DNA of 64,000 nt from Dethiobacter alkaliphilus (GTDB taxonomy: Bacteria > Bacillota > Dethiobacteria > DTU022 > UBA8154), in contig JAENYV010000015.1 of assembly GCA_016841605.1 (NCBI GenBank), positions 1-64,000 on the forward strand. The letters are read 5' to 3'. Both the position numbers and the translations under genes were made by a program. This document shows, in pieces, positions 1-64,000 of this stretch (its first letter is position 1; the number at the start of each line of letters is the position of its first letter). The notes under the pieces were generated by a model, which had not been told where the DNA came from, did not search any database, and saw only the letters and a program-made list of their open reading frames with translations.

Positions 1-282
1 TTTATTTAGTTGTTCTTAGCCAATTTGCTATGCTAACTGTAAAAGTCAGGTTATACCACAAAGAAAGCAAAATACAAGCTGGAATCAACGACTGAAAATA
101 CATCGAAGTTTCTGCTTTAAGCGTGTTTTTATTTTCCTTAACGAGACCAAAACAGACCAAACACATCTCACGACTTATCCTGGCTACCAAGATCAATCAA
201 AATTATAAAAAGTGATATGAAAATATAAATCGGGTCCCGTGTTTTTATCCGGTATTTTATTAATTTTCGTCGATTGCGTTTC
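1..282. other. Gap without a supported gene
   Basis: AT-rich stretch ahead of the tRNA promoter. One open frame on the minus strand (2-196) has a TTG start, no clear ribosome binding site and no family I recognise. It could be the tail of a decayed gene but is not supported as a CDS. Confidence 0.5.
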
Positions 283-311
283 TTGACAAGTCGGGGTTGG
301 TATGCTACAAT
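283..311 (+). promoter_or_regulatory. Sigma-A promoter for the tRNA pair
   Basis: TTGACA at 283-288 and TACAAT at 306-311 are separated by 17 bp. The tRNA-His gene starts 32 bp downstream. Confidence 0.8.
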
Positions 312-342
312 GTTCACTGCTACATGAAAATAGAAATTTAAT

Positions 343-420
343 GGTGGGTGTAGCTCAGCAGGTTAGAGCGCCAGGTTGTGGCCCTGGAGGTCGTGGGTTC
401 GAGCCCCATCACTCACCCCA
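343..420 (+). tRNA. tRNA-His (GTG)
   Basis: Complete cloverleaf. The 7-bp acceptor stem GTGGGTG pairs with CACTCAC, with the extra G-1 that marks histidine tRNAs opposite the discriminator C. The anticodon loop TTGTGGC gives anticodon GTG. The T-arm GTTCGAGCC is present and CCA is encoded. It is followed 32 bp later by tRNA-Gln and shares the same promoter. Confidence 0.97.
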
Positions 421-452
421 CAACCTAATAATTTAATATACTGTAGTTACGT

Positions 453-527
453 TGGGGTGTAGCCAAGCGGTAAGGCACGGGACTTTGGATCCCGCATTCG
501 GAGGTTCGAATCCTCCCGCCCCAGCCA
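453..527 (+). tRNA. tRNA-Gln (TTG)
   Basis: The acceptor stem TGGGGTG pairs with CGCCCCA. The anticodon stem-loop CGGGA-CTTTGGA-TCCCG gives anticodon TTG (Gln). The T-arm contains GGTTCGAATCC and CCA is encoded. Confidence 0.97.
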
Positions 528-641
528 TTTTATTTTCCTCGCTTTTTTAACCTCTTTTCCTTCATTCATGGAACTTTTTTCTCTTTCTCTTAAATTTTTT
601 TCATTTACTGCACCATTTTATATTTTTGCATCATTATTATG

Positions 642-650
642 TGATATAAT
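642..650 (+). promoter_or_regulatory. Extended -10 promoter, por operon
   Basis: TGATATAAT is an extended -10 element (TGN plus consensus TATAAT) about 70 bp upstream of the first por gene. No good -35 is visible, which is normal for extended -10 promoters. A near-identical element lies ahead of spoVB at 12993-13001. Confidence 0.5.
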
Positions 651-720
651 ATATTTAAAAGTTTTAAAAATAATAACCGTCTCTATAATCTATATAATCT
701 AGTCAAAGGCGGTGACAAAA

Positions 721-1308
721 ATGCAGGAAATTCGCTTCCATGGCAGAGGAGGGCAGGGAGCAGTAACATCTGCCGAACTTTTAGCACAAGCCGCCATTAT
801 GGAAGGTAAGTATGCCCGGGCATTTTCCAGTTTCGGACCTGAAAGACGCGGTGCTCCGGTAGCAGCATTTTGCCGGCTTGACGATGGTCCTATCTTCTTA
901 CGTTCGGTCATTGACAATCCCGATATCGTTGTTGTTCTGGATTCTTCACTATTCCGAGCGGTTAACGTTATTGCAGGACTAAAGGACAATGGTATTCTTA
1001 TTGTAAATTCCGCAAATGAACCACATTGTTTTACTGCAGGGCGGTTAAAAAAGGTGGCAACTGTCGATGCTACCCGTATTGCCCTGGATGTTTTAAAACA
1101 GCCTATTACCAATACGATTTTGTTGGGTGCATTGCTTAGAGTAGCGGAGATTGTTAGTATGGATTCTCTTATTTCTTCGATTAACCATCGCTTTAACAAG
1201 GATATTTCCGGGCGTAATCTTGAGGCTCTGGAGAGGGCCTATAATGAGATCGCAATCCTCCCGGAATGGTATCAGGCCCAGTCAATGAAAGGAGCGGGGG
1301 AACGATAA
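721..1308 (+). CDS. porC: 2-oxoacid:ferredoxin oxidoreductase, gamma subunit
   Basis: This 195-residue protein is the gamma subunit of a four-subunit pyruvate/2-ketoisovalerate-type ferredoxin oxidoreductase, which oxidises a 2-oxoacid plus CoA to acyl-CoA, CO2 and reduced ferredoxin. The N-terminal RFHGRGGQGAVTSAELLA stretch and the FGPERRGAPV segment are family hallmarks. I chose ATG 721 because AAAGGCGGTG sits about 6 nt upstream; the in-frame GTG at 712 overlaps that SD. It opens the gamma-delta-alpha-beta operon, a gene order common in anaerobic Clostridia and archaea. Pyruvate is the most likely substrate, but ketoisovalerate or another 2-oxoacid cannot be excluded from sequence. Confidence 0.9.
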   Translation: MQEIRFHGRGGQGAVTSAELLAQAAIMEGKYARAFSSFGPERRGAPVAAFCRLDDGPIFLRSVIDNPDIVVVLDSSLFRAVNVIAGLKDNGILIVNSANEPHCFTAGRLKKVATVDATRIALDVLKQPITNTILLGALLRVAEIVSMDSLISSINHRFNKDISGRNLEALERAYNEIAILPEWYQAQSMKGAGER

Positions 1309-1347
1309 ATCGTTCCTTTTTATAATACCTGAAAAGGGGAGGAACGG

Positions 1348-1644
1348 ATGCACAAAGCGGACTCAGAATATATGTGGTACGAGCTGGAACCGGGCTGTGT
1401 TATCATCGAGCCGGGCAGTTCCAGGAAATATCATACCGGAGACTGGAGAGCGTTTTTCCCTGTGTTAAAGAAGGAGCGCTGTATCCGATGTGGAATATGC
1501 TGGATCTTTTGTCCTGATATAGCCTACCAAAAAGACGAAAAAGGTTATTACATTGTAGATCTTAGATACTGTAAGGGCTGTGGAATTTGTGTCAGAGAAT
1601 GTCCGGTCGGTGCTATCCGTATGGAAAAGGAGAAAGAGATTTAA
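1348..1644 (+). CDS. porD: 2-oxoacid:ferredoxin oxidoreductase, delta (2x4Fe-4S) subunit
   Basis: A 98-residue ferredoxin-like electron-transfer subunit. Two CxxCxxCxxxCP clusters are visible: CIRCGICWIFCP around residues 48-59 and CKGCGICVRECP around 78-89. These fit two [4Fe-4S] centres that pass electrons from the TPP site to free ferredoxin. GGGGAGG precedes the ATG by 6-8 nt. The stop TAA shares one base with the ATG of the alpha subunit (taATG), so the two are probably translationally coupled. Confidence 0.93.
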   Translation: MHKADSEYMWYELEPGCVIIEPGSSRKYHTGDWRAFFPVLKKERCIRCGICWIFCPDIAYQKDEKGYYIVDLRYCKGCGICVRECPVGAIRMEKEKEI

Positions 1645-2807
1645 TGGGAAAACATCTGGGAATGGAAGTATCCTTCGCCGCGGCCGAAGCGGTAAAGTTA
1701 TCCAATGTGGATGTTGTGGCCGCTTATCCTATTACTCCACAGACGCATATTGTTGAGCGCCTTTCCGAATATGTTGCAAGCGGAGAATTGGATGCGGAGT
1801 TTGTACCTGTCGAATCCGAACACTCGGCACTTAGCCTTTGTGTCGGAAGCGAGGCGGCAGGGGCGCGCTCCTTTACCTGTACAAGCTCGCAGGGGCTCGC
1901 TCTAATGAGTGAGATTGTTTACATTGTCCCGGCGTTAAGACTCCCCATTGTCATGATCCTGGTCAACCGGTCTCTTTCCGGCCCTCTTTCCATTTGGAAT
2001 GATCACAGCGATGTGATGTCCATTCGGGATTGCGGCTGGATTCAGCTTTTTGTTGAAAATGGTCAAGAGGTTTTCGATCATGTCATGATTGCTTATAAGA
2101 TTGCGGAGAACCACAATGTTCTTCTCCCGGTGATGATCAATATGGACGGTTTTATCCTTTCGCATATGTTTGAACCTGTTGAACTGATGGAGCAGAGTGA
2201 TGTCGATTACTATCTTTCCCCCTATCAACCGCGGTTTGTCCTTCATCCCGACGAGCCGCTTACGATGGGTGCTTACGCTATGCCGACACTCTTTACCGAG
2301 GCCAAAAAAGCACATGAAGAAGCACTTTTAGCGTCATATACGCATATCATGCGGGCCTGGGAAGCCTGGGGCGCAGTGAGCGGACGGAGTTATCATCCGG
2401 TTGAAACATTTTGTTCGGAAGATGCGGAAACGTTGTTTATTACCATGGGTAGCCTTAGTGAAACAGCCGGAGAGGCTGTACGGGTGCTGCGCGGGCAGGG
2501 TAAAAAAGCCGGAATTTTAAAGCTGCGCCTCTGGCGTCCGTTTCCCTTTAATGATTTTTTACGGTCGATCGGTAATGCTCAACGATTGATTGTTTTAGAC
2601 CGTGCTCTCTCTCCCGGTGGACCGGGTGGCCCCGTGGCCGGTGAAATTCGCTCAGCCCTTTATCATCTGGAAAACCGTCCACAGATTTTTAACTTTATCG
2701 CTGGACTTGGAGGAAGAGAAGTAACAGTGGGCTCTTTTTTGGAAATGTTCGTCTCTTCCCTTTCGGGAAAAGCTTTTGGATATCGGATTTTCGGGGCAAG
2801 GGGCTAG
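1644..2807 (+). CDS. porA: 2-oxoacid:ferredoxin oxidoreductase, alpha subunit
   Basis: A 387-residue alpha subunit holding the pyrimidine-binding half of the TPP site. The N-terminal signature AAYPITPQTHIVERLSEY is diagnostic, followed by the VESEHSA segment and a C-terminal transketolase-like domain. The start is ATG 1644, overlapping the delta stop codon by one base; the frame is open further upstream, but that part encodes the delta gene in another frame. The SD is AAAGGAGAAAGAG. The subunit works with the beta subunit encoded 52 bp downstream. Confidence 0.93.
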   Translation: MGKHLGMEVSFAAAEAVKLSNVDVVAAYPITPQTHIVERLSEYVASGELDAEFVPVESEHSALSLCVGSEAAGARSFTCTSSQGLALMSEIVYIVPALRLPIVMILVNRSLSGPLSIWNDHSDVMSIRDCGWIQLFVENGQEVFDHVMIAYKIAENHNVLLPVMINMDGFILSHMFEPVELMEQSDVDYYLSPYQPRFVLHPDEPLTMGAYAMPTLFTEAKKAHEEALLASYTHIMRAWEAWGAVSGRSYHPVETFCSEDAETLFITMGSLSETAGEAVRVLRGQGKKAGILKLRLWRPFPFNDFLRSIGNAQRLIVLDRALSPGGPGGPVAGEIRSALYHLENRPQIFNFIAGLGGREVTVGSFLEMFVSSLSGKAFGYRIFGARG

Positions 2808-2859
2808 CAAAAAGGTTATTCTGTTTTTCCGTGAATGCGTGTGCTGAGGAGTTGGAAAA

Positions 2860-3834
2860 ATGAAGAATAAGGATGTTTATGCTGTAAAGACTTTAAGTTC
2901 CCGGGAATATTTTGCACCCGGGCACAGGGCCTGTGCCGGATGCGGTGAAGTTCTGGCATTGCGTCTGATTCATAAAGCCCTGGGACGTGATGTCGTTGTG
3001 GCCAGTGCGACCGGGTGCATGGAGATCGTTTCTTCGCCCTTTCCTTTTACTTCGTGGGAGGTTCCGTGGATTCATGTGGCCTTTGAAAACGCAGCGGCGG
3101 TCGCCGGGGGGATCGAAGCCGGGCTGAAGGTCTTACAGCGTAAGGGAAAAATTGAGAAAAAGAAAATATTTGTGGTTGCCATGGCTGGAGACGGGGGAAC
3201 AGCCGATATAGGCCTCCAGGCTCTTTCAGGGGCTCTGGAACGGGGTCATAATTTTCTTTTTATTTGCTATGACAACGAGGCATATATGAATACAGGGGTG
3301 CAGAGGTCTTCTTCGACACCATTTGGTGCTTCAACCATGACCTCGCCAGTCGGATCGATCCGGTCCGGCCAACAAACATGGAAAAAAAATATGGTAGCGA
3401 TCGCTGCTGCCCACGGCATTCCGTATATCGCCACGGCATCGCCCAGCTACCCCATGGACTTAATGGAAAAAGTTGGGAAAGCTGCAAAAACTGAAGGCCC
3501 CGCATATATACATGTGTTGAGCGTCTGTCCACCGGGCTGGGGTATTCCTAGCGATAAGACTATAAAGTTTGGCCGTCTGGCAGTTGAGACGGGGTTTTTT
3601 CCTTTATATGAGATAGAAGAAGGGAAGTATCGTATCACCGTCAACGTGGAAAAGCTGCTACCCTTGGACAAGTATTTAAAGCCACAGGCCAGATTTAGTC
3701 ATTTGCCTCAGGAGTTGGTTGAACAGGTTAGCCGGCGCGTCTGCTCGGATTGGAAAGTACTAAAGAGAAAAGCAGAAAAGGCAAAGGAAGTGAAAGAGAT
3801 GGATAGCTCACCTGGAGGCCGGGGAGTTCGATAA
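2860..3834 (+). CDS. porB: 2-oxoacid:ferredoxin oxidoreductase, beta (TPP) subunit
   Basis: A 324-residue TPP-binding subunit. The Cys-rich start HRACAGCGE and ATGCMEIV supply cluster/TPP-region cysteines of this family. The TPP/Mg motif runs from AGDGGTADIGLQAL to YDNEAYMNTG around residues 109-150. It is the last gene of the operon; a terminator follows at 3905-3930. Together the four genes encode a complete enzyme, so this anaerobe can make acyl-CoA and low-potential electrons from 2-oxoacids. Confidence 0.94.
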   Translation: MKNKDVYAVKTLSSREYFAPGHRACAGCGEVLALRLIHKALGRDVVVASATGCMEIVSSPFPFTSWEVPWIHVAFENAAAVAGGIEAGLKVLQRKGKIEKKKIFVVAMAGDGGTADIGLQALSGALERGHNFLFICYDNEAYMNTGVQRSSSTPFGASTMTSPVGSIRSGQQTWKKNMVAIAAAHGIPYIATASPSYPMDLMEKVGKAAKTEGPAYIHVLSVCPPGWGIPSDKTIKFGRLAVETGFFPLYEIEEGKYRITVNVEKLLPLDKYLKPQARFSHLPQELVEQVSRRVCSDWKVLKRKAEKAKEVKEMDSSPGGRGVR

Positions 3835-3904
3835 GATTTTGACCCGCTAATTTTTATTGTCCGGTAAATTTTGTGAAGCATTTACTTTCAAGCCCCAATA
3901 ATCT

Positions 3905-3930
3905 ATGAGCCGATAAGGCTCTTTTTTCTT
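3905..3930 (+). terminator. Intrinsic terminator after porB
   Basis: The stem GAGCC (3907-3911) / GGCTC (3917-3921) has a 5-nt loop and is followed directly by TTTTTT. Confidence 0.65.
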
Positions 3931-4102
3931 TTTCTTAAAAATAATTTCAAAAAAATACGGGGAAAAGGACTTTCGTTTACAAATTTCGATTATTTTTTTA
4001 TATAAATAATAGTATAATAAAAAGAATTTGTTTTGGAAAAATAGAAAACCCCTTTTCCTTTGGTGAAAAACAAGGTTTTGAGTGAGTGGGAGGAAAATCC
4101 TG

Positions 4103-5737
4103 TTGCACGGGATGGACGAAAAGAAATATCGTTTACTGATTGAAACTTCTCCAAATGCCGCTACACTTATAGATAGGTCAGGGATTATCCGTATCGCAAA
4201 TCAACAAATGGTTGCCTTGCATGGATACGAAAACCTGGAAGAGCTGGTGGGGAAAGACGCACGTGAACTCGTATCTCCCAAAGACCGGTCTCTGATTAAG
4301 AGACATATAAAAATGACTTTAAAAGAGGGGATCGTTCGAAGCGAAGAATATACTTTTCTCAAAAAAGACGGAACTGAGTTCCCCGGTGAGTTTAATGCTT
4401 CTGTTGTCGTTGATGAGAAGAAAAAAACTTCAGGCTTTATTTTTATTACGGCAGATATCAGCAAACGGAAAAGGGACGAGGAGCGATTAGCTCGTTTTAA
4501 CCGGGAAATTGAGTTAAAAAAACAGGAACTGCAAGCATTTTATAAAAAAATTAACGAAGAGATAGCCAGAGTGGAGGATCTGTATCGCGTTTTTTTCCCC
4601 AGAGTTTTCCCTGATGTTGGTATGATTTCCTTTGCAGTATATTACAAACCTGCGGAAAATATCGGTGGTGATTTCTATAACATAATCCGTGTCGGTGATC
4701 AGCTTATGCTTTACATGGTAGATGTAATGGGGCACGGTATAGAAGGTGCTTTGATCAGTATTTTTGTCAGAGAAACATTAAATAGCTTTATATCTCAGCA
4801 GGAAAAAGAGCATAAAGAATTATTCTTAAAGCCATCCAAAGCACTGGCTTTTCTTTCTTCCCAGTACAACAAGCAGAATTTTCCGGATGATTATCTGGTT
4901 AGTATTTTCCTGGGCACTCTGGATTTAAAAGCAGATCCTCTTACCTTTACCTTTGCCAGTGCCGGTCATCATATTTCCCCCATACTTTCCTTTTCAAATG
5001 GACAAAGTCTTTTTTTGCGTTCGAAAGGTTTACCGCTTTCCAGTGCTATTGAACAAGGCTTGATGATGTTTTCGGAGGAAAAAATATCTTTTCAGCCGGG
5101 AAGCACTCTTCTTTTTACAACTGACGGAATAATTGAAGAAAATCAGAGGGGGAAAATGTATGGAGAAAGTCGCCTGCGTCAAGTTTTTGCCGATGTATCT
5201 TATCTGCCTCCGGAAATCATTGTAAATGCGATTAATCTAGATTACTGGAAGTTTAGAGGACGTCCTGGAGGACAAGATGATATTTCTTTATTAGTAATGC
5301 AGCATACGCCTCCGTCTAAAAAAATATTTTCATATAATTCAAAGGCTCGTTTATTGGATCTTGGGCTTTTAAAGAGGAAAATAAAGGAAATATTGAAATT
5401 ATATATGACAGATACAGACGAGCTTTTAAAAGCATTTCAAGAGATTGTCTGCAATGCACTTGTCCACGGTTGCCGGGATAATTCGGAGAGAACTATTCAG
5501 GTTGATATTTTTATCCATGAAAGCTGTATTTTTCTTACTGTTGAAGATGAAGGAGAAGGGTTTGACTGGTACAAGAAAGTATATAAGTGTTCACATAATT
5601 TATCAGGAAGTAGCCGGGGAATTGCCATAGCCGGCATGTATTTGGATCACCTTAGCTATAATGAAAAAGGTAACAAGGCATACCTTGTCATGCGAAGAGG
5701 CGTGAGAGCAAAAAACCTATTAAGCGTTTTTTCTTAA
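4103..5737 (+). CDS. PAS / SpoIIE-type PP2C phosphatase / RsbW-like ATPase fusion
   Basis: A 544-residue cytoplasmic signalling protein with three modules. A PAS sensor domain covers roughly residues 1-115 (SPNAATLIDRSGIIRIANQQ). A short coiled coil follows, then a PPM/SpoIIE phosphatase with GGDFYN, DVMGHG, ASAGHH, TTDGIIE and GQDDIS metal-site motifs. The C-terminal GHKL ATPase of anti-sigma type has an N-box EIVCNALVHG, then VEDEGEGFDW and a GIAIAG lid. By family, the PP2C part dephosphorylates an anti-anti-sigma factor and the GHKL part phosphorylates it or binds sigma; here both are in one chain. TTG 4103 is favoured because GGGAGG lies 9 nt upstream; ATG 4112 is the alternative. No cognate antagonist or sigma gene is adjacent. 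Confidence 0.85.
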   Translation: MHGMDEKKYRLLIETSPNAATLIDRSGIIRIANQQMVALHGYENLEELVGKDARELVSPKDRSLIKRHIKMTLKEGIVRSEEYTFLKKDGTEFPGEFNASVVVDEKKKTSGFIFITADISKRKRDEERLARFNREIELKKQELQAFYKKINEEIARVEDLYRVFFPRVFPDVGMISFAVYYKPAENIGGDFYNIIRVGDQLMLYMVDVMGHGIEGALISIFVRETLNSFISQQEKEHKELFLKPSKALAFLSSQYNKQNFPDDYLVSIFLGTLDLKADPLTFTFASAGHHISPILSFSNGQSLFLRSKGLPLSSAIEQGLMMFSEEKISFQPGSTLLFTTDGIIEENQRGKMYGESRLRQVFADVSYLPPEIIVNAINLDYWKFRGRPGGQDDISLLVMQHTPPSKKIFSYNSKARLLDLGLLKRKIKEILKLYMTDTDELLKAFQEIVCNALVHGCRDNSERTIQVDIFIHESCIFLTVEDEGEGFDWYKKVYKCSHNLSGSSRGIAIAGMYLDHLSYNEKGNKAYLVMRRGVRAKNLLSVFS

Positions 5738-5803
5738 CTGGAAATACCGCAGTATATTTTTATGCCTCCTGGAGAAATTATTATCTATAGGAGGTGAGAA
5801 AGA

Positions 5804-6214
5804 ATGAATACTTTTCGAGTACTGCTGGTAAAGTTTATTATGACATTTATCATGGCAATTGTGGCATTCTCCTTTTTTAATGTTAACCCTGCAGGTTTAG
5901 TTCTGCTTGTTGCTCTTATCGCAACAATCGGCAACTATTTGGTTGGGGATTTGTATGTGCTACCGGCGATGGGTAATGTTATAGCGTCTATTGGTGACGG
6001 TATTTTGGGTGCTGTACTGGCCTTTATCGTCAGCCTTATAACTGTTTCTTTCAACGTTAGTTTTGCTTCACTATTTATTTTTGCCGTTCTTATCGCAGCA
6101 GGGGAGTATTTTTTTCATCCATATTTATCCCGAACAAAAAACGTTGCTCCGGAACAGCAAGCACCTGAGCAACAACAAGATGAGCACAGCGAACATGGTG
6201 AACATCATGAATAA
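5804..6214 (+). CDS. DUF2512 (YndM-like) membrane protein
   Basis: A 136-residue integral membrane protein with four hydrophobic segments covering about residues 8-115. This matches the length and layout of the DUF2512/YndM family of Firmicutes, whose function is unknown. The tail is hydrophilic and rich in Glu, Gln and His (HSEHGEHHE at the end), possibly metal-binding, though that is inference. GGAGGTGAG precedes the ATG by about 6 nt. It is a single gene closed by a strong terminator. Confidence 0.75.
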   Translation: MNTFRVLLVKFIMTFIMAIVAFSFFNVNPAGLVLLVALIATIGNYLVGDLYVLPAMGNVIASIGDGILGAVLAFIVSLITVSFNVSFASLFIFAVLIAAGEYFFHPYLSRTKNVAPEQQAPEQQQDEHSEHGEHHE

Positions 6215-6260
6215 AGGACAAAAAAGGGAAAAAGAAACCTGCAGAAGCAGATAGATTTCG

Positions 6261-6290
6261 ACAAAAACCCCCATTTGGGGGTTTTTGTTT
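6261..6290 (+). terminator. Intrinsic terminator
   Basis: A perfect stem ACAAAAACCCCC / GGGGGTTTTTGT has an ATTT-type loop and a trailing T run. It is symmetrical enough to work in both directions. Confidence 0.85.
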
Positions 6291-6368
6291 AATGCCGAAT
6301 TCCAATAAAGCTGTTTTCGGGCAGATATCTTGATTTGATTGGTTTACTTTCAAACATATTCAATCAAC

Positions 6369-6398
6369 TTGACTAAGGTATAATTATCATGTTATATT
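6369..6398 (+). promoter_or_regulatory. Candidate sigma-A promoter
   Basis: TTGACT (6369-6374) and TATATT (6393-6398) with an 18-bp spacer, about 95 bp upstream of the DUF2062 start. Confidence 0.45.
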
Positions 6399-6495
6399 GC
6401 GTGAGCAGTTTACGGATTGTAATAATTTTGTTGCCGGTTGTCAAATTAATGTTGACGTGCTATTTTTATACCAGAGGAGGAGAAGAACCAACTTG

Positions 6496-6993
6496 ATGGA
6501 AAAGTGTTTTTTAAAATGGGAAAAGTTAAAAAAACGTTTTTATAGTACTATTGAAAAACAGATTGTCGAAATAAAAGAAAAACCATACAAAGTTGCCCTG
6601 GGATGTTCCCTGGGTATAGGCGTAAACTTTATTCCTACGCTGGGAATCGGATTTATCTTTGCCTTTATACTGGCGGTGATTTTCAGGGTTAACCGTGCCA
6701 GCGCAGCTGTAACGAGCATTCTGACCGGCCCTCTAGTTCCCTTAATGTATGCTCTTAACTTTGTCGTTGGAGGAATTATCTTGACTCCGGTTACAGGTGA
6801 GGAAAATCTTTGGGAGTTTATCATAGGCCAGTACTCTCTAATTTTAAAACTGGGTAACATTCAGGACAAGATTTTTAGCTTCTTAGAGCTTTTCGGCTTT
6901 ACTTTCTTGTTGGGAGCAACTGTAAATGCAGTACTTTTTGGTCTGGGCTTCTATTTTTTTGTTATTTTTATGTTGAGAAAAATACAAATTTAA
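6496..6993 (+). CDS. DUF2062 membrane protein
   Basis: A 165-residue protein. After a basic N-terminal helix (EKLKKRFYSTIEKQIVEIKE) come the DUF2062 hallmarks: ALGCSLGIGVNFIPTLGIGF, a hydrophobic segment, NRASAAVTSILTGPL and two more membrane helices. The family is widespread, often near glycosyltransferases or ComEC-like genes; its biochemical role is unknown. ATG 6496 (or TTG 6493) fits the AGGAGGAG SD at 6475-6482. The upstream in-frame extension has no SD of its own. It appears to be monocistronic. Confidence 0.75.
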   Translation: MEKCFLKWEKLKKRFYSTIEKQIVEIKEKPYKVALGCSLGIGVNFIPTLGIGFIFAFILAVIFRVNRASAAVTSILTGPLVPLMYALNFVVGGIILTPVTGEENLWEFIIGQYSLILKLGNIQDKIFSFLELFGFTFLLGATVNAVLFGLGFYFFVIFMLRKIQI

Positions 6994-7000
6994 TTTTGGG

Positions 7001-7284
7001 TCAATCCGTGCTTTCCGGTGGAAGCCGGAAGACATAACTTGTTTCTGCGGTCCAATTCTCAGAAAAGGTGCTGCCGAGTGCTTTCATTTGCTCAGAATAC
7101 CATGAACCGTCATTATTCATGCTTGCGAACCGAACCGGCAACCTGCATTTAGGGTGCCGTTTGTTTCAGCAGTATATAAAGCTTTAATGTCATTTTCTTT
7201 CAAATTCGTCGATTTTTCATATCGGTAGAAGCCGCCACGATTAATAGAGGCGCTGATCGTTTGAATTCCGCCGCATCCCTGTTC
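7001..7284 (-). pseudogene. Frameshifted C-terminal gene remnant
   Basis: Reading the minus strand downstream of the methyltransferase gives about 90 codons of protein-like sequence (NRGGFYRYEKSTNLKEND then ETNGTLNAGCRF). It breaks at a direct duplication of the 5-bp word CGGTT near 7130 and resumes in another frame as SMNNDGSWYSEQMKALG up to a TGA at 7001-7003. Removing the duplication restores one continuous frame, so this looks like a recently frameshifted C-terminus whose 5' part is gone. I do not recognise the family. Its truncation point coincides with the end of the methyltransferase gene, consistent with insertion of that gene into an older one. Confidence 0.6.
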
Positions 7285-8371
7285 AGGTGAACTTAAGTTG
7301 GGAATTCAAATCTACGTCCCCTATATTACCTTCTTTATAAAAAACTGTATAATCTGAGTTGCTATTTTTTTGTATATTCTCTGGTAAATTCAGCTTTATC
7401 TTAACTTCTTGTTTAGTTACAACCGGAAATCTATAGTAATCATTTGTATGCTTTATCTCTTTGCCACTTTCTGTTCTTCTATTGATAAAGTCTGTATGAT
7501 TTTTTAGCCTTTTTATTATAATTTCGTTAGAAAACTTAACGATATTGTTGAATTGAACCGTGACTAATTCTTCAAAGCTACTATCAATTTCTACCCCAAT
7601 ACTGTTTCTTTCATTGCACATAGCGGCTAGCATAGTTGTTCCGGTACCAACAAAAGGATCTAATACAGTATCTCCTTTAACTGAAAACATATTTATAAGT
7701 CTATGTGCTAACTCAAAGGGATAAGCAGCACTTCTCTCTCTTGTTTTCCCATTATTTAATTTTTGGTTTATTCCTTTTAAATCTTCCCAAACATCGGAAT
7801 ACCATATGTTTCTTTCTTCCCAGAAAAAGGCACTTTCTTGCCTTATTTGCCTTTGTTGTGTAGTCTTAAATTCTTTTTTTCTACCTTTTCTAAGGATTAA
7901 TATAAACTCATGCTCTAATGTAACATATGCACCAGGTGGTAACATCCCCGACCCCATAAACTTATTTGGGGCGTTAGTTTGTTTTCTCCATAAAATACAT
8001 GGAAGTGCAACGAAACCTTTATGTATAAAATATTGCAGTATCCTTGAATGATTAGTAAACAATTGAAAAAGACCATTTATCGTTCTGGTTGCGTCACCAA
8101 TATTAATACAAGCTATCCCACCTGGATTTAAGACCCGAAATACTTCATTCCATGCTTTATCTAACTCTTGATGCATTAATTTAAATGCATTGCTACCATC
8201 ATTATTAATAAGTGAATTTTTAATGTCAAGGTTTTGTAATATAAAAATCTTGTCCCACATTTCTATCATTGGATACGGGGGTGAAGTAACAACCAAGTCA
8301 ATGCTTTCATTTTCAATTTCTTGTAAATTCCTCGCATCACCAAATAAAAGTCTATGATTTGTAGTAATCAT
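7283..8371 (-). CDS. Orphan DNA methyltransferase, beta class (m4C/m6A)
   Basis: A 362-residue SAM-dependent amino-methyltransferase. The catalytic motif IV VTSPPYP lies near residues 28-34 and the SAM-binding motif I DPFVGTGTTMLAA near 233-245. The order IV-target domain-I defines the beta class; the SPPY form is usual for N4-cytosine enzymes, though some m6A enzymes share it. No endonuclease gene is visible on either side, so it is an orphan or the remnant of a restriction-modification system. The gene is clearly more AT-rich than its neighbours and ends at a truncated gene remnant, with tRNA-Leu upstream, which suggests horizontal acquisition. Confidence 0.88.
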   Translation of the reverse strand: MITTNHRLLFGDARNLQEIENESIDLVVTSPPYPMIEMWDKIFILQNLDIKNSLINNDGSNAFKLMHQELDKAWNEVFRVLNPGGIACINIGDATRTINGLFQLFTNHSRILQYFIHKGFVALPCILWRKQTNAPNKFMGSGMLPPGAYVTLEHEFILILRKGRKKEFKTTQQRQIRQESAFFWEERNIWYSDVWEDLKGINQKLNNGKTRERSAAYPFELAHRLINMFSVKGDTVLDPFVGTGTTMLAAMCNERNSIGVEIDSSFEELVTVQFNNIVKFSNEIIIKRLKNHTDFINRRTESGKEIKHTNDYYRFPVVTKQEVKIKLNLPENIQKNSNSDYTVFYKEGNIGDVDLNSQLKFT

Positions 8372-8616
8372 AGATACGAGCCTCCAATACTGTGTATATA
8401 AAATGGTAAATAGCTAATATAGATTACCATAACGGTAAGGAAGTTCCAACCGTTCAGTAAAAACTTGAATAATAACCTTTGGTGGTTGGAAAATGGTTGC
8501 ATTCTTTTTTTCAGTATGGCAGACATGTCTATAAATAAAAAACTTTGCGTGTAATTTGATCTAATTCCTAAGACCAATTCCGCAAAGCCTGATTTTTGAG
8601 GGTTTGATACATTAAA

Positions 8617-8701
8617 TGGTGCGGGCGAAGGGATTTGAACCCCCACGGGTCGCCCCACAGGATCCTAAGTCCTGCGCGTCTGCCAGTTCCGCCACGCCCG
8701 C
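8617..8701 (-). tRNA. tRNA-Leu (TAG)
   Basis: A class II tRNA on the minus strand. The acceptor GCGGGCG pairs with CGCCCGC, the discriminator is A and CCA is encoded. The anticodon arm CAGGA-CTTAGGA-TCCTG gives anticodon TAG. A variable arm (TGGGGCGACCCG region) is present. The T-arm GGGTTCAAATCCC is intact. Confidence 0.96.
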
Positions 8702-8713
8702 TTACTGATCAAT

Positions 8714-8742
8714 ACTATAGCATAATTTTGCTTCTTCATCAA
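8714..8742 (-). promoter_or_regulatory. Sigma-A promoter of tRNA-Leu
   Basis: On the minus strand, TTGATG (8742-8737) and TATAGT (8719-8714) are separated by 17 bp and sit 13 bp upstream of the tRNA. Confidence 0.75.
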
Positions 8743-8871
8743 CTTGCGGTATTCATAATAATTTATATTTTTATTTGTTCAGGAGATAGGAAATTAACTC
8801 CAAAAGGGGAAAATATACAATACAAGGAAATACATTAACCGGTTCGAGAAGCTGCTCAAGGTGGTGAGAAA

Positions 8872-9618
8872 ATGGCTTTGTTTGCCATCAGCGATTTGCA
8901 CCTTTCTCTTTCAGGTGAAAAACCGATGGATATCTTTGGAGATTCTTGGGAAGATCACCATTTAAAATTAAAACATAACTGGGAGGGTGTTGTTGGAGAT
9001 GATGATACTGTTATTTTAGGAGGGGATCTTTCCTGGGCAATGAAGTTGGAGGAAGCTGCCGCGGATTTTCAATTTGTCCACGCCCTCCCCGGGAAGAAGG
9101 TTATATTTAAAGGAAACCACGATTACTGGTGGCAAAGTTTATCCAAAGTAAAAGAAGCACTTCCTGCGAGCATGATTCCCGTCCAGAACAACTATGTTTC
9201 TTTCAATGAGGATATTGCCCTTTGTGGGACACGCGGCTGGTCATTTCCTGCCGGCCAGGGTTGTTCTGAGCAGGATGAGAAAATCTACCGCAGGGAACTG
9301 ATACGCCTGGAACTTTCCCTGGAGACAGCACGTAAAGACGGGTTTTCTACGTTTATTGTTACTCTCCATTACCCTCCCTTTGCTCCCTCCCTGGTTGGGG
9401 ATACGGGCTTTACGGAAATTATGCGGCGATTCGGTGTAAAGATTTGTTTGTACGGGCATCTACACGGTAAAGACCATAGCCGGGCTTTTACCGGGATGAA
9501 AGACGGCATACATTATTATTTTATTTCCAGTGATTATCTGAAATTTTCTCCCTTGCTGCTGGACCTGGAGAGTCTGGGAAATAATGATGTTACCAATCAA
9601 AAATTTTTCCCGGATTAA
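8872..9618 (+). CDS. Calcineurin-like metallophosphoesterase
   Basis: A 248-residue soluble enzyme of the dinuclear metallophosphoesterase superfamily. All metal-binding blocks are present: DLHLS (residues 8-12), GGDLSW (around 50), GNHDYWW (around 81), LHYPP and the C-terminal GHLHG. The substrate cannot be deduced; related proteins are annotated only as YkuE- or Icc-like phosphohydrolases. GGTGAGAAA precedes the ATG. Its 3' end overlaps the convergent GlcD-like gene by 29 bp, so the two transcripts are antisense at their ends and no terminator is evident between them. Confidence 0.85.
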   Translation: MALFAISDLHLSLSGEKPMDIFGDSWEDHHLKLKHNWEGVVGDDDTVILGGDLSWAMKLEEAAADFQFVHALPGKKVIFKGNHDYWWQSLSKVKEALPASMIPVQNNYVSFNEDIALCGTRGWSFPAGQGCSEQDEKIYRRELIRLELSLETARKDGFSTFIVTLHYPPFAPSLVGDTGFTEIMRRFGVKICLYGHLHGKDHSRAFTGMKDGIHYYFISSDYLKFSPLLLDLESLGNNDVTNQKFFPD

Positions 9619-11008
9619 GGATTCCCCGGGGGTCAAATATTTTTTTAATTCTACCGAGGAGGGAGATCTCTGACTGTCCCATGACCAGGGGAAGATGTTT
9701 CTTTCTTTTATGGCCGATACCGTGTTCCCCGCTTAAAGTTCCGCCAAGTTCAGAGGATGTTTTGTAAAGTACTTTCAGCACATCTGCGGTGGACTGTCGC
9801 CACTTTTCTTCCGACATTCCCTCCTCTTTTAGCAGGTGGATATGAGTGTTTCCGTCTCCCAGATGGCCAAAGCCGGTACAGCCCAAGTTGTACCGGCCGG
9901 CAAGTTGGGTTGCTTTTTTTAAAAGGACGTGCATGGAAGCCGGAGGGACAACGATATCTTCAGCGATACTTCCGGGATGGAAGATTTTAAGAGCCTCTGA
10001 GATACGGGACCGCATTTTCCAAAAATTTTCTCTGGTGGAAGGCGTATTTGCTACATAGACGTCCAGGGCACCGGCTTGCAGGTAATAGTCTGCTACGGAG
10101 TTGTAATCCCTTTCAACCTGCTCCGGTTGGCCGTCAATTTCAAGCAGCAAAAAGCTTTCCGCTTTATCACCGTAAGGGACTTTCTTTTTCAGCAGGCGGC
10201 AGCTCAGATCCATGGCTTTACGATCTATCAGTTCCATAGCTGCAGGAATGATTCCCGTTTTTATCATCAACATTGGGGCTGTTTTGACAGTTGTTTCAAG
10301 GTCTTGAAAAGGGATCAGGAGTGTTGTCGCAGCCGGAGGAAGGGGAAGAACCTTAAGGATAATTTTGGTAAAAATTCCCAGTGTTCCTTCCGAGCCAATC
10401 ATCAGGTGGAGGATATCGTATCCGGTCACATCTTTGAGCCGTTTTCCTCCGAAATTTATAATTTCTCCACAGGGTAGAACGACTTCCAGTCCCAGGACAT
10501 AATTTCCGGTGACACCATATTTAACGGCTTTAGCTCCGCCGGCATTTTCGGCGACATTTCCACCAATGAAGCAGTTTTCCATGCTGATAGGGTATCCGGC
10601 ATAAAAGAGTCCGGCCTCCCGGAGGACGTTGTTGATCTCCCTGGTGACAACTCCGGGTTCGACGATAATCATGAGATTATCCCGGTCAACTTCCAGAATT
10701 CTGTTCATCCGTTCCAGGGAGAGGAGAATACCACCGCAGACGGGTACGGCACCCCCGGAGAGCCCGCTTCCGGCACCTCTTGGGGTGACTGGGATCATTT
10801 CATCATTGGCAAACTGCAATATTCGGGAAATCTCTGCCGCAGAAACAGGTTTTACGACCACTTCGGGCATATTGGTATAGCCTGGCTCATATATTTCATC
10901 ATGGCTGTAAGGTTCCATTTTATCAGCATTGTTGAAAATGATATGTTCAGATCCGACAATTTTTTGTAAACGGGAGGCGATCTCCGCTGTGATTCGGTTA
11001 TACTTCAC
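9590..11008 (-). CDS. glcD: FAD-linked oxidase, GlcD-like (glycolate/D-lactate)
   Basis: A 472-residue FAD-binding oxidoreductase of the VAO/GlcD type. The PRGAGSGLSGGAVPV and NAGGAKAVKYG segments form the FAD site, and the C-terminal FAD-oxidase domain ends in LSGEHGIGHKRKKHL. It probably oxidises D-lactate, glycolate or another 2-hydroxyacid; the natural acceptor is unknown because no GlcF or Etf gene is adjacent. GTG 11008 is preferred because GGAGGG lies 6-7 nt upstream; ATG 11026 lacks an SD. A 16-bp perfect palindrome lies 82 bp upstream and may be its operator. Confidence 0.85.
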   Translation of the reverse strand: MKYNRITAEIASRLQKIVGSEHIIFNNADKMEPYSHDEIYEPGYTNMPEVVVKPVSAAEISRILQFANDEMIPVTPRGAGSGLSGGAVPVCGGILLSLERMNRILEVDRDNLMIIVEPGVVTREINNVLREAGLFYAGYPISMENCFIGGNVAENAGGAKAVKYGVTGNYVLGLEVVLPCGEIINFGGKRLKDVTGYDILHLMIGSEGTLGIFTKIILKVLPLPPAATTLLIPFQDLETTVKTAPMLMIKTGIIPAAMELIDRKAMDLSCRLLKKKVPYGDKAESFLLLEIDGQPEQVERDYNSVADYYLQAGALDVYVANTPSTRENFWKMRSRISEALKIFHPGSIAEDIVVPPASMHVLLKKATQLAGRYNLGCTGFGHLGDGNTHIHLLKEEGMSEEKWRQSTADVLKVLYKTSSELGGTLSGEHGIGHKRKKHLPLVMGQSEISLLGRIKKIFDPRGILNPGKIFDW

Positions 11009-11089
11009 AGTTTTCCCTCCTGCCATTGTATGATTGGATTCTTATCCTTGGCTTATTTCTGTTTGCACAGCCTATTTCCTTTTTTACCG

Positions 11090-11105
11090 GGAAAATATAT
11101 TTTCC
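11090..11105. promoter_or_regulatory. Palindrome between glcD and the foldase gene
   Basis: GGAAAATATATTTTCC is a perfect 16-bp palindrome in the divergent intergenic region, 82 bp from the GlcD start and 45 bp before the -35 of the next promoter. It looks like a dimeric repressor site; the regulator is unknown. Confidence 0.35.
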
Positions 11106-11149
11106 GGGAGTAGGCGGGGGAGTGGATGGTAATTTCATATTTTGGTTTC

Positions 11150-11177
11150 TTTACAACTCCCTTTGACGTGTTATAAT
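11150..11177 (+). promoter_or_regulatory. Sigma-A promoter for the prsA-like gene
   Basis: TTTACA (11150-11155) and TATAAT (11172-11177) with a 16-bp spacer, about 70 bp ahead of the GTG start. Confidence 0.65.
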
Positions 11178-11248
11178 GTTTAAGCACGGGTTTTTTTCGA
11201 AAAGCGGTTGGTTAATGTTTTTTAGGGCTAAGAAAAGGGGGAAATGAT

Positions 11249-12178
11249 GTGCGGAAAGCAAGAATTAAATATCTCATTGGTAGCTTTTCTCTTCTCGTTA
11301 TTATCTGTTTTCTTATTTTTACCGGTTGTTTAAACGGTCCGGAAAAAGAAATCGTAGCCAAGGTTAATGGAGAGGAGATAAGCCAGGAGGAACTGGACGA
11401 ATATCTGAAGCTTATTTACCTGTACTGGCCTGATTATCAAACGGCTTTCAGCGAGGAAGGACAGGTGGAAGCACTGAAACAGGAAGTCCTCTGGTTTTTA
11501 ATTGAAAACAGAATTTTAGATCAGGAAGTGAAAAAAATCGGATTGGAAGTCAATGAGGAGGAGATTAAAAAGAACTCCCAGGAGAGCAGGGATGAACTTA
11601 TTAAAAATATTTACAGCTCTGAGGATGAGTTTGTCTCCCGTTTACAGGAACTGGACTTGCAAGAAACCGCTTTGCAAATCATTTTCCGGGATGCACACCT
11701 GCGGGAACTTCTCTATACACATATTGGAAAAGATGTGACGGAAAAGGATGCCCGACAGTTTGTGGAGGAAAATCCGGCTTTTCTTGAGCGCTCACCTTAT
11801 GTCCATGCTTTTCATATCCTCGTGGAGACCGAGGAAGAAGCCAAAGAGGTTATTCAACTTCTGAAAGAGGGGGCAGATTTTGTGGAACTGGGCCGGGAGC
11901 GTTCCAAAGATAATTATGTGGAGCTCGGTCCTATCAGCCCTGAAGACAGCCTGGATCCTATTTTTTTGGAAGCGGCTTTTGCTTTGGAACCAGGAGAAAT
12001 AAGCCTTCCTGTGGAGACAAGTTTTGGTTTCCATGTTATAAAGATTACGGAAAAAGAAGAGGCAAAGACACTCACATTTGAGGAAGTTTATGATGAAGCT
12101 ATGGAAATGAGTAAACAGATGCTCTTTGAAGAGCATTTTGAACAGTTAATGAAGGATACACCCATCGAAACCTTTTAA
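11249..12178 (+). CDS. prsA: PrsA/SurA-like foldase lipoprotein (parvulin PPIase)
   Basis: A 309-residue exported chaperone. The N-terminal signal peptide has a lipobox ending FTGC near residue 27, so the mature protein is anchored on the outer face of the membrane. A SurA-type N-terminal chaperone region follows (VNGEEISQEELDEYL). The parvulin peptidyl-prolyl isomerase domain lies around residues 180-275 (HAFHILVETEEEAKEV ... SFGFHVIKI). GTG 11249 has GGGGGA about 6 nt upstream. It lies directly upstream of spoVT, the place where mfd/prsA-type genes commonly occur in Clostridia. Whether it serves general secretion or spore assembly cannot be told. Confidence 0.88.
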   Translation: MRKARIKYLIGSFSLLVIICFLIFTGCLNGPEKEIVAKVNGEEISQEELDEYLKLIYLYWPDYQTAFSEEGQVEALKQEVLWFLIENRILDQEVKKIGLEVNEEEIKKNSQESRDELIKNIYSSEDEFVSRLQELDLQETALQIIFRDAHLRELLYTHIGKDVTEKDARQFVEENPAFLERSPYVHAFHILVETEEEAKEVIQLLKEGADFVELGRERSKDNYVELGPISPEDSLDPIFLEAAFALEPGEISLPVETSFGFHVIKITEKEEAKTLTFEEVYDEAMEMSKQMLFEEHFEQLMKDTPIETF

Positions 12179-12187
12179 ACAGGAAAA

Positions 12188-12218
12188 TGAATAAAACCCC
12201 TCCTGAAGTTTAATACTA
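12188..12218 (+). promoter_or_regulatory. Candidate sigma-G promoter of spoVT
   Basis: TGAATA (12188-12193), an 18-bp spacer and AATACTA (12212-12218) resemble the sigma-G consensus (-35 TGAATA-like, -10 CATnnTA). B. subtilis spoVT is known to be sigma-G dependent. Expected initiation is near 12225. Confidence 0.5.
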
Positions 12219-12261
12219 AGGAAAAGTCTTAAAGAGTAACATTTAACAGGAAAAGGAGGGG
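12197..12261 (+). promoter_or_regulatory. Possible SD-sequestering stem in the spoVT leader
   Basis: CCCCTCCT at 12197-12204 is perfectly complementary to AGGAGGGG at 12254-12261, which is the spoVT ribosome binding site. The 8-bp stem would form only in RNAs that begin upstream of 12197, such as read-through from the prsA-like gene. Confidence 0.4.
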
Positions 12262-12269
12262 AACAGCAG

Positions 12270-12824
12270 GTGAAAGCAACGGGTATTGTCCGTCGTATTG
12301 ATGATCTTGGAAGAGTCGTTATCCCCAAGGAAATTAGGCGGACCCTTAAAATCAGGGAAGGTGACCCCCTGGAAATTTTTGTAGATCGTGATGGAGAAGT
12401 TATTCTAAAGAAATATTCGCCTATTGGCGAACTGGGTGATTTTGCGCAGGAATATGCGGATTCTTTGTATGAAGTCATGGGCCATGTTGCCTGTATTGCT
12501 GATAGAGATACAATTATCGCGGTTTCCGGTGCACCCAAAAAAGAATTTCTTAACCGCCCTCTCAGTGTTGCTGTGGAAAAAATTATGGAAACGCGTCGAA
12601 GTGTGCTGATTAATGATACATCACAGCATGAGATGTACCAAAACGTAGACGACGAAGGTCAATCCAAGTTTTTTGCCGAAGCAATTGCTCCCATTATATC
12701 AGAGGGCGACCCTATTGGTGCTGTCATCATGGGCACCAGAAACAGAGAAGTAACACTGGGTGATTTGGAGCTAAAGCTGGTAGAGACTGCGGCAGGGTTT
12801 TTAGCGAAACAAATGGAACAATAA
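12270..12824 (+). CDS. spoVT: Stage V sporulation transcription factor SpoVT
   Basis: A 184-residue regulator of late forespore genes. The N-terminal AbrB-type swapped-hairpin DNA-binding domain (VRRIDDLGRVVIPKEIRRTL, residues 7-26) is followed by a GAF-like C-terminal domain (residues 55-180). Length and both domains match B. subtilis SpoVT. GTG 12270 has AGGAGGGG 8 nt upstream. In the family it modulates sigma-G-dependent transcription and thereby spore coat and germination properties. It is followed by spoVB and mazG in the order usual for Firmicutes. Confidence 0.95.
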   Translation: MKATGIVRRIDDLGRVVIPKEIRRTLKIREGDPLEIFVDRDGEVILKKYSPIGELGDFAQEYADSLYEVMGHVACIADRDTIIAVSGAPKKEFLNRPLSVAVEKIMETRRSVLINDTSQHEMYQNVDDEGQSKFFAEAIAPIISEGDPIGAVIMGTRNREVTLGDLELKLVETAAGFLAKQMEQ

Positions 12825-12951
12825 AGGTAAACCGTAAAGGCAACCGCAGGTCGCCTACCGATAGAATGCTTGCTTCATGACGTATGCGAAATAAGATTTA
12901 CTGTTTAATTTTTTGGTATTATAAAAATCAGCCGGGTATTTTTTTGAAAGT

Positions 12952-12980
12952 AGTAACAGTACCATGTTACTGCTTTTTTT
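12952..12980 (+). terminator. Intrinsic terminator after spoVT
   Basis: AGTAACA (12952-12958) pairs with TGTTACT (12965-12971), followed closely by TTTTTTT. The stem is short and AT-rich. Confidence 0.5.
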
Positions 12981-12992
12981 ATCAATTGCATG

Positions 12993-13001
12993 TGATATAA
13001 T
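12993..13001 (+). promoter_or_regulatory. Extended -10 promoter of spoVB
   Basis: TGATATAAT, the same extended -10 word as ahead of the por operon, lies 36 bp upstream of the spoVB TTG. Confidence 0.45.
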
Positions 13002-13037
13002 ATATCAAATATGTGAAAACGAGGAGGCCGGAAGCAC

Positions 13038-14663
13038 TTGTCAAAAGGCCAATCCTTTCTTAAGGGAGCTTTAATCCTCAGTGCGGCCGGATTGGGAGTC
13101 CGCTTAATGGGAGCGGGGCTGAAGATTTTTTTGGCAGCGGTTATGGGAGATGAGGGGATCGGACTTTATCAGATGGCATACCCTGTTTATACAACTCTTT
13201 TAGCGATCTCCACCGCTGGAATACCGATCGCGGTATCTAAGCTGGTCGCCGAACACCTGGCACAGAAGGATTTCCGAGGAGCTTACCGGGTCTTTAAAAC
13301 GGCCCTTTTTATTTTAACGATTCTCGGTTTAAGCTTTTCTTTGCTGCTGTTTTTTGGTGCCGATTTTATTATCCGGAGTATTACCAAGGACCCCCGGGCC
13401 TACTATCCACTTATTAGTATTTCTCCGGCAATTTTTATCGTGACAATTATGTCTGTTTTTCGTGGTTTTTTTCAGGGGCAACAGGAAATGGTGCCGACAG
13501 CTTTATCCCAGATAGTGGAACAGCTGGGCAGAATTGTCGCGGTGGTTATTCTGGTGTATTTGTTGTTGCCCAGGGGGCTGGAATTTGCTGCTGCCGGGGC
13601 GGCATTCGGAGCTGTCGCCGGAGCATTATTTTCTCTGCTCTGTCTTCTTTATTTATTCTGGAAAACCAGGCAGGCTTTTGCCGGTAGAATCAAGCGTCAG
13701 GTTGTTCTCAAGGATTTTAGCTCCCTGGAAGTCCTTTACCGTATTGCCGCCCTATCGATTCCGATTACCCTGGGAAGTCTGGTTATTCCGCTTATTAACC
13801 TGGTGGATTTAAGTGTGGTTCCTCTCAGGCTTCACCAGGCCGGCTTTTCTACGGAAGAGGCAACAGCTCTTTACGGGCAGTTGACAGGGATGGCCAATTC
13901 CGTAATTCAGTTTCCGGTTCTTCTAACTATTGCTCTGGCTATGAGTCTGGTTCCGGCTATTTCTGAAGCCCAGGCCTTAAATAACCCTTCTCTTATTCGG
14001 GGCAGGACGGAGCTGGCACTGCGGGCAACGCTTTTTTTCGGAATTCCGGCTTCACTGGGACTCTTTGTCCTGGCCGAGCCGACCACTGTGGTTCTTTTTG
14101 ACAATATCCAGGCTTCCTATCCTCTCGCGATACTGTCTTTTGCCGTTGTCTTTCTCTCCCTGTATACAGCGACATCGGGGATTCTGCAGGGGCTGGGGCA
14201 GACAATGGAGCCTGTCAAAAATATGTTGTTGGGTGCTGTGATTAAATTTGCCCTGAGCTGGTTTTTAACCGCTGATCCTTCCTTGCATATTGGGGGCGCC
14301 GCTTTTTCTACTGTAGCCGGTTTTTTGGTTGCGGCATTTTTTAATATCAGGAAAGTTTGTATCCTTACCGGTTGGCGCTTTAATTTTCAGGAAATGCTCC
14401 TGAAGCCACTGGCCGCGGCTTTTTTTATGTCCTGGGGAGTGCTTCTTACTCATAAATTACTAGCGGCTTTTTTTATCCCTCTCATGTCGGAGAGGATAGC
14501 ACAGGGCTTGTCTTTAATGTCGGCAATTTTTTTGGGTATATGTGTCTATGCCCTTGTCCTGATTTTGATTGGTGGTTTAAAAGAAATGGATTTACAGGCT
14601 ATTCCCCGTTTTGGAAGACCGTTACTTAAGTTTGTTAGGCGCTTCAGGATCGTTAAAAAGTAA
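13038..14663 (+). CDS. spoVB: Stage V sporulation protein SpoVB (MOP flippase)
   Basis: A 541-residue polytopic membrane protein of the MATE/MOP flippase superfamily with about 14 hydrophobic helices. The N-terminus (FLKGALILSAAGLGVRLMGA) and the repeated amphipathic loops are typical of SpoVB/YtgP/MurJ-like lipid-linked precursor flippases. SpoVB is needed for spore cortex formation, presumably moving a peptidoglycan precursor. The TTG start follows GAGGAGG by 10 nt. Its position between spoVT and mazG supports SpoVB rather than a general polysaccharide flippase. Confidence 0.9.
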   Translation: MSKGQSFLKGALILSAAGLGVRLMGAGLKIFLAAVMGDEGIGLYQMAYPVYTTLLAISTAGIPIAVSKLVAEHLAQKDFRGAYRVFKTALFILTILGLSFSLLLFFGADFIIRSITKDPRAYYPLISISPAIFIVTIMSVFRGFFQGQQEMVPTALSQIVEQLGRIVAVVILVYLLLPRGLEFAAAGAAFGAVAGALFSLLCLLYLFWKTRQAFAGRIKRQVVLKDFSSLEVLYRIAALSIPITLGSLVIPLINLVDLSVVPLRLHQAGFSTEEATALYGQLTGMANSVIQFPVLLTIALAMSLVPAISEAQALNNPSLIRGRTELALRATLFFGIPASLGLFVLAEPTTVVLFDNIQASYPLAILSFAVVFLSLYTATSGILQGLGQTMEPVKNMLLGAVIKFALSWFLTADPSLHIGGAAFSTVAGFLVAAFFNIRKVCILTGWRFNFQEMLLKPLAAAFFMSWGVLLTHKLLAAFFIPLMSERIAQGLSLMSAIFLGICVYALVLILIGGLKEMDLQAIPRFGRPLLKFVRRFRIVKK

Positions 14664-14695
14664 AATTGTTTTCAGCAAGCCTGGAACATCGCATA

Positions 14696-14724
14696 ATCAG
14701 GTGGAGAGTTTATTCCACCCTGAT
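14696..14724 (+). terminator. Hairpin between spoVB and mazG
   Basis: ATCAGGTGGA and TCCACCCTGAT form a 10-bp stem with one bulged base and an 8-nt loop, followed by AATTATTTTTC. It may be a weak terminator or attenuator that lowers mazG expression relative to spoVB. Confidence 0.4.
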
Positions 14725-14748
14725 AATTATTTTTCATGGAGGCACAAA

Positions 14749-16230
14749 ATGCGCAGGATATCTATAATCGGGTTGGGGCGGGGTGACGGCTTCGTGAGGT
14801 TACTGAAAGACGAGGAGCTCTTCTTATCTTACGACACGGTAGCTGTCTACTCCTTACCGAAAAGTTACAGGGAAATATTGAAAAACCATGGCATAAAACT
14901 TCTTTTTCTTGATGAGGTAGAAAAAAATATCATGGATCTTTCCCTTGGAGATTTGCGGGAAAGAATGGCGGAAGAGGTTTTGAGAAGTGTAGGGCCGGAA
15001 GGTGCTGTCGCCTGTCTTCTCCCCGGCAGGCCCTGGTCTGGTGCGGGCCTTTACCAAGCCTTAAAAAAACGGGTTGAGAAGGAAGATTGCTCTCTAGGGG
15101 TTTTTACAGGTGAGGATTTGTTCAGTCCGGTGCTGGAATTTTCCCAGGAAGAGAAACCGGATCTGAATTCTTATCGCGGGGTGATGTGGATAGATGCACT
15201 TAACCTGGAAGAACTGCGTGAACCGCCAAGGGGTGAGCTTTTCATTACGCATGCCGGCAGCGGGTTTATTTTAGAGAAGACCAAAGAGATTCTTCTTACG
15301 CTCTACCCGTCCAGTCATCCCATTGATATATTTAAGTTTGATAAAGAAGGTGTGGTTTGCCGGTGCGGAAATTTCCTATTGGAAGATCTGCAAAAGGTGG
15401 GGGATCCCCATTGCTGGACTTTTCTGCGTGTTCCCCCGCGCCCCTATTACTATCTGGGTGATATGGTTCATTTGATGAAGAAACTTCGTTCTCCGGAAGG
15501 ATGTCCATGGGACCGTGAGCAGAATCACCAAACTTTGCGGCCTTTTCTCCTGGAGGAAACTTACGAAGTTCTGGAGGCTATTGATAATGAAGAACCGTTA
15601 GACCTCTGTGAAGAACTCGGAGATTTGTTGCTGCAGGTTCTTTTCCATAGTCAGCTCGCTGCGGAGAAGAATGAATTTTACCTCTGGCAAGTTATTGATG
15701 GGATTTCCCGCAAGATTTATCGGCGCCATCCCCATGTTTTCCAAAATGAAAAAGCGCGGGATGCCCGGGAAGTAAGTATAATATGGCAGCAGATCAAGGA
15801 GAAAGAAAAGGGCAGGGAAAGGAAGGATCGTTTTAAGTTGCCCCAGGGTTTCCCGGCGCTGCTCAGGGCGCAAAAGGTCCAGAAAAAGGCTTCGGAGCTG
15901 GGTTTTGATTGGCCTGATATGCAGGGTCCGGTTTCGAAAATATATGAAGAACTTGATGAATTTAACAGAGCCTTAGAAGATGATCGGAAAGAAAATATTG
16001 CCGAGGAAATGGGAGATCTGTTCTTTTCCCTTGTTAATGTAGCTCGTTTCCTGGGAGTCAATGCAGAGATGGTTCTGAACAGGGCGGTGGACAAATTCAT
16101 TCGACGTTTTCGCTATATTGATGCCCGGGTTCAAAGCCTGGGCGGTGATTACAACAATTTTTCCCTCCAAGATCTTGATGTCTGGTGGGAAGAGGCCAAA
16201 GATAAGGAAAAAGATAATGAAAAAACATAA
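14749..16230 (+). CDS. mazG: MazG with N-terminal tetrapyrrole-methylase-like domain
   Basis: A 493-residue two-domain protein of the YabN type. The N-terminal ~225 residues resemble the tetrapyrrole methyltransferase fold (RISIIGLGRGDGFVRLLKDE, then LLPGRPW), but the usual GPGDP motif is altered to GRGDG, so methylase activity is doubtful. The C-terminal part is a MazG nucleotide pyrophosphohydrolase in tandem (MKKLRSPEGCPWDREQNHQT, EETYEVLEAI, EELGDLLLQV; second repeat EEMGDLFFS). MazG removes non-canonical or excess (d)NTPs. ATG 14749 follows GGAGGC by 7 nt. A strong terminator follows the stop at once. Confidence 0.9.
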   Translation: MRRISIIGLGRGDGFVRLLKDEELFLSYDTVAVYSLPKSYREILKNHGIKLLFLDEVEKNIMDLSLGDLRERMAEEVLRSVGPEGAVACLLPGRPWSGAGLYQALKKRVEKEDCSLGVFTGEDLFSPVLEFSQEEKPDLNSYRGVMWIDALNLEELREPPRGELFITHAGSGFILEKTKEILLTLYPSSHPIDIFKFDKEGVVCRCGNFLLEDLQKVGDPHCWTFLRVPPRPYYYLGDMVHLMKKLRSPEGCPWDREQNHQTLRPFLLEETYEVLEAIDNEEPLDLCEELGDLLLQVLFHSQLAAEKNEFYLWQVIDGISRKIYRRHPHVFQNEKARDAREVSIIWQQIKEKEKGRERKDRFKLPQGFPALLRAQKVQKKASELGFDWPDMQGPVSKIYEELDEFNRALEDDRKENIAEEMGDLFFSLVNVARFLGVNAEMVLNRAVDKFIRRFRYIDARVQSLGGDYNNFSLQDLDVWWEEAKDKEKDNEKT

Positions 16231-16260
16231 AATAGGTTCGCCGTCGAACCTATTTTTTTT
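16231..16260 (+). terminator. Intrinsic terminator after mazG
   Basis: AATAGGTTCG / CGAACCTATT stem with a CCGT loop and a run of eight or more T. Confidence 0.9.
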
Positions 16261-16489
16261 GTTCATAATTTTTAAATACCAAAAAGAGGAATTGCTATTT
16301 TTGACGTGATTTGTAAAAGATATATCTAAAAAAGTCGTTCCTTGCCCGTCGCTTCACCGGAGTGCTCGGCTTATACGAAAGCTAAAAAAGATTTGCGAAG
16401 CTGTTTTAAAAAAATTCAACTAGGGTCTTACGACATCCGATATTGTATTGGATGAAAACTTTATTGGAGAAAAATTGGAGGAAATTTCT

Positions 16490-17704
16490 GTGACAGGTAA
16501 AAAGTTGAGCATTTTTATCCTCAGCCTTGTTCCGTTTTTGATGGTCCTGGGAAATTCTATGTTAATTCCGGAATTTCCTGCCATCAAAGAAGCTCTGCAT
16601 ATCAATCAGTTTCAGGTAGGTTTATTAATTACCTTTTTTTCTGCGACTGCCGCGGTGGCGATCCCTTTCTTGGGATACCTGTCGGACAGAATTGGAAGAA
16701 AAATAATTATTGTTCCTGCTCTCATTCTTTATGGACTGGGAGGAGCTGTCTCAGGATTTGTTGCTGCTTTTTTCCAGGACCCTTATTATTATATCCTGGT
16801 GGGAAGGGTGATACAGGGATTTGGTGCAGCCGGAACCGCTCCACTTGCTATGGCTCTTGCCGGCGATCTTTATAAAACTGAGGAACGCAGCGAGAGTATG
16901 GGTATTCTAGAGGCGGCAAACGGAATTGGGAAAGTACTCAGTCCGATCATCGGAGCAGCAGTAGCACTAATTATCTGGTATGCTCTCTTTTTTTCGTATG
17001 CCATACTTTCCATTCCGGTAGCCCTTTTAGTCTGGTTCATGGTGCAGGAGCCGCAGGGGAAAACGCAGAAAATGCCCTTTTTGCAGTATTTTAAAGAAAT
17101 TAAGGAAATATTTGATAAAAAAGGTGTCTCTCTTTTATTTAATTTTTTAGGGGGTCTGGTAATTCTCTTCATTTTGTTTGGAGTCCTTTCTTTCACCTCG
17201 GATATCCTCGTAACCGACTTTAAATTAAGGGGTATTATCAAAGGGCTGGTATTATCCGTTCCCCTGTTAGCCATGTCCATCACAGCTTATTTAACGGGTC
17301 TTTATCTGAGAAAGAAAGGGCGGTTTTTTAAGTTATTTTTTTTAATAGGGCTGCTTATTACCGCTGTGGCTATGGCCTTGCTGCCTCTTTGCTGCAGGAG
17401 CCTTGTAGTTTACCCAATTATGCTGGCTTTGTTGGGTTTTGGAAGCGGAATGATCCTGCCGGCTATTAATACGATGGTCACCAGCGCCACCCAGACGAGT
17501 CAGCGGGGGGGTGTGACTTCTCTCTACGGGAGTATTCGGTTTTTAGGAGTGGCTTTGGGACCGCCTACTTTTTCTCTGCTTTTCGGTTGGGGGCGTTTTT
17601 TTATGTTTCTCGCAGGAGGAGTCATGGCACTAGTCATCGGGATTGCAGGTTTTTTCTTTATCAATGAGGGGAGGTTGATAAAAATAGAAGGGAAAGGAGA
17701 ATGA
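16490..17704 (+). CDS. MFS drug-type transporter
   Basis: A 404-residue, 12-helix major facilitator. The first transmembrane pair contains FLMVLGNSMLIPEFPAI, followed by the MFS loop signature GYLSDRIGRK (motif A). The helix-5 region ILEAANGIGKVLSPIIG resembles the motif C of drug:H+ antiporters. The natural substrate is unknown. GTG 16490 is chosen because TTGGAGG lies 7 nt upstream; ATG 16448 has no SD. It stands alone between two terminators and interrupts the otherwise conserved mazG-yabP neighbourhood. Confidence 0.8.
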   Translation: MTGKKLSIFILSLVPFLMVLGNSMLIPEFPAIKEALHINQFQVGLLITFFSATAAVAIPFLGYLSDRIGRKIIIVPALILYGLGGAVSGFVAAFFQDPYYYILVGRVIQGFGAAGTAPLAMALAGDLYKTEERSESMGILEAANGIGKVLSPIIGAAVALIIWYALFFSYAILSIPVALLVWFMVQEPQGKTQKMPFLQYFKEIKEIFDKKGVSLLFNFLGGLVILFILFGVLSFTSDILVTDFKLRGIIKGLVLSVPLLAMSITAYLTGLYLRKKGRFFKLFFLIGLLITAVAMALLPLCCRSLVVYPIMLALLGFGSGMILPAINTMVTSATQTSQRGGVTSLYGSIRFLGVALGPPTFSLLFGWGRFFMFLAGGVMALVIGIAGFFFINEGRLIKIEGKGE

Positions 17705-17735
17705 AGTGGTGACCTGCTTAAGTCACCACTTTTTC
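17705..17735. terminator. Bidirectional terminator
   Basis: AGTGGTGAC (17705-17713) and GTCACCACT (17722-17730) form a 9-bp perfect stem followed by TTTTTC. It directly follows the transporter stop codon on the plus strand and overlaps the last codons of the small minus-strand gene. Confidence 0.8.
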
Positions 17736-17854
17736 TTTAAGGGCAGTTTGCTAAAATAAAAGCGGTAATTATCTTTAGGAAAAGAAAAGATGGGAATCCG
17801 GAGAATTGACCAGATCAGAATAACCACAAAGAGATAGAAAAAAACGATAATCAT
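17723..17854 (-). CDS. Small membrane protein (43 aa), unknown
   Basis: A short gene on the minus strand: ATG at 17854, TGA at 17725-17723. The 43-residue product begins MIIVFFYLFVVILIW, a single hydrophobic helix over residues 2-18, then a short positively charged tail ending LPLKKKW. A canonical SD AAAGGAGA lies 9 nt before the ATG. It is 60 bp downstream of the DUF441 gene on the same strand, so the two are probably co-transcribed. Its stop codon lies inside the shared terminator hairpin. I do not recognise a family. Confidence 0.6.
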   Translation of the reverse strand: MIIVFFYLFVVILIWSILRIPIFSFPKDNYRFYFSKLPLKKKW

Positions 17855-17914
17855 GCCGCAATATCTCCTTTATTTTTAATAACCATCAAGTCTCAAGCAA
17901 AGGAGTTCGTTTAA

Positions 17915-18370
17915 TCAGCGGGAGAATAAATTAATCAAGTAAAGTAGAAAAGCAGCAATTCCCCCGGCCATTAAAGGGCCTACGGGAATGCCTTTTAGAA
18001 AAACAATACCGACAATCGAGCCGATAACCAGGCCAAGAATAACCTGTGGCTGACTTTCTAATAATTGAATTCCCATATTATTAAGCCTTGTGGCAATTAA
18101 CCCCCCGGCAATAGCAAGCAGGCCCGGCAAAGAACTAAAAGTAGCAATAATTTCCTTTGTTCCTACCCTATCCAGAGCTATGGGAACCATGACAGCCAGC
18201 ATCAGAAAAAGAAGACCGATTTCTATTCCCCGTTCTTCAAGGAGAGGAAGCAGGCTTTTAATCTTCAGTAACTTTATCGTCAGAAGTAATCCCGCTGCAA
18301 TGCTTAGAGAGTTCGATTTAGCAAAAAGTCCCAGCAAAAAGATGATGGCAATAAAGGTTAGACCGCTCAC
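17915..18370 (-). CDS. DUF441 (YtwI/YeaL-like) membrane protein
   Basis: A 151-residue, four-helix membrane protein. The layout SGLTFIAIIFLLGLFAKSNS ... GLVIGSIVGIVFLKGIPVGP and the length match DUF441, a family conserved in Firmicutes and proteobacteria with no known function. GTG 18370 follows AGGAG by 7 nt. It is followed by the 43-aa membrane protein in what looks like a two-gene operon. Confidence 0.8.
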   Translation of the reverse strand: MSGLTFIAIIFLLGLFAKSNSLSIAAGLLLTIKLLKIKSLLPLLEERGIEIGLLFLMLAVMVPIALDRVGTKEIIATFSSLPGLLAIAGGLIATRLNNMGIQLLESQPQVILGLVIGSIVGIVFLKGIPVGPLMAGGIAAFLLYLINLFSR

Positions 18371-18527
18371 CTGACTGCTCCTCTAAAAAGATATTGTTCC
18401 GTTTTATAGTTATTCATGAATTCAGCAATTCAGAATACATCTTAAAAAATCGTTTTCTCATTATATTTCTGCTCACGAGCAGTTCGTTTCACAAATATGT
18501 AATTAAAAAAAGTCCATGACTCAATAA

Positions 18528-19370
18528 TTACTCGCTAACAGCGTCGATTTGTTTTTTATTGTCTTTTTTTTTCAGAACTAATTTAAAGGTATCGGAACGC
18601 AGGCCTCTGCGCAGGGACTCCAGGGAGATTACATCTTTGCTATGAATATTACCCAGATTGACTTCTGAACCGAACATGGTTATGAATTCAATCTGTTGCG
18701 ATTTAAGTGGTGCTTCCCAGATAAGTTTGTTTGGGTCCGGCAGCAGTGTTAGCAGCTTTGTTAGTTTTTCTGTTTTTATATTGCCTTCTTCGTTATAAAT
18801 CGTGACACCTTTCCCGGACTCTCTTGCTTCAAGGATTACTTTAAAAGCCCCGTCATCCAGGTCCTTGCCGACCTGAGCAGCCATTAGCTCAGGTTGGAAA
18901 TCTTCGAGGGAATTTTTTTTGCCGATTTCTGTGAGAACAAGAAACCCCTTTTCTTTGGCGGTGCGAATTGACAGACTCCTTTCCTGAGGAGGAAGATGAA
19001 TGGTTCCGTCCGATATTTCTATGGTAGAAAAACCCAACTCTTTTGCTCTTTCCAGGAATGAAGCAAATTTGCCCTGGGTGATGGCGATTTCGAAAAAAGT
19101 ACCTCCCGGGTAAATTCGAATCCTGTATGCATTGATCATTTCAATTTTTTCTTTTAAGAACTGTTGATGATAGAGGGCGGAAGTAGCAAACCCCAATTTC
19201 CAGAAATCGATGAATTCCGCACCCATCTCCAGCAGATCCTCTGTTTCCCGTAGTCCCATGCCCTTATCAATAATCATCGTAATTCCGCTTATCCGGGGTT
19301 TAGGAAACCTGTTTCCCAGCGGAAAAGAAAAATCAAGCCCCCAACCGTTATGTACTCTTGTTTCTTTCAA
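18528..19370 (-). CDS. comA: Phosphosulfolactate synthase (ComA family)
   Basis: A 280-residue TIM-barrel enzyme. ComA adds sulfite to phosphoenolpyruvate to give (R)-phosphosulfolactate, the first step toward coenzyme M in methanogens and toward sulfolactate in some sporulating bacilli (YitD). Recognisable blocks are ITMIIDKGMGLRETEDLLE, EFIDFWKLGFATSAL, YPGGTFFEIA and FSTIEISDGTI. TTG 19370 has AAGGGG about 10 nt upstream; the frame is open to 19460 but that start lacks an SD. ComB phosphatase and ComC dehydrogenase genes are not in the window, so the pathway product is unclear. Confidence 0.85.
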   Translation of the reverse strand: MKETRVHNGWGLDFSFPLGNRFPKPRISGITMIIDKGMGLRETEDLLEMGAEFIDFWKLGFATSALYHQQFLKEKIEMINAYRIRIYPGGTFFEIAITQGKFASFLERAKELGFSTIEISDGTIHLPPQERSLSIRTAKEKGFLVLTEIGKKNSLEDFQPELMAAQVGKDLDDGAFKVILEARESGKGVTIYNEEGNIKTEKLTKLLTLLPDPNKLIWEAPLKSQQIEFITMFGSEVNLGNIHSKDVISLESLRRGLRSDTFKLVLKKKDNKKQIDAVSE

Positions 19371-19548
19371 TGCTGATTCGCCCCTTTTCAGGTATTTATT
19401 GCCTCCATCTATCTTATTCTTTAAATATTGCAAGAGTGTCACATAATAAAAGTCTTTCAAGGCTGAATAAATTATCCGCTGCCAAGTAAAACTAAAACTA
19501 ACTTAAACTTTCCAAAAAAAATTTGAGACGAAAAGGAAGAGGACAAAG

Positions 19549-20547
19549 TTGAAATTACCTCCTAAAAAAACTTCTTTTATTTTTACCGTTGTTTTAATGT
19601 TACTTTTATGCACAGTGTCTTCTGGATGCCGTCCCGGCGAAATAACTCGTCCCGAAGGAAAGGAAGAAGGCGCTTCACCTTCTGTACCGTCGGAGATAGA
19701 CGTTGGCGAGGGGAAAGAACCGCAGCTTTCCGTTTATATTGCTGAGAGCGGTGCGGTAGAGGTCATGCCCATGGAAGAATATATTGCCGGGGTTGTCGCC
19801 GGAGAAATGGATCCCAACTGGCCCCTGGATGCTCTGGCAGCGCAGGCTATTATTGCCAGGACTTTTACTCTGCAGAAAATTGCGGAAACAGGAGGTGTTC
19901 CCCATCGTAATGCCCATGCTTCTACGGATATTGAAGAATTTCAGGCCTACAGTGCCGAAGAAATTAACTCAACTGTAAGGGAGGCGGTCAACAAAACGCG
20001 GGGTGAAGTTGCCTGCTATAAAAATCAATTTATCAGAGCCTGGTTCAGTGCTTATGCCGGTCCCAGAACAGCCAGAGCAGATGAGGGCTTAAACTTTGAA
20101 GGAGGAAATCCTCCGTATATTCAAATAGTTGACAGTCCCGGAAAGGAGATCGTTCCACCCGAAGAGGCTAATTGGTCTGCGGGCTTTTCTCTCGAAAAAG
20201 TTAGAGAAGTGGTGAAAGAGACGACCGGGCAGGATCCGGGACCTGTGGAACAGGTCGAAATAAAGGAGAAAGGCCCGTCGGGTCGTGTTGACACCTTTAT
20301 TGTCAATGACCGGGAAATTTCCGGCCCAGGGATGCGGTTAGGGCTGGGAAGTACAGAGATGCGTTCTACATTTGTTGAAGAAATGAGTATTGAAGGGGGA
20401 ATGTTAAAAATGTCGGGGACGGGTTACGGCCATGGTGTCGGGATGTGCCAGTGGGGAGCTAAAGCTCTGGCAGAAGAGGGAAAATCTCCGAAAGATATTG
20501 TCAATTATTTTTACCGGGATATTAATATTGTTAACCTTTGGGATTAG
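19549..20547 (+). CDS. SpoIID/LytB-domain lipoprotein
   Basis: A 332-residue exported protein. The signal peptide ends in a lipobox VSSGC near residue 27. The SpoIID domain spans about residues 70-325: VEVMPMEEYIAGVVAGEMD, LDALAAQAIIARTFTLQK, then GYGHGVGMCQWGAKALAEEG. SpoIID is a lytic transglycosylase acting on denuded glycan strands during engulfment; this lipoprotein with an N-terminal linker is a SpoIID-like paralogue rather than the classical SpoIID. It lies just upstream of yabP. Confidence 0.85.
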   Translation: MKLPPKKTSFIFTVVLMLLLCTVSSGCRPGEITRPEGKEEGASPSVPSEIDVGEGKEPQLSVYIAESGAVEVMPMEEYIAGVVAGEMDPNWPLDALAAQAIIARTFTLQKIAETGGVPHRNAHASTDIEEFQAYSAEEINSTVREAVNKTRGEVACYKNQFIRAWFSAYAGPRTARADEGLNFEGGNPPYIQIVDSPGKEIVPPEEANWSAGFSLEKVREVVKETTGQDPGPVEQVEIKEKGPSGRVDTFIVNDREISGPGMRLGLGSTEMRSTFVEEMSIEGGMLKMSGTGYGHGVGMCQWGAKALAEEGKSPKDIVNYFYRDINIVNLWD

Positions 20548-20571
20548 TCTTTTACACTCTGAAAAGTTAAG

Positions 20572-20600
20572 GAATATTTTATAAACCTCTCCTGTATAAT
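20572..20600 (+). promoter_or_regulatory. Candidate sigma-E promoter of yabPQ
   Basis: GAATATT (20572-20578), a 14-bp spacer and TGTATAAT (20593-20600) fit the sigma-E pattern (ATATT, N14, CATACAnT). In B. subtilis yabP-yabQ are sigma-E dependent. SD and ATG follow within 25 bp. Confidence 0.45.
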
Positions 20601-20621
20601 GAAATAAAAAGGAGAGGTTTT

Positions 20622-20924
20622 ATGATGGATGAGAAATACATTTCCAAACAAATGACAAACCGGCACAGGCTAATGATTGATAACCGGGAGAAAATGGAGA
20701 TTTACGGCGTTTTGCATGTAGACAGCTTTGATGACAGGGAAATAATCCTGGAAACTGAACATGGTTTACTGGCTATGCGGGGGGAAGAACTGCACATAAA
20801 AAACCTTAATCTTGAACAGGGAGAGCTTACGGTCGAAGGTTTTCTCCTTGAACTGGCTTACTCGGAAATGAGAGGTTCGAGAAAAGACAGGGGAAAAAGT
20901 TTTTTCGAACGGCTTTTTAAATAA
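20622..20924 (+). CDS. yabP: Sporulation protein YabP
   Basis: A 100-residue cytoplasmic mother-cell protein of the YabP/YqfC family, recognised by the DNREKMEIYGVLHVDSFDD start and the short beta-rich core (LETEHGLLAMRGEELHI ... LTVEGFLLELAYSE). YabP is required for spore formation; its mechanism is not well defined. The gene has AAAGGAGAGG 4 nt before ATG 20622 and 7 nt before a second ATG at 20625. Its stop TAA abuts the ATG of yabQ. Confidence 0.93.
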   Translation: MMDEKYISKQMTNRHRLMIDNREKMEIYGVLHVDSFDDREIILETEHGLLAMRGEELHIKNLNLEQGELTVEGFLLELAYSEMRGSRKDRGKSFFERLFK

Positions 20925-21374
20925 ATGACGGATTTTTCTGTTGAGCAGCAGGTTCTGGTTTTTTTTGTGATTTTTTTTATCGGCTTTTTTGCCGGTGTCT
21001 TTTTTGATCTTCTCAGAGCTATAAAAAAAGTCTTTCAGCTTGGCTCTAAAATCCTTTTTTTGGTCGATATCCTTTTTTCCCTCCTGATAACTGTTATTGT
21101 TTTCCAGGTACTTCTTCAGCTGCACTGGGGCGAAATCAGAGTTTATGTCTTCATATCTTTTTTCTGTGGAATTATCCTTTATTATTTCTTTGCAAGTTAT
21201 TGGTTTTACCGTGTATTTCATAAATTTTTTAATAAATGTTTAAATATTATCATAAAAATTTTATTAATTTGGAAGGATTTACAAAACAAAAGCAGAAATA
21301 TAATTAGTCGAACAATAGTATTTTTAAAAAGTGTATTAGGAAAGGGAAAGCAGCATGGAGGGAAAGATCGTTAG
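20925..21374 (+). CDS. yabQ: Sporulation membrane protein YabQ
   Basis: A 149-residue membrane protein with four hydrophobic segments in the first 105 residues and a basic tail. The N-terminal QQVLVFFVIFFIGFFAGVFF helix and FDLLRAIKKVF loop are YabQ features. In B. subtilis YabQ is needed for cortex formation and is placed in forespore membranes. ATG 20925 follows the yabP stop without a gap, which indicates translational coupling; the 3' end overlaps divIC by 20 bp. Confidence 0.9.
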   Translation: MTDFSVEQQVLVFFVIFFIGFFAGVFFDLLRAIKKVFQLGSKILFLVDILFSLLITVIVFQVLLQLHWGEIRVYVFISFFCGIILYYFFASYWFYRVFHKFFNKCLNIIIKILLIWKDLQNKSRNIISRTIVFLKSVLGKGKQHGGKDR

Positions 21375-21663
21375 ATATCCGTCTCGGCCGAGAAAGAAAC
21401 ACGGACGAAAATTTGTTCTCTGGATTTTTCTTTGTTGTATTCTTACCGGAGTCTGCTTATGCCTGGGACAAACTCATGCGATTCGGGAAGCGAGGAGCGA
21501 GCTTCTGGATTTGGGGAATCAGCGGGATGCACTGCAGGAAGGAAACGACCTCTTGCGAGAAGAAGAACGGCTTTTACGTGATAATGAGTATCTAGAAATT
21601 CAGGCGAGAAAACAACTGGGAATGGTAAGACCGGGAGAAATTATTTTTTTTGTCGGAGATTAG
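21355..21663 (+). CDS. divIC: Septum formation initiator DivIC/FtsL family
   Basis: A 102-residue bitopic cell-division protein. It has a basic cytoplasmic N-terminus (YPSRPRKKHGRK), one membrane helix (about residues 22-40), an extracytoplasmic coiled coil and the conserved EIQARKQLGMVRPGEI end typical of DivIC. It should act with DivIB and FtsL in the divisome at the septum. It overlaps yabQ by 20 bp and lies in the classical yabP-yabQ-divIC-yabR order. Confidence 0.92.
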   Translation: MEGKIVRYPSRPRKKHGRKFVLWIFLCCILTGVCLCLGQTHAIREARSELLDLGNQRDALQEGNDLLREEERLLRDNEYLEIQARKQLGMVRPGEIIFFVGD

Positions 21664-21696
21664 AGCGTTAAATTAAGTTAAGTTGAGCCAAATATC

Positions 21697-21724
21697 TTGA
21701 CAATTTGCCAAGAGTAGATATAAT
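21697..21724 (+). promoter_or_regulatory. Sigma-A promoter of the S1-domain gene
   Basis: Consensus TTGACA (21697-21702) and TATAAT (21719-21724) with a 16-bp spacer, 48 bp before the ATG. Confidence 0.8.
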
Positions 21725-21771
21725 CTAGCCATAGAGTTCATTTATATTTTATTAAGGAGGACTATTTTTAG

Positions 21772-22188
21772 ATGTCGTCGCTTCAGGTAGGAAGTATTGT
21801 GGAAGGGGTGGTTACAGGAATTACAAATTTCGGGGCGTTTGTTCTTTTACCCAATGGGGAAACAGGTTTAGTGCATATTTCCGAGGTGGCAGATTCTTAC
21901 GTTAAGGATATTAATGAGCATTTACAAAAAAAGGACAAGATTAAGGTTAAAATTCTTTCCGTGAATGGGGACGGAAAAGTTGGACTTTCTATCAGACGAG
22001 CTATTCCAGGTGAGAAAAAAGAGCATGTGCGTAAAGGACCCCGCGTTTCCCATGCAGTAGGTATGTCTTTTGAAGACAAAATAAGCAAATTTATGAAAGA
22101 AAGCGATGAAAAGCAGCAGGATTTAAAGAAAAATACCGATTCTAAAAGAGGCGGAGGCAGCAGGAGTTATCGCCACAGTTTTGATTAA
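21772..22188 (+). CDS. yabR: S1-domain RNA-binding protein (YabR-like)
   Basis: A 138-residue cytoplasmic protein with one S1/OB-fold domain in residues 1-75 (VGSIVEGVVTGITNFGAFVL ... GLVHISEV ... DGKVGLSIRRA), identical in layout to polynucleotide phosphorylase S1 repeats. The tail is hydrophilic, basic and probably disordered. YabR-like proteins are general stress or translation-associated RNA binders. AAGGAGG precedes the ATG by 10 nt. It has its own consensus promoter, so it is likely expressed in vegetative growth independently of yabPQ. Confidence 0.9.
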   Translation: MSSLQVGSIVEGVVTGITNFGAFVLLPNGETGLVHISEVADSYVKDINEHLQKKDKIKVKILSVNGDGKVGLSIRRAIPGEKKEHVRKGPRVSHAVGMSFEDKISKFMKESDEKQQDLKKNTDSKRGGGSRSYRHSFD

Positions 22189-22361
22189 AATATTTTTATT
22201 TATTTAGGTATTTTTTAATATATAATTAACCTAAACATTGATCTTTTGCCATTATTTTTTTTACTAGTGCAGTGAAGATGTGCATCTTATTTCTTTTCAA
22301 GATAATTTCTTTATCTACTTTTTGTCCTTATTAATTTATTATAAAAATAAAAAAGTCTAGT

Positions 22362-22384
22362 AGGCACCCGAGGGTGCCTTTATT
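22362..22384 (+). terminator. Intrinsic terminator
   Basis: AGGCACC / GGTGCCT stem followed by TTTATTG, between the S1-domain gene and the exopolyphosphatase gene. Confidence 0.6.
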
Positions 22385-22415
22385 GTTGCCGGGAAAACTT
22401 TTTGGGGGAATAGAA

Positions 22416-23351
22416 ATGAAGGAAAGAACGGTTGGTGCAATTGATTTGGGCAGCAATTCTCTTCGTCTGTTAATAGCGAAATTTGAAATGGGTACTATTA
22501 AGTTGCTTCGTCGGGAATTGCGAGAAACTAGATTAGGTGAAGGTTTGATTTCCGGGGGAAAACTATTTCCGCCGGCAAGAGAAAGGACCCTGCAGGGGCT
22601 TTCTTTCCTGTTGGGGATTATGAAGGCGGAACAAGTAAGTGAAGGAGTAATTGCTGCGACAAGTGCTGTGCGTGAAGCTGCCGATGGGAAACAATTTCTG
22701 AATGATATTGCCGCTTTTTCTCCTTTTCCGGTGCGGCTTCTTTCCGGGAAAGAGGAAGCCCTTTATGGATTTCTGGGTGCGGTTGGGTCAATGGGACCGG
22801 AAGGAAAAAAGGAAGACCTGCTTGTGCTTGACTTAGGGGGGCGAAGCACAGAACTGTCATGGCAGGAGAAGGGTATTTACAACGGTATCAGCCTGCCTTT
22901 TGGTGCGGTAAATATGCAGAATCGTTTCCTCTTTTCCATAAGTGTGGAGAATGCTCAAAAAATAAAAGAATTTGTTAAAGGGCTCCTGAATGAACAATCC
23001 GGGTTATTGCCCGTAACAAAGAAAAAAGAACTTGTGGGTGTGGGCGGAACAGTAACAACACTGGCTGCCTTGTCGCTCCGGCAGAGGATTTATAACCCCG
23101 AGCAAGTTCATCGTTATTACCTCTCCAAAGAGGAGATTAAAAAGTGGAAGAGGATATTTTTACATTCTTCCCGGCAGGAAAGAGCTAAAATGCTGCCTTT
23201 TTCACCACAACGTGCCGACATTATTCCCGCGGGGACGTCTGCCCTGCTTTCCGTCATGGAGTACCTGGAGTATGATAGTGTGATTGTCTCCGAGGGGGGA
23301 ATCCTGATGGGTATTTTGCTTGAATATTTTACTTCCGACGAGTCGAATTAA
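22416..23351 (+). CDS. ppx: Exopolyphosphatase / pppGpp phosphatase (Ppx/GppA)
   Basis: A 311-residue member of the ASKHA fold. The phosphate-binding loops are VGAIDLGSNSLRLLIAKF (residues 5-22), ATSAVREAADG, LVLDLGGRSTELSW and GVGGTVTTLAAL. Enzymes of this family release phosphate from polyphosphate or convert pppGpp to ppGpp. The protein is the short form without the C-terminal HD extension. ATG 22416 follows TGGGGGAA by about 8 nt. Confidence 0.9.
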   Translation: MKERTVGAIDLGSNSLRLLIAKFEMGTIKLLRRELRETRLGEGLISGGKLFPPARERTLQGLSFLLGIMKAEQVSEGVIAATSAVREAADGKQFLNDIAAFSPFPVRLLSGKEEALYGFLGAVGSMGPEGKKEDLLVLDLGGRSTELSWQEKGIYNGISLPFGAVNMQNRFLFSISVENAQKIKEFVKGLLNEQSGLLPVTKKKELVGVGGTVTTLAALSLRQRIYNPEQVHRYYLSKEEIKKWKRIFLHSSRQERAKMLPFSPQRADIIPAGTSALLSVMEYLEYDSVIVSEGGILMGILLEYFTSDESN

Positions 23352-23377
23352 CACTATTTCCCGGGAAATAACACTAA

Positions 23378-25096
23378 CTAAAGCACTTTAAGCGAGCGAA
23401 GGCGGTTTATCGCCGCGGCAATTTCCTGGGCGCGGGGCATGGCGTATTCTCCGGGGTTTTGCCCGTAAAAGGGAGAAATAATATCCAGCCCCTTTTTTTC
23501 AAGGTCTGCAAAGCCAAGTTCAATGGCTTGCCTGATCGTTTTCTTTCCATCAAGGTATTTTCTTCTTAAAAGGAAGAGAATGAAATCACCGATGGCCCTG
23601 GTTTGGCTGGAATCAACCAGTTGATCGACTGATGCCAGATCAATATTGTCTCTGCCAAACTGAATTTTATCTGTACCCCTGGCGGAAATTTTAATTTTCT
23701 TATCACTTCGGGGTTCAAAGCTTGCGGGGTAAGGTGTTCTTACGCCGACTTTCCCAAAATTTTTGCTGCTTTCTTCTTTCCGTCCCGTTCTGAAAAGATT
23801 AGCAATTTCTTTAGCTTTTTGTGTAACCAGGCGCGGTCTGTATTCCTCCATCATGATAACCGTATCGGCAACATCAAAATAATCGCCGGAGCCACCGATG
23901 ACTAATAGTGTTGAGACACCCCGGTCCCTATAAAGCGAGCGGACTTTGTCAATAAAGGGAGTAATGGGTTCCTGCTTTTTGGACACAAGAGCTTGCATGC
24001 GGGCATCCCGGATCATAAAGTTGGTTGCTGATGTGTCCTCATCTACCAACAGGAGATCTGTTCCGATTTCCAGCGCTTCCATAATGTTGGTTGCCTGAGA
24101 GGTGGAGCCGCTGGCTTCTTCACTGCAAAAATTAGTAGTGCTTCTGCCTTCCGGCAGGTTGTTAATAAACGGGCTAATATCTACCATGGTTACTCTTCGA
24201 CCATCTTCAGCTCGGATTTTAACGGCATTTGCCCTGCTCACCAGGTATTCGCGTCCGTCTCCGGGGATATGATTGTAGATCCCCCTTTCAATGGCTTTCA
24301 GTAATGTTGATTTCCCGTGGTAACCGCCTCCCACGATCAGTGTTACTCCTTCGGGTATGCCCATGCCCCGAATTTTGCCTCCCCAGGGGTCTTCAAGAGT
24401 GACGGAAAGCTCTGGGGGAGTCTGGAAGGGGATTACTGAAGATTTTTGCATGGGTAGGTTGCTGATCCCGCTTTCCCGGGGCAGAATAGAGCCGTCAGCG
24501 ATAAAAGCAATTAGCTTTCGTGAGATAAGCTTGCTGCGGAGGTTTTCCTGAATCAGGTTTCCTGAAATATGTTTCCTGGCCTTCTCTTGGGGAATCATCT
24601 CCCAAAAAAGGGAGTGTCTGACCAGTTGCGGTATCTCCCGGCAAAATATCTCTTCCGCATCTTTTCCCAGGATGGTCCGCCCTCTGGCGGGCAAACCCAC
24701 GCTAAAACGAGCTTCCACATAATCGTTATCAATGACCATGGCGCTTCTCTCCAGGATTTCCTGACCTCCGCAGTCGATCAAGATCTGTCCGCTTTTTCCG
24801 GTTCCCCGCCTGCCTCGCACTCTTTTTTCGATAGCTTGAGCAAAACAGCGGATCAAAAAATCTTCCAGGGCAATTCGGCCTTCCCGTTTGTCATAGAGTT
24901 CCCGGGGAAAGCCTGCTCTTTCTGCCGGAACTCTTGCTCTGAGACGTGAAGGAGAAGCGAAGGGGTCACCCTGAACGTAGTCGATAAAAAGGATAAAGTC
25001 GGGGAAAAGATAATCCCCTTGCAGGTCTTTGTATGCTTTATAGCCCCGTCCATCCAGGTGTTTTAAGAGGTTTTTCAGGTCTGTTTCGCTGGACAT
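23378..25096 (-). CDS. ABC-class P-loop ATPase (PF09818-type)
   Basis: A 572-residue soluble protein of the 'predicted ATPase of the ABC class' family. The Walker A loop is GGGYHGKSTLLKAI (around residue 255), the Walker B region is DLLLVDEDTSATNFMIRD, and the C-terminal segment ends in the family block MPRAQEIAAAINRLR. No membrane domain is present; the function of this family is not established. ATG 25096 has AGGGGAG 8 nt upstream; GTG 25105 overlaps the SD. It faces the exopolyphosphatase gene convergently with only 26 bp between. Confidence 0.85.
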   Translation of the reverse strand: MSSETDLKNLLKHLDGRGYKAYKDLQGDYLFPDFILFIDYVQGDPFASPSRLRARVPAERAGFPRELYDKREGRIALEDFLIRCFAQAIEKRVRGRRGTGKSGQILIDCGGQEILERSAMVIDNDYVEARFSVGLPARGRTILGKDAEEIFCREIPQLVRHSLFWEMIPQEKARKHISGNLIQENLRSKLISRKLIAFIADGSILPRESGISNLPMQKSSVIPFQTPPELSVTLEDPWGGKIRGMGIPEGVTLIVGGGYHGKSTLLKAIERGIYNHIPGDGREYLVSRANAVKIRAEDGRRVTMVDISPFINNLPEGRSTTNFCSEEASGSTSQATNIMEALEIGTDLLLVDEDTSATNFMIRDARMQALVSKKQEPITPFIDKVRSLYRDRGVSTLLVIGGSGDYFDVADTVIMMEEYRPRLVTQKAKEIANLFRTGRKEESSKNFGKVGVRTPYPASFEPRSDKKIKISARGTDKIQFGRDNIDLASVDQLVDSSQTRAIGDFILFLLRRKYLDGKKTIRQAIELGFADLEKKGLDIISPFYGQNPGEYAMPRAQEIAAAINRLRSLKVL

Positions 25097-25236
25097 ATGA
25101 TTCACTCCCCTTGTTTATAATACCTTAAAATGATATTTTTTGCACTTAAATAAACTATATTGGGTCTTAAAATGACTGTTCCGGGACCTATATAACACAG
25201 CTAAAAATAGTAATAGCGGCGCCATAGAGACGGTTT

Positions 25237-25480
25237 GGCGGGCGTTCGGGCAAAGCCCCGGGTCGGTGCTCCGGTTTCCTGCCTGCAAGTTCTACGGCTC
25301 TTCTTAGTCCTTCGCTTACCTGCCCGGCTAAGCTGCCCTCCATGGCAGCAAGCCGGCTGCAGACCTCCTGTCTGCAGGGTAAGCTTTCGGTCTGCGCTTC
25401 GCCGGGACTTTGCACGGCCGGAAAAAGTTGCACCTTACCCGGCTCTTCACCCGAGCGCCTGGCGTATGCGAAAGCTAAGG
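25237..25480 (+). repeat. ~245-bp dispersed repeat, copy 1
   Basis: This GC-rich segment matches the reverse complement of 36801-37046 with roughly 85-90% identity by eye. Shared landmarks include TTTCCTGCCTGCAAGT, the palindromic CTGCAGACcTCCTGTCTGCAG, GTAAGCTTTCGGTCTGCGCT and the end GGCGTATnCGAAAGCTAAG. No coding frame is conserved between copies. Open frames here change phase and are not genes. Confidence 0.85.
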
Positions 25481-25624
25481 GGAATTAGAGATGTAACAAA
25501 ATAATGATATATGCCCCCACCCGAAAAGGCCAGAAAATTATGGTTTGACTATATAAATAACTTTTTAGAGCCATGTTACACAAATATTTAAAGGTTAATT
25601 CAATTAAATCCTCTTATACCGTCC

Positions 25625-25653
25625 TTGCCGCAGGAGGCGGTTAATGATAAAAT
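25625..25653 (+). promoter_or_regulatory. Candidate promoter of the amino-acid transporter leader
   Basis: TTGCCG (25625-25630), a 17-bp spacer and TAAAAT (25648-25653). Transcription from here would give a 5' UTR of about 370 nt before the binding-protein gene. Confidence 0.45.
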
Positions 25654-25725
25654 AAAACGATATGTTTTGCCATATTGCATCAAGGTGAAGTATCATCCGG
25701 CAGTATGTGGATTGTGAGCTCAGAC

Positions 25726-25946
25726 ACGTTTCCCATGGAAGCGGGTCCGTGACAAGCAGTCGGATTTAACAGAAACCGGGCTGAGAAAAACCGGGATGGA
25801 GAAAAGGGGTTCCTCTCCGGTTCCTAAGGGGGCCGGAAGTAGGCTATACCAACTTAAGGTGTGGTTTAAGGTGAGTCGAGAGGCGAAACCTGGACACTCT
25901 AGTCTCTGTGTTAAGAGGCTAAGTAAGTGGACCAGGTTTTTATTTT
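25726..25946 (+). ncRNA. Structured leader RNA with terminator/antiterminator, unassigned class
   Basis: Several local helices are visible: CTCAG/CTGAG (25729/25781), AACCGG/CCGGTT enclosing GGAGA/TCTCC (about 25789-25822), and GCC/GGC around GGAAGTA. The segment AAACC (25886-25890) can pair either with GGTTT (25863-25867) or, as AAACCTGG (25886-25893), with CCAGGTTT (25932-25939), which is followed by TTATTTT. That is a terminator competing with an antiterminator. I find no T-box, lysine, glycine, SAM or glnA consensus, so the class is unknown. It ends about 90 bp before the amino-acid binding-protein gene. Confidence 0.5.
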
Positions 25947-26032
25947 GCCCCGATTTTCTATTAGGAGGTGATAAGCAGCTGTTGTGTAAGAGAGTTTGAA
26001 GTTTCACCAAAATAAAAAGGGGGAATTAACTT

Positions 26033-26866
26033 TTGTTTAAGAAATTTGCTGTTTTGTCTATGGTGATATTGGTGGTAGGTTTGTTAGTGGCCGGTTGTGC
26101 AACGAACGGGTCGGTTGGAGAAGAACCCGGTGGTAATGAAACGGAGTCTGCCGCTGAGGATACCAGTCTCAGCCGTGTCTTGGATGCAGGTGTGTTTAGT
26201 GTGGCCGGAAGCGGTGGCTATCCTCCCTTCAACTATTATGAAGGAGAAAACGTTATCGGCTTCGACGTGGATACCGGCCGGGCCATTGCCGCCGAACTCG
26301 ACGTGGAACTCGATTATGTGACCACCGCCTGGGACGGGATTGTTGAGGGTTTAAGGGTAGGTCATTACGATGCCGTATTGGGCAGCATGGCCATTACGGA
26401 TGAGCGGTTGGAAGTTGTTAACTTTACTATTCCTTACTACTATTCCGGTGCCCAGCTGGTTGTTTTAGATGATTCCGGGATTACGGATCCGGAGCAGATG
26501 GACGGTAAAACCATCGGTGTAGCTACCGGTACTACCTTTGCCGATGACGCCGAAGCACTCGGTGCGGAAGTAAATTACTACGACGATGATACGCTCACCC
26601 TGACGGAGTTGCTGAATGGCCGTATTGATGGTGTTATTACCGACCGGCTGGTGGTAGTGCGCGCTATTAATGAAATGCCGGGCGGTGAAAGATTGACCAT
26701 GGTGGGCGAGCTGCTGCGCCTGGAAGAAATGGCGCTGGCTGTCCGTAAGGGAGAAGATGAACTGCTGGCTGAGTTGAACCGCATTTTGCAAAATATGCAT
26801 GATAACGGTACATTAACTGGTATCAGTGAAGAATGGTTTGAAGGTCTGGATATTACGAAAAAGTAG
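26033..26866 (+). CDS. Polar amino-acid ABC transporter, binding lipoprotein
   Basis: A 277-residue solute-binding protein of family 3. The signal peptide ends in the lipobox VAGC near residue 22, so it is tethered outside the membrane. The binding domain contains SGGYPPFNYYEGENVIGFDVD and LDYVTTAWDGIVEGLRVGHY, then IGVATGTT. The fold fits glutamine, arginine, histidine or cystine binders; I cannot choose between them. TTG 26033 has AAGGGGG about 10 nt upstream. It is the first gene of a binding protein-permease-ATPase operon with an internal terminator after it. Confidence 0.9.
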   Translation: MFKKFAVLSMVILVVGLLVAGCATNGSVGEEPGGNETESAAEDTSLSRVLDAGVFSVAGSGGYPPFNYYEGENVIGFDVDTGRAIAAELDVELDYVTTAWDGIVEGLRVGHYDAVLGSMAITDERLEVVNFTIPYYYSGAQLVVLDDSGITDPEQMDGKTIGVATGTTFADDAEALGAEVNYYDDDTLTLTELLNGRIDGVITDRLVVVRAINEMPGGERLTMVGELLRLEEMALAVRKGEDELLAELNRILQNMHDNGTLTGISEEWFEGLDITKK

Positions 26867-26872
26867 AGCATA

Positions 26873-26907
26873 AAAAAGGCACGGTTGCTTGAGGCACCGT
26901 GCCTTTT
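26873..26907 (+). terminator. Intra-operon terminator
   Basis: AAAAGGCACGGT (26874-26885) pairs with ACCGTGCCTTTT (26896-26907). Lying between binding-protein and permease genes, it probably sets the excess of binding protein over membrane subunits. Confidence 0.85.
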
Positions 26908-26934
26908 CCTGATAAGAATTAAGGAGATGGCCTT

Positions 26935-27606
26935 ATGTTTGACTTACCGTGGGATTTCACAATTATTCCATCATATATGCCTCTTTTTGTACCGGTTGCC
27001 TTTGTTACCCTGCAAATAACTACGCTGGGGATTCTCATGGGTTTGCTGCTGGGATTATTATTCGGTTTAATGCGTATCTCCCCTCTCTGGGTGTTAAACG
27101 GTCCCGCCCGGTTGTATATCTGGGCAATACGGGGTACACCGCTATTGCTCCAGTTATTCATTATTTACTATGGTTTTTCCAGTATTGCGCGGGTACCCGG
27201 CTTTCTCGCCGCTGTTTTGGGATTGGCGATTCATAACGGCGCTTATCTTGCGGAAATAATTCGCGGTTCCATCCAGTCCATTGATCGCGGCCAGAGAGAA
27301 GCGGCTTATTCACTGGGCATGACACGCTGGCAGGCCATGAGAAGAATAGTTCTGCCCCAGGCCTTTAAGCGGGCAGTACCACCGCTGGGCAATCAGTTTA
27401 TTATTGCCCTCAAAGACTCTTCTCTGGCCAGTACCATTGCTGTTCATGAATTGCTGCATAGAGCGAGAGTTTTGTGGTCATCCAACTTTAGAACAATGGA
27501 AATGTTGATCATCGCCGGCATCTTTTACCTTTTTATGACGACCATTTTTACACTGGTGGTCGGCAGGATTGAACACCGACTGAAAGCCAGTGAGTATAGA
27601 AGTTAG
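26935..27606 (+). CDS. Polar amino-acid ABC transporter, permease
   Basis: A 223-residue inner-membrane subunit of the HisM/GlnP family. It has about five transmembrane helices; the EAA loop is [21 protein letters not shown] (around residues 122-142), and [18 protein letters not shown] is the typical early-helix block. A single permease suggests a homodimer in the membrane. AAGGAG precedes the ATG. Its product works with the ATPase encoded 10 bp downstream. Confidence 0.92.
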
Positions 27607-27616
27607 GAGTATCGCT

Positions 27617-28339
27617 ATGATTAAAATTGCTAGTCTGCATAAATGGTTTGGAAAATTGCACGTTTTGAAAGGTATTGATTTGACTGTGGATGAACAGGAA
27701 GTAGTGGTTTTAATCGGAGCAAGCGGTTCCGGTAAAAGCACCTTGCTTCGCTGTATCAACTTCCTGGAGGCGCCGCAGCAAGGCCGGATTTTTATTGATG
27801 GTGAAGTTGTCGACCCTCGTGGAAAAAACCTGCATTCCATCCGCCAGGAGGTGGGCATGGTCTTTCAGCATTTTAATCTTTTCCCTCATATGACCGTTTT
27901 AGGTAATGTTATAGAAGGCCCGGCCCAGGTCAAACGCTTAGCCCGTGCCGAAGCTGTAAAAATCGGCATGGAACTGCTGGAGAAAGTCGGCCTTTCCGAC
28001 AAGGCGGAGACCTACCCGGCCATGCTTTCAGGCGGGCAGAAACAGCGGGTGGCTATTGCCAGGGCTTTGGCTATGCGCCCCAAGATCATGTTATTCGATG
28101 AGCCGACTTCTGCTCTGGATCCGGAACTGGTTGGTGAAGTATTGCAGGTCATGCAAGAACTGGCCAATGAAGGTATGACCATGATTGTTGTCAGCCACGA
28201 GATGGGGTTTGCCAGGGAAGTGGCTGACCGGGTTATTTTTATGGATGAAGGTGTTATTGTTGAGGAAGGCGATCCTGATCTGATTTACAGTAAGCCTCAG
28301 AACGAACGAACCCAGGAATTTCTTAGCCGCATACTTTAA
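27617..28339 (+). CDS. Polar amino-acid ABC transporter, ATPase
   Basis: A 240-residue ABC ATPase of the GlnQ/HisP type. Walker A is [12 protein letters not shown] (near residue 34), the signature is [15 protein letters not shown] and Walker B is [14 protein letters not shown], followed by the VSHEMGFA switch histidine. ATG 27617 has TTAGGAG 6-7 nt upstream; the longer frame overlaps the permease gene. This completes the importer. No terminator is obvious after it. Confidence 0.94.
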
Positions 28340-28497
28340 TTATCATTAAGGCGTATACGAAAGCTAAGAGGAAATTGGCGGGTGGAGCAAAACAAGTAAA
28401 TTTTCGCTGTAGTGTTAATCACATGGTTAATTCTTTGTGGCTTTGCCTGCCGGCTGTCGATTCGTCGTAAGTTCAAGCGAAGCCCGTCATTTTATGG

Positions 28498-28526
28498 TTG
28501 TTTTTTTCTGACTTTTGCGATATATT
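28498..28526 (+). promoter_or_regulatory. Candidate sigma-A promoter of the moxR operon
   Basis: TTGTTT (28498-28503) and TATATT (28521-28526) with a 17-bp spacer, 39 bp before the TTG start. Confidence 0.4.
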
Positions 28527-28564
28527 GTTCTGGTGATGGCAAATTCAACCTTGAGGTGAGCTAA

Positions 28565-29503
28565 TTGAGTTTTGAGCCGTGCCGGGAGATTATGCAAAAT
28601 ATTTCCACTGTTGTTGTAGGAAAGGCCCGAGCCCTGGAACTTTTAATAGTAGCCCTTTTGTCGGAGGGACATGTTCTCCTGGAGGATGTCCCCGGAGTCG
28701 GCAAAACCCTGCTGGCCAAGTCATTGGCCGGATCTATCGGAGGGTCTTTTCAAAGGGTTCAGTTTACTCCGGACCTTTTGCCTTCTGACATTACCGGCTT
28801 TAATGTTTATGATCAAAGGATTAACCAGTTTACCTTTCAACCCGGACCGGTTATGGCCAATGTTTTCCTTGCTGACGAGATCAACCGGACAATTCCCAGG
28901 ACACAGGCGAGTCTGCTGGAAAGCATGGAAGAAGGCCAGGTGACTGTTGACGGGACAACTATGCTTCTGCCTCGTCCATTTTTTGTAATTGCTACCCAAA
29001 ATCCCATCGAGCTGGAGGGGACTTTTCCCCTGCCGGAAGCACAGATGGATCGTTTTCTTCTCCGTGTTGAGCTTGGATATCCTTCCCGGGAAGAGGAACG
29101 TCTGATTTTGGAGCGCTTCCAGGAAAAGGACCCGCTGAACGATCTGCAAGCGGTAATAACTCCGGAAGAGGTGCTGAAGATGCAGCGAGAAAGAAGAAAC
29201 ATCCGTGTTTCTACAGATATTAAAGAGTATATTGTGGCCATTGTGGAGGCAACCCGGCAATCCCGCTTTCTTCGTTTCGGGGCCAGTCCCCGGTGTTCAT
29301 TGCATCTCATGCGTGCGGCTCAGGCTTATGCAGCCCTCGCCGGAAGACAATATGTGCTGCCCGATGATGTTAAATTTCTTACTGGTCCTGTTTTGACCCA
29401 TCGGCTTATTTTGCGGAATGAAGAAAAGATTCGCGGCATAACGGCCCAAAAAATTATGGAAGAACTGGTTGCCGGAGTGGTTATACCCGGTGGAGAGGGC
29501 TGA
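28565..29503 (+). CDS. MoxR-family AAA+ ATPase
   Basis: A 312-residue AAA+ chaperone-like ATPase of the MoxR/RavA group. Walker A is DVPGVGKTLLAKSLA (around residues 41-55), Walker B is ANVFLADEINR, sensor 1 is ATQNPIELEGTFPLPEAQ and the C-terminal lid follows. MoxR proteins assemble or activate complexes, often with VWA or DUF58 proteins. Here it heads a MoxR-DUF58-DUF4129 operon with gaps of 3 bp and an 8-bp overlap. TTG 28565 follows TTGAGGTGA. Confidence 0.9.
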   Translation: MSFEPCREIMQNISTVVVGKARALELLIVALLSEGHVLLEDVPGVGKTLLAKSLAGSIGGSFQRVQFTPDLLPSDITGFNVYDQRINQFTFQPGPVMANVFLADEINRTIPRTQASLLESMEEGQVTVDGTTMLLPRPFFVIATQNPIELEGTFPLPEAQMDRFLLRVELGYPSREEERLILERFQEKDPLNDLQAVITPEEVLKMQRERRNIRVSTDIKEYIVAIVEATRQSRFLRFGASPRCSLHLMRAAQAYAALAGRQYVLPDDVKFLTGPVLTHRLILRNEEKIRGITAQKIMEELVAGVVIPGGEG

Positions 29504-29506
29504 AAA

Positions 29507-30709
29507 ATGTCTTTCAATAACCAAGCTGAGAGAGAAGTGCCCACCCTTTTCGTGGAGAACTTCTTTCACTTTTTAATTGTTTTGCTATTATTTATCGCTA
29601 TTTTGTGGGATCAAAAAGGTCTTCTCTACCTTTCGGTTCTTCTGTTGATTATGATTAATGGGGCCAGGCTATGGTGCCGGTTAAGCTCCCGGGGGTTAGA
29701 TGTCTCCCTGGAAACGGATCGGGTCAAGGTCTTCCCCGGGGAAAAGATCCTTCTGAACGGCCAGGTGCAGAATACGCGCTTGCTTCCGGTCTGGATGAGG
29801 CTGGAAATACCGCTTGCCCCGGGCGTTTTCCCTCATTCCGGCGGCGATCTTCTTAAAGGGGAGAGCGGGCTGCTGTGGAGAGAGAAAATAACCTGGAACT
29901 TTGAGTTAACGGCTCCAAAACGCGGCTGCTACCAGATCGGTCCTCTTAGCTTGATCACAGGAGATCTGCTGGGTTTTTTCCAAAAGAGAAAAGTAATAAT
30001 TCCGGCCATGTGGATAACTGTTTTTCCACGGCTTGTTTCTTTACATCCGCTGCCGGTCCCCCTGGAAGAATTTTTTGGCAAACAGGGAGCAAAAAATCTC
30101 GTTGAGGACCCGGTTTACCCAGTTGCGACCAGAGACTATCGATCCGGACGTCCTGCCAGGCATATTAACTGGAAAGCCAGTCTGCGCCATAATTCCCTGC
30201 AGGAAAAAGTATTTGAGCCCTCGTCGCGCAAAAAAATCCTGCTTGCTGTAGATGTGGAACAGTTTCAACACAATGAGAATGAAGAAAGTTTCGAAACTGC
30301 TCTGGAAGTAGCGGCCTCTCTTGCTGTTCGGATGGATTTTGAGGGAAACTCTGTCGGCCTGGTCTCCAACGGCTTAACGTTTACCGGAAAGCCTGCTGTT
30401 ATACCCTTACTAAGGGGGGGAGTACATCTGCAATCTCTTTTGGAAGCGCTGGCAGCCCTGCGGATGGAGGCTTGCAAGACACTTGCCGAGATGCTCAGGC
30501 AAGCCGGTGACCTGTTCCGGGGAAGCTCATGTCTTTGCTTTGCCTATGGGAGCAGCAAGGAAATACGGGAAACGGCTGAAATTTTCCGGCAGGATAAAAT
30601 TCCTGGGGTATTTATTTTAAAAGATTCCGGGGAAGATATTTTTGCCGGGACGGGCGAACGTATTTTCTTGCTGGATGATATTTACGGCAGGAGTGAGAGC
30701 AGTGTCTAG
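29507..30709 (+). CDS. DUF58-domain protein
   Basis: A 400-residue protein with two N-terminal membrane helices (about residues 18-55). The DUF58 core follows: YPVATRDYRSGRPARHINWK, then KILLAVDVEQF with the DxD-like start of a VWA-type fold. DUF58 proteins occur next to MoxR ATPases and transglutaminases; their function is unsettled, probably in envelope or extracellular protein handling. ATG 29507 is 3 bp after the moxR stop. Confidence 0.88.
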   Translation: MSFNNQAEREVPTLFVENFFHFLIVLLLFIAILWDQKGLLYLSVLLLIMINGARLWCRLSSRGLDVSLETDRVKVFPGEKILLNGQVQNTRLLPVWMRLEIPLAPGVFPHSGGDLLKGESGLLWREKITWNFELTAPKRGCYQIGPLSLITGDLLGFFQKRKVIIPAMWITVFPRLVSLHPLPVPLEEFFGKQGAKNLVEDPVYPVATRDYRSGRPARHINWKASLRHNSLQEKVFEPSSRKKILLAVDVEQFQHNENEESFETALEVAASLAVRMDFEGNSVGLVSNGLTFTGKPAVIPLLRGGVHLQSLLEALAALRMEACKTLAEMLRQAGDLFRGSSCLCFAYGSSKEIRETAEIFRQDKIPGVFILKDSGEDIFAGTGERIFLLDDIYGRSESSV

Positions 30710-32090
30710 AACGAAAGAAGCACTAATCCTGGCCTCTGCAGGTAGCATGGAGCTTTGCCGGCTTTACGGTCTTCTCTTCTTTTTTCTTTATATGCTTGGG
30801 ACTACGAAATTTCCTCCGGCAGGAGGATTTTTCGCTTTCTGGATAGCTGCGCTTTTGGGTTTTTATGTTCAGGGACGGGGGTGGAAAGTTATACATGTCC
30901 TTGGACTGCAGGTGACCGTTTTTATTATGGTTTTGTCCGGAGTAATATATGCTTATGGAGACTGGCCTTTTCCTTTTTTCAGTACAGGATGGCTGGCAGA
31001 GGCAGGGGGCGAGTTCCGGGATTCCATGGGGGGGCTGCTCCTTGTTCTCGTTGCCTGTTTTACCGCGTTGTTCTGGTTTAGTGGGGAAAGATTCTCAAGG
31101 CGTTTAATCTCTTATTCTGTGCTTACTTCCCGTTTTGATCTTGGAATCGCTGTTTTCTTCTTTTTATTTCTTTCTGAAGGTGGGCTGGGGAAACAGGCTC
31201 CCTCTATACTGTATTTTCTTTTTGCCTTTTTTTTCTTCAGCATGCTCTCTATTGCCCTGGCGCGCAGCAGGGGAAGTGGTAAAAAAGATTACCTCCCTGG
31301 TTGGGGAAATATCGGCCTGGTTGTGCTGATCTGCGGTATCTTGATTTTATTGGCTTGGGGAGCTGTGCTGCTGTTTCTTCCGGGCATCTCCATCATGACA
31401 GAGACAGGGTATACATTCGGCAAGCAGTTATTTTCTCCCCTGTTTAATCTTCTTCTAAAAGTTCTCCGGTTTCTTTTCAGTCACCGCTCCCTGCGGCAGG
31501 AGCCTGCTGCTGACAGCGGGGTAAGCGGTAGCGAATCGTCAATACCGGAAATGTTCACAGTTCATGAGGTGCAGCCGGGGGAAAAGATTTTTCTGCTGGG
31601 GATGTCGGTTTTACTGGGAATTGTCCTTATTCTGTCAGTAGGTTGGGGAATTTATTATCTTTACCGCCTGCTTTTTTCCCGAACTTCCTGCAGGGAAAAA
31701 GAGAGTTTATTCTGGAAAAATTTATTTTTGCTGCTTCTTGCTCTGAGCAAAAGATGCCGGAAAATATGGATTGGGTTTAAAAATATTTTTTTCCCGCCTG
31801 AGGAGGGGGAGGGAACCCGGGGCTATAAAAAGCTCTTGCGCTGTGGAAAAAGGAGCGGTTTACCCCGTCGTTCAACTGAAACTCCAGGGGAGTATGGACT
31901 CCGTCTGGAAAAATACTTTCCCTTTCTCCAGGAAGAGATCCGGTTAATTATTGAGGGTTATCACGACGAAGTATATGGCAAACTAAAGTTGGAGGTGGAG
32001 CAAGAAAGGCGGATCAGGCTGGCCGGGCGCAAGCTGTCCGGACCCCTTCGCCGGCTGGCCGGGCGAAAAAAATGGTTTTATGCAGACTGA
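30702..32090 (+). CDS. DUF4129-containing membrane protein
   Basis: A 462-residue polytopic membrane protein with about seven helices in the first 345 residues and a cytoplasmic C-terminal DUF4129 block (LPRRSTETPGEYGLRLE, around residues 387-403). In related operons such a segment forms the tail of TgpA-type transglutaminases; the transglutaminase domain itself is absent here. GTG 30702 lies inside the DUF58 3' end (8-bp overlap) with AGGAG 8 nt upstream. It is the last gene of the operon. Confidence 0.75.
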   Translation: MSRTKEALILASAGSMELCRLYGLLFFFLYMLGTTKFPPAGGFFAFWIAALLGFYVQGRGWKVIHVLGLQVTVFIMVLSGVIYAYGDWPFPFFSTGWLAEAGGEFRDSMGGLLLVLVACFTALFWFSGERFSRRLISYSVLTSRFDLGIAVFFFLFLSEGGLGKQAPSILYFLFAFFFFSMLSIALARSRGSGKKDYLPGWGNIGLVVLICGILILLAWGAVLLFLPGISIMTETGYTFGKQLFSPLFNLLLKVLRFLFSHRSLRQEPAADSGVSGSESSIPEMFTVHEVQPGEKIFLLGMSVLLGIVLILSVGWGIYYLYRLLFSRTSCREKESLFWKNLFLLLLALSKRCRKIWIGFKNIFFPPEEGEGTRGYKKLLRCGKRSGLPRRSTETPGEYGLRLEKYFPFLQEEIRLIIEGYHDEVYGKLKLEVEQERRIRLAGRKLSGPLRRLAGRKKWFYAD

Positions 32091-32141
32091 AATTCTTTTT
32101 CTGAGCATATATTTGGGATAACGAAATATGAACTAATTAAT

Positions 32142-33974
32142 ATGTTGAAAAGGAAAATTAATGAGATGTTTCCTTTGCGCAACAGGTCTTTTGAGAAAGT
32201 ATCTAAAAAAAACGAAGTTCCAGCTCAGAAAAAAGTTATGCTGATAGGATTTCCTAATGTTGGGAAAAGCCTTCTTTTCCAACACCTTACAGGGAGATAT
32301 GCCGTTGTTTCAAATTATCCCGGAACAACGGTAGATTACAGCAGGGGTAATGGCCGGCTTGCCGGTAAAGCGGTGGAGATTATCGATACTCCGGGGATTT
32401 ACAGCTTACATGGGCAGGGTCAGGACGAGAATATTACCCTGGAGCTCTTAAAAAAGGAAAATCCGTCCCTGATTCTTTTTGTGGCCGAAGCAGCTGTTTT
32501 TCCTCGGGTTATGGATTTGTTTGTGGAGATTCGCCGTTTATCTTTACCCCTGATTCTGGTCTTAAATATGATAGATGAAGCAGAACAGAGGGGAATTCGT
32601 TATCATCTGCCGGCACTGGAGAGCGAGCTTGATGTTCCAGTTGTCGCGACATCGGGGACAAGGCGGACCGGACTGGAAGAACTCAAAAAGATTATGACAA
32701 AAGTATTGTTTTCGCCTGAACCGTCGCAAACGGCAGCCGGCTTTGACAGTAAGCGAGGGTGGGAGAGACCGGAAAGGGACGGACTCTGGGACGGAGTCCT
32801 GTTGAAGCAGGGACGGCATTCCGGGATCACGGCTGCAAGCAGCCGGGCAGAAAAGCTGCACCTGCTGCTGATCAATCCCTGGATCGGCTACCCCTTGGCT
32901 GTTTTTCTTCTCTTTTTCTGTTTTTATTATATAATGGGCATTTTGGGGGCCGGAACAGCCGTACGCTTTCTGGAGGAGAAGCTGTTCGGAGAAATTTTGC
33001 TTCCAGCCTGCAGTTTTCTTACTTTAAAATATCTCGGCAGTGCTTTTGTAAGAGAATTGTTGATGGGACAGTTCGGATTGATTCCCATGGCGCTGCGTTA
33101 TTCCCTGGCTATTGTTCTTCCGCTTGTGACCATGTATTTCCTTTGTTTTGCCCTGATGGAAGATTGCGGTTATCTCCCCCGCCTCTCATACCTTCTGCAC
33201 AAGCCTCTCGGCTATCTTGGCCTGGACGGTCGCGGTGCCGTTCCACTTGTTTTAGGTTTCGGCTGTGGAACTATGGGGGTTCTGGTTACAAGACTATTGG
33301 AGACCAGGCGGGAAAGATTTCTGGCAACTTTTTTGCTTTCTCTGGGGATCCCTTGCTCAGCCCAGATCGGATTGATCGTCGGCGTGTTGGCGCCATATCC
33401 CAAAGTTTTTTTCTTATGGGGATTTTCCTGGGGGATCATTTTTTCTCTTGCCGGGGTTCTCCTGAACCGTATGCTTCCGGGGCGACGGGGTTATACCTGT
33501 TTGGAATTTCCTCCCCTCCGTCTGCCCCAGTTAACGGCAGTCTTGCGCAAGACATCAGCCCGAGTATACTGGTACATCAAGGAAATAATCCCCTTTTTTT
33601 TTATGATAAGTCTGGTTTTCCAATTATTGTACATGAATGGTTATTTAGCGTTAATGGAAAATTTTATGGCACCGCTTTTTCGGCATCTGGGTCTTCCGTC
33701 AGAAGTAACCGGGATCTTTTTATTCGGCTTTTTGCGGAGAGATTATGCCGCGGCAGGTCTTTATGATCTGGTCCGGGATGGGGTCTTGGATTCAAGCTCT
33801 GTTCTGGTCAGTGCGCTTGTTCTGACGCTTTTTTTCCCCTGCATCGCTCAACTGATCATTATTATCCGGGAAAGAGGCTATAAAGAAAGCTTTGTGATCC
33901 TCATCCTTATTGCCCTTATCTCCTATGGAGCAGGATACTTACTGAATAGTTTTATCTCGGCAGTAAGTCTTTAA
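32142..33974 (+). CDS. feoB: Ferrous iron transport protein FeoB
   Basis: A 610-residue G-protein-coupled iron transporter. The N-terminal GTPase has G1 GFPNVGKS, G3 DTPGIYSL, G4 NMID and an SxTxR-type G5 (TSGTRRTG). The membrane part has two Gate modules: LMEDCGYLPRLSYLL, LGFGCGTMGVLVTR and IPCSAQIG. Compared with textbook FeoB, the Gate motif normally read as S-C-x-A-R-L-P is IPCSAQIG here, so it may be a divergent subfamily. The start is ATG 32142 without a strong SD; ATG 32166 is an alternative. feoA lies downstream, not upstream. Confidence 0.88.
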   Translation: MLKRKINEMFPLRNRSFEKVSKKNEVPAQKKVMLIGFPNVGKSLLFQHLTGRYAVVSNYPGTTVDYSRGNGRLAGKAVEIIDTPGIYSLHGQGQDENITLELLKKENPSLILFVAEAAVFPRVMDLFVEIRRLSLPLILVLNMIDEAEQRGIRYHLPALESELDVPVVATSGTRRTGLEELKKIMTKVLFSPEPSQTAAGFDSKRGWERPERDGLWDGVLLKQGRHSGITAASSRAEKLHLLLINPWIGYPLAVFLLFFCFYYIMGILGAGTAVRFLEEKLFGEILLPACSFLTLKYLGSAFVRELLMGQFGLIPMALRYSLAIVLPLVTMYFLCFALMEDCGYLPRLSYLLHKPLGYLGLDGRGAVPLVLGFGCGTMGVLVTRLLETRRERFLATFLLSLGIPCSAQIGLIVGVLAPYPKVFFLWGFSWGIIFSLAGVLLNRMLPGRRGYTCLEFPPLRLPQLTAVLRKTSARVYWYIKEIIPFFFMISLVFQLLYMNGYLALMENFMAPLFRHLGLPSEVTGIFLFGFLRRDYAAAGLYDLVRDGVLDSSSVLVSALVLTLFFPCIAQLIIIIRERGYKESFVILILIALISYGAGYLLNSFISAVSL

Positions 33975-34027
33975 AAATGCTCAGAATCGGGTTAAATCTT
34001 CATTTTGGGGGAGGAGTTAGCGTTAAG

Positions 34028-34381
34028 ATGAGACGTTATGCAGGGGAAAAAGGCGGAAAGAAGGCTGTTCCTCTTTCTTGCTTACAAGCAGGGCAGAGCG
34101 GCATTATTGTTTCTATCCGGCCTGTTCGGCAAGCAGATTCCTTTAAGTTTCGGGCTTTGGGTCTGATTCCGGGAGCTCCGTTTCTGCTGGAAAGGACTTT
34201 TCCCGTTCCGGCTCTTCGCCTGCCCTATTCAAGTCTTTTTTTGGACGATGAGCTTGCGGCAGGTATCCTGGTTTATCTGACAGAAAGCCAAAAAAGTCTT
34301 AAAAAAGGTACCCGGCAAAAAGAAAAATATGGAAGATATTCTTTTTACTCGCGGCTAAAAGAATTCTTTTGTCATAAATAG
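34028..34381 (+). CDS. feoA: FeoA-domain protein
   Basis: A 117-residue cytoplasmic protein with one FeoA SH3-like domain (LQAGQSGIIVSIRP ... KFRALGLIPGAPFLLERTFP) and a basic tail. FeoA associates with FeoB and is required for ferrous iron uptake. ATG 34028 has GGGGGAGGAG about 11 nt upstream; the in-frame ATG at 33977 is 2 bp after feoB but lacks an SD. The order feoB-feoA is the reverse of the usual arrangement. Confidence 0.82.
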   Translation: MRRYAGEKGGKKAVPLSCLQAGQSGIIVSIRPVRQADSFKFRALGLIPGAPFLLERTFPVPALRLPYSSLFLDDELAAGILVYLTESQKSLKKGTRQKEKYGRYSFYSRLKEFFCHK

Positions 34382-34402
34382 ATTTTCTTTAACATCCCTT
34401 TT

Positions 34403-34435
34403 CTGACAGACATTTCCTGCTCGAGAAGCTATAAT
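34403..34435 (+). promoter_or_regulatory. spoIIE promoter with 21-bp spacer
   Basis: CTGACA (34403-34408) and consensus TATAAT (34430-34435) are 21 bp apart. The B. subtilis spoIIE and spoIIG promoters are known for sigma-A hexamers with 21-22 bp spacers that need Spo0A. No perfect TGTCGAA box is visible nearby. Confidence 0.6.
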
Positions 34436-34485
34436 GGCTTTATGCAAAAAAGTCTTGCTCCTGAGGAAAGGGAGGTTATAAGAAA

Positions 34486-36678
34486 ATGAGTAAGGTAGAT
34501 ACTGAAAAAGGGATGTATTATTATCCCTCCTGGAAAAAAAGAATTCGGGAAAATCGGTTTTCTTCCCTTGTTCTTGGACAAGCCCGGAGCAGCATAAGCT
34601 GGCCCCAGGTAATCTTATTTACGCTCTCTTTTTTTCTCGCCCGTGCTTCCTTAATGGGAGAGATTACCTCGTTTGGTTTTATCTTCTGGGCTCTTATGAT
34701 GAGGGTTCATCCGGAAAAGAAATTTCTGGTTACGAGTGCGGTCCTTGTCGGATGGGTAACTTTGCAAAGCGGTCTTTTTCCGCCCTGGTTTCTTCCCGCG
34801 GCCATGCTTCTCTGGAAAACAATAGATTTCCTTTTTGATAAGTTTTTTAAGAAGCATTTGGCCCTGTCTTTTGCTCTGCCCATTACAGTGCTCTCTCTCC
34901 GCCTTCCCCTGCTCTGGACCATGAAATTTCCGGTTTATGAGACGACGGTTGTTATTCTTGAAGCAGCTATTGCCATGTTCTTACCGCCGCTTATTCAGCC
35001 TATTTTAAGGGAAATGGAGACAATTAAAGAAAAAAATAGACTGTCACCGGAAGGATTGGTGGGAGGGGTTTTGCTCCTTTCCCTTGTTTTTCTGGGGATG
35101 GACGAAATAATCCTCCTGGAGAAGATCAAACTGCTGAATATTCTGGTACCACTATTTGTTCTGATGGGCGCCTATCTCTGGGGTCCTCTTCTGGGTCTCC
35201 TTGGTGGAACTGTGGCGGGCATTTCGCTTAGTATCAGTAATCCGGTGCTTTTCCCCCATATGGGAGCTTTGGGGATTTCCGGCTTTTTGGCGGGGTTGTT
35301 AAAACCTTATCGCCGTATCTGGACGGCAGCAGGTTATTTTGCCGTGCTGCGTTTTCTCTCTTATTTTGGAATAGAAGGGGGTTACCATCTCACGAATATC
35401 TGGGAGGAACTGCTTGTCATCGGGCTTTTCCTGGCCATTCCTTTCTCATTTTGGGAAAAAATGCGTGAGTTCGGCGTTTTAGTTCCCATGAGGCTGGACG
35501 ATGAAGCTGATCTCAGGTTGAACATGTCCTCACGAATTACAGAATTTGCTGCTGTTTTCAGGGAACTGGCTGCAACTTTTCAGCCCCTTAGCCAGGAGGA
35601 GATAATTCATTCGAAAAAGGATCTTTCTCTCATTGTGGACTACTTCAGCCGCAGAGTTTGTCGTGCCTGCGATCATTATCAACGCTGCTGGAAAAGCGAT
35701 CTTTATAATCAGTACCGCCGAGTTATGATGATGCTTTCTGCTCTGGAAGAAAAAGGAACGTTTTCGGAAAAAATGATCCCGGTTAAATTAAGACGGTACT
35801 GCCCCAGACAGATGGAAATCGTCAAAACAATAGGTAATATGCGGGAGATATATCGTCTCAATTGTTACTGGCAGGATAAGATACAGGACGGACGGATGAT
35901 GGTTTCAGAACAATTAAGAGGTATTTCTTTCGTGATGCATGACCTGGCTCAGGAAATGAAGTTAAGAACAGGCAATCCCGGTGAAAGGGAAAGTAATGGA
36001 AAAGTTCGTTTTACCCTGGAGGTAGGCATTGCTCAGGTGGCCAGGGAAGGGGAAAGTGTTTCCGGAGATAGTTATGCTGTTCTGCCCATCAAGGGGGGTA
36101 AGCAGGCCCTTCTGCTCAGTGACGGGATGGGGAGCGGTAAAGAAGCGCGCCAGGCCAGCCTTTCCGCTGTCAGGCTGATGGAGCGCCTGCTGGCAGCCGG
36201 ATTTCAACAGGAAATTGTCATCAACACGATTAATACCCTTTTACGACTGCGTTATCCGGCAGATAACTTTGCCACCATGGATTTAGCCCTGCTGGACCTG
36301 TCCAGGGGCGAGATCGAACTTTACAAGCTGGGAGCACCGCCCAGCCTTATCAAGAATGAAATTTCGGTCCAAGTTATCGGCTCCGGTTCATTGCCCATGG
36401 GAATTCTGGAAGAGATTGCTCCCGAACGGAAGGTCTGTTCTTTTAGTGGAAATGGGGCAACCTTTGTGATGATTACCGACGGACTCTGGGACGATCCGGG
36501 GCAATCCGAGGAAAACTGGTTAATCGCTGCGTTAAAAGGGATCCGACATGACCATCCCCAGCTTATAGCCGATCGTCTGATCGAGGAAGCATGCAACCGT
36601 GCTCCCCGGGGGGTAAAGGATGATCTGACTGTCCTGGTAGGTTCTCTCAGACCGCTGGGAAAAGTCCGCAAGGAATGA
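34486..36678 (+). CDS. spoIIE: Stage II sporulation phosphatase SpoIIE
   Basis: A 730-residue membrane phosphatase that dephosphorylates SpoIIAA to release sigma-F in the forespore and also acts at the polar septum. About ten transmembrane helices occupy residues 35-325. A central oligomerisation region holds a Cys cluster (CRACDHYQRC). The PP2C domain begins near residue 500: SGDSYAVLP, LLLSDGMGSGKEA, DNFATMDLALLDL, MITDGLWDD and VKDDLTVLVG. Length and domain order match SpoIIE. GGGAGGTT precedes the ATG by 8 nt, behind a Spo0A-type long-spacer promoter. Confidence 0.96.
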   Translation: MSKVDTEKGMYYYPSWKKRIRENRFSSLVLGQARSSISWPQVILFTLSFFLARASLMGEITSFGFIFWALMMRVHPEKKFLVTSAVLVGWVTLQSGLFPPWFLPAAMLLWKTIDFLFDKFFKKHLALSFALPITVLSLRLPLLWTMKFPVYETTVVILEAAIAMFLPPLIQPILREMETIKEKNRLSPEGLVGGVLLLSLVFLGMDEIILLEKIKLLNILVPLFVLMGAYLWGPLLGLLGGTVAGISLSISNPVLFPHMGALGISGFLAGLLKPYRRIWTAAGYFAVLRFLSYFGIEGGYHLTNIWEELLVIGLFLAIPFSFWEKMREFGVLVPMRLDDEADLRLNMSSRITEFAAVFRELAATFQPLSQEEIIHSKKDLSLIVDYFSRRVCRACDHYQRCWKSDLYNQYRRVMMMLSALEEKGTFSEKMIPVKLRRYCPRQMEIVKTIGNMREIYRLNCYWQDKIQDGRMMVSEQLRGISFVMHDLAQEMKLRTGNPGERESNGKVRFTLEVGIAQVAREGESVSGDSYAVLPIKGGKQALLLSDGMGSGKEARQASLSAVRLMERLLAAGFQQEIVINTINTLLRLRYPADNFATMDLALLDLSRGEIELYKLGAPPSLIKNEISVQVIGSGSLPMGILEEIAPERKVCSFSGNGATFVMITDGLWDDPGQSEENWLIAALKGIRHDHPQLIADRLIEEACNRAPRGVKDDLTVLVGSLRPLGKVRKE

Positions 36679-36679
36679 G

Positions 36680-36792
36680 TGAGTCAAGGGACGGTTCCAT
36701 GTCTCACTTTTTCTTAAGGAAAGGGGACACACCTCTTACAGAGGAATGTCATTATTTAAGGAAAGGGGACACACCTCTTACAGAGGAATGTC
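36680..36792 (+). repeat. REP-like hairpin cluster with tandem 42-bp repeat
   Basis: Directly after spoIIE, a hairpin GTGAG/CTCAC carries the loop word AAGGGACGGTTCCAT (36679-36708). It is followed by two copies of a 37-bp unit (36714-36750 and 36756-36792, period 42). Each unit has GGGGACA, then CCTCT/AGAGG and TGTC(CCC), so each can fold into a hairpin. The loop word recurs at 50615-50645. Open frames across this stretch are not genes. Confidence 0.75.
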
Positions 36793-36800
36793 CCCAAGTA

Positions 36801-37046
36801 CCTCTTAGCTTTCGGAATACGCCAGGCGGTAGGGTGAAGCGCCGGGCAAGGTGTGACTTTTTCCGGCCGTAGCAAAGTCCCGGCGAAGCGCAGACCGAAA
36901 GCTTACCCTGCAGACAGGATGTCTGCAGCCGGCTTGCTGCCACGGAGGGCAGCTTGCCGGGCAGGTAAGCGAAGGGCTAAGAAGAGCCGCAGGACTTGCA
37001 GGCAGGAAACTGTAACACCTGTCCGGCAGTTTGCCCTACCGCCCCG
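36801..37046 (-). repeat. ~245-bp dispersed repeat, copy 2 (inverted)
   Basis: Reverse-complement copy of 25237-25480, including the terminal GGCGTATTCCGAAAGCTAAG and the CTGCAGAC/GTCTGCAG palindrome. The two copies bracket an 11.3-kb block in inverted orientation. It has no conserved reading frame. Confidence 0.85.
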
Positions 37047-37161
37047 AGTAGCGCGAAAATATTTTCTTAAAAGAATTTCCTCAAATGGAAGGATTTTTTT
37101 CCGTTTTAGAGAAAGACTACTTTGTTAAGAATAAGAAAGGCGGATTTTTTTTAGCTGAAGG

Positions 37162-38694
37162 ATGCTCTTCTTTCTACCTTTATATCAGTCTGTTAAAAAA
37201 ATAGTTCTGCAAGAGCAGCTTATTAAAAAAGATGATCTGGTAATTGTTGCTGTATCGGGGGGTGCTGACTCCCTTTCTTTATTAACTATTTTAAATCTGC
37301 TGAGAAGTGAAAAAGATATTTCTTTTTCACTTCATGTTGCGCACCTGGATCATGGTTTGCGCGGGGAAAGTGCAGCCGGAGACGCCCGGTTTGTCCGTCT
37401 GGAAGCAAAAAAACTGGGCTTGCCCTGTACTGTGGGCAAAGTTAAGGTCCGCGAATATCAAAAACGGTGGAGCCTTTCACCGGAAGATGCGGCACGTCAC
37501 CTTCGCTACAGGTTTCTGCAGCAACTGGCTCACAAACTTAGGGCGGATTCCATTGCGGTCGGACATAACCGGGATGATCAGGTAGAAACTATTTTGCTGA
37601 ATTTTCTCAGGGGAACAGGACCGGACGGTCTGGCCGGAATGAAATTAAAGCGAGAAATGGGCAAAAACGGCGTCTTTTTGATCAGGCCCCTTCTATCTTC
37701 CAGCCGCAAAGAGATAGATCGATTTTGTCATGACAGCGGGCTTCGTCCCCGCCTCGATGAAACAAATCAGGACCAGTATTATCTGCGAAACAAGATCAGG
37801 CTGGATGTTTTACCTTATCTCGAGAAAAATGTTAACCCAAACTTGAGGGAAGGAATTTTCAGGCTTTCTCGGCTGCTGACTACGGATAAAGATTTTTGGG
37901 AGCGTATGGCCGAAGATCGGCTTGATGCCGGTATCCTGGAAGAGATGACCGGCTGTTTGGTCCTCGACCGGAATATCCTGGCCGGGGAGCAAGAAGCCTT
38001 GCAGGGAAGAATATTGCGCCTGGCTGTCAGCCGCCTTTTGGGCAGTATCCCGCGGGAAGTGGATTATCACCGGACAAAAGCGGTGCTGGACCTTGTTAAC
38101 AAGAAAAAGCCCCGGGGAGTTGTTAAATTTCCAGGGGGAATGGAGATATCCAGGAATTATGAAAGATTGTTTTTGCGCAGCTCCTTTTCCGGGAAGAATT
38201 GGGCTTTTCAACCGTTCTTCCCGGTTTTGCTCCCTGTTCCCGGAGAAATATCTACCGGTCAGGACGGTATTATGCTCAAGGCAAGGCTTTCCCGCCCCAG
38301 CGATCTCGTCTGGCCTCCGGACGAGAAGCAGGAGGCATATCTGGATTTGAACAGGGTGCTGGAACTGATCTCTCCAAAAAGTTCTTCTGCCGGAGAAAAA
38401 ACAGGTTTCGCAACTTTGCTGGTACGGTCCAGGAAGCCCGGGGATCGCTTTTATCCCCTGGGGGCACCGGGAGCAAAGAAATTAAAGGACTTTTTTATTG
38501 ACCGGAAAATTCCCTGGGAGGTAAGGGACCTTATCCCCCTAGTAATTGCCGGCAATGAAATTATCTGGGTTGCCGGAGTACAGATTTCTCATTTATGCCG
38601 TATTTCGGAGGACACAAAGCAGGCGGTTGTTCTTTCTTTATTTTTAGATTGCGGCTCGAGCGTGGAGAAAGACGGTAATTTTGATAAACTATGA
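37162..38694 (+). CDS. tilS: tRNA(Ile)-lysidine synthase TilS
   Basis: A 510-residue ATP-pyrophosphatase that converts C34 of the CAU-anticodon tRNA-Ile to lysidine. The PP-loop VAVSGGADSLSLL is near residues 28-40, followed by AHLDHGLRGESA, VGHNRDDQVETILLNFLRG and the family block YYLRNKIRLDVLPYLE. The C-terminal TilS domain ends the protein (LVRSRKPGDRFYPLGAPGAK, KDFFIDRKIP). A weak SD (AAGGCGG) lies 20 nt upstream, so the exact start is uncertain. It lies in the conserved spoIIE-tilS-hpt-ftsH order. Confidence 0.94.
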   Translation: MLFFLPLYQSVKKIVLQEQLIKKDDLVIVAVSGGADSLSLLTILNLLRSEKDISFSLHVAHLDHGLRGESAAGDARFVRLEAKKLGLPCTVGKVKVREYQKRWSLSPEDAARHLRYRFLQQLAHKLRADSIAVGHNRDDQVETILLNFLRGTGPDGLAGMKLKREMGKNGVFLIRPLLSSSRKEIDRFCHDSGLRPRLDETNQDQYYLRNKIRLDVLPYLEKNVNPNLREGIFRLSRLLTTDKDFWERMAEDRLDAGILEEMTGCLVLDRNILAGEQEALQGRILRLAVSRLLGSIPREVDYHRTKAVLDLVNKKKPRGVVKFPGGMEISRNYERLFLRSSFSGKNWAFQPFFPVLLPVPGEISTGQDGIMLKARLSRPSDLVWPPDEKQEAYLDLNRVLELISPKSSSAGEKTGFATLLVRSRKPGDRFYPLGAPGAKKLKDFFIDRKIPWEVRDLIPLVIAGNEIIWVAGVQISHLCRISEDTKQAVVLSLFLDCGSSVEKDGNFDKL

Positions 38695-38739
38695 AGAAAG
38701 AGAGAAAGAGAGAAAGAAAAGAAAGAAGGAAGGATAGGA

Positions 38740-39279
38740 ATGAAGGTGGAACAAGTTCGAGTTTTACTTTCCCATAAAGAAATAAAAGAAAAGGTCCGGG
38801 AACTTGCCGGGACTATTTCCCGGGATTATGAGGGGAAAGATTTGCTGCTGGTCTGTGTTTTAAAAGGATCTGTCGTCTTTCTTTGCGATCTTATGCGTGA
38901 ACTGAAGGTGCCTGTAGAGATAGATTTTATGGCGGTTTCCAGCTATGGAAGTTCGACGGTTACCTCGGGTGTGGTGCGTATCCTAAAAGATTTGAACACA
39001 AGTATAGAAAACCGAAATGTATTGATTGTCGAGGATATTATTGATTCGGGTCTAACACTCAGTTATTTGTGCGAGAATCTTCTTTCCCGGAATCCCGGGT
39101 CCCTCAGGATCGTAACCCTGCTCGACAAACCGGAGCGGAGAAAGGTGGAAATTAAGCCCGATTATTGCGGTTTTCAAATTCCGGATAAATTTATCGTGGG
39201 ATATGGCCTGGATTATAACGAAAAATACCGGAATTACCCGGATGTGTGTGTTTTGCTTGAGTTTGAATCTGGATTATGA
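38740..39279 (+). CDS. hpt: Hypoxanthine phosphoribosyltransferase
   Basis: A 179-residue purine salvage enzyme that transfers the phosphoribosyl group of PRPP to hypoxanthine or guanine. The PRPP-binding motif [14 protein letters not shown] (around residues 95-108), the flexible loop [11 protein letters not shown] and LKGSVVF are present. The SD lies in a 40-nt all-purine leader (AGAAGGAAGGATAGGA before the ATG). It ends inside the ftsH promoter region. Confidence 0.95.
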
Positions 39280-39285
39280 TACAAT
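39257..39285 (+). promoter_or_regulatory. Candidate ftsH promoter inside the 3' end of hpt
   Basis: TTGAGT (39257-39262) and TACAAT (39280-39285) with a 17-bp spacer; the hpt stop codon lies at the end of the spacer. It would allow ftsH expression independent of tilS-hpt. Confidence 0.5.
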
Positions 39286-39319
39286 TGAAAAACAGGTGCA
39301 AAAAGGGGGTTTTCGGGAT

Positions 39320-41290
39320 TTGAACAGCCGTTTTTTACGCCAGGCAACCTTTTATTTACTCGTTTTTATGATTGCCGTGGCTTTAATTCAGACATTTAGC
39401 CGGCCGTCGGAAGTTGTACATGATATTAACTATTACCCCGACTTTATTAATTTGATTGAAACAGGCCAGCTCAAAGAAGTGACGCTGATCGGGGATAATG
39501 TGGAGGGCCTTCTGGAAAACGGGGATAAAGTCAGGACTTTCAGACCTCCGGATGACGACTTGACGGCCAGGTTGATTGCAAATAAAATTCCCTATAATCC
39601 TCAGCCGGAACCCACACCGCCGTGGTGGTCCACCCTGCTGACCTATCTTATTCCTTTTATTCTGATCATAGGTTTATTCTTTTTTTTCATGCAGCAGTCT
39701 CAGGGTGGCGGGAATAGAGTGATGAACTTCGGCAAAAGCAGGGCGAGATTGCATGACGGAGAACGGAAAAAAGTCACTTTTGCTCATGTAGCCGGAGCTG
39801 ATGAAGAAAAAGAGGAACTTCAAGAAATCGTGGAGTTCCTGAAAGAACCCAAAAAGTTTCTCGATCTGGGAGCCCGTATTCCCAAGGGAGTGTTGCTTGT
39901 CGGACCTCCGGGAACCGGAAAAACCCTTCTTGCCCGTGCCGTTGCGGGAGAAGCGGGGGTTCCGTTTTTTAGTATCAGCGGTTCGGATTTTGTGGAGATG
40001 TTTGTGGGGGTGGGAGCATCCCGCGTCCGGGACCTGTTTGAGAATGCCAAAAAGAATTCCCCCTGTATTGTTTTTATTGATGAGATCGATGCCGTCGGTC
40101 GTCAACGGGGCGCCGGCCTGGGGGGCGGCCATGATGAACGGGAGCAAACGCTTAATCAACTTTTGGTCGAGATGGACGGTTTTGATGTAAATGAAGGAAT
40201 TATTATTCTGGCGGCAACAAACAGGCCTGATATTCTCGATCCCGCCCTGCTTCGTCCGGGACGTTTCGACCGGCAGATCACCGTTAGCTTTCCGGATGTG
40301 AAAGGACGGGAGGAAATATTGCAGGTACATGCCAAGGGAAAACCGCTGGACAAAGAGATAGATCTCAAAGTCCTGGCCAGACGTACCCCCGGATTTACCG
40401 GGGCTGATCTGGAAAACCTTGTTAATGAAGCAGCTTTGCTTGCGGCCCGCCGCAACAAAAAGAGTATCGGTATGAACGAGGCGGAAGAGGCCATCGACCG
40501 TGTTATTGCCGGAACCGAGAAGAGGAGCAAGGTCATTAGCGACTTTGAAAAAAATATTGTTGCGTTTCACGAGTCGGGGCACGCTTTGGTGGGATATCTG
40601 TTGCCCCATACCGACCCTGTGCACAAAGTATCCATTATTCCCCGCGGAAGAGCAGGCGGTTATACACTCATGCTGCCTGAAGAGGATCGCTACTATATGA
40701 CCCGTTCCGAGCTGCTGGATCGGGTGGCAACTCTCCTGGCAGGAAGGGTGGCGGAGAAGGTTGTTTTTGATGAAATCAGCACTGGAGCACACAATGATCT
40801 TGAAAGGGCGACTTCAATCGTCCGTCAGATGATTATGGAGTACGGGATGAGTGATGAGCTTGGACCAATAACTCTGGGACGCAAGCATGAACAGATTTTC
40901 CTGGGGCGTGATTTAGCCAGGGATCGTGATTTTAGCGAAGAGATTGCCAAGTCCATCGACAAAGAGATTCGCAGAACAGTGGATAAGGCTTATCATATGG
41001 CCGAAGATCTCATCGTCAAAAACAGAGATAAACTGGATATGCTGGCTGCAGCTTTGTTGGAAAAGGAAACAATCGACGCCGATGAAATTGCAATTTTGAT
41101 GGAGGGAAAAGATCCGGACGGGATAAAGCCGGTGGAAGAATCTGCGAAAGGTATCCCTCCTGCAAAAGAGGAGGAAGACGTAAAAAACCAGAGGGTTTGG
41201 GAAAAGAAAAAAGATATGGGAGGAAAAGTAAAAGTAGTTTTTCGTCCGGAAAAAGGCGAAATGCACCCCAAACCCGGGGAAGAGCTCTAG
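39320..41290 (+). CDS. ftsH: ATP-dependent zinc metalloprotease FtsH
   Basis: A 656-residue membrane AAA+ protease that degrades misfolded membrane proteins and short-lived regulators. Two N-terminal helices flank a short extracytoplasmic loop. The AAA+ module has Walker [14 protein letters not shown], Walker [12 protein letters not shown], pore loop FVEMFVG and SRH arginines (RPGRFDRQ). The zinc site is HESGH near residue 417. The C-terminus is hydrophilic. TTG 39320 has AAAAGGGGG about 9 nt upstream; the frame extends back into hpt but has no other good start. Confidence 0.95.
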
Positions 41291-41310
41291 TATTATCACA
41301 AACAGCAGCC

Positions 41311-41380
41311 GGAAGTCGGAATTCAGCAGACGTGAAGAAGCTGAAGAAAGCCCCCTGGTGGGGTATACTGAATTTCGACT
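41311..41380 (+). promoter_or_regulatory. Structured leader ahead of fhs
   Basis: AGTCGGAATTCAG (41314-41326) and CTGAATTTCGACT (41368-41380) form a 13-bp stem with one mismatch. Inside it CCCC-TGGT-GGGG makes a second hairpin. There is no T run, so it is not an intrinsic terminator. It does not match the THF riboswitch consensus seen further downstream. Confidence 0.4.
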
Positions 41381-41404
41381 CCTGTAGTTGACGTGGGGGT
41401 TTTA

Positions 41405-43171
41405 ATGATGGCCTTAGATCCGACTAAACATGCGGACTGGGAAATAGCGGAAGAAGCGGAATCGAGGATGAAAACGGTTTACCGGCTTGGGGAAGAGCTG
41501 GGTTTGGAAAAGGAAGAACTTCTCCCCTATGGTCATTATGTCGCTAAAATTGACTCTAAAAAAGTTTTAGACCGTCTCAAGGATAAGCCTGACGGTAAAT
41601 ATATCAATGTTACAGCTATTACTCCTACTCCTCTTGGAGAAGGAAAATCTACCTCATTAATAGGTCTTGTCCAGGGTATGGGCAAGAGAGGTAAAAATGT
41701 TATTGCCGCCATCAGACAGCCGTCCGGCGGTCCAACCATGAATCTCAAGGGATCTGCCGCGGGCGGCGGGCTTGCGCAATGTATTCCCCTGACGGAGTTC
41801 TCTCTGGGAATGACAGGCGATATTAATGCTGTTATGAATGCCCATAACTTGGCTATGGTTGCTTTGACAGCCCGTTTGCAGCACGAATTTAATTACAGCG
41901 ACAATTTTTTGCAGAAATTAAGTCTGAAGCGCTTAAACATTGACCCCAGGAACGTGGAAATGAAGTGGGTGATGGACTTTTGTGCGCAAGCGCTTCGCAA
42001 TATTGTTATAGGTATGGGCGGAAAACAAGACGGTTTTATGATGAATTCAGGTTTTGCCATCGCTGTTTCTTCCGAAGTTATGGCTATTCTTGCCGTCTCC
42101 AAAGACCTTAAGGATATGAGAGAACGGATGGCCAGGATTGTTGTTGCCTATGACAAAAAGGGTAACCCGATTACCACTGCCGATCTGGAAGTTGACGGCG
42201 CCATGACTGCCTGGATGGTTAAAGCTTTAAATCCCAATCTCATGCAGACACTCGAAGGGCAGCCCTGCTTTGTTCATGCAGGTCCCTTTGCCAATATCGC
42301 TATTGGTCAGAATTCTATTATCGCAGACCGCGTTGCCCTTAAACTTGGTGATTACCTGGCCACGGAATCTGGTTTTGCGGCGGATATCGGTTTTGAAAAA
42401 TTCTGGAACCTTAAGACCCGCATGTCCGGTCTTATTCCCAGTTGTGCTGTTCTTGTAGCGACAATTCGTGCTCTGAAATGCCATGGCGGAGCGCCCATTC
42501 CTGTTCCCGGACAACCTCTGGATCCCGCTTACAGCCGGGAAAATATTCCCTGGGTGGAAAAAGGTTGCGACAATCTTATTCACCTTATTAATGTTATTAA
42601 GAAGTCCGGTATGAGGCCGGTTGTTTGTATAAACGCCTTCTATACGGATACCGAAAAAGAAATTCAGGTTGTTCGCCGTTTGGCTGAAGAAACAGGAGTA
42701 AGAGTTGCTCTCTCCAGGCACTGGGAACTTGGCGGGGAAGGGGCTCTTGAACTGGCGGACGCTGTTATTGAAGCCTGCGAAGAAAAGACGGATTTTAAAA
42801 TTCTCTATGAACTGGAAACCCCGCTGCGCCGGCGAATTGAGATGATTGCCAAGGAAGTGTACGGTGCCGATGGAGTTGAATATTCGCCCGAAGCAATGGA
42901 GAAAGCTATAAGAATGGAGGCGGATCCGGAGATTCGGCAAATGGGTACCTGCATGGTTAAAACCCATCTGAGCCTTTCCGATAACCCGAACCTGAAGGGA
43001 GTACCCAGGGATTGGACACTCTTTGTCCGCGACATTATGATCTACAAAGGAGCAGGCTTTGTTGTACCTGTTTGCGGTCCGATCAGCCTGATGCCCGGAA
43101 CAGGCTCCAACCCGGCTTTTCGCCGGATTGATGTTGATGTGGAGACTGGAAGAGTAAAAGGTCTTTTCTGA
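41405..43171 (+). CDS. fhs: Formate-tetrahydrofolate ligase
   Basis: A 588-residue ATP-dependent enzyme making 10-formyl-THF from formate and THF, the entry of formate into the methyl branch of the Wood-Ljungdahl pathway and into C1 metabolism. The phosphate loop [15 protein letters not shown] is near residues 73-87, with [20 protein letters not shown] next and the C-terminal [17 protein letters not shown] block. Length is close to the usual 555-590. GGGGG lies 5-8 nt before ATG 41405/41408. A long hairpin precedes it; the folate transporter gene follows. Confidence 0.95.
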
Positions 43172-43192
43172 TAATTAATTGATATATGTTTT

Positions 43193-43304
43193 GGCAGAGT
43201 AGGTGTCATGCGTTAAGTGCTAAGGGATGGGAAGTTGCCCTTAGACGAAAGGCGCCCTGTTGAAAAGTCAGGAGTGTCTGCGATATGGCTCCGCATCCAC
43301 TGCC
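43193..43304 (+). promoter_or_regulatory. THF (tetrahydrofolate) riboswitch
   Basis: The closing stem GGCAG (43193-43197) pairs with CTGCC (43300-43304). The conserved folate-box words GAGTAGGTGTCATGCG, TTAAGTG, GGGATG, ACGAAAGG and GCATCC are present in the order known for class I THF aptamers. It lies directly upstream of a FolT-type transporter gene, the classical target. After the aptamer, GTGGCAG (43342-43348) can pair with CTGCCAC of P1 or with the later CTGCCCAT, and TCCTT (43357-43361) faces the SD AAGGA, so control is probably translational. Confidence 0.88.
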
Positions 43305-43383
43305 ACGCAAGAGCAAAGCAAACACTTCTTTTCTCTTGGATGTGGCAGCCTGCCCATCCTTCGAGAAAGGAGGTGCATTGATA

Positions 43384-43962
43384 ATGAACATGAACAAAAT
43401 TACAACACGGATGCTTACGCGAATGGCTTTGTTAATTGCGCTGAATATTATTTTGACCAGAGTGCTAAGCGTGAGGATTCCCCTTGGCGGAGTTGAAGGA
43501 CTGCGTATCGGTTTCGGTTCACTTCCTGTGATTTTTGCCGGCATCTTTTTTGGACCGACGGCAGGGGGTATTGTGGGGGCGATTGGTGACTTGATTGGTT
43601 ATTTTATTAATCCTGTCGGCGCATATATGCCCCATTTTACGATTGCTGCAGCCCTGAGGGGAGTTCTTCCAGGTCTTGTTATCCTGCTGCTTAGCAGGGG
43701 AAGGCGGCAAATAGGGATATTTCCTTTGTTTTTGGCCGTGTGCGGTACGTTATTTTTAACCGATATCTTTCTGGTCCCGTATTTTTTGGAGACGCTTTTT
43801 GGTTTAAGCAGGCTCGTTACAATCCCCACGCGTCTTATTCAAAACGCTATAGCTATTCCTGCATATACAATTTTGCTTTTCAGTTTAGGTCGGGCGATGG
43901 AAAAAGTTTTTCCGTTCGGTTCCCATGAGGATGCCCTGCACCTGACCGGGAAATTATGGTAG
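43384..43962 (+). CDS. folT: Folate ECF transporter substrate-binding subunit FolT
   Basis: A 192-residue, six-helix S-component of an energy-coupling-factor transporter. N-terminal MTRMALLIALNIILTRV, LRIGFGSLPVIFAGIFFGP and GAIGDLIGYFINPVGAYMPH are typical of FolT/ThiT-like S-components. The upstream THF riboswitch points to folate as the substrate. ATG 43384 has AAAGGAGGTG 9-10 nt upstream. The shared EcfAA'T module is not in this window. Confidence 0.9.
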   Translation: MNMNKITTRMLTRMALLIALNIILTRVLSVRIPLGGVEGLRIGFGSLPVIFAGIFFGPTAGGIVGAIGDLIGYFINPVGAYMPHFTIAAALRGVLPGLVILLLSRGRRQIGIFPLFLAVCGTLFLTDIFLVPYFLETLFGLSRLVTIPTRLIQNAIAIPAYTILLFSLGRAMEKVFPFGSHEDALHLTGKLW

Positions 43963-43971
43963 ATAACAGAA

Positions 43972-44004
43972 CAGGCCTGTACCGGTTTTTTGGGTGCAGG
44001 CCTG
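43972..44004. terminator. Hairpin between convergent folT and CPBP genes
   Basis: CAGGCCTGTACC and GGTGCAGGCCTG form a 12-bp stem with one G-T pair; the loop contains TTTTTT. There is no T run after the stem on either strand, so efficiency is uncertain. Confidence 0.45.
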
Positions 44005-44055
44005 CTGCATTGCTCAGAAGCCGGATTAAAATTCTGAAGGTCCCACTTTAAAAGG

Positions 44056-45402
44056 TCAGCTCAGCAGTCGTGGCAAGAAAAATAGCATGGTTAAAGTCAA
44101 TGTGCTGCCTAAAATACTTCTTGTCAGCTGGAAAATGTAACCGAGAATAAGGGCTGTTCCTGGAACAAAAAAGAGAAGCTCGCAAAAGGGAAGAATATTT
44201 CTGCTTTGTTCCGGCATATTACCGTAGGCGGAGATAAAGAATATGCCTGTAAAGAGAAGCGTGCTGATCAAAAGGCCGGTTTTCCTTCCCCAAAGCCTCT
44301 CCAGGGTTGTTTGTAAAAAGCCTCTCCAGATCAGTTCAAATACTGCAGCCCAGGAAAAATAGTAAATAAACTGCAAAAAAGACTGCCCGATATTACCGGA
44401 ACAAAACAGATTCAAGGGGATTTGCAGCGTTGAGAAAACAGTAATGATCAGCGAAATAACCAGCGCCAACCCGGCATCGCGCGGAAATTGGCGCCACTGA
44501 AGACCCGCGAATTGCGGCGGAATCTTACCTTTATATATTAAGAGATTGATGATCAATAGAAGTCCGAGATAAAGGAAGAAGAAAGCAGGATTTGTTTCAC
44601 TACGGAAAGGATTGCCGGCTTGGGCTACAGGCCAAATTTTATGGGCAAAAAAAAGGATGAGAAAGACTGCCATGCTTAAAATTTTTTCCGAAACAACTGG
44701 AGGGGTTCGTAAAAAATTCGACAGGTTGTAGGACGGTTTAAGGTCAAGGGTTAAAAGCTGTGCAACAAGGAGAACAATTGTGATGACTAAACTAAAGTAT
44801 AAAATAAGGCGGGATAAAAGGAAGTTGTAAGATCCGGCAATAACCGGTTGCACAAAAGGTACACCATCATTTTCCAGATAGAGGTGGCTGCTTCCGGCCG
44901 GAGGCAGAAAGATTCGTTCAAAGCCGAGAGAATGAATAGCAGGATTCTGAATGAGCTGTTGAAAAGTAACCGCGAGCTTACTTGCCAGGAGACGATCTTC
45001 CACCGGTAAAAAAAGGGTATCGCCTTTCAGTTGAAGATATGTTTTCGTATCTACGACCAGATAACCGCCTGTAATTTTCTCAGAGATATTTTTTCCGCGA
45101 TGGACGGCTGATCCCTCCCCAAGAAAGGCCAAACCGGTGAATGCGTCGTTAAGCGGGAGGGGGACTATCATGCTTCCCTGGGGGAGAAAGATCTCATAAC
45201 CTTCAAGACAAAAAGAAAAAGGTTCGCTCCGGTAGATCCGGTTAACGTTGCTTTTGGCAGTAAAAATACCCAGGTCTGCTTCTCTTGTTTCGGAGAAAAC
45301 AAGAGATAAGGCCGCAAAACAAGAAAGGGTGATGACGAGAAAAAGGGAAAAAAAACGGGTAACCGTGTTAGTTTTCAGAGCTTTTATGATGGGTATCAGC
45401 AA
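44056..45402 (-). CDS. CPBP-like membrane protein, probably inactive
   Basis: A 448-residue membrane protein. An N-terminal helix, an extracytoplasmic region of about 170 residues and then seven or so helices are visible. The last third resembles the CPBP/CAAX intramembrane protease domain (FELIWRGFLQTTLERLWGRK), but the paired EE of motif 1 reads FE and the motif 2 histidine is missing (LLFTGIFF). Enzymatic activity is therefore doubtful. The TTG start follows AAGGA. It is convergent with folT and divergent from coaX. Confidence 0.6.
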   Translation of the reverse strand: MLIPIIKALKTNTVTRFFSLFLVITLSCFAALSLVFSETREADLGIFTAKSNVNRIYRSEPFSFCLEGYEIFLPQGSMIVPLPLNDAFTGLAFLGEGSAVHRGKNISEKITGGYLVVDTKTYLQLKGDTLFLPVEDRLLASKLAVTFQQLIQNPAIHSLGFERIFLPPAGSSHLYLENDGVPFVQPVIAGSYNFLLSRLILYFSLVITIVLLVAQLLTLDLKPSYNLSNFLRTPPVVSEKILSMAVFLILFFAHKIWPVAQAGNPFRSETNPAFFFLYLGLLLIINLLIYKGKIPPQFAGLQWRQFPRDAGLALVISLIITVFSTLQIPLNLFCSGNIGQSFLQFIYYFSWAAVFELIWRGFLQTTLERLWGRKTGLLISTLLFTGIFFISAYGNMPEQSRNILPFCELLFFVPGTALILGYIFQLTRSILGSTLTLTMLFFLPRLLS

Positions 45403-45576
45403 CTTTTACATCCTTTTCTATTAAATGCTATTGAAATTTTTTTCTTCTTTTTCCCCGATAATCCTTTTTTTTTTCGCTAAAAAAATTCAATATATCATTT
45501 ATTCTTTAAAAAAAATGTAGTAAACTTACTAAGTAATAAATTGTTCCAAGAACTTAGTTGTGGGAGGGTGATTGCT

Positions 45577-46368
45577 TTGCTCCTGGCGATAGATGTAGGA
45601 AATACCAATATTATGTTAGGAATTTACGGATCCGAAAAGCTGGAAATGTGCTGGCGCATTTCGACAAACAGAAACCAAACGGAGGATGAATACGGTGTAA
45701 TTATTAGGAATTTGTTTCAACAAAACGGACTTCAGGCGGAATGCATTGATTCCATGATTATCTCCTCGGTTGTTCCACCGCTGAGATTTCCCCTGGTCAA
45801 GATGGCCGAAAAATATTTTCATATTACCCCTCTCATGGTGGGACCGGGAATTAAAACGGGATTAAATATTCTTTATGATAATCCCCGTGAGATAGGCGCT
45901 GATAGAGTAGTTAATGCAGTAGCGGGTATTGAGCTCTACGGCGGGCCGTTAATTATCGTGGATTTTGGCACAGCAACGACTTTTTGTGCCATCTCCAAGT
46001 CAGGGGATTATTTAGGCGGATCTATTGCTCCAGGGATTGGGATCTCCACTGAAGCACTTTTTGAGAGGGCAGCCAAATTACCCAGAGTAGAAATGGTTAA
46101 ACCCAAAAGGATTATCGGCAAAGACACAATATCCAGCATTCAAATAGGTATTTACTACGGTTTTGTGGGACAAGTTGACGGTATTGTCAAGCGAATGATT
46201 AAAGAGTTTCCCGGTGGAAAGCCTTTTGTCGTGGCCACAGGCGGACTGGCAGGATTGATTTCTAAGGAATCGGAAACCATTGATGAGGTCAATCCTTTTC
46301 TTACATTAGCGGGCCTGAGAATAATTTACAATAAGAATATGGTCCAGGAGAAGAGCTTGCTTTCTTAA
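45577..46368 (+). CDS. coaX: Type III pantothenate kinase
   Basis: A 263-residue ASKHA-fold kinase that phosphorylates pantothenate in CoA synthesis and is not feedback-inhibited. Motifs are [16 protein letters not shown] (residues 1-16), [22 protein letters not shown] and [14 protein letters not shown] 45577 has GGAGG 9 nt upstream; the frame is open to 45541 without a better start. It is commonly found close to ftsH and tilS in Firmicutes. A strong terminator follows. Confidence 0.95.
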
Positions 46369-46383
46369 TTATAAAAAAAAATT

Positions 46384-46423
46384 AAAAAGCCGGACGGTCT
46401 TAGTGACCGCAGCCGGCTTTTTT
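46384..46423. terminator. Bidirectional terminator, coaX / clpB
   Basis: A long stem AAAAAGCCGG.. / ..CCGGCTTTTTT with an inner CGGTC/GACCG lies between the convergent coaX and clpB genes. It has A and T runs on both sides, so it should stop both. Confidence 0.9.
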
Positions 46424-46447
46424 GATTGGTGGGAAAGGTTCTCCTTT

Positions 46448-49066
46448 CTAAAATGAGTGTATCTCCTCCCGTTCTTGAAAGAGCAGGCTGCTCTCTCCCC
46501 TGGTAACGACGATGGTATCTCCCGGCTTAAATTTGCTTTGCAGTAATTGCTTGGCCAGAGGAGTTTCCAGTTCTTTCTGGATCGCTCTTTTTAAAGGTCT
46601 GGCTCCATAAGCGGGATCATATCCTTTTTCTGCCAGGTATTCCTCGGCCTCGGGAGTAATTTCTAGATTAAGATGCTGATCCAGCAGACGTTTTACCAGG
46701 CGGGCAGATTGAATCTTAACGATCTGCTGCAGGTGTTTCCTGGTCAGTGGGTGGAAGACGACGATTTCATCTACCCGGTTTAAGAATTCCGGCCTGAAAA
46801 AGGTCCGCATATGGTTTAAAACTCGGCTTTTAGCCCGCTCAAAATCTTCTTCATCTCCCATGCCGTTTTCCATAATAAGGTCGCTACCCAGGTTGGAGGT
46901 CATGATAATGACGGTATTGCGAAAGTCCACTGTTCTCCCCTGGGAATCGGTCAATCTTCCGTCATCAAGGATCTGAAGGAGGGTGTTAAAAACATCCTGG
47001 TGCGCCTTTTCAATCTCGTCAAAAAGAATGACGGAGAAGGGGCGGCGGCGAACCGCGTTGGTCAGCTGGCCACCCTCCTCATAGCCCACATATCCCGGAG
47101 GTGCCCCGATCAGACGTGAAACGGAATGTTTTTCCATATACTCGGACATATCCAGCCGGATATGTGCATTTTCGTCGTCAAAGAGGACAAAGGCAAGGGA
47201 TTTGGCCAGTTCGGTCTTCCCTACCCCCGTTGGTCCCAGGAAGATAAAGGAACCGATGGGCCGGGCAGGATCTTTGATCCCTGAACGGGCCCGCAGAACC
47301 GCTTCACTAACTGCGGAGACAGCCTCTTCCTGCCCAACGACCCTTTCATGAAGACGTTCCTTAAGCTGGAGGATCTTCTGCCGTTCTCCTTCCAGGAGCT
47401 TGCTGATGGGAATACCGGTCCAGCGGCTGACGATCACGGCAATATCTTCTTCATCAACTTCCTCCTTGAGAAGCCTCATACTTTTTTTCTTCCGCAGTTT
47501 TTCTTCCTCCTCCCGGAGCTGCTGCTCCAGACGTGACATCTTGCCGTATTTTAACTCTGCCAGCCGGTTTAAATCATACGCTTGCTCTGCTTTATCCATT
47601 TCCAATTTTGTTTCTTCTAGCTGTTCACGAATAGAGCGCAGCTTGGAAATAAATTCTTTTTCTTCTTCCCAGCGGCTCTTAAGCTCCGCGGCATCTTCTT
47701 TTAAATCAGTCAGTTCTTCTTCAACCTTATCCAGCCGTTTTTTCGAAGCTTCATCGGTCTCTCTCTTTAAGGCTTCCCGTTCGATCTCCAGCTGCAAGAT
47801 ACGTCTTGTCACCTCATCCAGTTCGGAAGGCATGCTGTCGATTTCCGCCCTGATTAAAGCGGCGGCCTCATCAACAAGGTCGATAGCCTTGTCGGGGAGG
47901 AAACGATCGGAAATATATCTCTGACTGAGGGTTACGGCGGCAACCAGGGCAGAGTCCTTGATGCGGACGCCATGGTGAACTTCGTAGCGCTCTTTCAGCC
48001 CGCGCAGAATGGAAATGGATTCCGGTATGCCCGGTTCCTTGACGATAACCGGCTGAAAGCGGCGTTCCAGAGCGGCATCTTTTTCAATGTATTTGCGAAA
48101 CTCTGCCAGTGTCGTTGCCCCAATACAGTGCAGTTCACCCCTGGCCAGCATTGGTTTGAGAAGGTTGCCGGCATCCATCGCTCCTTCTGCAGCCCCGGCT
48201 CCGACCACGGTATGAAGTTCATCAATAAAGAGTATGATCTCTCCCCCGGAATCCTGGATCTCTTTAAGGACTGCTTTCAGTCTTTCTTCAAATTCCCCCC
48301 TGTACTTGGCGCCTGCCACCAGGGAACCCATATCGAGAGCAAAAATTCGCCTGTTTTTCAGACCCTCCGGGACGTCATTTTTGGCAATGCGCTGGGCCAG
48401 ACCTTCAGCTACCGCGGTTTTCCCCACGCCGGGCTCACCGATTAAAACAGGATTATTTTTTGTGCGCCGGGAGAGGACCTGAACTACCCGGCGAATTTCT
48501 TCATCCCGTCCGATAACCGGGTCCAGTTTGCCTATGGAGGCCATTTCCGTCAGATCCCTGCCGTATCTGGCCAGAGCTTCATAGGTTCCTTCCGGGTCCG
48601 GTCCGGTTACGCGCTGGTGTCCGCGGATGGACTGAAGGGCCTGCAAGAAACGGTCTCTGTCCAAGCCTCCCTGTTTTAAAAGGCGTTGGCCTTCTCCCCG
48701 GTCGCTCAGCAGAAGAGAAAGAAGCAGATGCTCAATTCCGATGTACTCATCTTTAAAAGATAATGCTTCTTTTTTGGCGTCTTCCAGAACTCTGGCCAGG
48801 CGGGGGCTCAGATAGATCTGTTCAGTCGTTCCTTCTCCGGCATAAACTTTCGGTTGTCTGGAGAGATAAGACTGGAGATTGTTTTTTAATGCCTCCGTAT
48901 CGCAGCCTGCCCGGGATAAAATTCGGGAGCCCAGACCTTCCTCCTGTTCCAGAATAGCAAGGAGCAGATGTTCGCTATCGATCTGCTGATGGTGAAACCG
49001 GGCGGCCATACTTTGTGCCGCGGCAATGGCTTCACGAGCTTTATTGGTAAAACGGTTTAGTTCCAT
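46448..49066 (-). CDS. clpB: ATP-dependent chaperone ClpB
   Basis: An 872-residue Hsp100 disaggregase. The Clp N domain ([15 protein letters not shown]), AAA+ module 1 (Walker [15 protein letters not shown], Walker [11 protein letters not shown]), the coiled-coil M domain (about residues 405-525, rich in Glu, Lys and Arg) and AAA+ module 2 ([25 protein letters not shown]) appear in order. It rescues aggregated proteins with DnaK. ATG 49066 matches family N-termini, but the only good SD is 32 nt upstream, beyond a 7-bp hairpin. No CIRCE element is visible. An RHH gene and a TnpA-like gene lie upstream on the same strand. Confidence 0.95.
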
Positions 49067-49105
49067 GATACGGCTCGGCTTTTTTGCGCCGAGCTTCACC
49101 TCCTT
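49066..49105 (-). promoter_or_regulatory. Hairpin between the clpB SD and start codon
   Basis: On the minus strand AAGGAGG (49105-49099) is followed by the stem GCTCGGC (49094-49088) / GCCGAGC (49079-49073) with an A-rich 8-nt loop, then CGTATC and ATG. Linear SD-ATG distance is 32 nt; folding out the 22-nt hairpin reduces it to about 10 nt. Confidence 0.55.
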
Positions 49106-49147
49106 ATTGATTTTATTGGTATGAAAAAGTTGGTATTAGAAGACAAA

Positions 49148-49540
49148 TTAAAAAGACAAATCATCCAGGAACTGTTGAAGTATCTCCGCGTCCAGGATAT
49201 CACCCGTGCTGACCAGGTAACCTTTTTTCCAGAGAGAGCCCCGGCGGCCGTAAAAAGTCCGCATTTCCGGAAATTGTTGAAAAAGATGCACAGCAGAAAT
49301 GCTTTTCAGCGTCCGAATAATATCTGCCGGGGCGACGGAAGGATCAACGGAAAGAAAAATATGAATAAAAGCATTGTTTACCTCCAGAGAGTGAATCTCA
49401 TAGCGGTACTTTGAGCAAAGAGTAAGCAAAATCTCTTTCAGCGAATCTCCGGCTGTTCCGTAAAAATTTCCGGCTTTGGGCTTGGGGCACCAGACAAGAT
49501 GATATTTAACCAAATAGCGGTAGTAGTCGTTTCTCATCAT
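49148..49540 (-). CDS. TnpA-like (IS200/Y1 family) protein lacking HUH
   Basis: A 130-residue protein related to IS200/IS605 single-strand transposases. Homology blocks are YHLVWCPKPKAGNF (residues 11-24), the LKEILLTLC helix, the core strand where the usual HVH/HUH metal site should be, RTLKSISAVHLFQQFPEM, and the KKGYLVSTGD segment that carries the catalytic tyrosine in the family. At the HUH site the sequence is NAFIHIF, so the first His is replaced and metal-dependent cleavage is unlikely. No IS200 end hairpins or TnpB gene are seen. It starts at ATG 49540 directly after the stop of the RHH gene, and its stop is 81 bp before the clpB ATG. It may be a decaying or domesticated transposase. 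Confidence 0.75.
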   Translation of the reverse strand: MMRNDYYRYLVKYHLVWCPKPKAGNFYGTAGDSLKEILLTLCSKYRYEIHSLEVNNAFIHIFLSVDPSVAPADIIRTLKSISAVHLFQQFPEMRTFYGRRGSLWKKGYLVSTGDILDAEILQQFLDDLSF

Positions 49541-49699
49541 TTATTCTTCTTCAAAACGATATTTTTCTTTAATAGCTCTGCGGATGAGATCAAGGTAGGT
49601 CAGCGTTTTTTCTTCTTCTACGGAATAGATCCTGGCCAGGTTTTCCAGCTCGGTTTTCCAGGCTTGTGGTAAAGAAATATTGATTTGCACATTTTTCAT
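49541..49699 (-). CDS. Small ribbon-helix-helix protein (52 aa)
   Basis: A 52-residue protein (ATG 49699, TAA 49543-49541). The N-terminal strand KNVQINISLP is followed by two helices (QAWKTELENLARIY, LTYLDLIRRAIKEKY), the CopG/MetJ ribbon-helix-helix pattern for dimeric DNA binding. AAGGTGG lies 8 nt before the ATG and a TTGCCA-17-TAGAAT promoter about 35 bp upstream. Its stop abuts the ATG of the TnpA-like gene, so the pair is translationally coupled. It could autoregulate this promoter and so affect clpB; that is inference. Confidence 0.7.
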   Translation of the reverse strand: MKNVQINISLPQAWKTELENLARIYSVEEEKTLTYLDLIRRAIKEKYRFEEE

Positions 49700-49736
49700 T
49701 CAAAGAACCACCTTTTCCTCTTGTCTCTGCATAGAT

Positions 49737-49765
49737 ATTCTATCATAATATATAATCTATGGCAA
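49737..49765 (-). promoter_or_regulatory. Sigma-A promoter of the RHH/TnpA-like/clpB unit
   Basis: On the minus strand TTGCCA (49765-49760) and TAGAAT (49742-49737) with a 17-bp spacer. It is the only convincing promoter upstream of clpB on this strand. Confidence 0.6.
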
Positions 49766-49856
49766 GACAATATTTTGCTGTCTATTAATTCCGGAGAGGT
49801 AATGATTCTTTGAACGTCGAAATCATTGCAGAGGGAGTTAAGGAGGCGAAAGCGAA

Positions 49857-50615
49857 ATGAAGGTTTTTTTTGATGAAAAGTTTTTACAGATCTATGCCGG
49901 TGACCCCGCAGCAGTACCCGGGCGTCTGGAGTACGCTTTCTCTTTGCTGAAAGAAAAATATTCCCTGGTTGACCCTGTGCCTTGCAGCCGGGAGGATGTT
50001 CTCCTGGTCCATGCCCCCTACCATCTGGAATATATCGGCAGGGATGAGAGCGTTTATCCTATGGCCGTCCTGGCCGCAGGCGCAACTATCGGAGCTGCGG
50101 AATCGGCCCTGAACGGTGAAGCGGCTTTTGCCCTTTGCAGGCCTCCCGGGCATCATGCCGGCCCGGATTCCTGTTGGGGTTTTTGCTATTTTAATAATGT
50201 AGCCATTGCTGTACGTAAGCTATTGGTCGCAGAAAAAGTCAAAAAAGTTTTAATCGTTGATTTTGATCTCCATTATGGTGACGGGACAGCAAATACATTT
50301 CATGGAGACCCGTCTGTATCATATTATCACGTCAAGGGGAGCAACCCCCGGGTTTTTTTTGATAACCTGAAGGAGTATCTGCAGAGCGGAAGTGCAGAGC
50401 TGGTTGCAGTCTCCGCAGGTTTTGACCGCCACAGCGAGGACTGGGGAGGGTATCTCTCCACAACGGACTACCGGGAGACGGGAAAAATACTGGGCTCTTT
50501 TGCCAAAGATACTTGCCGGGGACGTATTTTTGCCGCGCTGGAAGGAGGTTACAACCCTCATTCCATGGGCGAGGCGATCGCTGCTTTTCTGGCAGGCCTG
50601 GAAGACGGCCTGTAG
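49857..50615 (+). CDS. Histone-deacetylase-like amidohydrolase
   Basis: A 252-residue zinc hydrolase of the HDAC/AcuC/acetylpolyamine amidohydrolase superfamily. Zinc and catalytic residues are visible in RPPGHHAG (near 94-101), DFDLHYGDGTANTF (near 140) and SAGFDRHSED (near 183). Bacterial members deacetylate acetylpolyamines or acetylated proteins; the substrate is not evident. It is shorter than AcuC (about 380 residues). AAGGAGG precedes the ATG by 9-10 nt. A REP-like hairpin separates it from topB. Confidence 0.87.
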   Translation: MKVFFDEKFLQIYAGDPAAVPGRLEYAFSLLKEKYSLVDPVPCSREDVLLVHAPYHLEYIGRDESVYPMAVLAAGATIGAAESALNGEAAFALCRPPGHHAGPDSCWGFCYFNNVAIAVRKLLVAEKVKKVLIVDFDLHYGDGTANTFHGDPSVSYYHVKGSNPRVFFDNLKEYLQSGSAELVAVSAGFDRHSEDWGGYLSTTDYRETGKILGSFAKDTCRGRIFAALEGGYNPHSMGEAIAAFLAGLEDGL

Positions 50616-50645
50616 AAGCAAAGGGACGGTTCATTTGCTCCCCTA
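50610..50645 (+). repeat. REP-like hairpin with GGGACGGTTC loop
   Basis: AGCAAA / TTTGCT stem with loop word GGGACGGTTCA, the same conserved loop as the hairpin after spoIIE at 36679-36708 but with a different stem sequence. Confidence 0.5.
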
Positions 50646-50671
50646 TCCGAATATGAAAAGGTTGAAAAGAC

Positions 50672-52795
50672 ATGAAAATTCTTGTTATTGCCGAAAAGCC
50701 GTCCGTATCCCGGGATATTGCCGGAGTCCTGGGTTGCCGTCTGAGAAGAAACGGGTATCTGGAAGGAGATAAGCATATTGTAACATGGGCTGTTGGTCAT
50801 CTGGCAACTTTAAAAATGCCGGAAGAGTACGATCCGGCTTATAAAAAATGGAAGATGAAAGACCTGCCCATTATTCCGGAAAAGATGCTTTTAAAGCCGG
50901 TGGAGAAGACAAAAGAGCAGTATGAAATAGTTAAAAGGCTGATGAATTCCGGAGAAGTAAGTGAAATTATCTGTGCGACCGATGCCGGCCGGGAAGGAGA
51001 GCTCATCTTTCGCTATATTTACTCCCTGGCCGGCTGTCTAAAGCCGGTTAAACGGCTCTGGATAAATTCATTAACCGATTCCGCCCTGCGCACCGGATTT
51101 GCCAAACTGAAACCAGGCCAAAGTTACGACAATCTTTATTATGCTGCCCGTTGCAGAAGTGAAGCCGACTGGCTGGTAGGGCTGAATGCTACGCGAGCTT
51201 TTTCCGTGCAGCACGGGACCATGCTTAGTGTGGGCAGGGTGCAGACGCCGACACTGGCCATTCTTGTCTGCCGGGAGAAAGAGATTCAAAACTTTGTGCC
51301 GAAGGACTTCTGGGAAGTTTGGGCGGAATACCGGGAAGGGTTTTGGGGAAAATGGCAGGGTGAAGGCGCCGGGAGGACTTATGACCAAGCCAGGGCGGAA
51401 GAAGTGCAAAAAAAGGTTAAAGGGAAAACCGGTGTTGTCAAGGATTTAAAGCAGGAAGAGAAAAAAGAGCGTCCCCCTTTACTTTACGACCTTACCGAAC
51501 TGCAAAGGGACGGCAACAAAATATTTAATTTTTCCGCGCAGTATGTCCTTGATCTGGCGCAAAAATTATATGAAAAAAAACTGATTACCTATCCCAGGAC
51601 AAACAGCCGGTTTTTAAGCAGCGATATCGACACCCTGGAAATTGTTGCAAAACTCCATGGTTATGACAGATATACCGGCCTGATCAAGAAAGAAGCATGG
51701 ACCATTCAGGCCAGAAATATTAACGACAGCAAAGTAACGGATCACCATGCCGTTATTCCGACCGGAGAAAGCAGGATGACGGCCGGAGACGAAGCGAAAG
51801 TGTTTGACCTTGTTGTTAGGCGTTTTCTTGCCGGTTTTTTCCCGGACCATCTTTATATGGTAACGACGATAACTGCAGAAATTGAAGGGGAGATATTCAT
51901 CAGTAAGGGAAAAGTTGTTAAGCAGCAGGGCTGGAAGGAACTTTATACTACTTTTCTTCCTGCAACTGCCGAAGATAAGAAAAAGAAGGGGCAAAGCAAG
52001 AAGCAGGAAGAAGAAAAAGAAGAGGAAGAGCAGGCTTTACCGGATATGGCTAGGGAAGCTCAGCTAACTGTCAAGGACGTAAAGCTGAAGAAAAAGCGAA
52101 CAAAACCACCGGCAAGATACACGGAAGCCGGCATCCTTTCAGCCATGGAGAACGCCGGTAAAATGGTTGAAGATGAAGAATTGCGTGAGCGTATGAAAGA
52201 AAACGGACTGGGGACGCCGGCAACAAGAGCAGCTATTATTGAGCGTTTGTTAACAGTCGGCTATATTGAGCGAAAAGGAAAAAGCCTTGTTCCCACAGCG
52301 AAGGGTATGGCTTTACTGGATATAATGCCGGTTAAGTTGAAAAGCCCGGAACTTACCGGCGAATGGGAGAAAAAGCTTTACGATATCGAGAGAGGAAAAC
52401 TAGAACCAAAGCAATATCTTGATGAAATAAAAAGCTATACAAAAGAAATCGTACATTTGGCCGGGAACAGCAAAAGCAACACCATTGCCGGGAAAGGCAG
52501 AAAAATAGTCGGAAAGTGTCCTCTCTGTGGAGATAACGTCACGGAAAACAAGAAGGGTTATGGCTGCAATGCCTGGAGAACTTCGGGCTGCAAATTTTTT
52601 CTGGGGAAAATAGCCGGGAAAAAATTGAGCGAAAGGCAGGTAAAAAGCTTGCTGGAGCAGGGAGAAACCGGGATTATTAAGGGATTTACAAGCAAAAAAG
52701 GAACAAAATTTGCAGCGGCATTAAAAATCGACGGAGGGAAAATAACCTTTGTATTTGAAAACGATTTAAAGGAAAGACTAAAGAAAAATAGTTGA
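50672..52795 (+). CDS. topB: DNA topoisomerase III
   Basis: A 707-residue type IA topoisomerase. The TOPRIM domain (MKILVIAEKPSVSRDIAGVL, ATDAGREGELIFRYI), SVGRVQTPTLAILV and the catalytic tyrosine in LITYPRTNS (about Tyr307) are clear. An acidic/basic low-complexity insert around residues 430-455 (KKKGQSKKQEEEKEEEEQ) is unusual. The C-terminus has a Cys4-type zinc module (CPLCGDN, CNAW, GCKFFLG). It relaxes negative supercoils and resolves decatenation or recombination intermediates. ATG 50672 follows AAAAGG. Confidence 0.94.
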   Translation: MKILVIAEKPSVSRDIAGVLGCRLRRNGYLEGDKHIVTWAVGHLATLKMPEEYDPAYKKWKMKDLPIIPEKMLLKPVEKTKEQYEIVKRLMNSGEVSEIICATDAGREGELIFRYIYSLAGCLKPVKRLWINSLTDSALRTGFAKLKPGQSYDNLYYAARCRSEADWLVGLNATRAFSVQHGTMLSVGRVQTPTLAILVCREKEIQNFVPKDFWEVWAEYREGFWGKWQGEGAGRTYDQARAEEVQKKVKGKTGVVKDLKQEEKKERPPLLYDLTELQRDGNKIFNFSAQYVLDLAQKLYEKKLITYPRTNSRFLSSDIDTLEIVAKLHGYDRYTGLIKKEAWTIQARNINDSKVTDHHAVIPTGESRMTAGDEAKVFDLVVRRFLAGFFPDHLYMVTTITAEIEGEIFISKGKVVKQQGWKELYTTFLPATAEDKKKKGQSKKQEEEKEEEEQALPDMAREAQLTVKDVKLKKKRTKPPARYTEAGILSAMENAGKMVEDEELRERMKENGLGTPATRAAIIERLLTVGYIERKGKSLVPTAKGMALLDIMPVKLKSPELTGEWEKKLYDIERGKLEPKQYLDEIKSYTKEIVHLAGNSKSNTIAGKGRKIVGKCPLCGDNVTENKKGYGCNAWRTSGCKFFLGKIAGKKLSERQVKSLLEQGETGIIKGFTSKKGTKFAAALKIDGGKITFVFENDLKERLKKNS

Positions 52796-52808
52796 TACAG
52801 GTGATATA

Positions 52809-53264
52809 ATGGACAGATTTTATAGAGGATTTGTCGCGGGAATAAGCGGCGGTATTCTCATGACCATTTGGGATTTAATTTCTTTTCATTTACTTGACTT
52901 TACAGAACATCGATATCTGGATTGGTGTGCGGTCATGCTTTTGGGGGATAGGCCGTCCACTATCATTGAAGCGGTTTATGCCCTGTTCACTCATTTGGTG
53001 TGGGCGGGCTTTTTGGGTATAATTTTTGCATTTATAGTTAAAGGAATCGGTGAGCAAGGTTTACTGGCAAAAGGTGTGATCATCGGCTTTATTATCGGTT
53101 TTCTTTTATATACTATTCCTAAATTATTTCAAACAGGTCCTCTCTATGCAACACCCATTGAAAGCGTTATCTCAAATCATCTCGGCGCAGTTATTTGGGG
53201 TCTAACAACAGCTTATGTATTGCATCTTTTAAATAAGAAATACGAAGAAACAGGTGAAATTTAA
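52809..53264 (+). CDS. Four-helix membrane protein, unknown
   Basis: A 151-residue integral membrane protein with helices around residues 7-25, 60-80, 90-108 and 125-145. The N-terminal RGFVAGISGGILMTIWDL block is seen in uncharacterised Firmicutes membrane proteins resembling YqhR/DUF1440-type families; I cannot assign it with certainty. A GGTGATATA-type SD lies upstream of the ATG, 13 bp after the topB stop, so it may be co-transcribed with topB. Confidence 0.65.
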   Translation: MDRFYRGFVAGISGGILMTIWDLISFHLLDFTEHRYLDWCAVMLLGDRPSTIIEAVYALFTHLVWAGFLGIIFAFIVKGIGEQGLLAKGVIIGFIIGFLLYTIPKLFQTGPLYATPIESVISNHLGAVIWGLTTAYVLHLLNKKYEETGEI

Positions 53265-53296
53265 TGCAACTGTTCCGGGAAGCAATAATTTGGTTA

Positions 53297-53325
53297 TTGA
53301 CAAGAAAATACTTACTATTTATAAT
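53297..53325 (+). promoter_or_regulatory. Sigma-A promoter of the FMN riboswitch
   Basis: Consensus TTGACA (53297-53302) and TATAAT (53320-53325) with a 17-bp spacer, just upstream of the aptamer. Confidence 0.85.
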
Positions 53326-53333
53326 ATAATAAA

Positions 53334-53458
53334 TGCTTCGGGGCGGGGTGTAATTCCCCACCGGCGGTAAAGCGGCCATTGTGCCGACGAGCCCGCTAGC
53401 TGATAAGCTGAGCCGGTTAGATCCCGGCGCCGACGGTACAGTCCGGATGGGAGAAGCA
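53334..53458 (+). promoter_or_regulatory. FMN riboswitch (RFN element)
   Basis: The closing stem TGCTTC / GAAGCA, GGGGCGGGGTGTAATTCCCC, ACCGGCGGTAA, GCCCGC, GCTGAGCCGGTT and GATCCCGGCGCCGACGGTACAGTCCGGATGGGAGA are all RFN consensus blocks in order. It controls the downstream riboflavin transporter gene; FMN binding should favour the terminator at 53498-53520. Confidence 0.97.
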
Positions 53459-53497
53459 AACACTGGCGGTTATGTGTTTTATTGTTGCTTTCCTTAT

Positions 53498-53520
53498 ACC
53501 CCCGAGTTTGGGGGTTTTTT
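53498..53520 (+). terminator. FMN riboswitch terminator
   Basis: ACCCCC / GGGGGT stem with a GAGTTT loop and TTTTTT tail, between aptamer and ribU. Confidence 0.9.
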
Positions 53521-53558
53521 GCGTCCTGGGCATAAATATTTTTAATGGGGGGTAAAAA

Positions 53559-54134
53559 GTGAAAAAGAATGTAGTAAAAGAAATGGTCATGTTGGCAATG
53601 CTGGCCGCTGTATCAATTGTCCTGGTCTATCTGGTCCATTTTCCCATTTTCCCTGCCGCACCCTTTTTGGAATATGATATGGCCGATATCCCTATCCTTC
53701 TCGGAACTTTTCTTTTCGGTCCTTGGAACGGCTTGCTGCTGACGGTTGTTGTCTCTGTTATTCAAGGCCTTACAGTATCCGCGGGAAGCGGTTGGGTAGG
53801 AATTATCATGCATATTATTGCTACAGGAACCTTTGTTATTGTGGCCGGAACAATCTTTCGGATGAAGTATAACCGCTTTAGTGCGATCCTGGGGTTTGCC
53901 TGCGGATCTTTGGCTATGACGCTGATGATGATTCCTCTGAATTTAATTTTTACCGTTTATTTTTTAGGTGCATCCCGTGAGTTGGTTCTATCAATGCTGA
54001 TCCCCATCATCATCCCCTTTAATCTTATTAAAGCTGTTGCCAACTCAGTAATAACTTTTTCCGTTTATAAGGCTGTAGAAAGAATTATCTGGCTTTATAG
54101 TCCAGGAAAACAAACATACACCAACAAAGCATAA
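53559..54134 (+). CDS. ribU: Riboflavin ECF transporter S-component RibU
   Basis: A 191-residue, six-helix substrate-binding subunit. YDMADIPILLGTFLFGPWNG and GSGWVGIIMHIIATGTF are the RibU signature blocks. The preceding FMN riboswitch supports riboflavin as substrate. GTG 53559 follows GGGGGGT by 6 nt. As with folT, the shared energising module is elsewhere. Confidence 0.94.
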   Translation: MKKNVVKEMVMLAMLAAVSIVLVYLVHFPIFPAAPFLEYDMADIPILLGTFLFGPWNGLLLTVVVSVIQGLTVSAGSGWVGIIMHIIATGTFVIVAGTIFRMKYNRFSAILGFACGSLAMTLMMIPLNLIFTVYFLGASRELVLSMLIPIIIPFNLIKAVANSVITFSVYKAVERIIWLYSPGKQTYTNKA

Positions 54135-54180
54135 GAGAACAAAGAAATAGAGGAATAGATGATGAGTAGATGAGAGTAGA

Positions 54181-54211
54181 GCCTGGTCGATCTTGACCAG
54201 GCTTTTTTTTT
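54181..54211 (+). terminator. Terminator after ribU
   Basis: GCCTGGTC / GACCAGGC stem, GATCTT loop, then nine T. Confidence 0.92.
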
Positions 54212-54237
54212 AGTTTAAATTAGCGGTGCCATGGGGA

Positions 54238-54280
54238 GACGGACGCTTTGAGCGGGCGCGCCCTGGGTGCCCGCTCCGTC
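54238..54280 (-). terminator. GC-rich hairpin after precursor peptide A
   Basis: GAGCGGGC (54250-54257) pairs with GCCCGCTC (54269-54276), with an outer GACGG/CCGTC. It begins 4 bp past the stop of the minus-strand precursor gene. There is no long T tract, so it may stabilise the mRNA end instead of terminating. Confidence 0.4.
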
Positions 54281-54283
54281 AAA

Positions 54284-54631
54284 TTATAGTTTGAGAACAC
54301 GTTGACAGTTTCTAACATGTTCCGGGCATCCGGCAAGAAAAGGAAGAACACTGCAGACGGCACACGCCGGACAAAATGATTCATTGGAAGTGCCTCCGAC
54401 GATTTGCTCAAGCATATCATCATTCAGGACGACAGATTCCTTATCATCATTGTTAAATTTAAGCAAATCAATTAATTCCCCCTCATCCTCCGCAGATAAC
54501 TCCAGGCCCCGTTTTTTAAGTATCTCAATTAAATTTGCGGCAGAAAAAGTATCCATCTCTTTAACTATATCATCCAATACCATCCCGTCCAACTGTTCGA
54601 CTTTTTTCTTAATTTTTTCAAGCTTATCCAT
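54284..54631 (-). CDS. Double-glycine precursor peptide A (Cys-rich core)
   Basis: A 115-residue candidate RiPP/bacteriocin precursor. The acidic helical leader ends in LNDDMLEQIVGG (residues 69-80), the double-glycine site cleaved by C39 peptidases; the leader resembles the Nif11/NHLP type. The predicted core is about 35 residues, TSNESFCPACAVCSVLPF then AGCPEHVRNCQRVLKL, with five cysteines in a CxxCxxC plus C...C pattern. Divergently placed 192 bp from precursor B and the NHLM export genes. Its SD is weak, and only ATG 54631 is possible because a stop lies just upstream in frame. Confidence 0.75.
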   Translation of the reverse strand: MDKLEKIKKKVEQLDGMVLDDIVKEMDTFSAANLIEILKKRGLELSAEDEGELIDLLKFNNDDKESVVLNDDMLEQIVGGTSNESFCPACAVCSVLPFLAGCPEHVRNCQRVLKL

Positions 54632-54823
54632 TGTCTAAGCACTCTACTCCTTCCACTTTTTTTCCACTGTTATTCCTTTCATGATATAATACGTTTTAAG
54701 AAAAAAACCATTACAGGAAAAGTTAAAAATAAAACAATGAAAAGGCAAAGAAAAATTTGGTGAAAAATGTGTAATAAAAATATGACCATAACGTATAACA
54801 GTTAAGAAAGGAGCAGGTAGAAA

Positions 54824-55240
54824 TTGACTTTGAAAGAGTTTATGGAAAAGCAAGACATGGAAGTTCTTGCAGAGGCATCCAAATGTCAATCTGCCGAGGA
54901 ACTTAAAGGGGTATTGCTTAAGCACAAGATCTCCCTGAGCAAAGATGAAACTGCCAAGCTGTATGCCTTTCTGTCCAAGGCGCAGATAACTAAACTCTCC
55001 GATGAGGATCTGGACGCAATAGCGGGCGGCGGGTGGTATTACCCCATTTCAGGCTGCCCGAACGGGCATACAAAGCGGGTTGCTTATTGGGACGCCGTCC
55101 TCTTTCGCGTTTCCCAATTCGGCATTGTAGACGACAGGTGCAGAAAGTGCGATTTTCTTCAAGTCGCGGAAAAGGGAGCTGTTACCAGGCTGTACTGTTC
55201 AAAACAAGGAGGAGCTGTCTGGGAAGACGGGCTATGGTAG
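54824..55240 (+). CDS. Double-glycine precursor peptide B
   Basis: A 138-residue candidate precursor. The leader (residues 1-68) ends in LSDEDLDAIAGG, which matches the Nif11/NHLP leader consensus ELSDEDLEAVAGG. The large core of about 70 residues begins GWYYPISGCPNGHTKR and contains four Cys in CPNGH, CRKC and LYC, a spacing like a zinc ribbon, plus many aromatic residues. TTG 54824 has AAAGGAGC 10 nt upstream. Its 3' end overlaps the deaminase gene by 7 bp. The mature product is unknown: it could be a modified peptide or a folded metal-binding bacteriocin. Confidence 0.75.
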   Translation: MTLKEFMEKQDMEVLAEASKCQSAEELKGVLLKHKISLSKDETAKLYAFLSKAQITKLSDEDLDAIAGGGWYYPISGCPNGHTKRVAYWDAVLFRVSQFGIVDDRCRKCDFLQVAEKGAVTRLYCSKQGGAVWEDGLW

Positions 55241-55707
55241 AGATGAACAAATATATGGAGGCCGCCTATAAGGAGGCTTTGAAGAATATTAACGGCAGTG
55301 ATGGAGGACCCTTTGGCGCTGTTATTGTTAAAGACGGTGAGATTATAGCCGCGGCACATAACCTTGTACTCGCCAGTAATGATCCGACCATGCATGCCGA
55401 AATCGCCGCTATCCGGCGGGCAACGGAAAAACTCGGCCGCTCGAGGCTGGAAGACTGCGCAATCTATGCGACCTGCGAACCCTGTCCCATGTGTATGGCT
55501 GCCATTATCTGGGCCGGAATACCCGAGGTTTATTTTGGCGCTGACAGGAAGGACGCCGAGGGAGTCGGCTTTGCAGACAACTACATTTATAAGTTTATCA
55601 GTGGAACCGCGGAAGAAAAAAAGACTTCTGTTCAGGTTTTGGACCGTGCTGCTTGCCTGGAGCTGTTTAATAAATGGATGAAAAAGAAAGACAGAAAAAT
55701 GTATTAG
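55234..55707 (+). CDS. Guanine-deaminase-like nucleoside/base deaminase
   Basis: A 157-residue zinc deaminase of the cytidine-deaminase fold. DGGPFGAVIVKDGEII, SNDPTMHAEIAAIRRA (catalytic HAE) and CEPCPMCMAAIIWAG (PCxxC zinc ligands) are followed by GFADNYIYKFI. This layout matches B. subtilis GuaD rather than TadA, so guanine or a related purine is the likely substrate. ATG 55234 overlaps the stop region of precursor B by 7 bp; ATG 55243 is an alternative. It lies inside an export operon where such an enzyme is unexpected. Confidence 0.82.
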   Translation: MVEMNKYMEAAYKEALKNINGSDGGPFGAVIVKDGEIIAAAHNLVLASNDPTMHAEIAAIRRATEKLGRSRLEDCAIYATCEPCPMCMAAIIWAGIPEVYFGADRKDAEGVGFADNYIYKFISGTAEEKKTSVQVLDRAACLELFNKWMKKKDRKMY

Positions 55708-55721
55708 AAGAATAACAGGAG

Positions 55722-56621
55722 GTGTTCAAGCTGGAAACCGGTTTATTCCGAAAATCGTCCCTTGAACGTATATCCTCTCCGGAGCGGCTGAATGAATACA
55801 TAAAAATAACACACCCGGGGCTTTGGAGTGTGCTTTTAGGTTGTCTGGCTCTTTTAATAGCTGTGGGGTTTTGGGGGTTTTACGGAAGTATTCCCGATAC
55901 CGTAAACGCTGCCGGAGTGATCTTTCCGCAAAACGGCGTGGCTGCTATCATCCCGACAGCAAGCGGACGTATCAGTGATATGCGTGTCAAGGTGGGCGAC
56001 TTCGTTCAGGCCGGACAAATCATCGCCGTTATACCGCAGGAGGAGATCATCAGGCAGATAAATGAAATGAAAAATAATGCCGGCTCCGAAGCAAGAGCCA
56101 TATGGGCTTTGGTTAATGAATATGAAAGCCGCTCCATCATTGTATCCCCGGTGTCGGGAATTGTCCTTTCCGCAAGGGCGATGGACGAAACTGTTTCATC
56201 AACTGAAATTATCGCTACTATTGTCAAACAGGAAAAGTATGCTGATGATAAACAAATAATCTGCTATATTCCAACTTCAACGGCCAAAAAGCTTCAGGAG
56301 GGTATGGAAGTGCAGGTATCCCCCGATTTTGCACCCCGTGAAGAATACGGTTATATGTATGGACATATCACCAGCATCGGCACCTATCCTGTGTCGGAGG
56401 ATGATGTTATTGCGGCAGTCGGCAATATGCAATACGCCCAGGGTCTGCTGCCGCGGGAAAACAGTGTTGAGGTTCGGGTAACCCTGACAGTTGATCCGGA
56501 TTCACAGAGCAAAATAAAATGGTCCAATAAAAAAGGGGAGAGCATACCCCTCTCCATCGGTACTTTTTGCCGTCTGCTTATTGTGACAAGAAATTATAAG
56601 CCGTATGAACTGGTGTTCTAA
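55722..56621 (+). CDS. NHLM-type bacteriocin secretion protein (HlyD family)
   Basis: A 299-residue membrane-fusion-like protein. A cytoplasmic N-terminus (LERISSPERLNEYIKITHP) typical of the NHLM HlyD subfamily is followed by one membrane helix (about residues 38-58). The biotinyl-lipoyl-like halves are GRISDMRVKVGDFVQAGQII and SPVSGIVLSARAMDETV, and a beta-barrel end follows. It should couple the ABC exporters to the outside. AGGAGG is immediately followed by GTG 55722; a CTG at 55731 has better spacing (8 nt), so the true start is uncertain. Confidence 0.88.
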   Translation: MFKLETGLFRKSSLERISSPERLNEYIKITHPGLWSVLLGCLALLIAVGFWGFYGSIPDTVNAAGVIFPQNGVAAIIPTASGRISDMRVKVGDFVQAGQIIAVIPQEEIIRQINEMKNNAGSEARAIWALVNEYESRSIIVSPVSGIVLSARAMDETVSSTEIIATIVKQEKYADDKQIICYIPTSTAKKLQEGMEVQVSPDFAPREEYGYMYGHITSIGTYPVSEDDVIAAVGNMQYAQGLLPRENSVEVRVTLTVDPDSQSKIKWSNKKGESIPLSIGTFCRLLIVTRNYKPYELVF

Positions 56622-56723
56622 TTAACAGTAAAAGCAAGCAGTTAAAAGTCCAATGCCGTAAGTCTAAGGTCACAGGGTCAAAAATTTTCTAACCGGGTCT
56701 TTGACTGAAAATGGAGGAGGCGT

Positions 56724-58877
56724 ATGGCCAAAATAGCGAAAGTGCCGGTAGTTATGCAGATGGAAGCCCTTGAGTGCGGGGCGGCGTCCCTCTGTATGGT
56801 CCTGGCCTATTACGGAAAATGGCTGCCGCTGGAACAGGTGCGCGCCGACTGCGGTGTCTCCCGCGACGGCAGCAATGCCAAAAATCTACTGATAGCGGCA
56901 AGGGCATACGGACTGAAAGCTCAGGGTTACCGTATGGAACCCTCCGCGCTGCGCAATATTGTTTTTCCGGCAATTATTCATTGGAATTTTAATCACTTTG
57001 TGGTGCTGAACGGTTTTAAAAAGGAGAAAGCAGTGTTGAACGATCCTGCCCGGGGGACGGTTGAGGTTGCCCTTGACGAGTTTGACAAGGCTTTTACGGG
57101 TATCGTTCTCTGCTTTGAAAAGACCGAAAGCTTTGTTCCCGAAGGGAAACCCAAAAGTGTTATGGAATTTGCCAAAAAGCGGCTCAAAGGCACTGCCACT
57201 GCCTTTGCCTTTGTCATCCTCACCGGTATAATCATAGCAGGGATCGGTATGATCACGCCGGTTTTTTCCAGGATTTTTATGGATAATATCCTCTCCGGCA
57301 AAAACCCCGAATGGTTGATGCCGTTTCTTGCCGCGATGGCAATTTCCCTTCTTTTACAGTTTGTGGTCAATGCCGTTCAGGGTATTTATTGGCTGAAAAT
57401 TGAGGGTAAGCTTGCCATTGAGGCTAATGCTTCTTTTATGTGGCATGTTCTGCGCCTGCCGGTGGAATTTTTCGCGCAGCGCTTTGCCGGCGATATTGCC
57501 TCCCGGCAATCCAGCAACGAGAGTATTGCTTCCACCCTGATCGGCCAGCTTGCTCCCATCTTTCTGAATCTGCTTTTGCTCCTCCTTTACCTTGCGGTGA
57601 TGGTCAATTACAATGTCATCTTGTCGGTTGTGGGCATTACGGCAGCCCTTCTCAATCTGTTCGTCATGCGTCTGGTCTCCCAAAAACGTGTGAATATGAG
57701 CCGGGTTATGCTCCGTGACGGCGGCAAACTTTCCGGGGTTACCATGTCAGGCTTTGAGATGATTGAGACCATTAAGGCATCAGGAGCGGAAAACAGCTTC
57801 TTTGAGCGCTGGACAGGCTATTTTGCCACCCAGAGCAACGCCCAGATTACCTTTAATAAAGCAAATCAGTTTTATAATGTTATTCCGTCGCTGCTGCAAC
57901 AAACGGCAAATATTTGCGTTTTAATGATTGGTGTTTATCTGATCTTGGACGGTGTCTTCACCATCGGGATGCTGCTGGCATTTCAGGGTTTTTTGTCCTC
58001 CTTCCTTTCCCCTGTCAATCAGCTTGTGGGTGTGACCCAATCCTTGATTGAAATGCGTTCCCAGATGGAACGTGTGGAGGATGTGTTCAACTACAAAGCG
58101 GACGTGGAGGAGGATATGGATCCATTGCCGACGGCTGTTCATGATGGACTTCCGGAGAAGATTACCGGAGAAATCGAGATAACGGATCTTACCTTTGGCT
58201 ATAACAAGCTTGCTCCCTCTTTAATTGGGGATTTTTCCCTGAAAATTAAAGCAGGCGGGAGCGTTGCTCTTGTGGGCGGCTCCGGGAGCGGTAAATCAAC
58301 CCTGGCCAAGCTGATCTCCGGCCTGTATCAGCCGTGGTCCGGAAAGGTTTGCTTTGACGGTGTATCGAAAAAGGAAATTGCCCGCGGTATCTTTACAAGT
58401 TCTTTGGCTGTTGTTGATCAGGATATTGTGCTTTTTGAAGATACTGTTTTCCAGAATATCACCATGTGGGATAAAACCATTGATGAGGCTATTGTCATAG
58501 AGGCCTGCAAAGATGCTCAGATTCACGAGGATATCATGGGGCGTGAGGGCGGATATGCCCATGTTATCAAAGAGGGCGGCAAGAACTTTTCCGGCGGTCA
58601 AAGGCAGCGCTTTGAAATTGCCAGGGCCCTTGCCCAGGAGCCGACGGTTCTCATCCTGGACGAGGCAACAAGTGCTCTGGATACGAAAACCGAACTGCTG
58701 ATCATGGAGGCGATCAAAGCAAGAGGTATAACGCTGATTATCGTTGCCCACCGTCTTTCCACGATCCGCGATTGCGACGAGATTATTGTGCTGGACAAGG
58801 GCCGGGTTGCCGAACGGGGAAGACATGAGCAGCTCATACAAATGGACGGAAAATATGCCGCGCTGATAAGAAACTGA
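56724..58877 (+). CDS. NHLM-type C39 peptidase/permease/ATPase exporter
   Basis: A 717-residue peptidase-containing ABC transporter (PCAT). The N-terminal C39 peptidase has the catalytic Cys in ALECGAASLCMVL (about residue 18), His in NFNHFVVLNG and Asp in VLNDPARGT; it would cut after the GG of both precursors. Six membrane helices follow (about 155-440). The ATPase has Walker [15 protein letters not shown], signature FSGGQRQRFEIA and Walker B VLILDEATSALD. ATG 56724 follows GGAGGAGG. It is the key gene defining the locus as a double-glycine peptide exporter. Confidence 0.93.
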   Translation: MAKIAKVPVVMQMEALECGAASLCMVLAYYGKWLPLEQVRADCGVSRDGSNAKNLLIAARAYGLKAQGYRMEPSALRNIVFPAIIHWNFNHFVVLNGFKKEKAVLNDPARGTVEVALDEFDKAFTGIVLCFEKTESFVPEGKPKSVMEFAKKRLKGTATAFAFVILTGIIIAGIGMITPVFSRIFMDNILSGKNPEWLMPFLAAMAISLLLQFVVNAVQGIYWLKIEGKLAIEANASFMWHVLRLPVEFFAQRFAGDIASRQSSNESIASTLIGQLAPIFLNLLLLLLYLAVMVNYNVILSVVGITAALLNLFVMRLVSQKRVNMSRVMLRDGGKLSGVTMSGFEMIETIKASGAENSFFERWTGYFATQSNAQITFNKANQFYNVIPSLLQQTANICVLMIGVYLILDGVFTIGMLLAFQGFLSSFLSPVNQLVGVTQSLIEMRSQMERVEDVFNYKADVEEDMDPLPTAVHDGLPEKITGEIEITDLTFGYNKLAPSLIGDFSLKIKAGGSVALVGGSGSGKSTLAKLISGLYQPWSGKVCFDGVSKKEIARGIFTSSLAVVDQDIVLFEDTVFQNITMWDKTIDEAIVIEACKDAQIHEDIMGREGGYAHVIKEGGKNFSGGQRQRFEIARALAQEPTVLILDEATSALDTKTELLIMEAIKARGITLIIVAHRLSTIRDCDEIIVLDKGRVAERGRHEQLIQMDGKYAALIRN

Positions 58878-58930
58878 AAAGATCAAATTCGTACTTTTGC
58901 TTTAGACTGTCTTCTTGGGGGTGTAAGCGG

Positions 58931-61105
58931 TTGTCTTTTAACGCACAACTTCAAAAACGCCTGGATAATGATAAAAAGGCGATGGAAGATGCTTTTTCCG
59001 ACCTTGTTTCCATTGTGGGAGTTGAAAAGCACAAAACTGCGGCCAAAGAGCATGAGACCATGGTCAAAGGAGCAATTGAAGAAGTTTTATCTGCTCTTGA
59101 GGTCCGTGTGCCGCAGGTACCCGATCAAATAGACGACTTAAATGCCCGTCTTGAGTATATGCTGCGTCCCTCTGGTGTCATGCGGCGGCGTGTCGAACTT
59201 GTGGGGCAATGGTGGAAGGATACGACCGGTCCTTTACTCGGTAGCACAAAAGCGGGAGATGTTGTGGCCATTCTTCCCACGATTCTATCAGGATACACCT
59301 TCTTTGATGCGGAAAAAGGAAAAAGAGTTAAGGTTAATGCCGAGACGGTAAAAAAGCTCAATACCGACGCATTTTGCTTCTATCGCGCCCTGCCGGCCAA
59401 AAAGGCGGCTTTGCGGGATTTGCTGCTTTTTAGCATGCGCTCCATCACAACCGCGGATATTGCCTTTGTTCTCTGCGCAAGCCTTCTCGTCAGCCTTCTG
59501 GGCATGTTTACTCCATATATGAATAAACAAATCTTTGATGGTATCATACCGAGCGGGACGAAAAGCGATGTGTTTCCTGTCGCGGGTTTACTGATCGGCG
59601 CGGCGGCAGGCTCGGCACTTTTCGGCATAACACGAAGTATGGTCCTCATGCGCCTGCGTGACAAGATTAATATTTCTGTACAAAGTGCAGCCATGTCGAG
59701 ACTCTTTACTTTGCCGGTTACTTTTTTTAAAGATTTTTCCGCCGGTGAAATTGCCAACCGGGCTATGAGCATAAACTATCTTTGCACTATGCTGTCGGAT
59801 ACGGTTCTTACCAGCGGACTAACGGCTCTATTTTCCGTTGTTTATATTTTTCAGATGATTAGTTTCGCCCCTGTGCTTGTTTGGCCGGGGTTGCTTATCA
59901 TTATCTGTATGCTTACTTTTACCATTTTAACAGGGTCTTTACAGCAAAAGCTAACCAAAAAGCAGATGAAGCTGTCGGCAAAGATGGATGGTCTTGTTTT
60001 TGGGCTGCTGGGCGGCGTGCAGAAAGTTAAGCTTGCCGGTGCAGAGAGGCGCGCCTTTGCCAAATGGGCGGCAGAGTACAAGGAAATCGGTAAACTTACA
60101 TATACCCCGCCCCTGTTTTTACGCTTGAATAGCGCCATATCGGGAGCACTAACTCTGGGCGGCACGTTGATTCTTTTTTACTTTGCCGGGACGCATAAAA
60201 TAGCGCCCTCCGATTATATCGCTTTTACCGTGGCCTATGGCGCGGTCAGCGGGGCGATTATGTCTCTCGGCGGTGTTGTGGTGATGGCTATGGCGCATGT
60301 GAAGCCTCTTCTGGAGATGAGCCGTCCCATTTTTGATGCTGTTCCCGAGATTGACGAGGGGAAAAAACAGGTAACTTTTCTTTCCGGCAATCTTGAGCTC
60401 TCAAATATTACCTTCCGCTACAGCGGGGAGGGACCCACCATCCTGAACAATATCAGCCTCAAAGTAAAAAAGGGCGAATATGTCGGTATTGTAGGGAAAT
60501 CCGGCTGCGGCAAATCGACGCTCATGCGTCTGCTGCTGGGCTTTGAAAAAGCGGAAACCGGCGCAGTTTATTTTGACGGTTACGATCTGGAGACCCTTGA
60601 TGTGCGCAGTGTGCGGCAGTGTATCGGTGTGGATTTGCAAAACGGCAAGCTGTTTTCGGGAGATATCTTTTCCAATATCATTATTACAGCACCGTGGAGC
60701 ACCCTGGATGATGCGTGGGAAGCAGCCCGTCTGGCGGGAATGGAAGAGGAGATCAGGGCGATGCCCATGGGTATGCATACCGTAATCAGTGAGGGCAGCG
60801 GCGGCATATCGGGCGGTCAAAAGCAGAGAATCCTCATCGCCAGGGCACTTGTCTCCAAGCCAAAAATCCTCCTTTTTGATGAGGCCACATCAGCTCTCGA
60901 CAATATTACGCAAAAGCATGTGGCAAGCAGCCTTGCCGCACTCGGATGCACAAGAGTAGTCATCGCACACCGCCTTTCCACCGTTAAAGAATGCGATAGG
61001 ATTATTGTTATGGATAAGGGAGCAATCGTCGAAGAGGGCAAGTATGACGAACTTATGGCAAAAAAAGGTTATTTTTATGAATTTGCGGCAAGACAAATCG
61101 GTTAG
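58931..61105 (+). CDS. NHLM-type ABC transporter, second subunit
   Basis: A 724-residue ABC half-transporter without a peptidase domain. The first ~160 residues are a soluble helical/beta N-domain typical of the NHLM ABC2 family. Six membrane helices follow (about 175-445). The ATPase has Walker A GKSGCGKSTLMRLL, signature ISGGQKQRILIARAL and Walker B ILLFDEATSALD. It probably forms a heterodimer or partner exporter with the preceding PCAT. TTG 58931 has TTGGGGGTG upstream. Codon use and GC match the preceding gene, consistent with one operon. Confidence 0.9.
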   Translation: MSFNAQLQKRLDNDKKAMEDAFSDLVSIVGVEKHKTAAKEHETMVKGAIEEVLSALEVRVPQVPDQIDDLNARLEYMLRPSGVMRRRVELVGQWWKDTTGPLLGSTKAGDVVAILPTILSGYTFFDAEKGKRVKVNAETVKKLNTDAFCFYRALPAKKAALRDLLLFSMRSITTADIAFVLCASLLVSLLGMFTPYMNKQIFDGIIPSGTKSDVFPVAGLLIGAAAGSALFGITRSMVLMRLRDKINISVQSAAMSRLFTLPVTFFKDFSAGEIANRAMSINYLCTMLSDTVLTSGLTALFSVVYIFQMISFAPVLVWPGLLIIICMLTFTILTGSLQQKLTKKQMKLSAKMDGLVFGLLGGVQKVKLAGAERRAFAKWAAEYKEIGKLTYTPPLFLRLNSAISGALTLGGTLILFYFAGTHKIAPSDYIAFTVAYGAVSGAIMSLGGVVVMAMAHVKPLLEMSRPIFDAVPEIDEGKKQVTFLSGNLELSNITFRYSGEGPTILNNISLKVKKGEYVGIVGKSGCGKSTLMRLLLGFEKAETGAVYFDGYDLETLDVRSVRQCIGVDLQNGKLFSGDIFSNIIITAPWSTLDDAWEAARLAGMEEEIRAMPMGMHTVISEGSGGISGGQKQRILIARALVSKPKILLFDEATSALDNITQKHVASSLAALGCTRVVIAHRLSTVKECDRIIVMDKGAIVEEGKYDELMAKKGYFYEFAARQIG

Positions 61106-61140
61106 GCCGGTGAAAAAGTAAGAGGATGGGGGTAAAGGAG

Positions 61141-62277
61141 ATGCGCAAAGCTGTTGCCGCCTTATTGTTATTATTATGTTTAATGTTTTCCCTTGTGGCC
61201 TTTTCCCTTCCGGGGTGCAGGACAACCGGGGAGACAAACGGTACTGAAATTTATGTTCCGGTCCTTGCCGATGCAACCTGGCTTTTGGCTGACGGCGCCT
61301 TTCTAAACGGTGTAAATCTGGCCCTGGATGAACTGAACACAGCATACGCGGGCCGGGGTCTTGTGATTAAAACGGCAGTGATAGACGATCAGGCCCTGTA
61401 TGAAACCGGAGTGGAAAAAGCAACCGAGCTGGCACGGGATCAGACAGTTACCGCGGTCTTAAATCTGCAAAATTTTGATGTTTCCAAAACAACTGCCGAT
61501 ATACTGGCAGCTAGCGGCAAGCCGGTACTCTTCCCTTACGGTGCTTACGACAGCCTTTTTGAAAAAGATAACCCTTATCTTTTTTGTGGTGTTCCCGCCT
61601 TTTCCGACTTGGGGGAAGCGGTGGCTGCTTATGTGAGGGAAAATGGTTACAAGCGTCTTGCTGTTTATTACAATGGCAAGCAATCACAGGATGAGTTCGT
61701 TACCGCCATTGAGCTTGCTCTGCTGAACAGTGAGACAAAAATAGTGGATTATGTCTCATCCATCGCCTCAAGTAGTGAATTTGACGGTATTTACAGCCGG
61801 TGGCAGGCTCTTGACGTTGACTGCGTGGTCATTGCCCAGTACGGACTGGAGCGTGCCTTTGAGGTGTTGAAAATGCTTAGGACCAAAGATAAGGAGATCG
61901 CGGTCATTGGTGAGCCTATATTCAACCGGGCCAATGCACTTATGGAAAATAAGGCAATCGCCGAGGGGATGGCGGTGCCTTCGACCCTGGTAATTGAAGA
62001 GAGCGAAGAGTTAACGGTATTCAAAGAGCGCTACAGAGAGAAATATGGTCTGGAGGCCGATATATGGGCAGTGCAGGGCTATGATATGCTGCGGCTGGTG
62101 GCGGATAACGGGGCTGCGCTGAAGACAATTAACCCGGCCGAGCTGGCCGCTGCTTTGCATGATGAAAAGGGTTACCGGGGCGTCGGACGGCTTATTACCT
62201 TTAAAAAAGGTGGTGCAATGGTAGTAGATATCAGCAGGCTGCCCATGTTAACATGCCGGGTCGGCAGGTTTGAATAA
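61141..62277 (+). CDS. Type-1 periplasmic-binding lipoprotein (LivJ-like)
   Basis: A 378-residue exported ligand-binding protein. After MRKAVAALLLLLCLM the signal peptide ends in LPGC (about residue 26), a lipobox. The mature part is a family I solute-binding fold (FLNGVNLALDELNTAYAGRG, ILAASGKPVLFPYGAYDS, YMREN-like hinge segments, VQGYDMLRLVADNG). Such proteins bind branched-chain amino acids, amides or peptides. No Liv permease is adjacent, so it may sense or capture a ligand for this locus. ATG 61141 has GGGGGT 8 nt upstream; ATG 61126 is possible. Confidence 0.82.
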   Translation: MRKAVAALLLLLCLMFSLVAFSLPGCRTTGETNGTEIYVPVLADATWLLADGAFLNGVNLALDELNTAYAGRGLVIKTAVIDDQALYETGVEKATELARDQTVTAVLNLQNFDVSKTTADILAASGKPVLFPYGAYDSLFEKDNPYLFCGVPAFSDLGEAVAAYVRENGYKRLAVYYNGKQSQDEFVTAIELALLNSETKIVDYVSSIASSSEFDGIYSRWQALDVDCVVIAQYGLERAFEVLKMLRTKDKEIAVIGEPIFNRANALMENKAIAEGMAVPSTLVIEESEELTVFKERYREKYGLEADIWAVQGYDMLRLVADNGAALKTINPAELAAALHDEKGYRGVGRLITFKKGGAMVVDISRLPMLTCRVGRFE

Positions 62278-62344
62278 AGAGAGTTCAGAGTCGGGAGCTT
62301 GCAGCCGAATATCCAAGGCTGAAAGTTAAAAATCGGAGGTTAGT

Positions 62345-62821
62345 ATGAGAAAACATTTCTATACGATAATTCTTGTCATTGTCATATGCCTGACCATTTC
62401 CGGCTGTGCTGCACAAACGGCGCTCCAGGCAGGTGAGCTTCGGACGGACGGGCCCCAGGCTGATGAGTTCCGGACAGGTGAGCCCCAGGCAGGTGAGGAG
62501 GTCAAATATACCCTGTATATCGGCTTGAACGATAAGGATACCTATACACAGCTCCTCTCCACGGAGGAGGCGGAAAAAATTGTAACTGATATCGCCCTGA
62601 AATATGTTGACGGCTTCACAAAGCTCTCCGGCAAGGGTGCTTACAAGGATGAACAGGGGGTGGTAACCTATGAAAACAGCCTCATTTTTGAGTTTTACTT
62701 TTGCAGTGAAGAGCAGATAACGGTCATTATGGACGAGGTATTGCAGGCACTGAATCAAAATTCCATTCTTGTGGAAAAACAACGAGTTGAATGTGAGTTT
62801 TATGAGGGAGCGACACCATGA
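62345..62821 (+). CDS. Small lipoprotein, possibly DUF3574-like
   Basis: A 158-residue lipoprotein: the signal peptide ends in the lipobox ISGC near residue 21. A 10-residue repeat follows (QAGELRTDGP, QADEFRTGEP, QAGE), encoded by a 30-bp DNA repeat at 62425-62498. The C-terminal domain (VKYTLYIGLNDKDTYTQLLS ... YVDGFTKLSGKGAY) recalls DUF3574, whose function is unknown. It could be an immunity or accessory factor; this is inference from position. Its stop overlaps the ATG of the EamA gene (ATGA). Confidence 0.65.
   Translation: MRKHFYTIILVIVICLTISGCAAQTALQAGELRTDGPQADEFRTGEPQAGEEVKYTLYIGLNDKDTYTQLLSTEEAEKIVTDIALKYVDGFTKLSGKGAYKDEQGVVTYENSLIFEFYFCSEEQITVIMDEVLQALNQNSILVEKQRVECEFYEGATP
62425..62498 (+). 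repeat. 30-bp tandem repeat within the lipoprotein gene
   Basis: CCAGGC begins each unit at 62425, 62455 and 62485 (period 30 bp, about 2.5 units, diverged). It encodes the 10-residue hydrophilic linker repeat after the lipobox. Confidence 0.7.
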
Positions 62822-63759
62822 CACGCACCGAGTCTAATATCGTCTTGTTCTCCATTACATTCTGCTGGGCTTCATCTTACATCTTCATAAAAAATTTACC
62901 GGCTGCACTCTCATCTTTTGCCTATATGACCATGACAGCCGGACTTGCCGGCATTATTCTTCTCATTGTCTTTTTTAAAAAGCTGCGCGGGCTGAAGGGA
63001 GAACTGCTAGTGCGCAGCGGTATTTTAGCGGCGGTTATCTGCGGTAATTTAATCTTTGAGCGGTTGGGTATGGCAAGCATTACTGCCTCAATGGGAAGCT
63101 TTGTGGCTTCATTAACCATTGTTTTTGTTCCTCTTCTCCTGTTGCTGCTCAAGAAGAAACCGACAAAAAACCATCTGCTGGGGATCGTGCTTATTCTCAT
63201 CGGGCTCATTCTCACGAGCGGGGTCCACCTCGGCCATTCTTTAGATGCCGGAGTTTGGTATATGATGACAGCCTGCTTTTTTATGGCAGTATACATTATC
63301 ATTGTGGATAACTTCACGAAGAAATATGACCCGCTGCTTTTAGGCGTCGGGCAAATGTTTTTTACGGCTGTTATTGCTTTTGGGCTCTGGTGTCTGGAAG
63401 AGCCGAAAACCTTTTTAACACTCACCTATACCAACGAAATGCTTGCCAATATCTTCTTGCTCGCTTTCTTCGCCAGGGCATATGCCTACATTATGCTGAT
63501 GTATTCGCAAAAATATGCCAATCCCATCAGCGTTACCGTCATCGCCTCCACCGAACCTGTAGTGACGATGGTTCTTGCCCTTTTAATACCGAATACTTAT
63601 GGGCTTACCGAAACCTTTACCCTGATCAAGCTTATTGGTGCAGGATTTATTGTTGCGGGTGCCGTTTGTGCAGGGACAAACTTTTTGGATCAGCCGGGAT
63701 CTCCCAAAAAACTCAAGTTTTTGGAGAACAGAGGAAATGAGGCAGCTTTCCATGAATGA
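62818..63759 (+). CDS. EamA/DMT-family transporter
   Basis: A 313-residue, ten-helix membrane protein made of two EamA repeats (residues about 8-140 and 150-290); FCWASSYIFIKNLP and VIASTEPVVTMVLALLI are typical family blocks. DMT exporters move amino acids, purines or other metabolites. The ATGA overlap with the lipoprotein gene and the 8-bp overlap with the following gene show that it belongs to the same operon. The substrate cannot be told. Confidence 0.87.
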   Translation: MTRTESNIVLFSITFCWASSYIFIKNLPAALSSFAYMTMTAGLAGIILLIVFFKKLRGLKGELLVRSGILAAVICGNLIFERLGMASITASMGSFVASLTIVFVPLLLLLLKKKPTKNHLLGIVLILIGLILTSGVHLGHSLDAGVWYMMTACFFMAVYIIIVDNFTKKYDPLLLGVGQMFFTAVIAFGLWCLEEPKTFLTLTYTNEMLANIFLLAFFARAYAYIMLMYSQKYANPISVTVIASTEPVVTMVLALLIPNTYGLTETFTLIKLIGAGFIVAGAVCAGTNFLDQPGSPKKLKFLENRGNEAAFHE

Positions 63760-64000
63760 AATTCTCTTGCCCTTTAAGCAAAAAAGAACACTACTACAAA
63801 TAGGTTTGTGTGCCCTTATCTTTATCGGTATGGCAGTGCCATTTAAAGTGATGGTCCTTGTGGAGGGGTTTACAGAGGTGCGTCCGGTCAATGCGGTGCC
63901 GGTGGTGGTGGGGCTGCTATTCGGGCCTGCCGGTGCATGGGGTTGCGCTGTGGGCAATCTTATCGCCGATCTTTTCGGAACTTTTTCCCAGGCATCCCTT
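63752..64000 (+). CDS. Partial membrane protein, possibly ECF S-component-like
   Basis: Starts with ATG 63752 inside the EamA 3' end and runs open to the window edge (83 codons visible). After MNEILLPFKQKRT come a hydrophobic helix (LLQIGLCALIFIGMAVPF) and a second block VVGLLFGPAGAWGCAVGNLI. The LFGPxGA-GN-AD pattern is common in S-component-like and related small transporters; the family cannot be fixed from this fragment. Confidence 0.6.
   Translation, partial: MNEILLPFKQKRTLLQIGLCALIFIGMAVPFKVMVLVEGFTEVRPVNAVPVVVGLLFGPAGAWGCAVGNLIADLFGTFSQASL

Follow-up and report, generated by a model that had tools for sequence, protein, structure and literature searches.

Sporulation genes must stay silent in growth, yet some of them directly follow other genes. 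The spoVT gene of Dethiobacter alkaliphilus is such a case: it lies behind a co-directional gene for a foldase-like peptidylprolyl isomerase whose stop codon ends at position 12178, and the -35 element of its own promoter begins at 12188. No plus-strand terminator-like site was found between the two genes, either in a scan for terminator-like sites or in the search used for the comparison of loci. What, then, would keep spoVT from being translated on RNA that runs in from the gene upstream?

The spoVT leader and its predicted folding

The window, as we call the whole 64,000-nt stretch of DNA that was analysed, contains the following features around this junction.

11150–11177, plus strand: sigma-A-like promoter of the foldase gene, TTTACA-N16-TATAAT, 11 of 12 consensus positions and TG before the -10 (consensus match only)
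11249–12178, plus strand: gene for a foldase-like peptidylprolyl isomerase, oriented like spoVT (NF000809 scores best, 161.5 bits against a cut-off of 303)
12188–12193, plus strand: -35 element TGAATA of a forespore-type promoter (sequence)
12194–12211, plus strand: promoter spacer of 18 nt, containing the anti-Shine-Dalgarno (anti-SD) strand (sequence)
12197–12204, plus strand: anti-SD strand (5' arm), CCCCTCCT (sequence and comparison of loci)
12212–12218, plus strand: -10 element AATACTA (sequence)
12222–12226, plus strand: expected transcription start (from the spacing after the -10)
12254–12261, plus strand: spoVT Shine-Dalgarno (SD) sequence (3' arm), AGGAGGGG (sequence)
12270–12824, plus strand: spoVT with a GTG start (TIGR02851, 283.7 bits, cut-off 235.9)

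The earlier note had read a TGAATA-N18-AATACTA promoter and a perfect complement of the spoVT SD from the letters alone, and both were confirmed: the promoter elements span 12188–12218, and the anti-SD strand is the exact complement of the SD, giving a perfect stem of 8 bp with a 49-nt loop. Read-through RNA toward spoVT would likely stem from the sigma-A-like promoter listed above; the foldase-like gene that it precedes scores under the cut-offs of all NCBIfam models matched. On the 3' side of spoVT, AGTAACA/TGTTACT followed by a T run (12952–12980; read by eye, with the letters checked) is likely a terminator, and this site is absent from the list of the G+C-based terminator scan. No Rfam riboswitch or leader family matched above its gathering score between window positions 11000 and 21200.

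In predicted folds of RNAs carrying 20–900 nt of upstream sequence, the eight stem pairs have probabilities of 0.86–1.0 and the SD is unpaired with a probability of 0.01–0.02. For RNAs starting at 12222, 12224 or 12226, the predicted value is ~0.46, leaving the SD of the short spoVT RNA still about half paired. We propose, with a probability of roughly 0.75, that the spoVT leader is a translational insulator embedded in a promoter. RNA running in from the foldase gene would carry CCCCTCCT, this strand would pair with the SD, and spoVT in read-through RNA would stay untranslated. RNA made by the forespore polymerase would begin ~20 nt downstream of the anti-SD strand and, since it starts beyond CCCCTCCT, its SD would be freer. 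We infer all three of these elements, namely the read-through, the start position and the translational block.

An alternative explanation is that the complementarity has no function and arises by accident, the spacer being rich in C and the SD rich in G. Within this genome such matches do occur: when 86 nt upstream were tested, three of the 49 predicted window genes had 8 nt or more complementary to their own SD region. If the search is confined to the 18-nt stretch from -76 to -59, spoVT alone (1 of 49 genes) reaches 8 nt. Over 464 kb (the 64-kb window plus 400 kb of the same genome; 416 predicted genes), spoVT ranks fourth and yabP fifth by a score combining length and G+C, and five genes score at least 11, against 1.4 expected from swapped regions. 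A control on the window genes at a fixed distance of -82 to -65 (n = 49) gave no excess (z -0.34), with 3 of 49 reaching -12 kcal/mol and a swapped fraction of 0.046. By itself, the spoVT match in this single genome is mildly unusual and suggestive only.

Promoter and pairing across spoVT loci

For comparison, upstream regions of spoVT were collected from the genome's relatives, from public genome contigs (the best 80 of 568 loci) and from 100 regions hand-picked, with the aim of representing many families, among the matches listed for the order and phylum samples. Longer upstream regions were used for 60 of the 62 dereplicated loci of the phylum sample (L217 and L218 were left out). We dropped L030 (no full-length match), the paralogues L111–L118, L100 (incomplete upstream region) and 13 orthologous regions with a promoter score below 20, after which the removal of near-duplicates reduced the set from 195 to 139 loci. 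Tests collapsed by family comprise only loci with hand-assigned family labels, which the best 80 public-contig loci do not carry.

The promoter threshold was passed by 195 of the 208 orthologous spoVT regions with a scored candidate. Spacers of 16–19 nt were admitted in the search, those of 16 and 19 nt at the cost of one point, and the spacer proved to be 18 nt long in 130 and 17 nt in 9 of the 139 dereplicated loci. Forespore-type -35 and -10 motifs at 17–18 nt spacing are conserved upstream of spoVT orthologues, so that a forespore-type promoter is well supported by sequence comparison, and the anti-SD strand sits inside the spacer of this conserved promoter. We infer that the sigma factor reading it is of the sigma-G type. 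Excerpts of one study (PMC3789822) report spoVT of C. difficile to be controlled by sigma-F as well as by sigma-G, and both factors may likewise read the promoter here. A genome-wide search for the promoter pattern returned three sites, against one in a reversed control; the other two are L120 and L121. This genome also contains a second spoVT-like gene (L113; G000:C17:238028-238576; 65% identity), which is preceded by a promoter-like TGAATA-N18-AACACTA but has no anti-SD strand in the spacer.

We then compared how well each spacer pairs with the 28 nt preceding a start codon, taken either from its own locus or from the other loci. Across the 139 loci, the longest complement was 4.50 nt for own and 4.12 nt for swapped combinations, a difference reached by none of 20,000 permutations, and a complement of at least 7 nt occurred in 16 loci, against 6.6 expected. 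Duplex energies were -8.26 kcal/mol for own and -7.34 kcal/mol for swapped combinations (z -4.87), with 25 loci at -14 kcal/mol or lower, against 11.3 expected. When each of 54 families contributed a single locus, the excess persisted (median z -3.17, median p 0.001), as it did after removal of the window's family (z -4.49, n = 132). Pairing falls short of -12 kcal/mol in 110 of the 139 loci. The comparison across loci is what makes the predicted pairing of spacer and SD convincing.

An 18-nt window slid along the upstream region gave z values of 4.57 at offset -31, 4.80 at -25 and 3.49 at -19, all of which overlap the spacer; the next-highest values were 2.66 at -37, again with spacer overlap, and 2.38, 2.14 and 2.12 away from the spacer. 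This clear excess in spacer-overlapping windows places the anti-SD strand in a stretch that should be absent from RNA made at the forespore promoter. In predicted folds, the mean probability that the SD is unpaired is 0.15 in the long and 0.57 in the short RNA for the 16 loci with a complement of at least 7 nt, compared with 0.47 and 0.49, respectively, for the 90 loci with a complement of at most 4 nt.

The stems themselves vary greatly: L191 has ATTCCCTCCTTAAGGT (16 nt), L195 ATTCCCTTCCC (11 nt), L165 ATCCCCC and L151 CTTCCCTCC, and long interrupted helices are found in L138, L149, L170 and L194. Such diversity is the mark expected if pairing, as opposed to any particular sequence, is under selection. 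This variation bears on a second alternative, in which the spacer and the SD region are two inverted copies of a DNA site bound by a regulatory protein, for example SpoVT. The two strands do form an inverted repeat. In addition, the SpoVT protein carries a DNA-binding domain of the AbrB type (TIGR01439 match), and spoVT is autoregulated. The site of a conserved protein should nevertheless keep its sequence, whereas this repeat changes between lineages and stays self-complementary. As such a site would also leave the association with terminators described below unexplained, we consider it very improbable.

Covariation in relatives, which the earlier note had suggested as a check of the stem, is thus seen across families and does not extend to two groups taken alone, namely the Bacilli (26 loci, p 0.48) and the window's own family (-12.91 kcal/mol for own and -12.74 kcal/mol for swapped combinations, p 0.35). 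In L093 (B. mojavensis), L097 and L110 (both Bacillus), the spacer contains CATTTGATG or, in L110, CGTTTGATG, which pairs with CATCAAATG, a stretch immediately ahead of the spoVT SD. The pair CATTTGATG/CATCAAATG of L093 was considered as a blocking stem in Bacilli and rejected, given the lack of a group excess and a predicted fold that leaves the SD exposed.

Within the window's family, spoVT is present in 17 of 23 genomes (E up to 1e-30). At a mean of -12.91 kcal/mol, pairing in these 17 loci is stronger than with shuffled spacers (-7.34 kcal/mol, sd 0.58), and own and swapped values coincide because spacers rich in C and SDs rich in G are common to most members. This equality is also what an accident of composition would give. 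The earlier note had looked to close relatives for retained complementarity, and there it is lost in part: 13 of the 17 members reach -10 kcal/mol, while L002, of the same genus, has a spacer identical to the window's and an altered SD that keeps 5 bp (-9.5 kcal/mol), pairing is down to 4 bp in L008 (-6.7) and 5 bp in L009 (-9.6), and L012 is weak too (-9.4). In L013, L014 and L015, which belong to one genus, the SD GGGAGGG faces a spacer with CCCTCCC or CCTTCCC, with nine pairs in each.

Strong stems and missing predicted terminators

If the stem stops the translation of read-through RNA, it should matter where the polymerase is not stopped, and the proposed device would tend to occur at gene pairs that lack an intervening terminator. 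We used simple scripts to predict terminators and to identify upstream genes; 136 of the 139 loci were usable, 126 with a co-directional upstream call and 10 others. Mean pairing energy was -10.15 kcal/mol in loci without a predicted terminator (n = 70) and -5.82 kcal/mol in those with one (n = 56; Mann-Whitney p 2.8e-6). With strong pairing defined as -12 kcal/mol or lower, the predicted terminator is missing in 22 of 26 strong co-directional loci and in 48 of 100 weaker ones (Fisher p 5.9e-4); the 4 remaining strong loci have a terminator, and these 48 weaker loci have neither a strong stem nor a terminator. The association was stable at five cut-offs from -8 to -16 kcal/mol, with and without the window's family, and was found among the 58 loci whose gap of 30–120 nt leaves room for a terminator (p 0.006). 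When one locus per family was drawn from the 73 labelled loci (51 families), the median p was 0.008 for the raw energy and 0.014 for the composition-corrected excess, and a Fisher test on the averaged table was marginal (p 0.053). Four control windows showed no such association (p 0.24, 0.34, 0.69 and 0.69), which was confined to the spacer window.

Strong pairing also occurs in 3 of the 10 loci whose upstream call is not co-directional (L060, L177 and L194), compared with 26 of the 126 co-directional loci. L060 and L177 have a plus-strand ORF upstream as well, and at least six of the ten contain a long plus-strand ORF in the same stretch, so these calls are uncertain. Co-direction itself is not shown to matter.

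The earlier note's reading of a long mRNA that is blocked and a forespore mRNA that is free finds support in three comparative predictions: own pairing with the SD exceeds swapped pairing, the clear excess is limited to windows overlapping the spacer, and strong stems go with missing predicted terminators. Composition would lead one to expect neither the cross-lineage excess nor its position nor the link with missing predicted terminators, and the composition-corrected excess retains the terminator association (p 1.3e-5). The promoter surroundings are conserved for other reasons, which is a further point on the side of accident; taken together, we regard a functionless match as unlikely.

A last alternative retains the stem and gives it another role. 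In L005, L012, L017, L049, L063 and others, the TAA stop codon of the upstream gene lies inside the -35 region (TGAATAA), so that the gene end and the promoter overlap. The stop codon thereby abuts the anti-SD strand in some relatives (for example L005, L012 and L017), and terminating ribosomes there might cover this strand and open the stem. The leader could then be a conditional switch, with spoVT translationally coupled to the foldase gene to provide a low basal supply. In the window, 18 nt separate the foldase stop codon from the anti-SD strand, which is beyond the usual reach of a terminating ribosome, and the gap is 36–69 nt wide in ten strong loci that lack a predicted terminator (L050, L151, L169, L142, L186, L170, L034, L154, L044 and L058). 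These distances argue against coupling, which we judge to be improbable.

Similar leaders at other genes and in known systems

The insulator reading of spoVT gains context from other genes. At yabP, the window contains a comparable arrangement.

20572–20600, plus strand: sigma-E-like promoter of yabP, GAATATTT at 20572–20579 and TATAAT at 20595–20600 (motif match to the sigma-E consensus)
20583–20593, plus strand: yabP anti-SD strand AAACCTCTCCT, inside the promoter spacer (sequence)
20610–20620, plus strand: yabP SD AGGAGAGGTTT, the perfect 11-bp partner of 20583–20593 (sequence)
20622–20924, plus strand: yabP (TIGR02892, 100.2 bits, cut-off 75.4)

Sigma-E-like elements were matched at yabP in 14 of 17 family members. 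From 45 yabP loci among the matches listed, 44 had a start and 41 remained after dereplication; in these 41, own pairing exceeded swapped pairing in the window from -50 to -30 (z -4.86), and windows from -90 to -60 showed some excess as well. Here, covariation of the stem is seen within the window's family (p 0.0008, 14 loci).

For sigG, 14 of 30 loci among the matches listed passed the promoter threshold, and the excess of own over swapped pairing (p 0.028) is suggestive only; L296 and L297, which have the same strong stem and lie below the threshold, were left out of this test, as was L301. In the sigG leader of this genome (L342, reverse complement of ~2435–2480), GATACTT and AAGTATC can form a stem of 7 bp; the first, the 5' arm, overlaps a -10-like sequence, and the second, the 3' arm, directly follows the SD. 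In L296, L300, L301, L305 and L308, too, the 5' arm of the ribosome-binding-site (RBS) stem is in the promoter, an arrangement like that proposed for B. subtilis sigG read-through RNA. The intended control gene, gpr, was uninformative, with 3 of 30 loci among the matches listed passing the promoter threshold. The strongest RBS stem of the 416 scanned genes is that of L413 (3999–4196, minus strand; G000:C8:173999-174196), in which AAATCACCTCCTTT pairs perfectly over 14 nt with the SD region; its 65-aa product has a hydrophobic start and no Pfam match. With the stems of yabP and sigG, the spoVT leader looks like one case of a broader design.

One close precedent is B. subtilis sigG (spoIIIG) itself. 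Excerpts of PMC5942855 credit Masuda 1988 and Sun 1991 with the proposal: when transcription runs through from the spoIIGA-sigE operon, the resulting RNA is predicted to form a hairpin that prevents translation and that is unable to fold in transcripts from the gene's own promoter. The spoVT stem is likewise predicted to silence read-through RNA only, with RNA from its own promoter lacking it. The spoVT case differs from these excerpts in the gene concerned, in its stem (8 bp with a 49-nt loop, compared with 20+ bp), in the location of the anti-SD strand in the -35/-10 spacer, in its recurrence in many lineages and in its association with missing predicted terminators. The same excerpts describe a small RBS hairpin in the sigG leader that dampens translation. 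This too is RBS pairing at a sporulation gene, with the effect at spoVT being a predicted one; the small hairpin lies inside the RNA from the sigG promoter, whereas the stem at spoVT can form only with sequence from before the expected start.

Phage T4 offers a parallel outside bacteria. As described in excerpts of PMC3014915, long early mRNAs of gene e and I-TevI carry a stem over the ribosome site, while late promoters just upstream yield efficiently translated RNA from which the 5' strand is missing; the paper also names soc and gene 49 as having inhibitory structures in the initiation region. The logic at gene e and I-TevI is the same, in that the long RNA covers the ribosome site and promoter-proximal RNA lacks the 5' strand. 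T4 differs in using phage late promoters with reported experimental support, whereas spoVT is a bacterial developmental gene for which the evidence is comparative only. Our literature search, which covered few subscription journals, found no paper on such a leader at spoVT.

We give even odds to the wider proposal that an anti-SD strand in the spacer of a developmental promoter is a recurrent, general form of insulation in spore-forming Bacillota, replacing termination at spoVT, yabP, sigG and probably others. If this is true, compartment-specific genes would be made immune to read-through, with translational insulation being used where a terminator is missing. For spoVT, the insulator reading provides a concrete and testable answer to the question raised at the outset: where the polymerase is not stopped, the ribosome would be. 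It would extend a hairpin proposed for one B. subtilis gene to a pattern spanning many lineages, in which stems trade off measurably against terminators, and it cautions that the timing of such gene products may be misread from RNA abundance alone.

Follow-up and report, generated by a model that had tools for sequence, protein, structure and literature searches.

An apparently domesticated IS605-type remnant, with a dead TnpA-like protein and an RHH-like partner, probably helps control the clpB operon in several related bacteria

Results and discussion

The gene pair directly upstream of clpB in the window (the whole 64,000-nucleotide stretch of Dethiobacter alkaliphilus DNA that was analysed) is best explained as a domesticated remnant of a transposable element, consisting of an RHH-like protein and a TnpA-like protein, in which the RHH protein would autoregulate an operon that includes clpB. 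The probability of this reading is estimated at about 0.6. Its first part, domestication accompanied by loss of catalysis, is well supported by the comparison of sequences and is highly probable. In its second part, the remnant probably helps to control the clpB operon in several related bacteria. The genes concerned are the following.

46448..49066, minus strand: clpB, with its start ATG at 49066, the third gene of the putative operon
49148..49540, minus strand: 130-aa IS200/IS605 TnpA-like protein, predicted to be catalytically dead (Pfam/NCBIfam, AF2 and PDB fold, alignment with intact IS relatives)
49541..49699, minus strand: 52-aa RHH-like predicted DNA-binding protein, MKNVQINISLPQAWKTELENLARIYSVEEEKTLTYLDLIRRAIKEKYRFEEE (weak RHH_1/ORF56 profile matches, two-helix AF2 model)

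Position, distribution and selection

Both minus-strand frames are as an earlier, sequence-only reading had described them. The RHH gene and the TnpA-like gene are coupled stop-to-start, TAA being immediately followed by ATG with no gap, and the pair lies on the same strand as clpB, 81 bp upstream of the clpB ATG at 49066. That reading had also reported the absence of TnpB and of IS ends, and neither a TnpB nor recognisable IS ends are found at the locus.

Homologous loci were searched for in 60 related genomes, then in the class with an RHH profile, and finally in all GTDB contigs; in the window's own genome, stretches totalling about 0.35 Mb outside the window were read, and the remainder was searched by pattern or model. 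The order RHH, TnpA-like, clpB is found in nine of nine loci (G000, G001, G002, G004, G006, G014, G018, G022 and contig L022), and the module is present in one copy per genome, always directly before clpB. Eight of the module-bearing genomes belong to the same family, and the ninth locus is on contig L022. This contig (JAHKLX010000031.1) is binned as a Candidatus Micrarchaeota MAG, and its ClpB groups with the window genus, which points to a mis-binned bacterial contig.

The frames are open in all nine loci, with dN/dS values of 0.02-0.19, although synonymous sites are saturated in many pairs. The earlier argument from an open frame to selection is therefore borne out by values that indicate purifying selection. 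When neutral decay of a 73%-identical copy was simulated, the frame stayed open in only about 2% of the runs, and the amino acid identity was 49%, as against 74% observed. In a protein tree, the nine clpB-linked proteins lie on one side of a branch with support of 94/94 (narrowly below the level that the tool marks with a star), beside the RHH-bearing IS elements described below. The relationships among the nine module proteins largely follow those of ClpB, and the within-genus groupings are similar, as is expected for vertical inheritance.

Within the family, the module is present in 8 of the 23 genomes searched and missing from the other 15 (several of them incomplete), and is therefore dispensable. 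Such sporadic presence would fit a dead IS copy that persists by chance and has no function. This explanation is, however, extremely improbable in view of the strong purifying selection, seen in at least three lineages at genus level across distances at which synonymous sites are saturated, and of the conservation of both the locus and the promoter motif. The sequence-only reading had itself named sporadic occurrence with further decay as evidence against domestication; occurrence is indeed sporadic, but the module-free loci show absence rather than decay.

The two proteins differ in their degree of conservation. Among eight relatives, 34 of the 52 columns of the RHH protein are invariant, and its mean column identity is about 87%, versus about 60% for the TnpA-like protein. 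The dN/dS values, for pairs where they are defined, are 0.02-0.11 and 0.05-0.19, respectively. From the far higher conservation of the RHH protein it may be argued that it alone is selected, as an operon repressor, and that the TnpA-like frame is kept for the sake of expression (e.g., translational coupling) or is slowly decaying. This is unlikely, considering the low dN/dS of the TnpA-like gene itself and the 29 columns of its product (VAPAD..R.LKS and YGS.W.K among them) that do not vary between genera.

The surroundings of the locus vary. In most relatives (L005-L009, L055, L061) the divergent neighbour of clpB or of the module is a Cas6-like gene (PF10040; the L008 copy has E 2e-11), a place taken in the window genus by a histone-deacetylase-like gene (49857-50615). 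In the module-free genomes G003, G012 and G007 the Cas6-like gene adjoins clpB, which represents the unoccupied site.

The TnpA-like protein

The 130-aa protein belongs to the Y1_Tnp family (Pfam, E 4e-24; NCBIfam transpos_IS200, E 9e-29), and its only matches in PHROGs are to transposase families. The sequence-only reading that the TnpA fold is kept agrees with the AF2 model (pLDDT 89), for which the best PDB fold matches are IS200/IS605 transposases, the top one being the IS200 TnpA 2f4f (E 8e-11).

The catalytic residues tell a different story from the fold. In the alignment with intact IS relatives, the HUH position reads F58-I-H60. The motif is thus broken, as had been claimed, but its replacement by a non-His sequence is incomplete, since only the first His is lost and H60 is kept. 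The claim that the tyrosine segment is retained did not hold: the position of the catalytic Tyr is occupied by F124, and the Gln at +4 is also gone, with L128 in its place. The same losses extend over the clade. The first His of HUH is missing in all nine clpB-linked loci, where it is always F or Y (the second being H or Y), the nucleophile Tyr is missing in eight of the nine and survives in G004 only, and the +4 Gln is absent. Judged from these alignments and the model, the TnpA-like protein is one that keeps its fold and is without nuclease chemistry, having neither the first HUH His, the catalytic Tyr nor the metal-binding Gln. Examination of the gene pair in other genomes had been proposed as a check on the sequence-only reading, and both the HUH loss and the clpB linkage prove to be conserved in nine of nine loci.

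In fold, size and family profile scores the protein resembles the TnpA of IS200/IS605 elements such as ISHp608 and ISDra2, and direct homologues that retain the catalytic residues are accompanied by the same RHH protein. It differs from active TnpA in the three missing residues, and the module differs from an IS200/IS605 insertion sequence in having no TnpB, recognisable ends or extra copies and in being fixed before clpB. Six more Y1_Tnp proteins, with frames of 155-344 aa, are encoded on other contigs of the window's genome (C28, C13, C22, C8, C17 and C33; L117-L122); they are mostly longer than IS200 TnpA and are possibly RAYT-like.

The RHH-like protein

The identity of the 52-aa protein is less sharply defined. 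Pfam RHH_1 matches it with E 0.059, below the Pfam cut-off, and an IS relative with E 0.0024, and its profile aligns with the RHH protein ORF56 at E 0.013, provided that a 6-residue insertion is allowed. The AF2 monomer has helices at 12-28 and 35-47, with a mediocre model pLDDT of 71 and the ribbon at low confidence. A PDB fold search with this model gave no informative match, and neither PHROGs nor a plasmid collection contained a match to the protein. The earlier description as a ribbon-helix-helix gene thus stands as regards the frame, the weak profile matches and the two helices, but, with the RHH_1 score below the cut-off, the assignment as RHH-like is only moderately supported by sequence and model.

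The protein is small, RHH-like and putatively autoregulatory, with an inverted repeat lying over its own promoter, and in this it resembles the CopG/Arc/MetJ-type factors and ORF56. It differs in being tied to an IS605 TnpA, and the profile match to ORF56 is weak. The recruitment of RHH factors out of mobile elements has been discussed (PMC8987985).

Two small genes that overlap or abut, behind a promoter that looks autoregulated, are also what a toxin-antitoxin-like addiction pair would present, the RHH protein being the antitoxin and the TnpA-like protein the toxin. It is very unlikely that the pair is of this kind: the 52-aa protein is almost without a C-terminal tail for toxin binding, its partner is a dead transposase, the pair is single-copy with a fixed position, no plasmid was seen to carry it, and neither protein has a match in PADLOC.

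The mobile source

The same RHH protein (about 75% identical) precedes TnpA and TnpB in Halonatronum, Natroniella and Halanaerobacter of the Halanaerobiales, in elements in which the RHH gene overlaps TnpA. Three-gene loci of this IS605 type are found in L026, L028, L029, L032 and L110, and remnants in L031, L033-L037 and L046; MAGs from other Bacillota and from Actinomycetota also contain remnants of this kind of element. L028, L029 and L032 retain both HUH and Tyr. In the Halonatronum copy L026, HUH is replaced by YIH and the TnpB frame is split. An HUH restored in close homologues flanked by IS ends had been named as a second kind of evidence against domestication; the intact motif is found in the mobile relatives only and not in the clpB-linked clade.

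The ends of the RHH-IS elements form hairpins with a GCTTGC loop, and truncated copies are also present. When these ends were compared with the module loci by BLAST, no convincing match was obtained except for a shared promoter segment. On the strength of the RHH protein preceding TnpA and TnpB in the Halanaerobiales, the ancestor is taken to be an element of IS605 type equipped with an accessory RHH gene, of which the clpB-linked version has, on this sequence evidence, lost TnpB, the ends and catalysis. No account joining IS605, TnpA and ribbon-helix-helix was found in the literature searched; the case reveals that elements of IS605 type can carry an RHH gene as an accessory. With a conserved single locus, near-vertical inheritance, purifying selection, clade-wide catalytic loss and an identifiable mobile ancestor bearing the same RHH protein, the domestication proposed in the sequence-only reading is upheld.

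Promoter and putative operator

The following features lie upstream of the RHH gene.

49737..49765, minus strand: predicted promoter TTGCCA-17-TAGAAT with an extended -10 (-35 at 49760-49765, -10 at 49737-49742)
49737..49752, minus strand: putative RHH operator TATATTATGATAGAAT, a 16-bp motif with the consensus TCTAYTATGRTAGAAT
49730..49761, no strand assigned: perfect 7-bp inverted repeat CATAGAT-18 nt-ATCTATG, read from the sequence and overlapping the -35 and -10
Within the promoter segment 49720-49770: CTAYTATRRTAG region

A promoter common to the pair had been suggested earlier, and the single predicted promoter upstream of the RHH gene is consistent with this, there being no promoter-like or terminator-like site in the interval between the pair and clpB. 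The inverted repeat is imperfect in several relatives. The spacer between -35 and -10 carries a similar TCTAYTATGR in the domesticated and most of the IS copies, which also have the position of the promoter in common.

The motif TCTAYTATGRTAGAAT occurs with at most two mismatches in all eight module-bearing clpB loci compared and, even with three allowed, in none of the eight module-free ones, a contrast that is not independent of the presence of the module because the promoter travels with it. Elsewhere in the genome there is no site with fewer than three mismatches, and three-mismatch sites are at the control level. In G004 the gap to clpB is 27 nt and the stop codon of the TnpA-like gene lies inside the clpB SD, while in G018 the gap is 287 nt, which leaves room for a separate promoter. 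No convincing CtsR or CIRCE heat-shock operator was found upstream of clpB. From the distribution of the motif (8/8 versus 0/8), the interval free of promoter-like and terminator-like sites and the G004 stop codon within the SD, it appears likely that the RHH protein autoregulates an operon including clpB, and clpB may plausibly be controlled through the promoter that it would share with the pair.

The history that may be proposed is as follows. An IS605-group element with an accessory RHH repressor gene would have landed directly upstream of clpB in the family ancestor, among Dethiobacter-type Bacillota. RHH and TnpA would have been retained and TnpB and the ends lost, while TnpA would have shed the first HUH His, the catalytic Tyr and the metal-binding Gln and kept its fold. 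Because the RHH gene would have kept the promoter and operator of the mobile element, its product may now bind the motif and autoregulate a transcript in which the pair is co-transcribed with clpB as the third gene. A dimer of the dead TnpA may still bind structured single-stranded nucleic acid, or be a partner of the RHH protein, and so tune the operon. The locus would then offer a concrete case, open to experiment, in which a chaperone gene has been captured by transposon regulators.

Relation to known domesticated transposases

Two parallels to the clpB-linked module are known, and it differs from both. TldR proteins are nuclease-dead, TnpB-derived transcription factors; they are RNA-guided, whereas the module consists of the transposase TnpA and a predicted DNA-binding RHH protein. 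The second parallel is that of the RAYTs, and to our knowledge the domesticated Y1 transposases described so far, i.e., the RAYTs, keep their catalytic residues. RAYT/TnpAREP proteins are domesticated Y1 transposases that are vertically inherited and immobile (PMC6006769, PMC8266576), and in these three respects the module resembles them. RAYTs, however, retain both HUH and Tyr and are associated with arrays of REPs, whereas in the module catalysis is lost, an RHH protein is attached and no REP array was found nearby. In a survey of the superfamily, sequences without the core motifs were set aside as probably non-functional (PMC6006769); the present case shows that Y1 proteins of this kind can be under strong purifying selection.

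The leader hairpin of clpB

Between the TnpA-like gene and clpB lie two further features.

49095-49105, minus strand: SD of the clpB leader, AAGGAGGTGAA, followed by the hairpin
49073-49094, minus strand: hairpin GCTCGGC-8 nt-GCCGAGC, 6 nt before the ATG

The hairpin is placed between the SD and the ATG in all nine module-bearing clpB loci, and the SD-ATG spacing is normal once the hairpin is excluded. For the 7-bp stem in ten leaders, 98.6% of the cells are paired, six of the seven pairs show double changes and none of 500 shuffles reaches the covariation score, in an alignment that was padded by hand to the structure and so favours it (MAFFT left the stems unaligned). In an alignment-free shuffle test of each leader, p ≤ 0.0015 was obtained for 10 of 15 leaders. 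There is no match in Rfam.

TnpA proteins bind subterminal hairpins. The dead TnpA may accordingly be imagined as a translational regulator that acts on the RNA hairpin between the SD and the start of clpB, an exaptation of the binding of transposon-end hairpins. The exact placement of the hairpin in nine of nine module-bearing loci, its strong covariation and the predicted TnpA fold would all suit such a role. Against it, the same hairpin is present in the module-free G007, G011 and G012, and leaders of a similar kind, identified with a covariance model, precede trxA, glyA and rpsN in the window's genome and, in relatives, rpmA, rplY and a phosphomannomutase-like gene (the names being read from the protein sequences); in addition, the stem and loop are without the GCTTGC loop of the RHH-IS ends. 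A TnpA-based translational regulator is therefore improbable. A combined model, in which the RHH protein acts at the operon promoter and the dead TnpA serves as a switch on the clpB message that recognises hairpins in RNA or ssDNA, would make the module a dedicated regulator of the ClpB disaggregase and a TnpA counterpart of TldR (dead TnpB regulators), but this is also regarded as unlikely.

Since the leader hairpin is found at module-free loci as well as before other genes, the arrangement of SD, hairpin and start codon is probably a general, lineage-wide device of translation initiation rather than a target of TnpA. On the same grounds, and for want of a GCTTGC loop, the hairpin was rejected as a private TnpA target or a relic of an IS end. 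A role linked to nearby REP-like hairpins, which the sequence-only reading had considered, was likewise dropped: no REP-like array was found around the locus, and the sole conserved hairpin is the one shared with the module-free relatives and with trxA, glyA and rpsN.

The arrangement of an SD, a hairpin of 7-9 bp and a start codon may be seen at three further places in the window's genome (G000:C31:59040-59081, L124; G000:C17:115181-115223, L125; G000:C26:58196-58239, L126), and is also found in L140, L143, L147 and L156.
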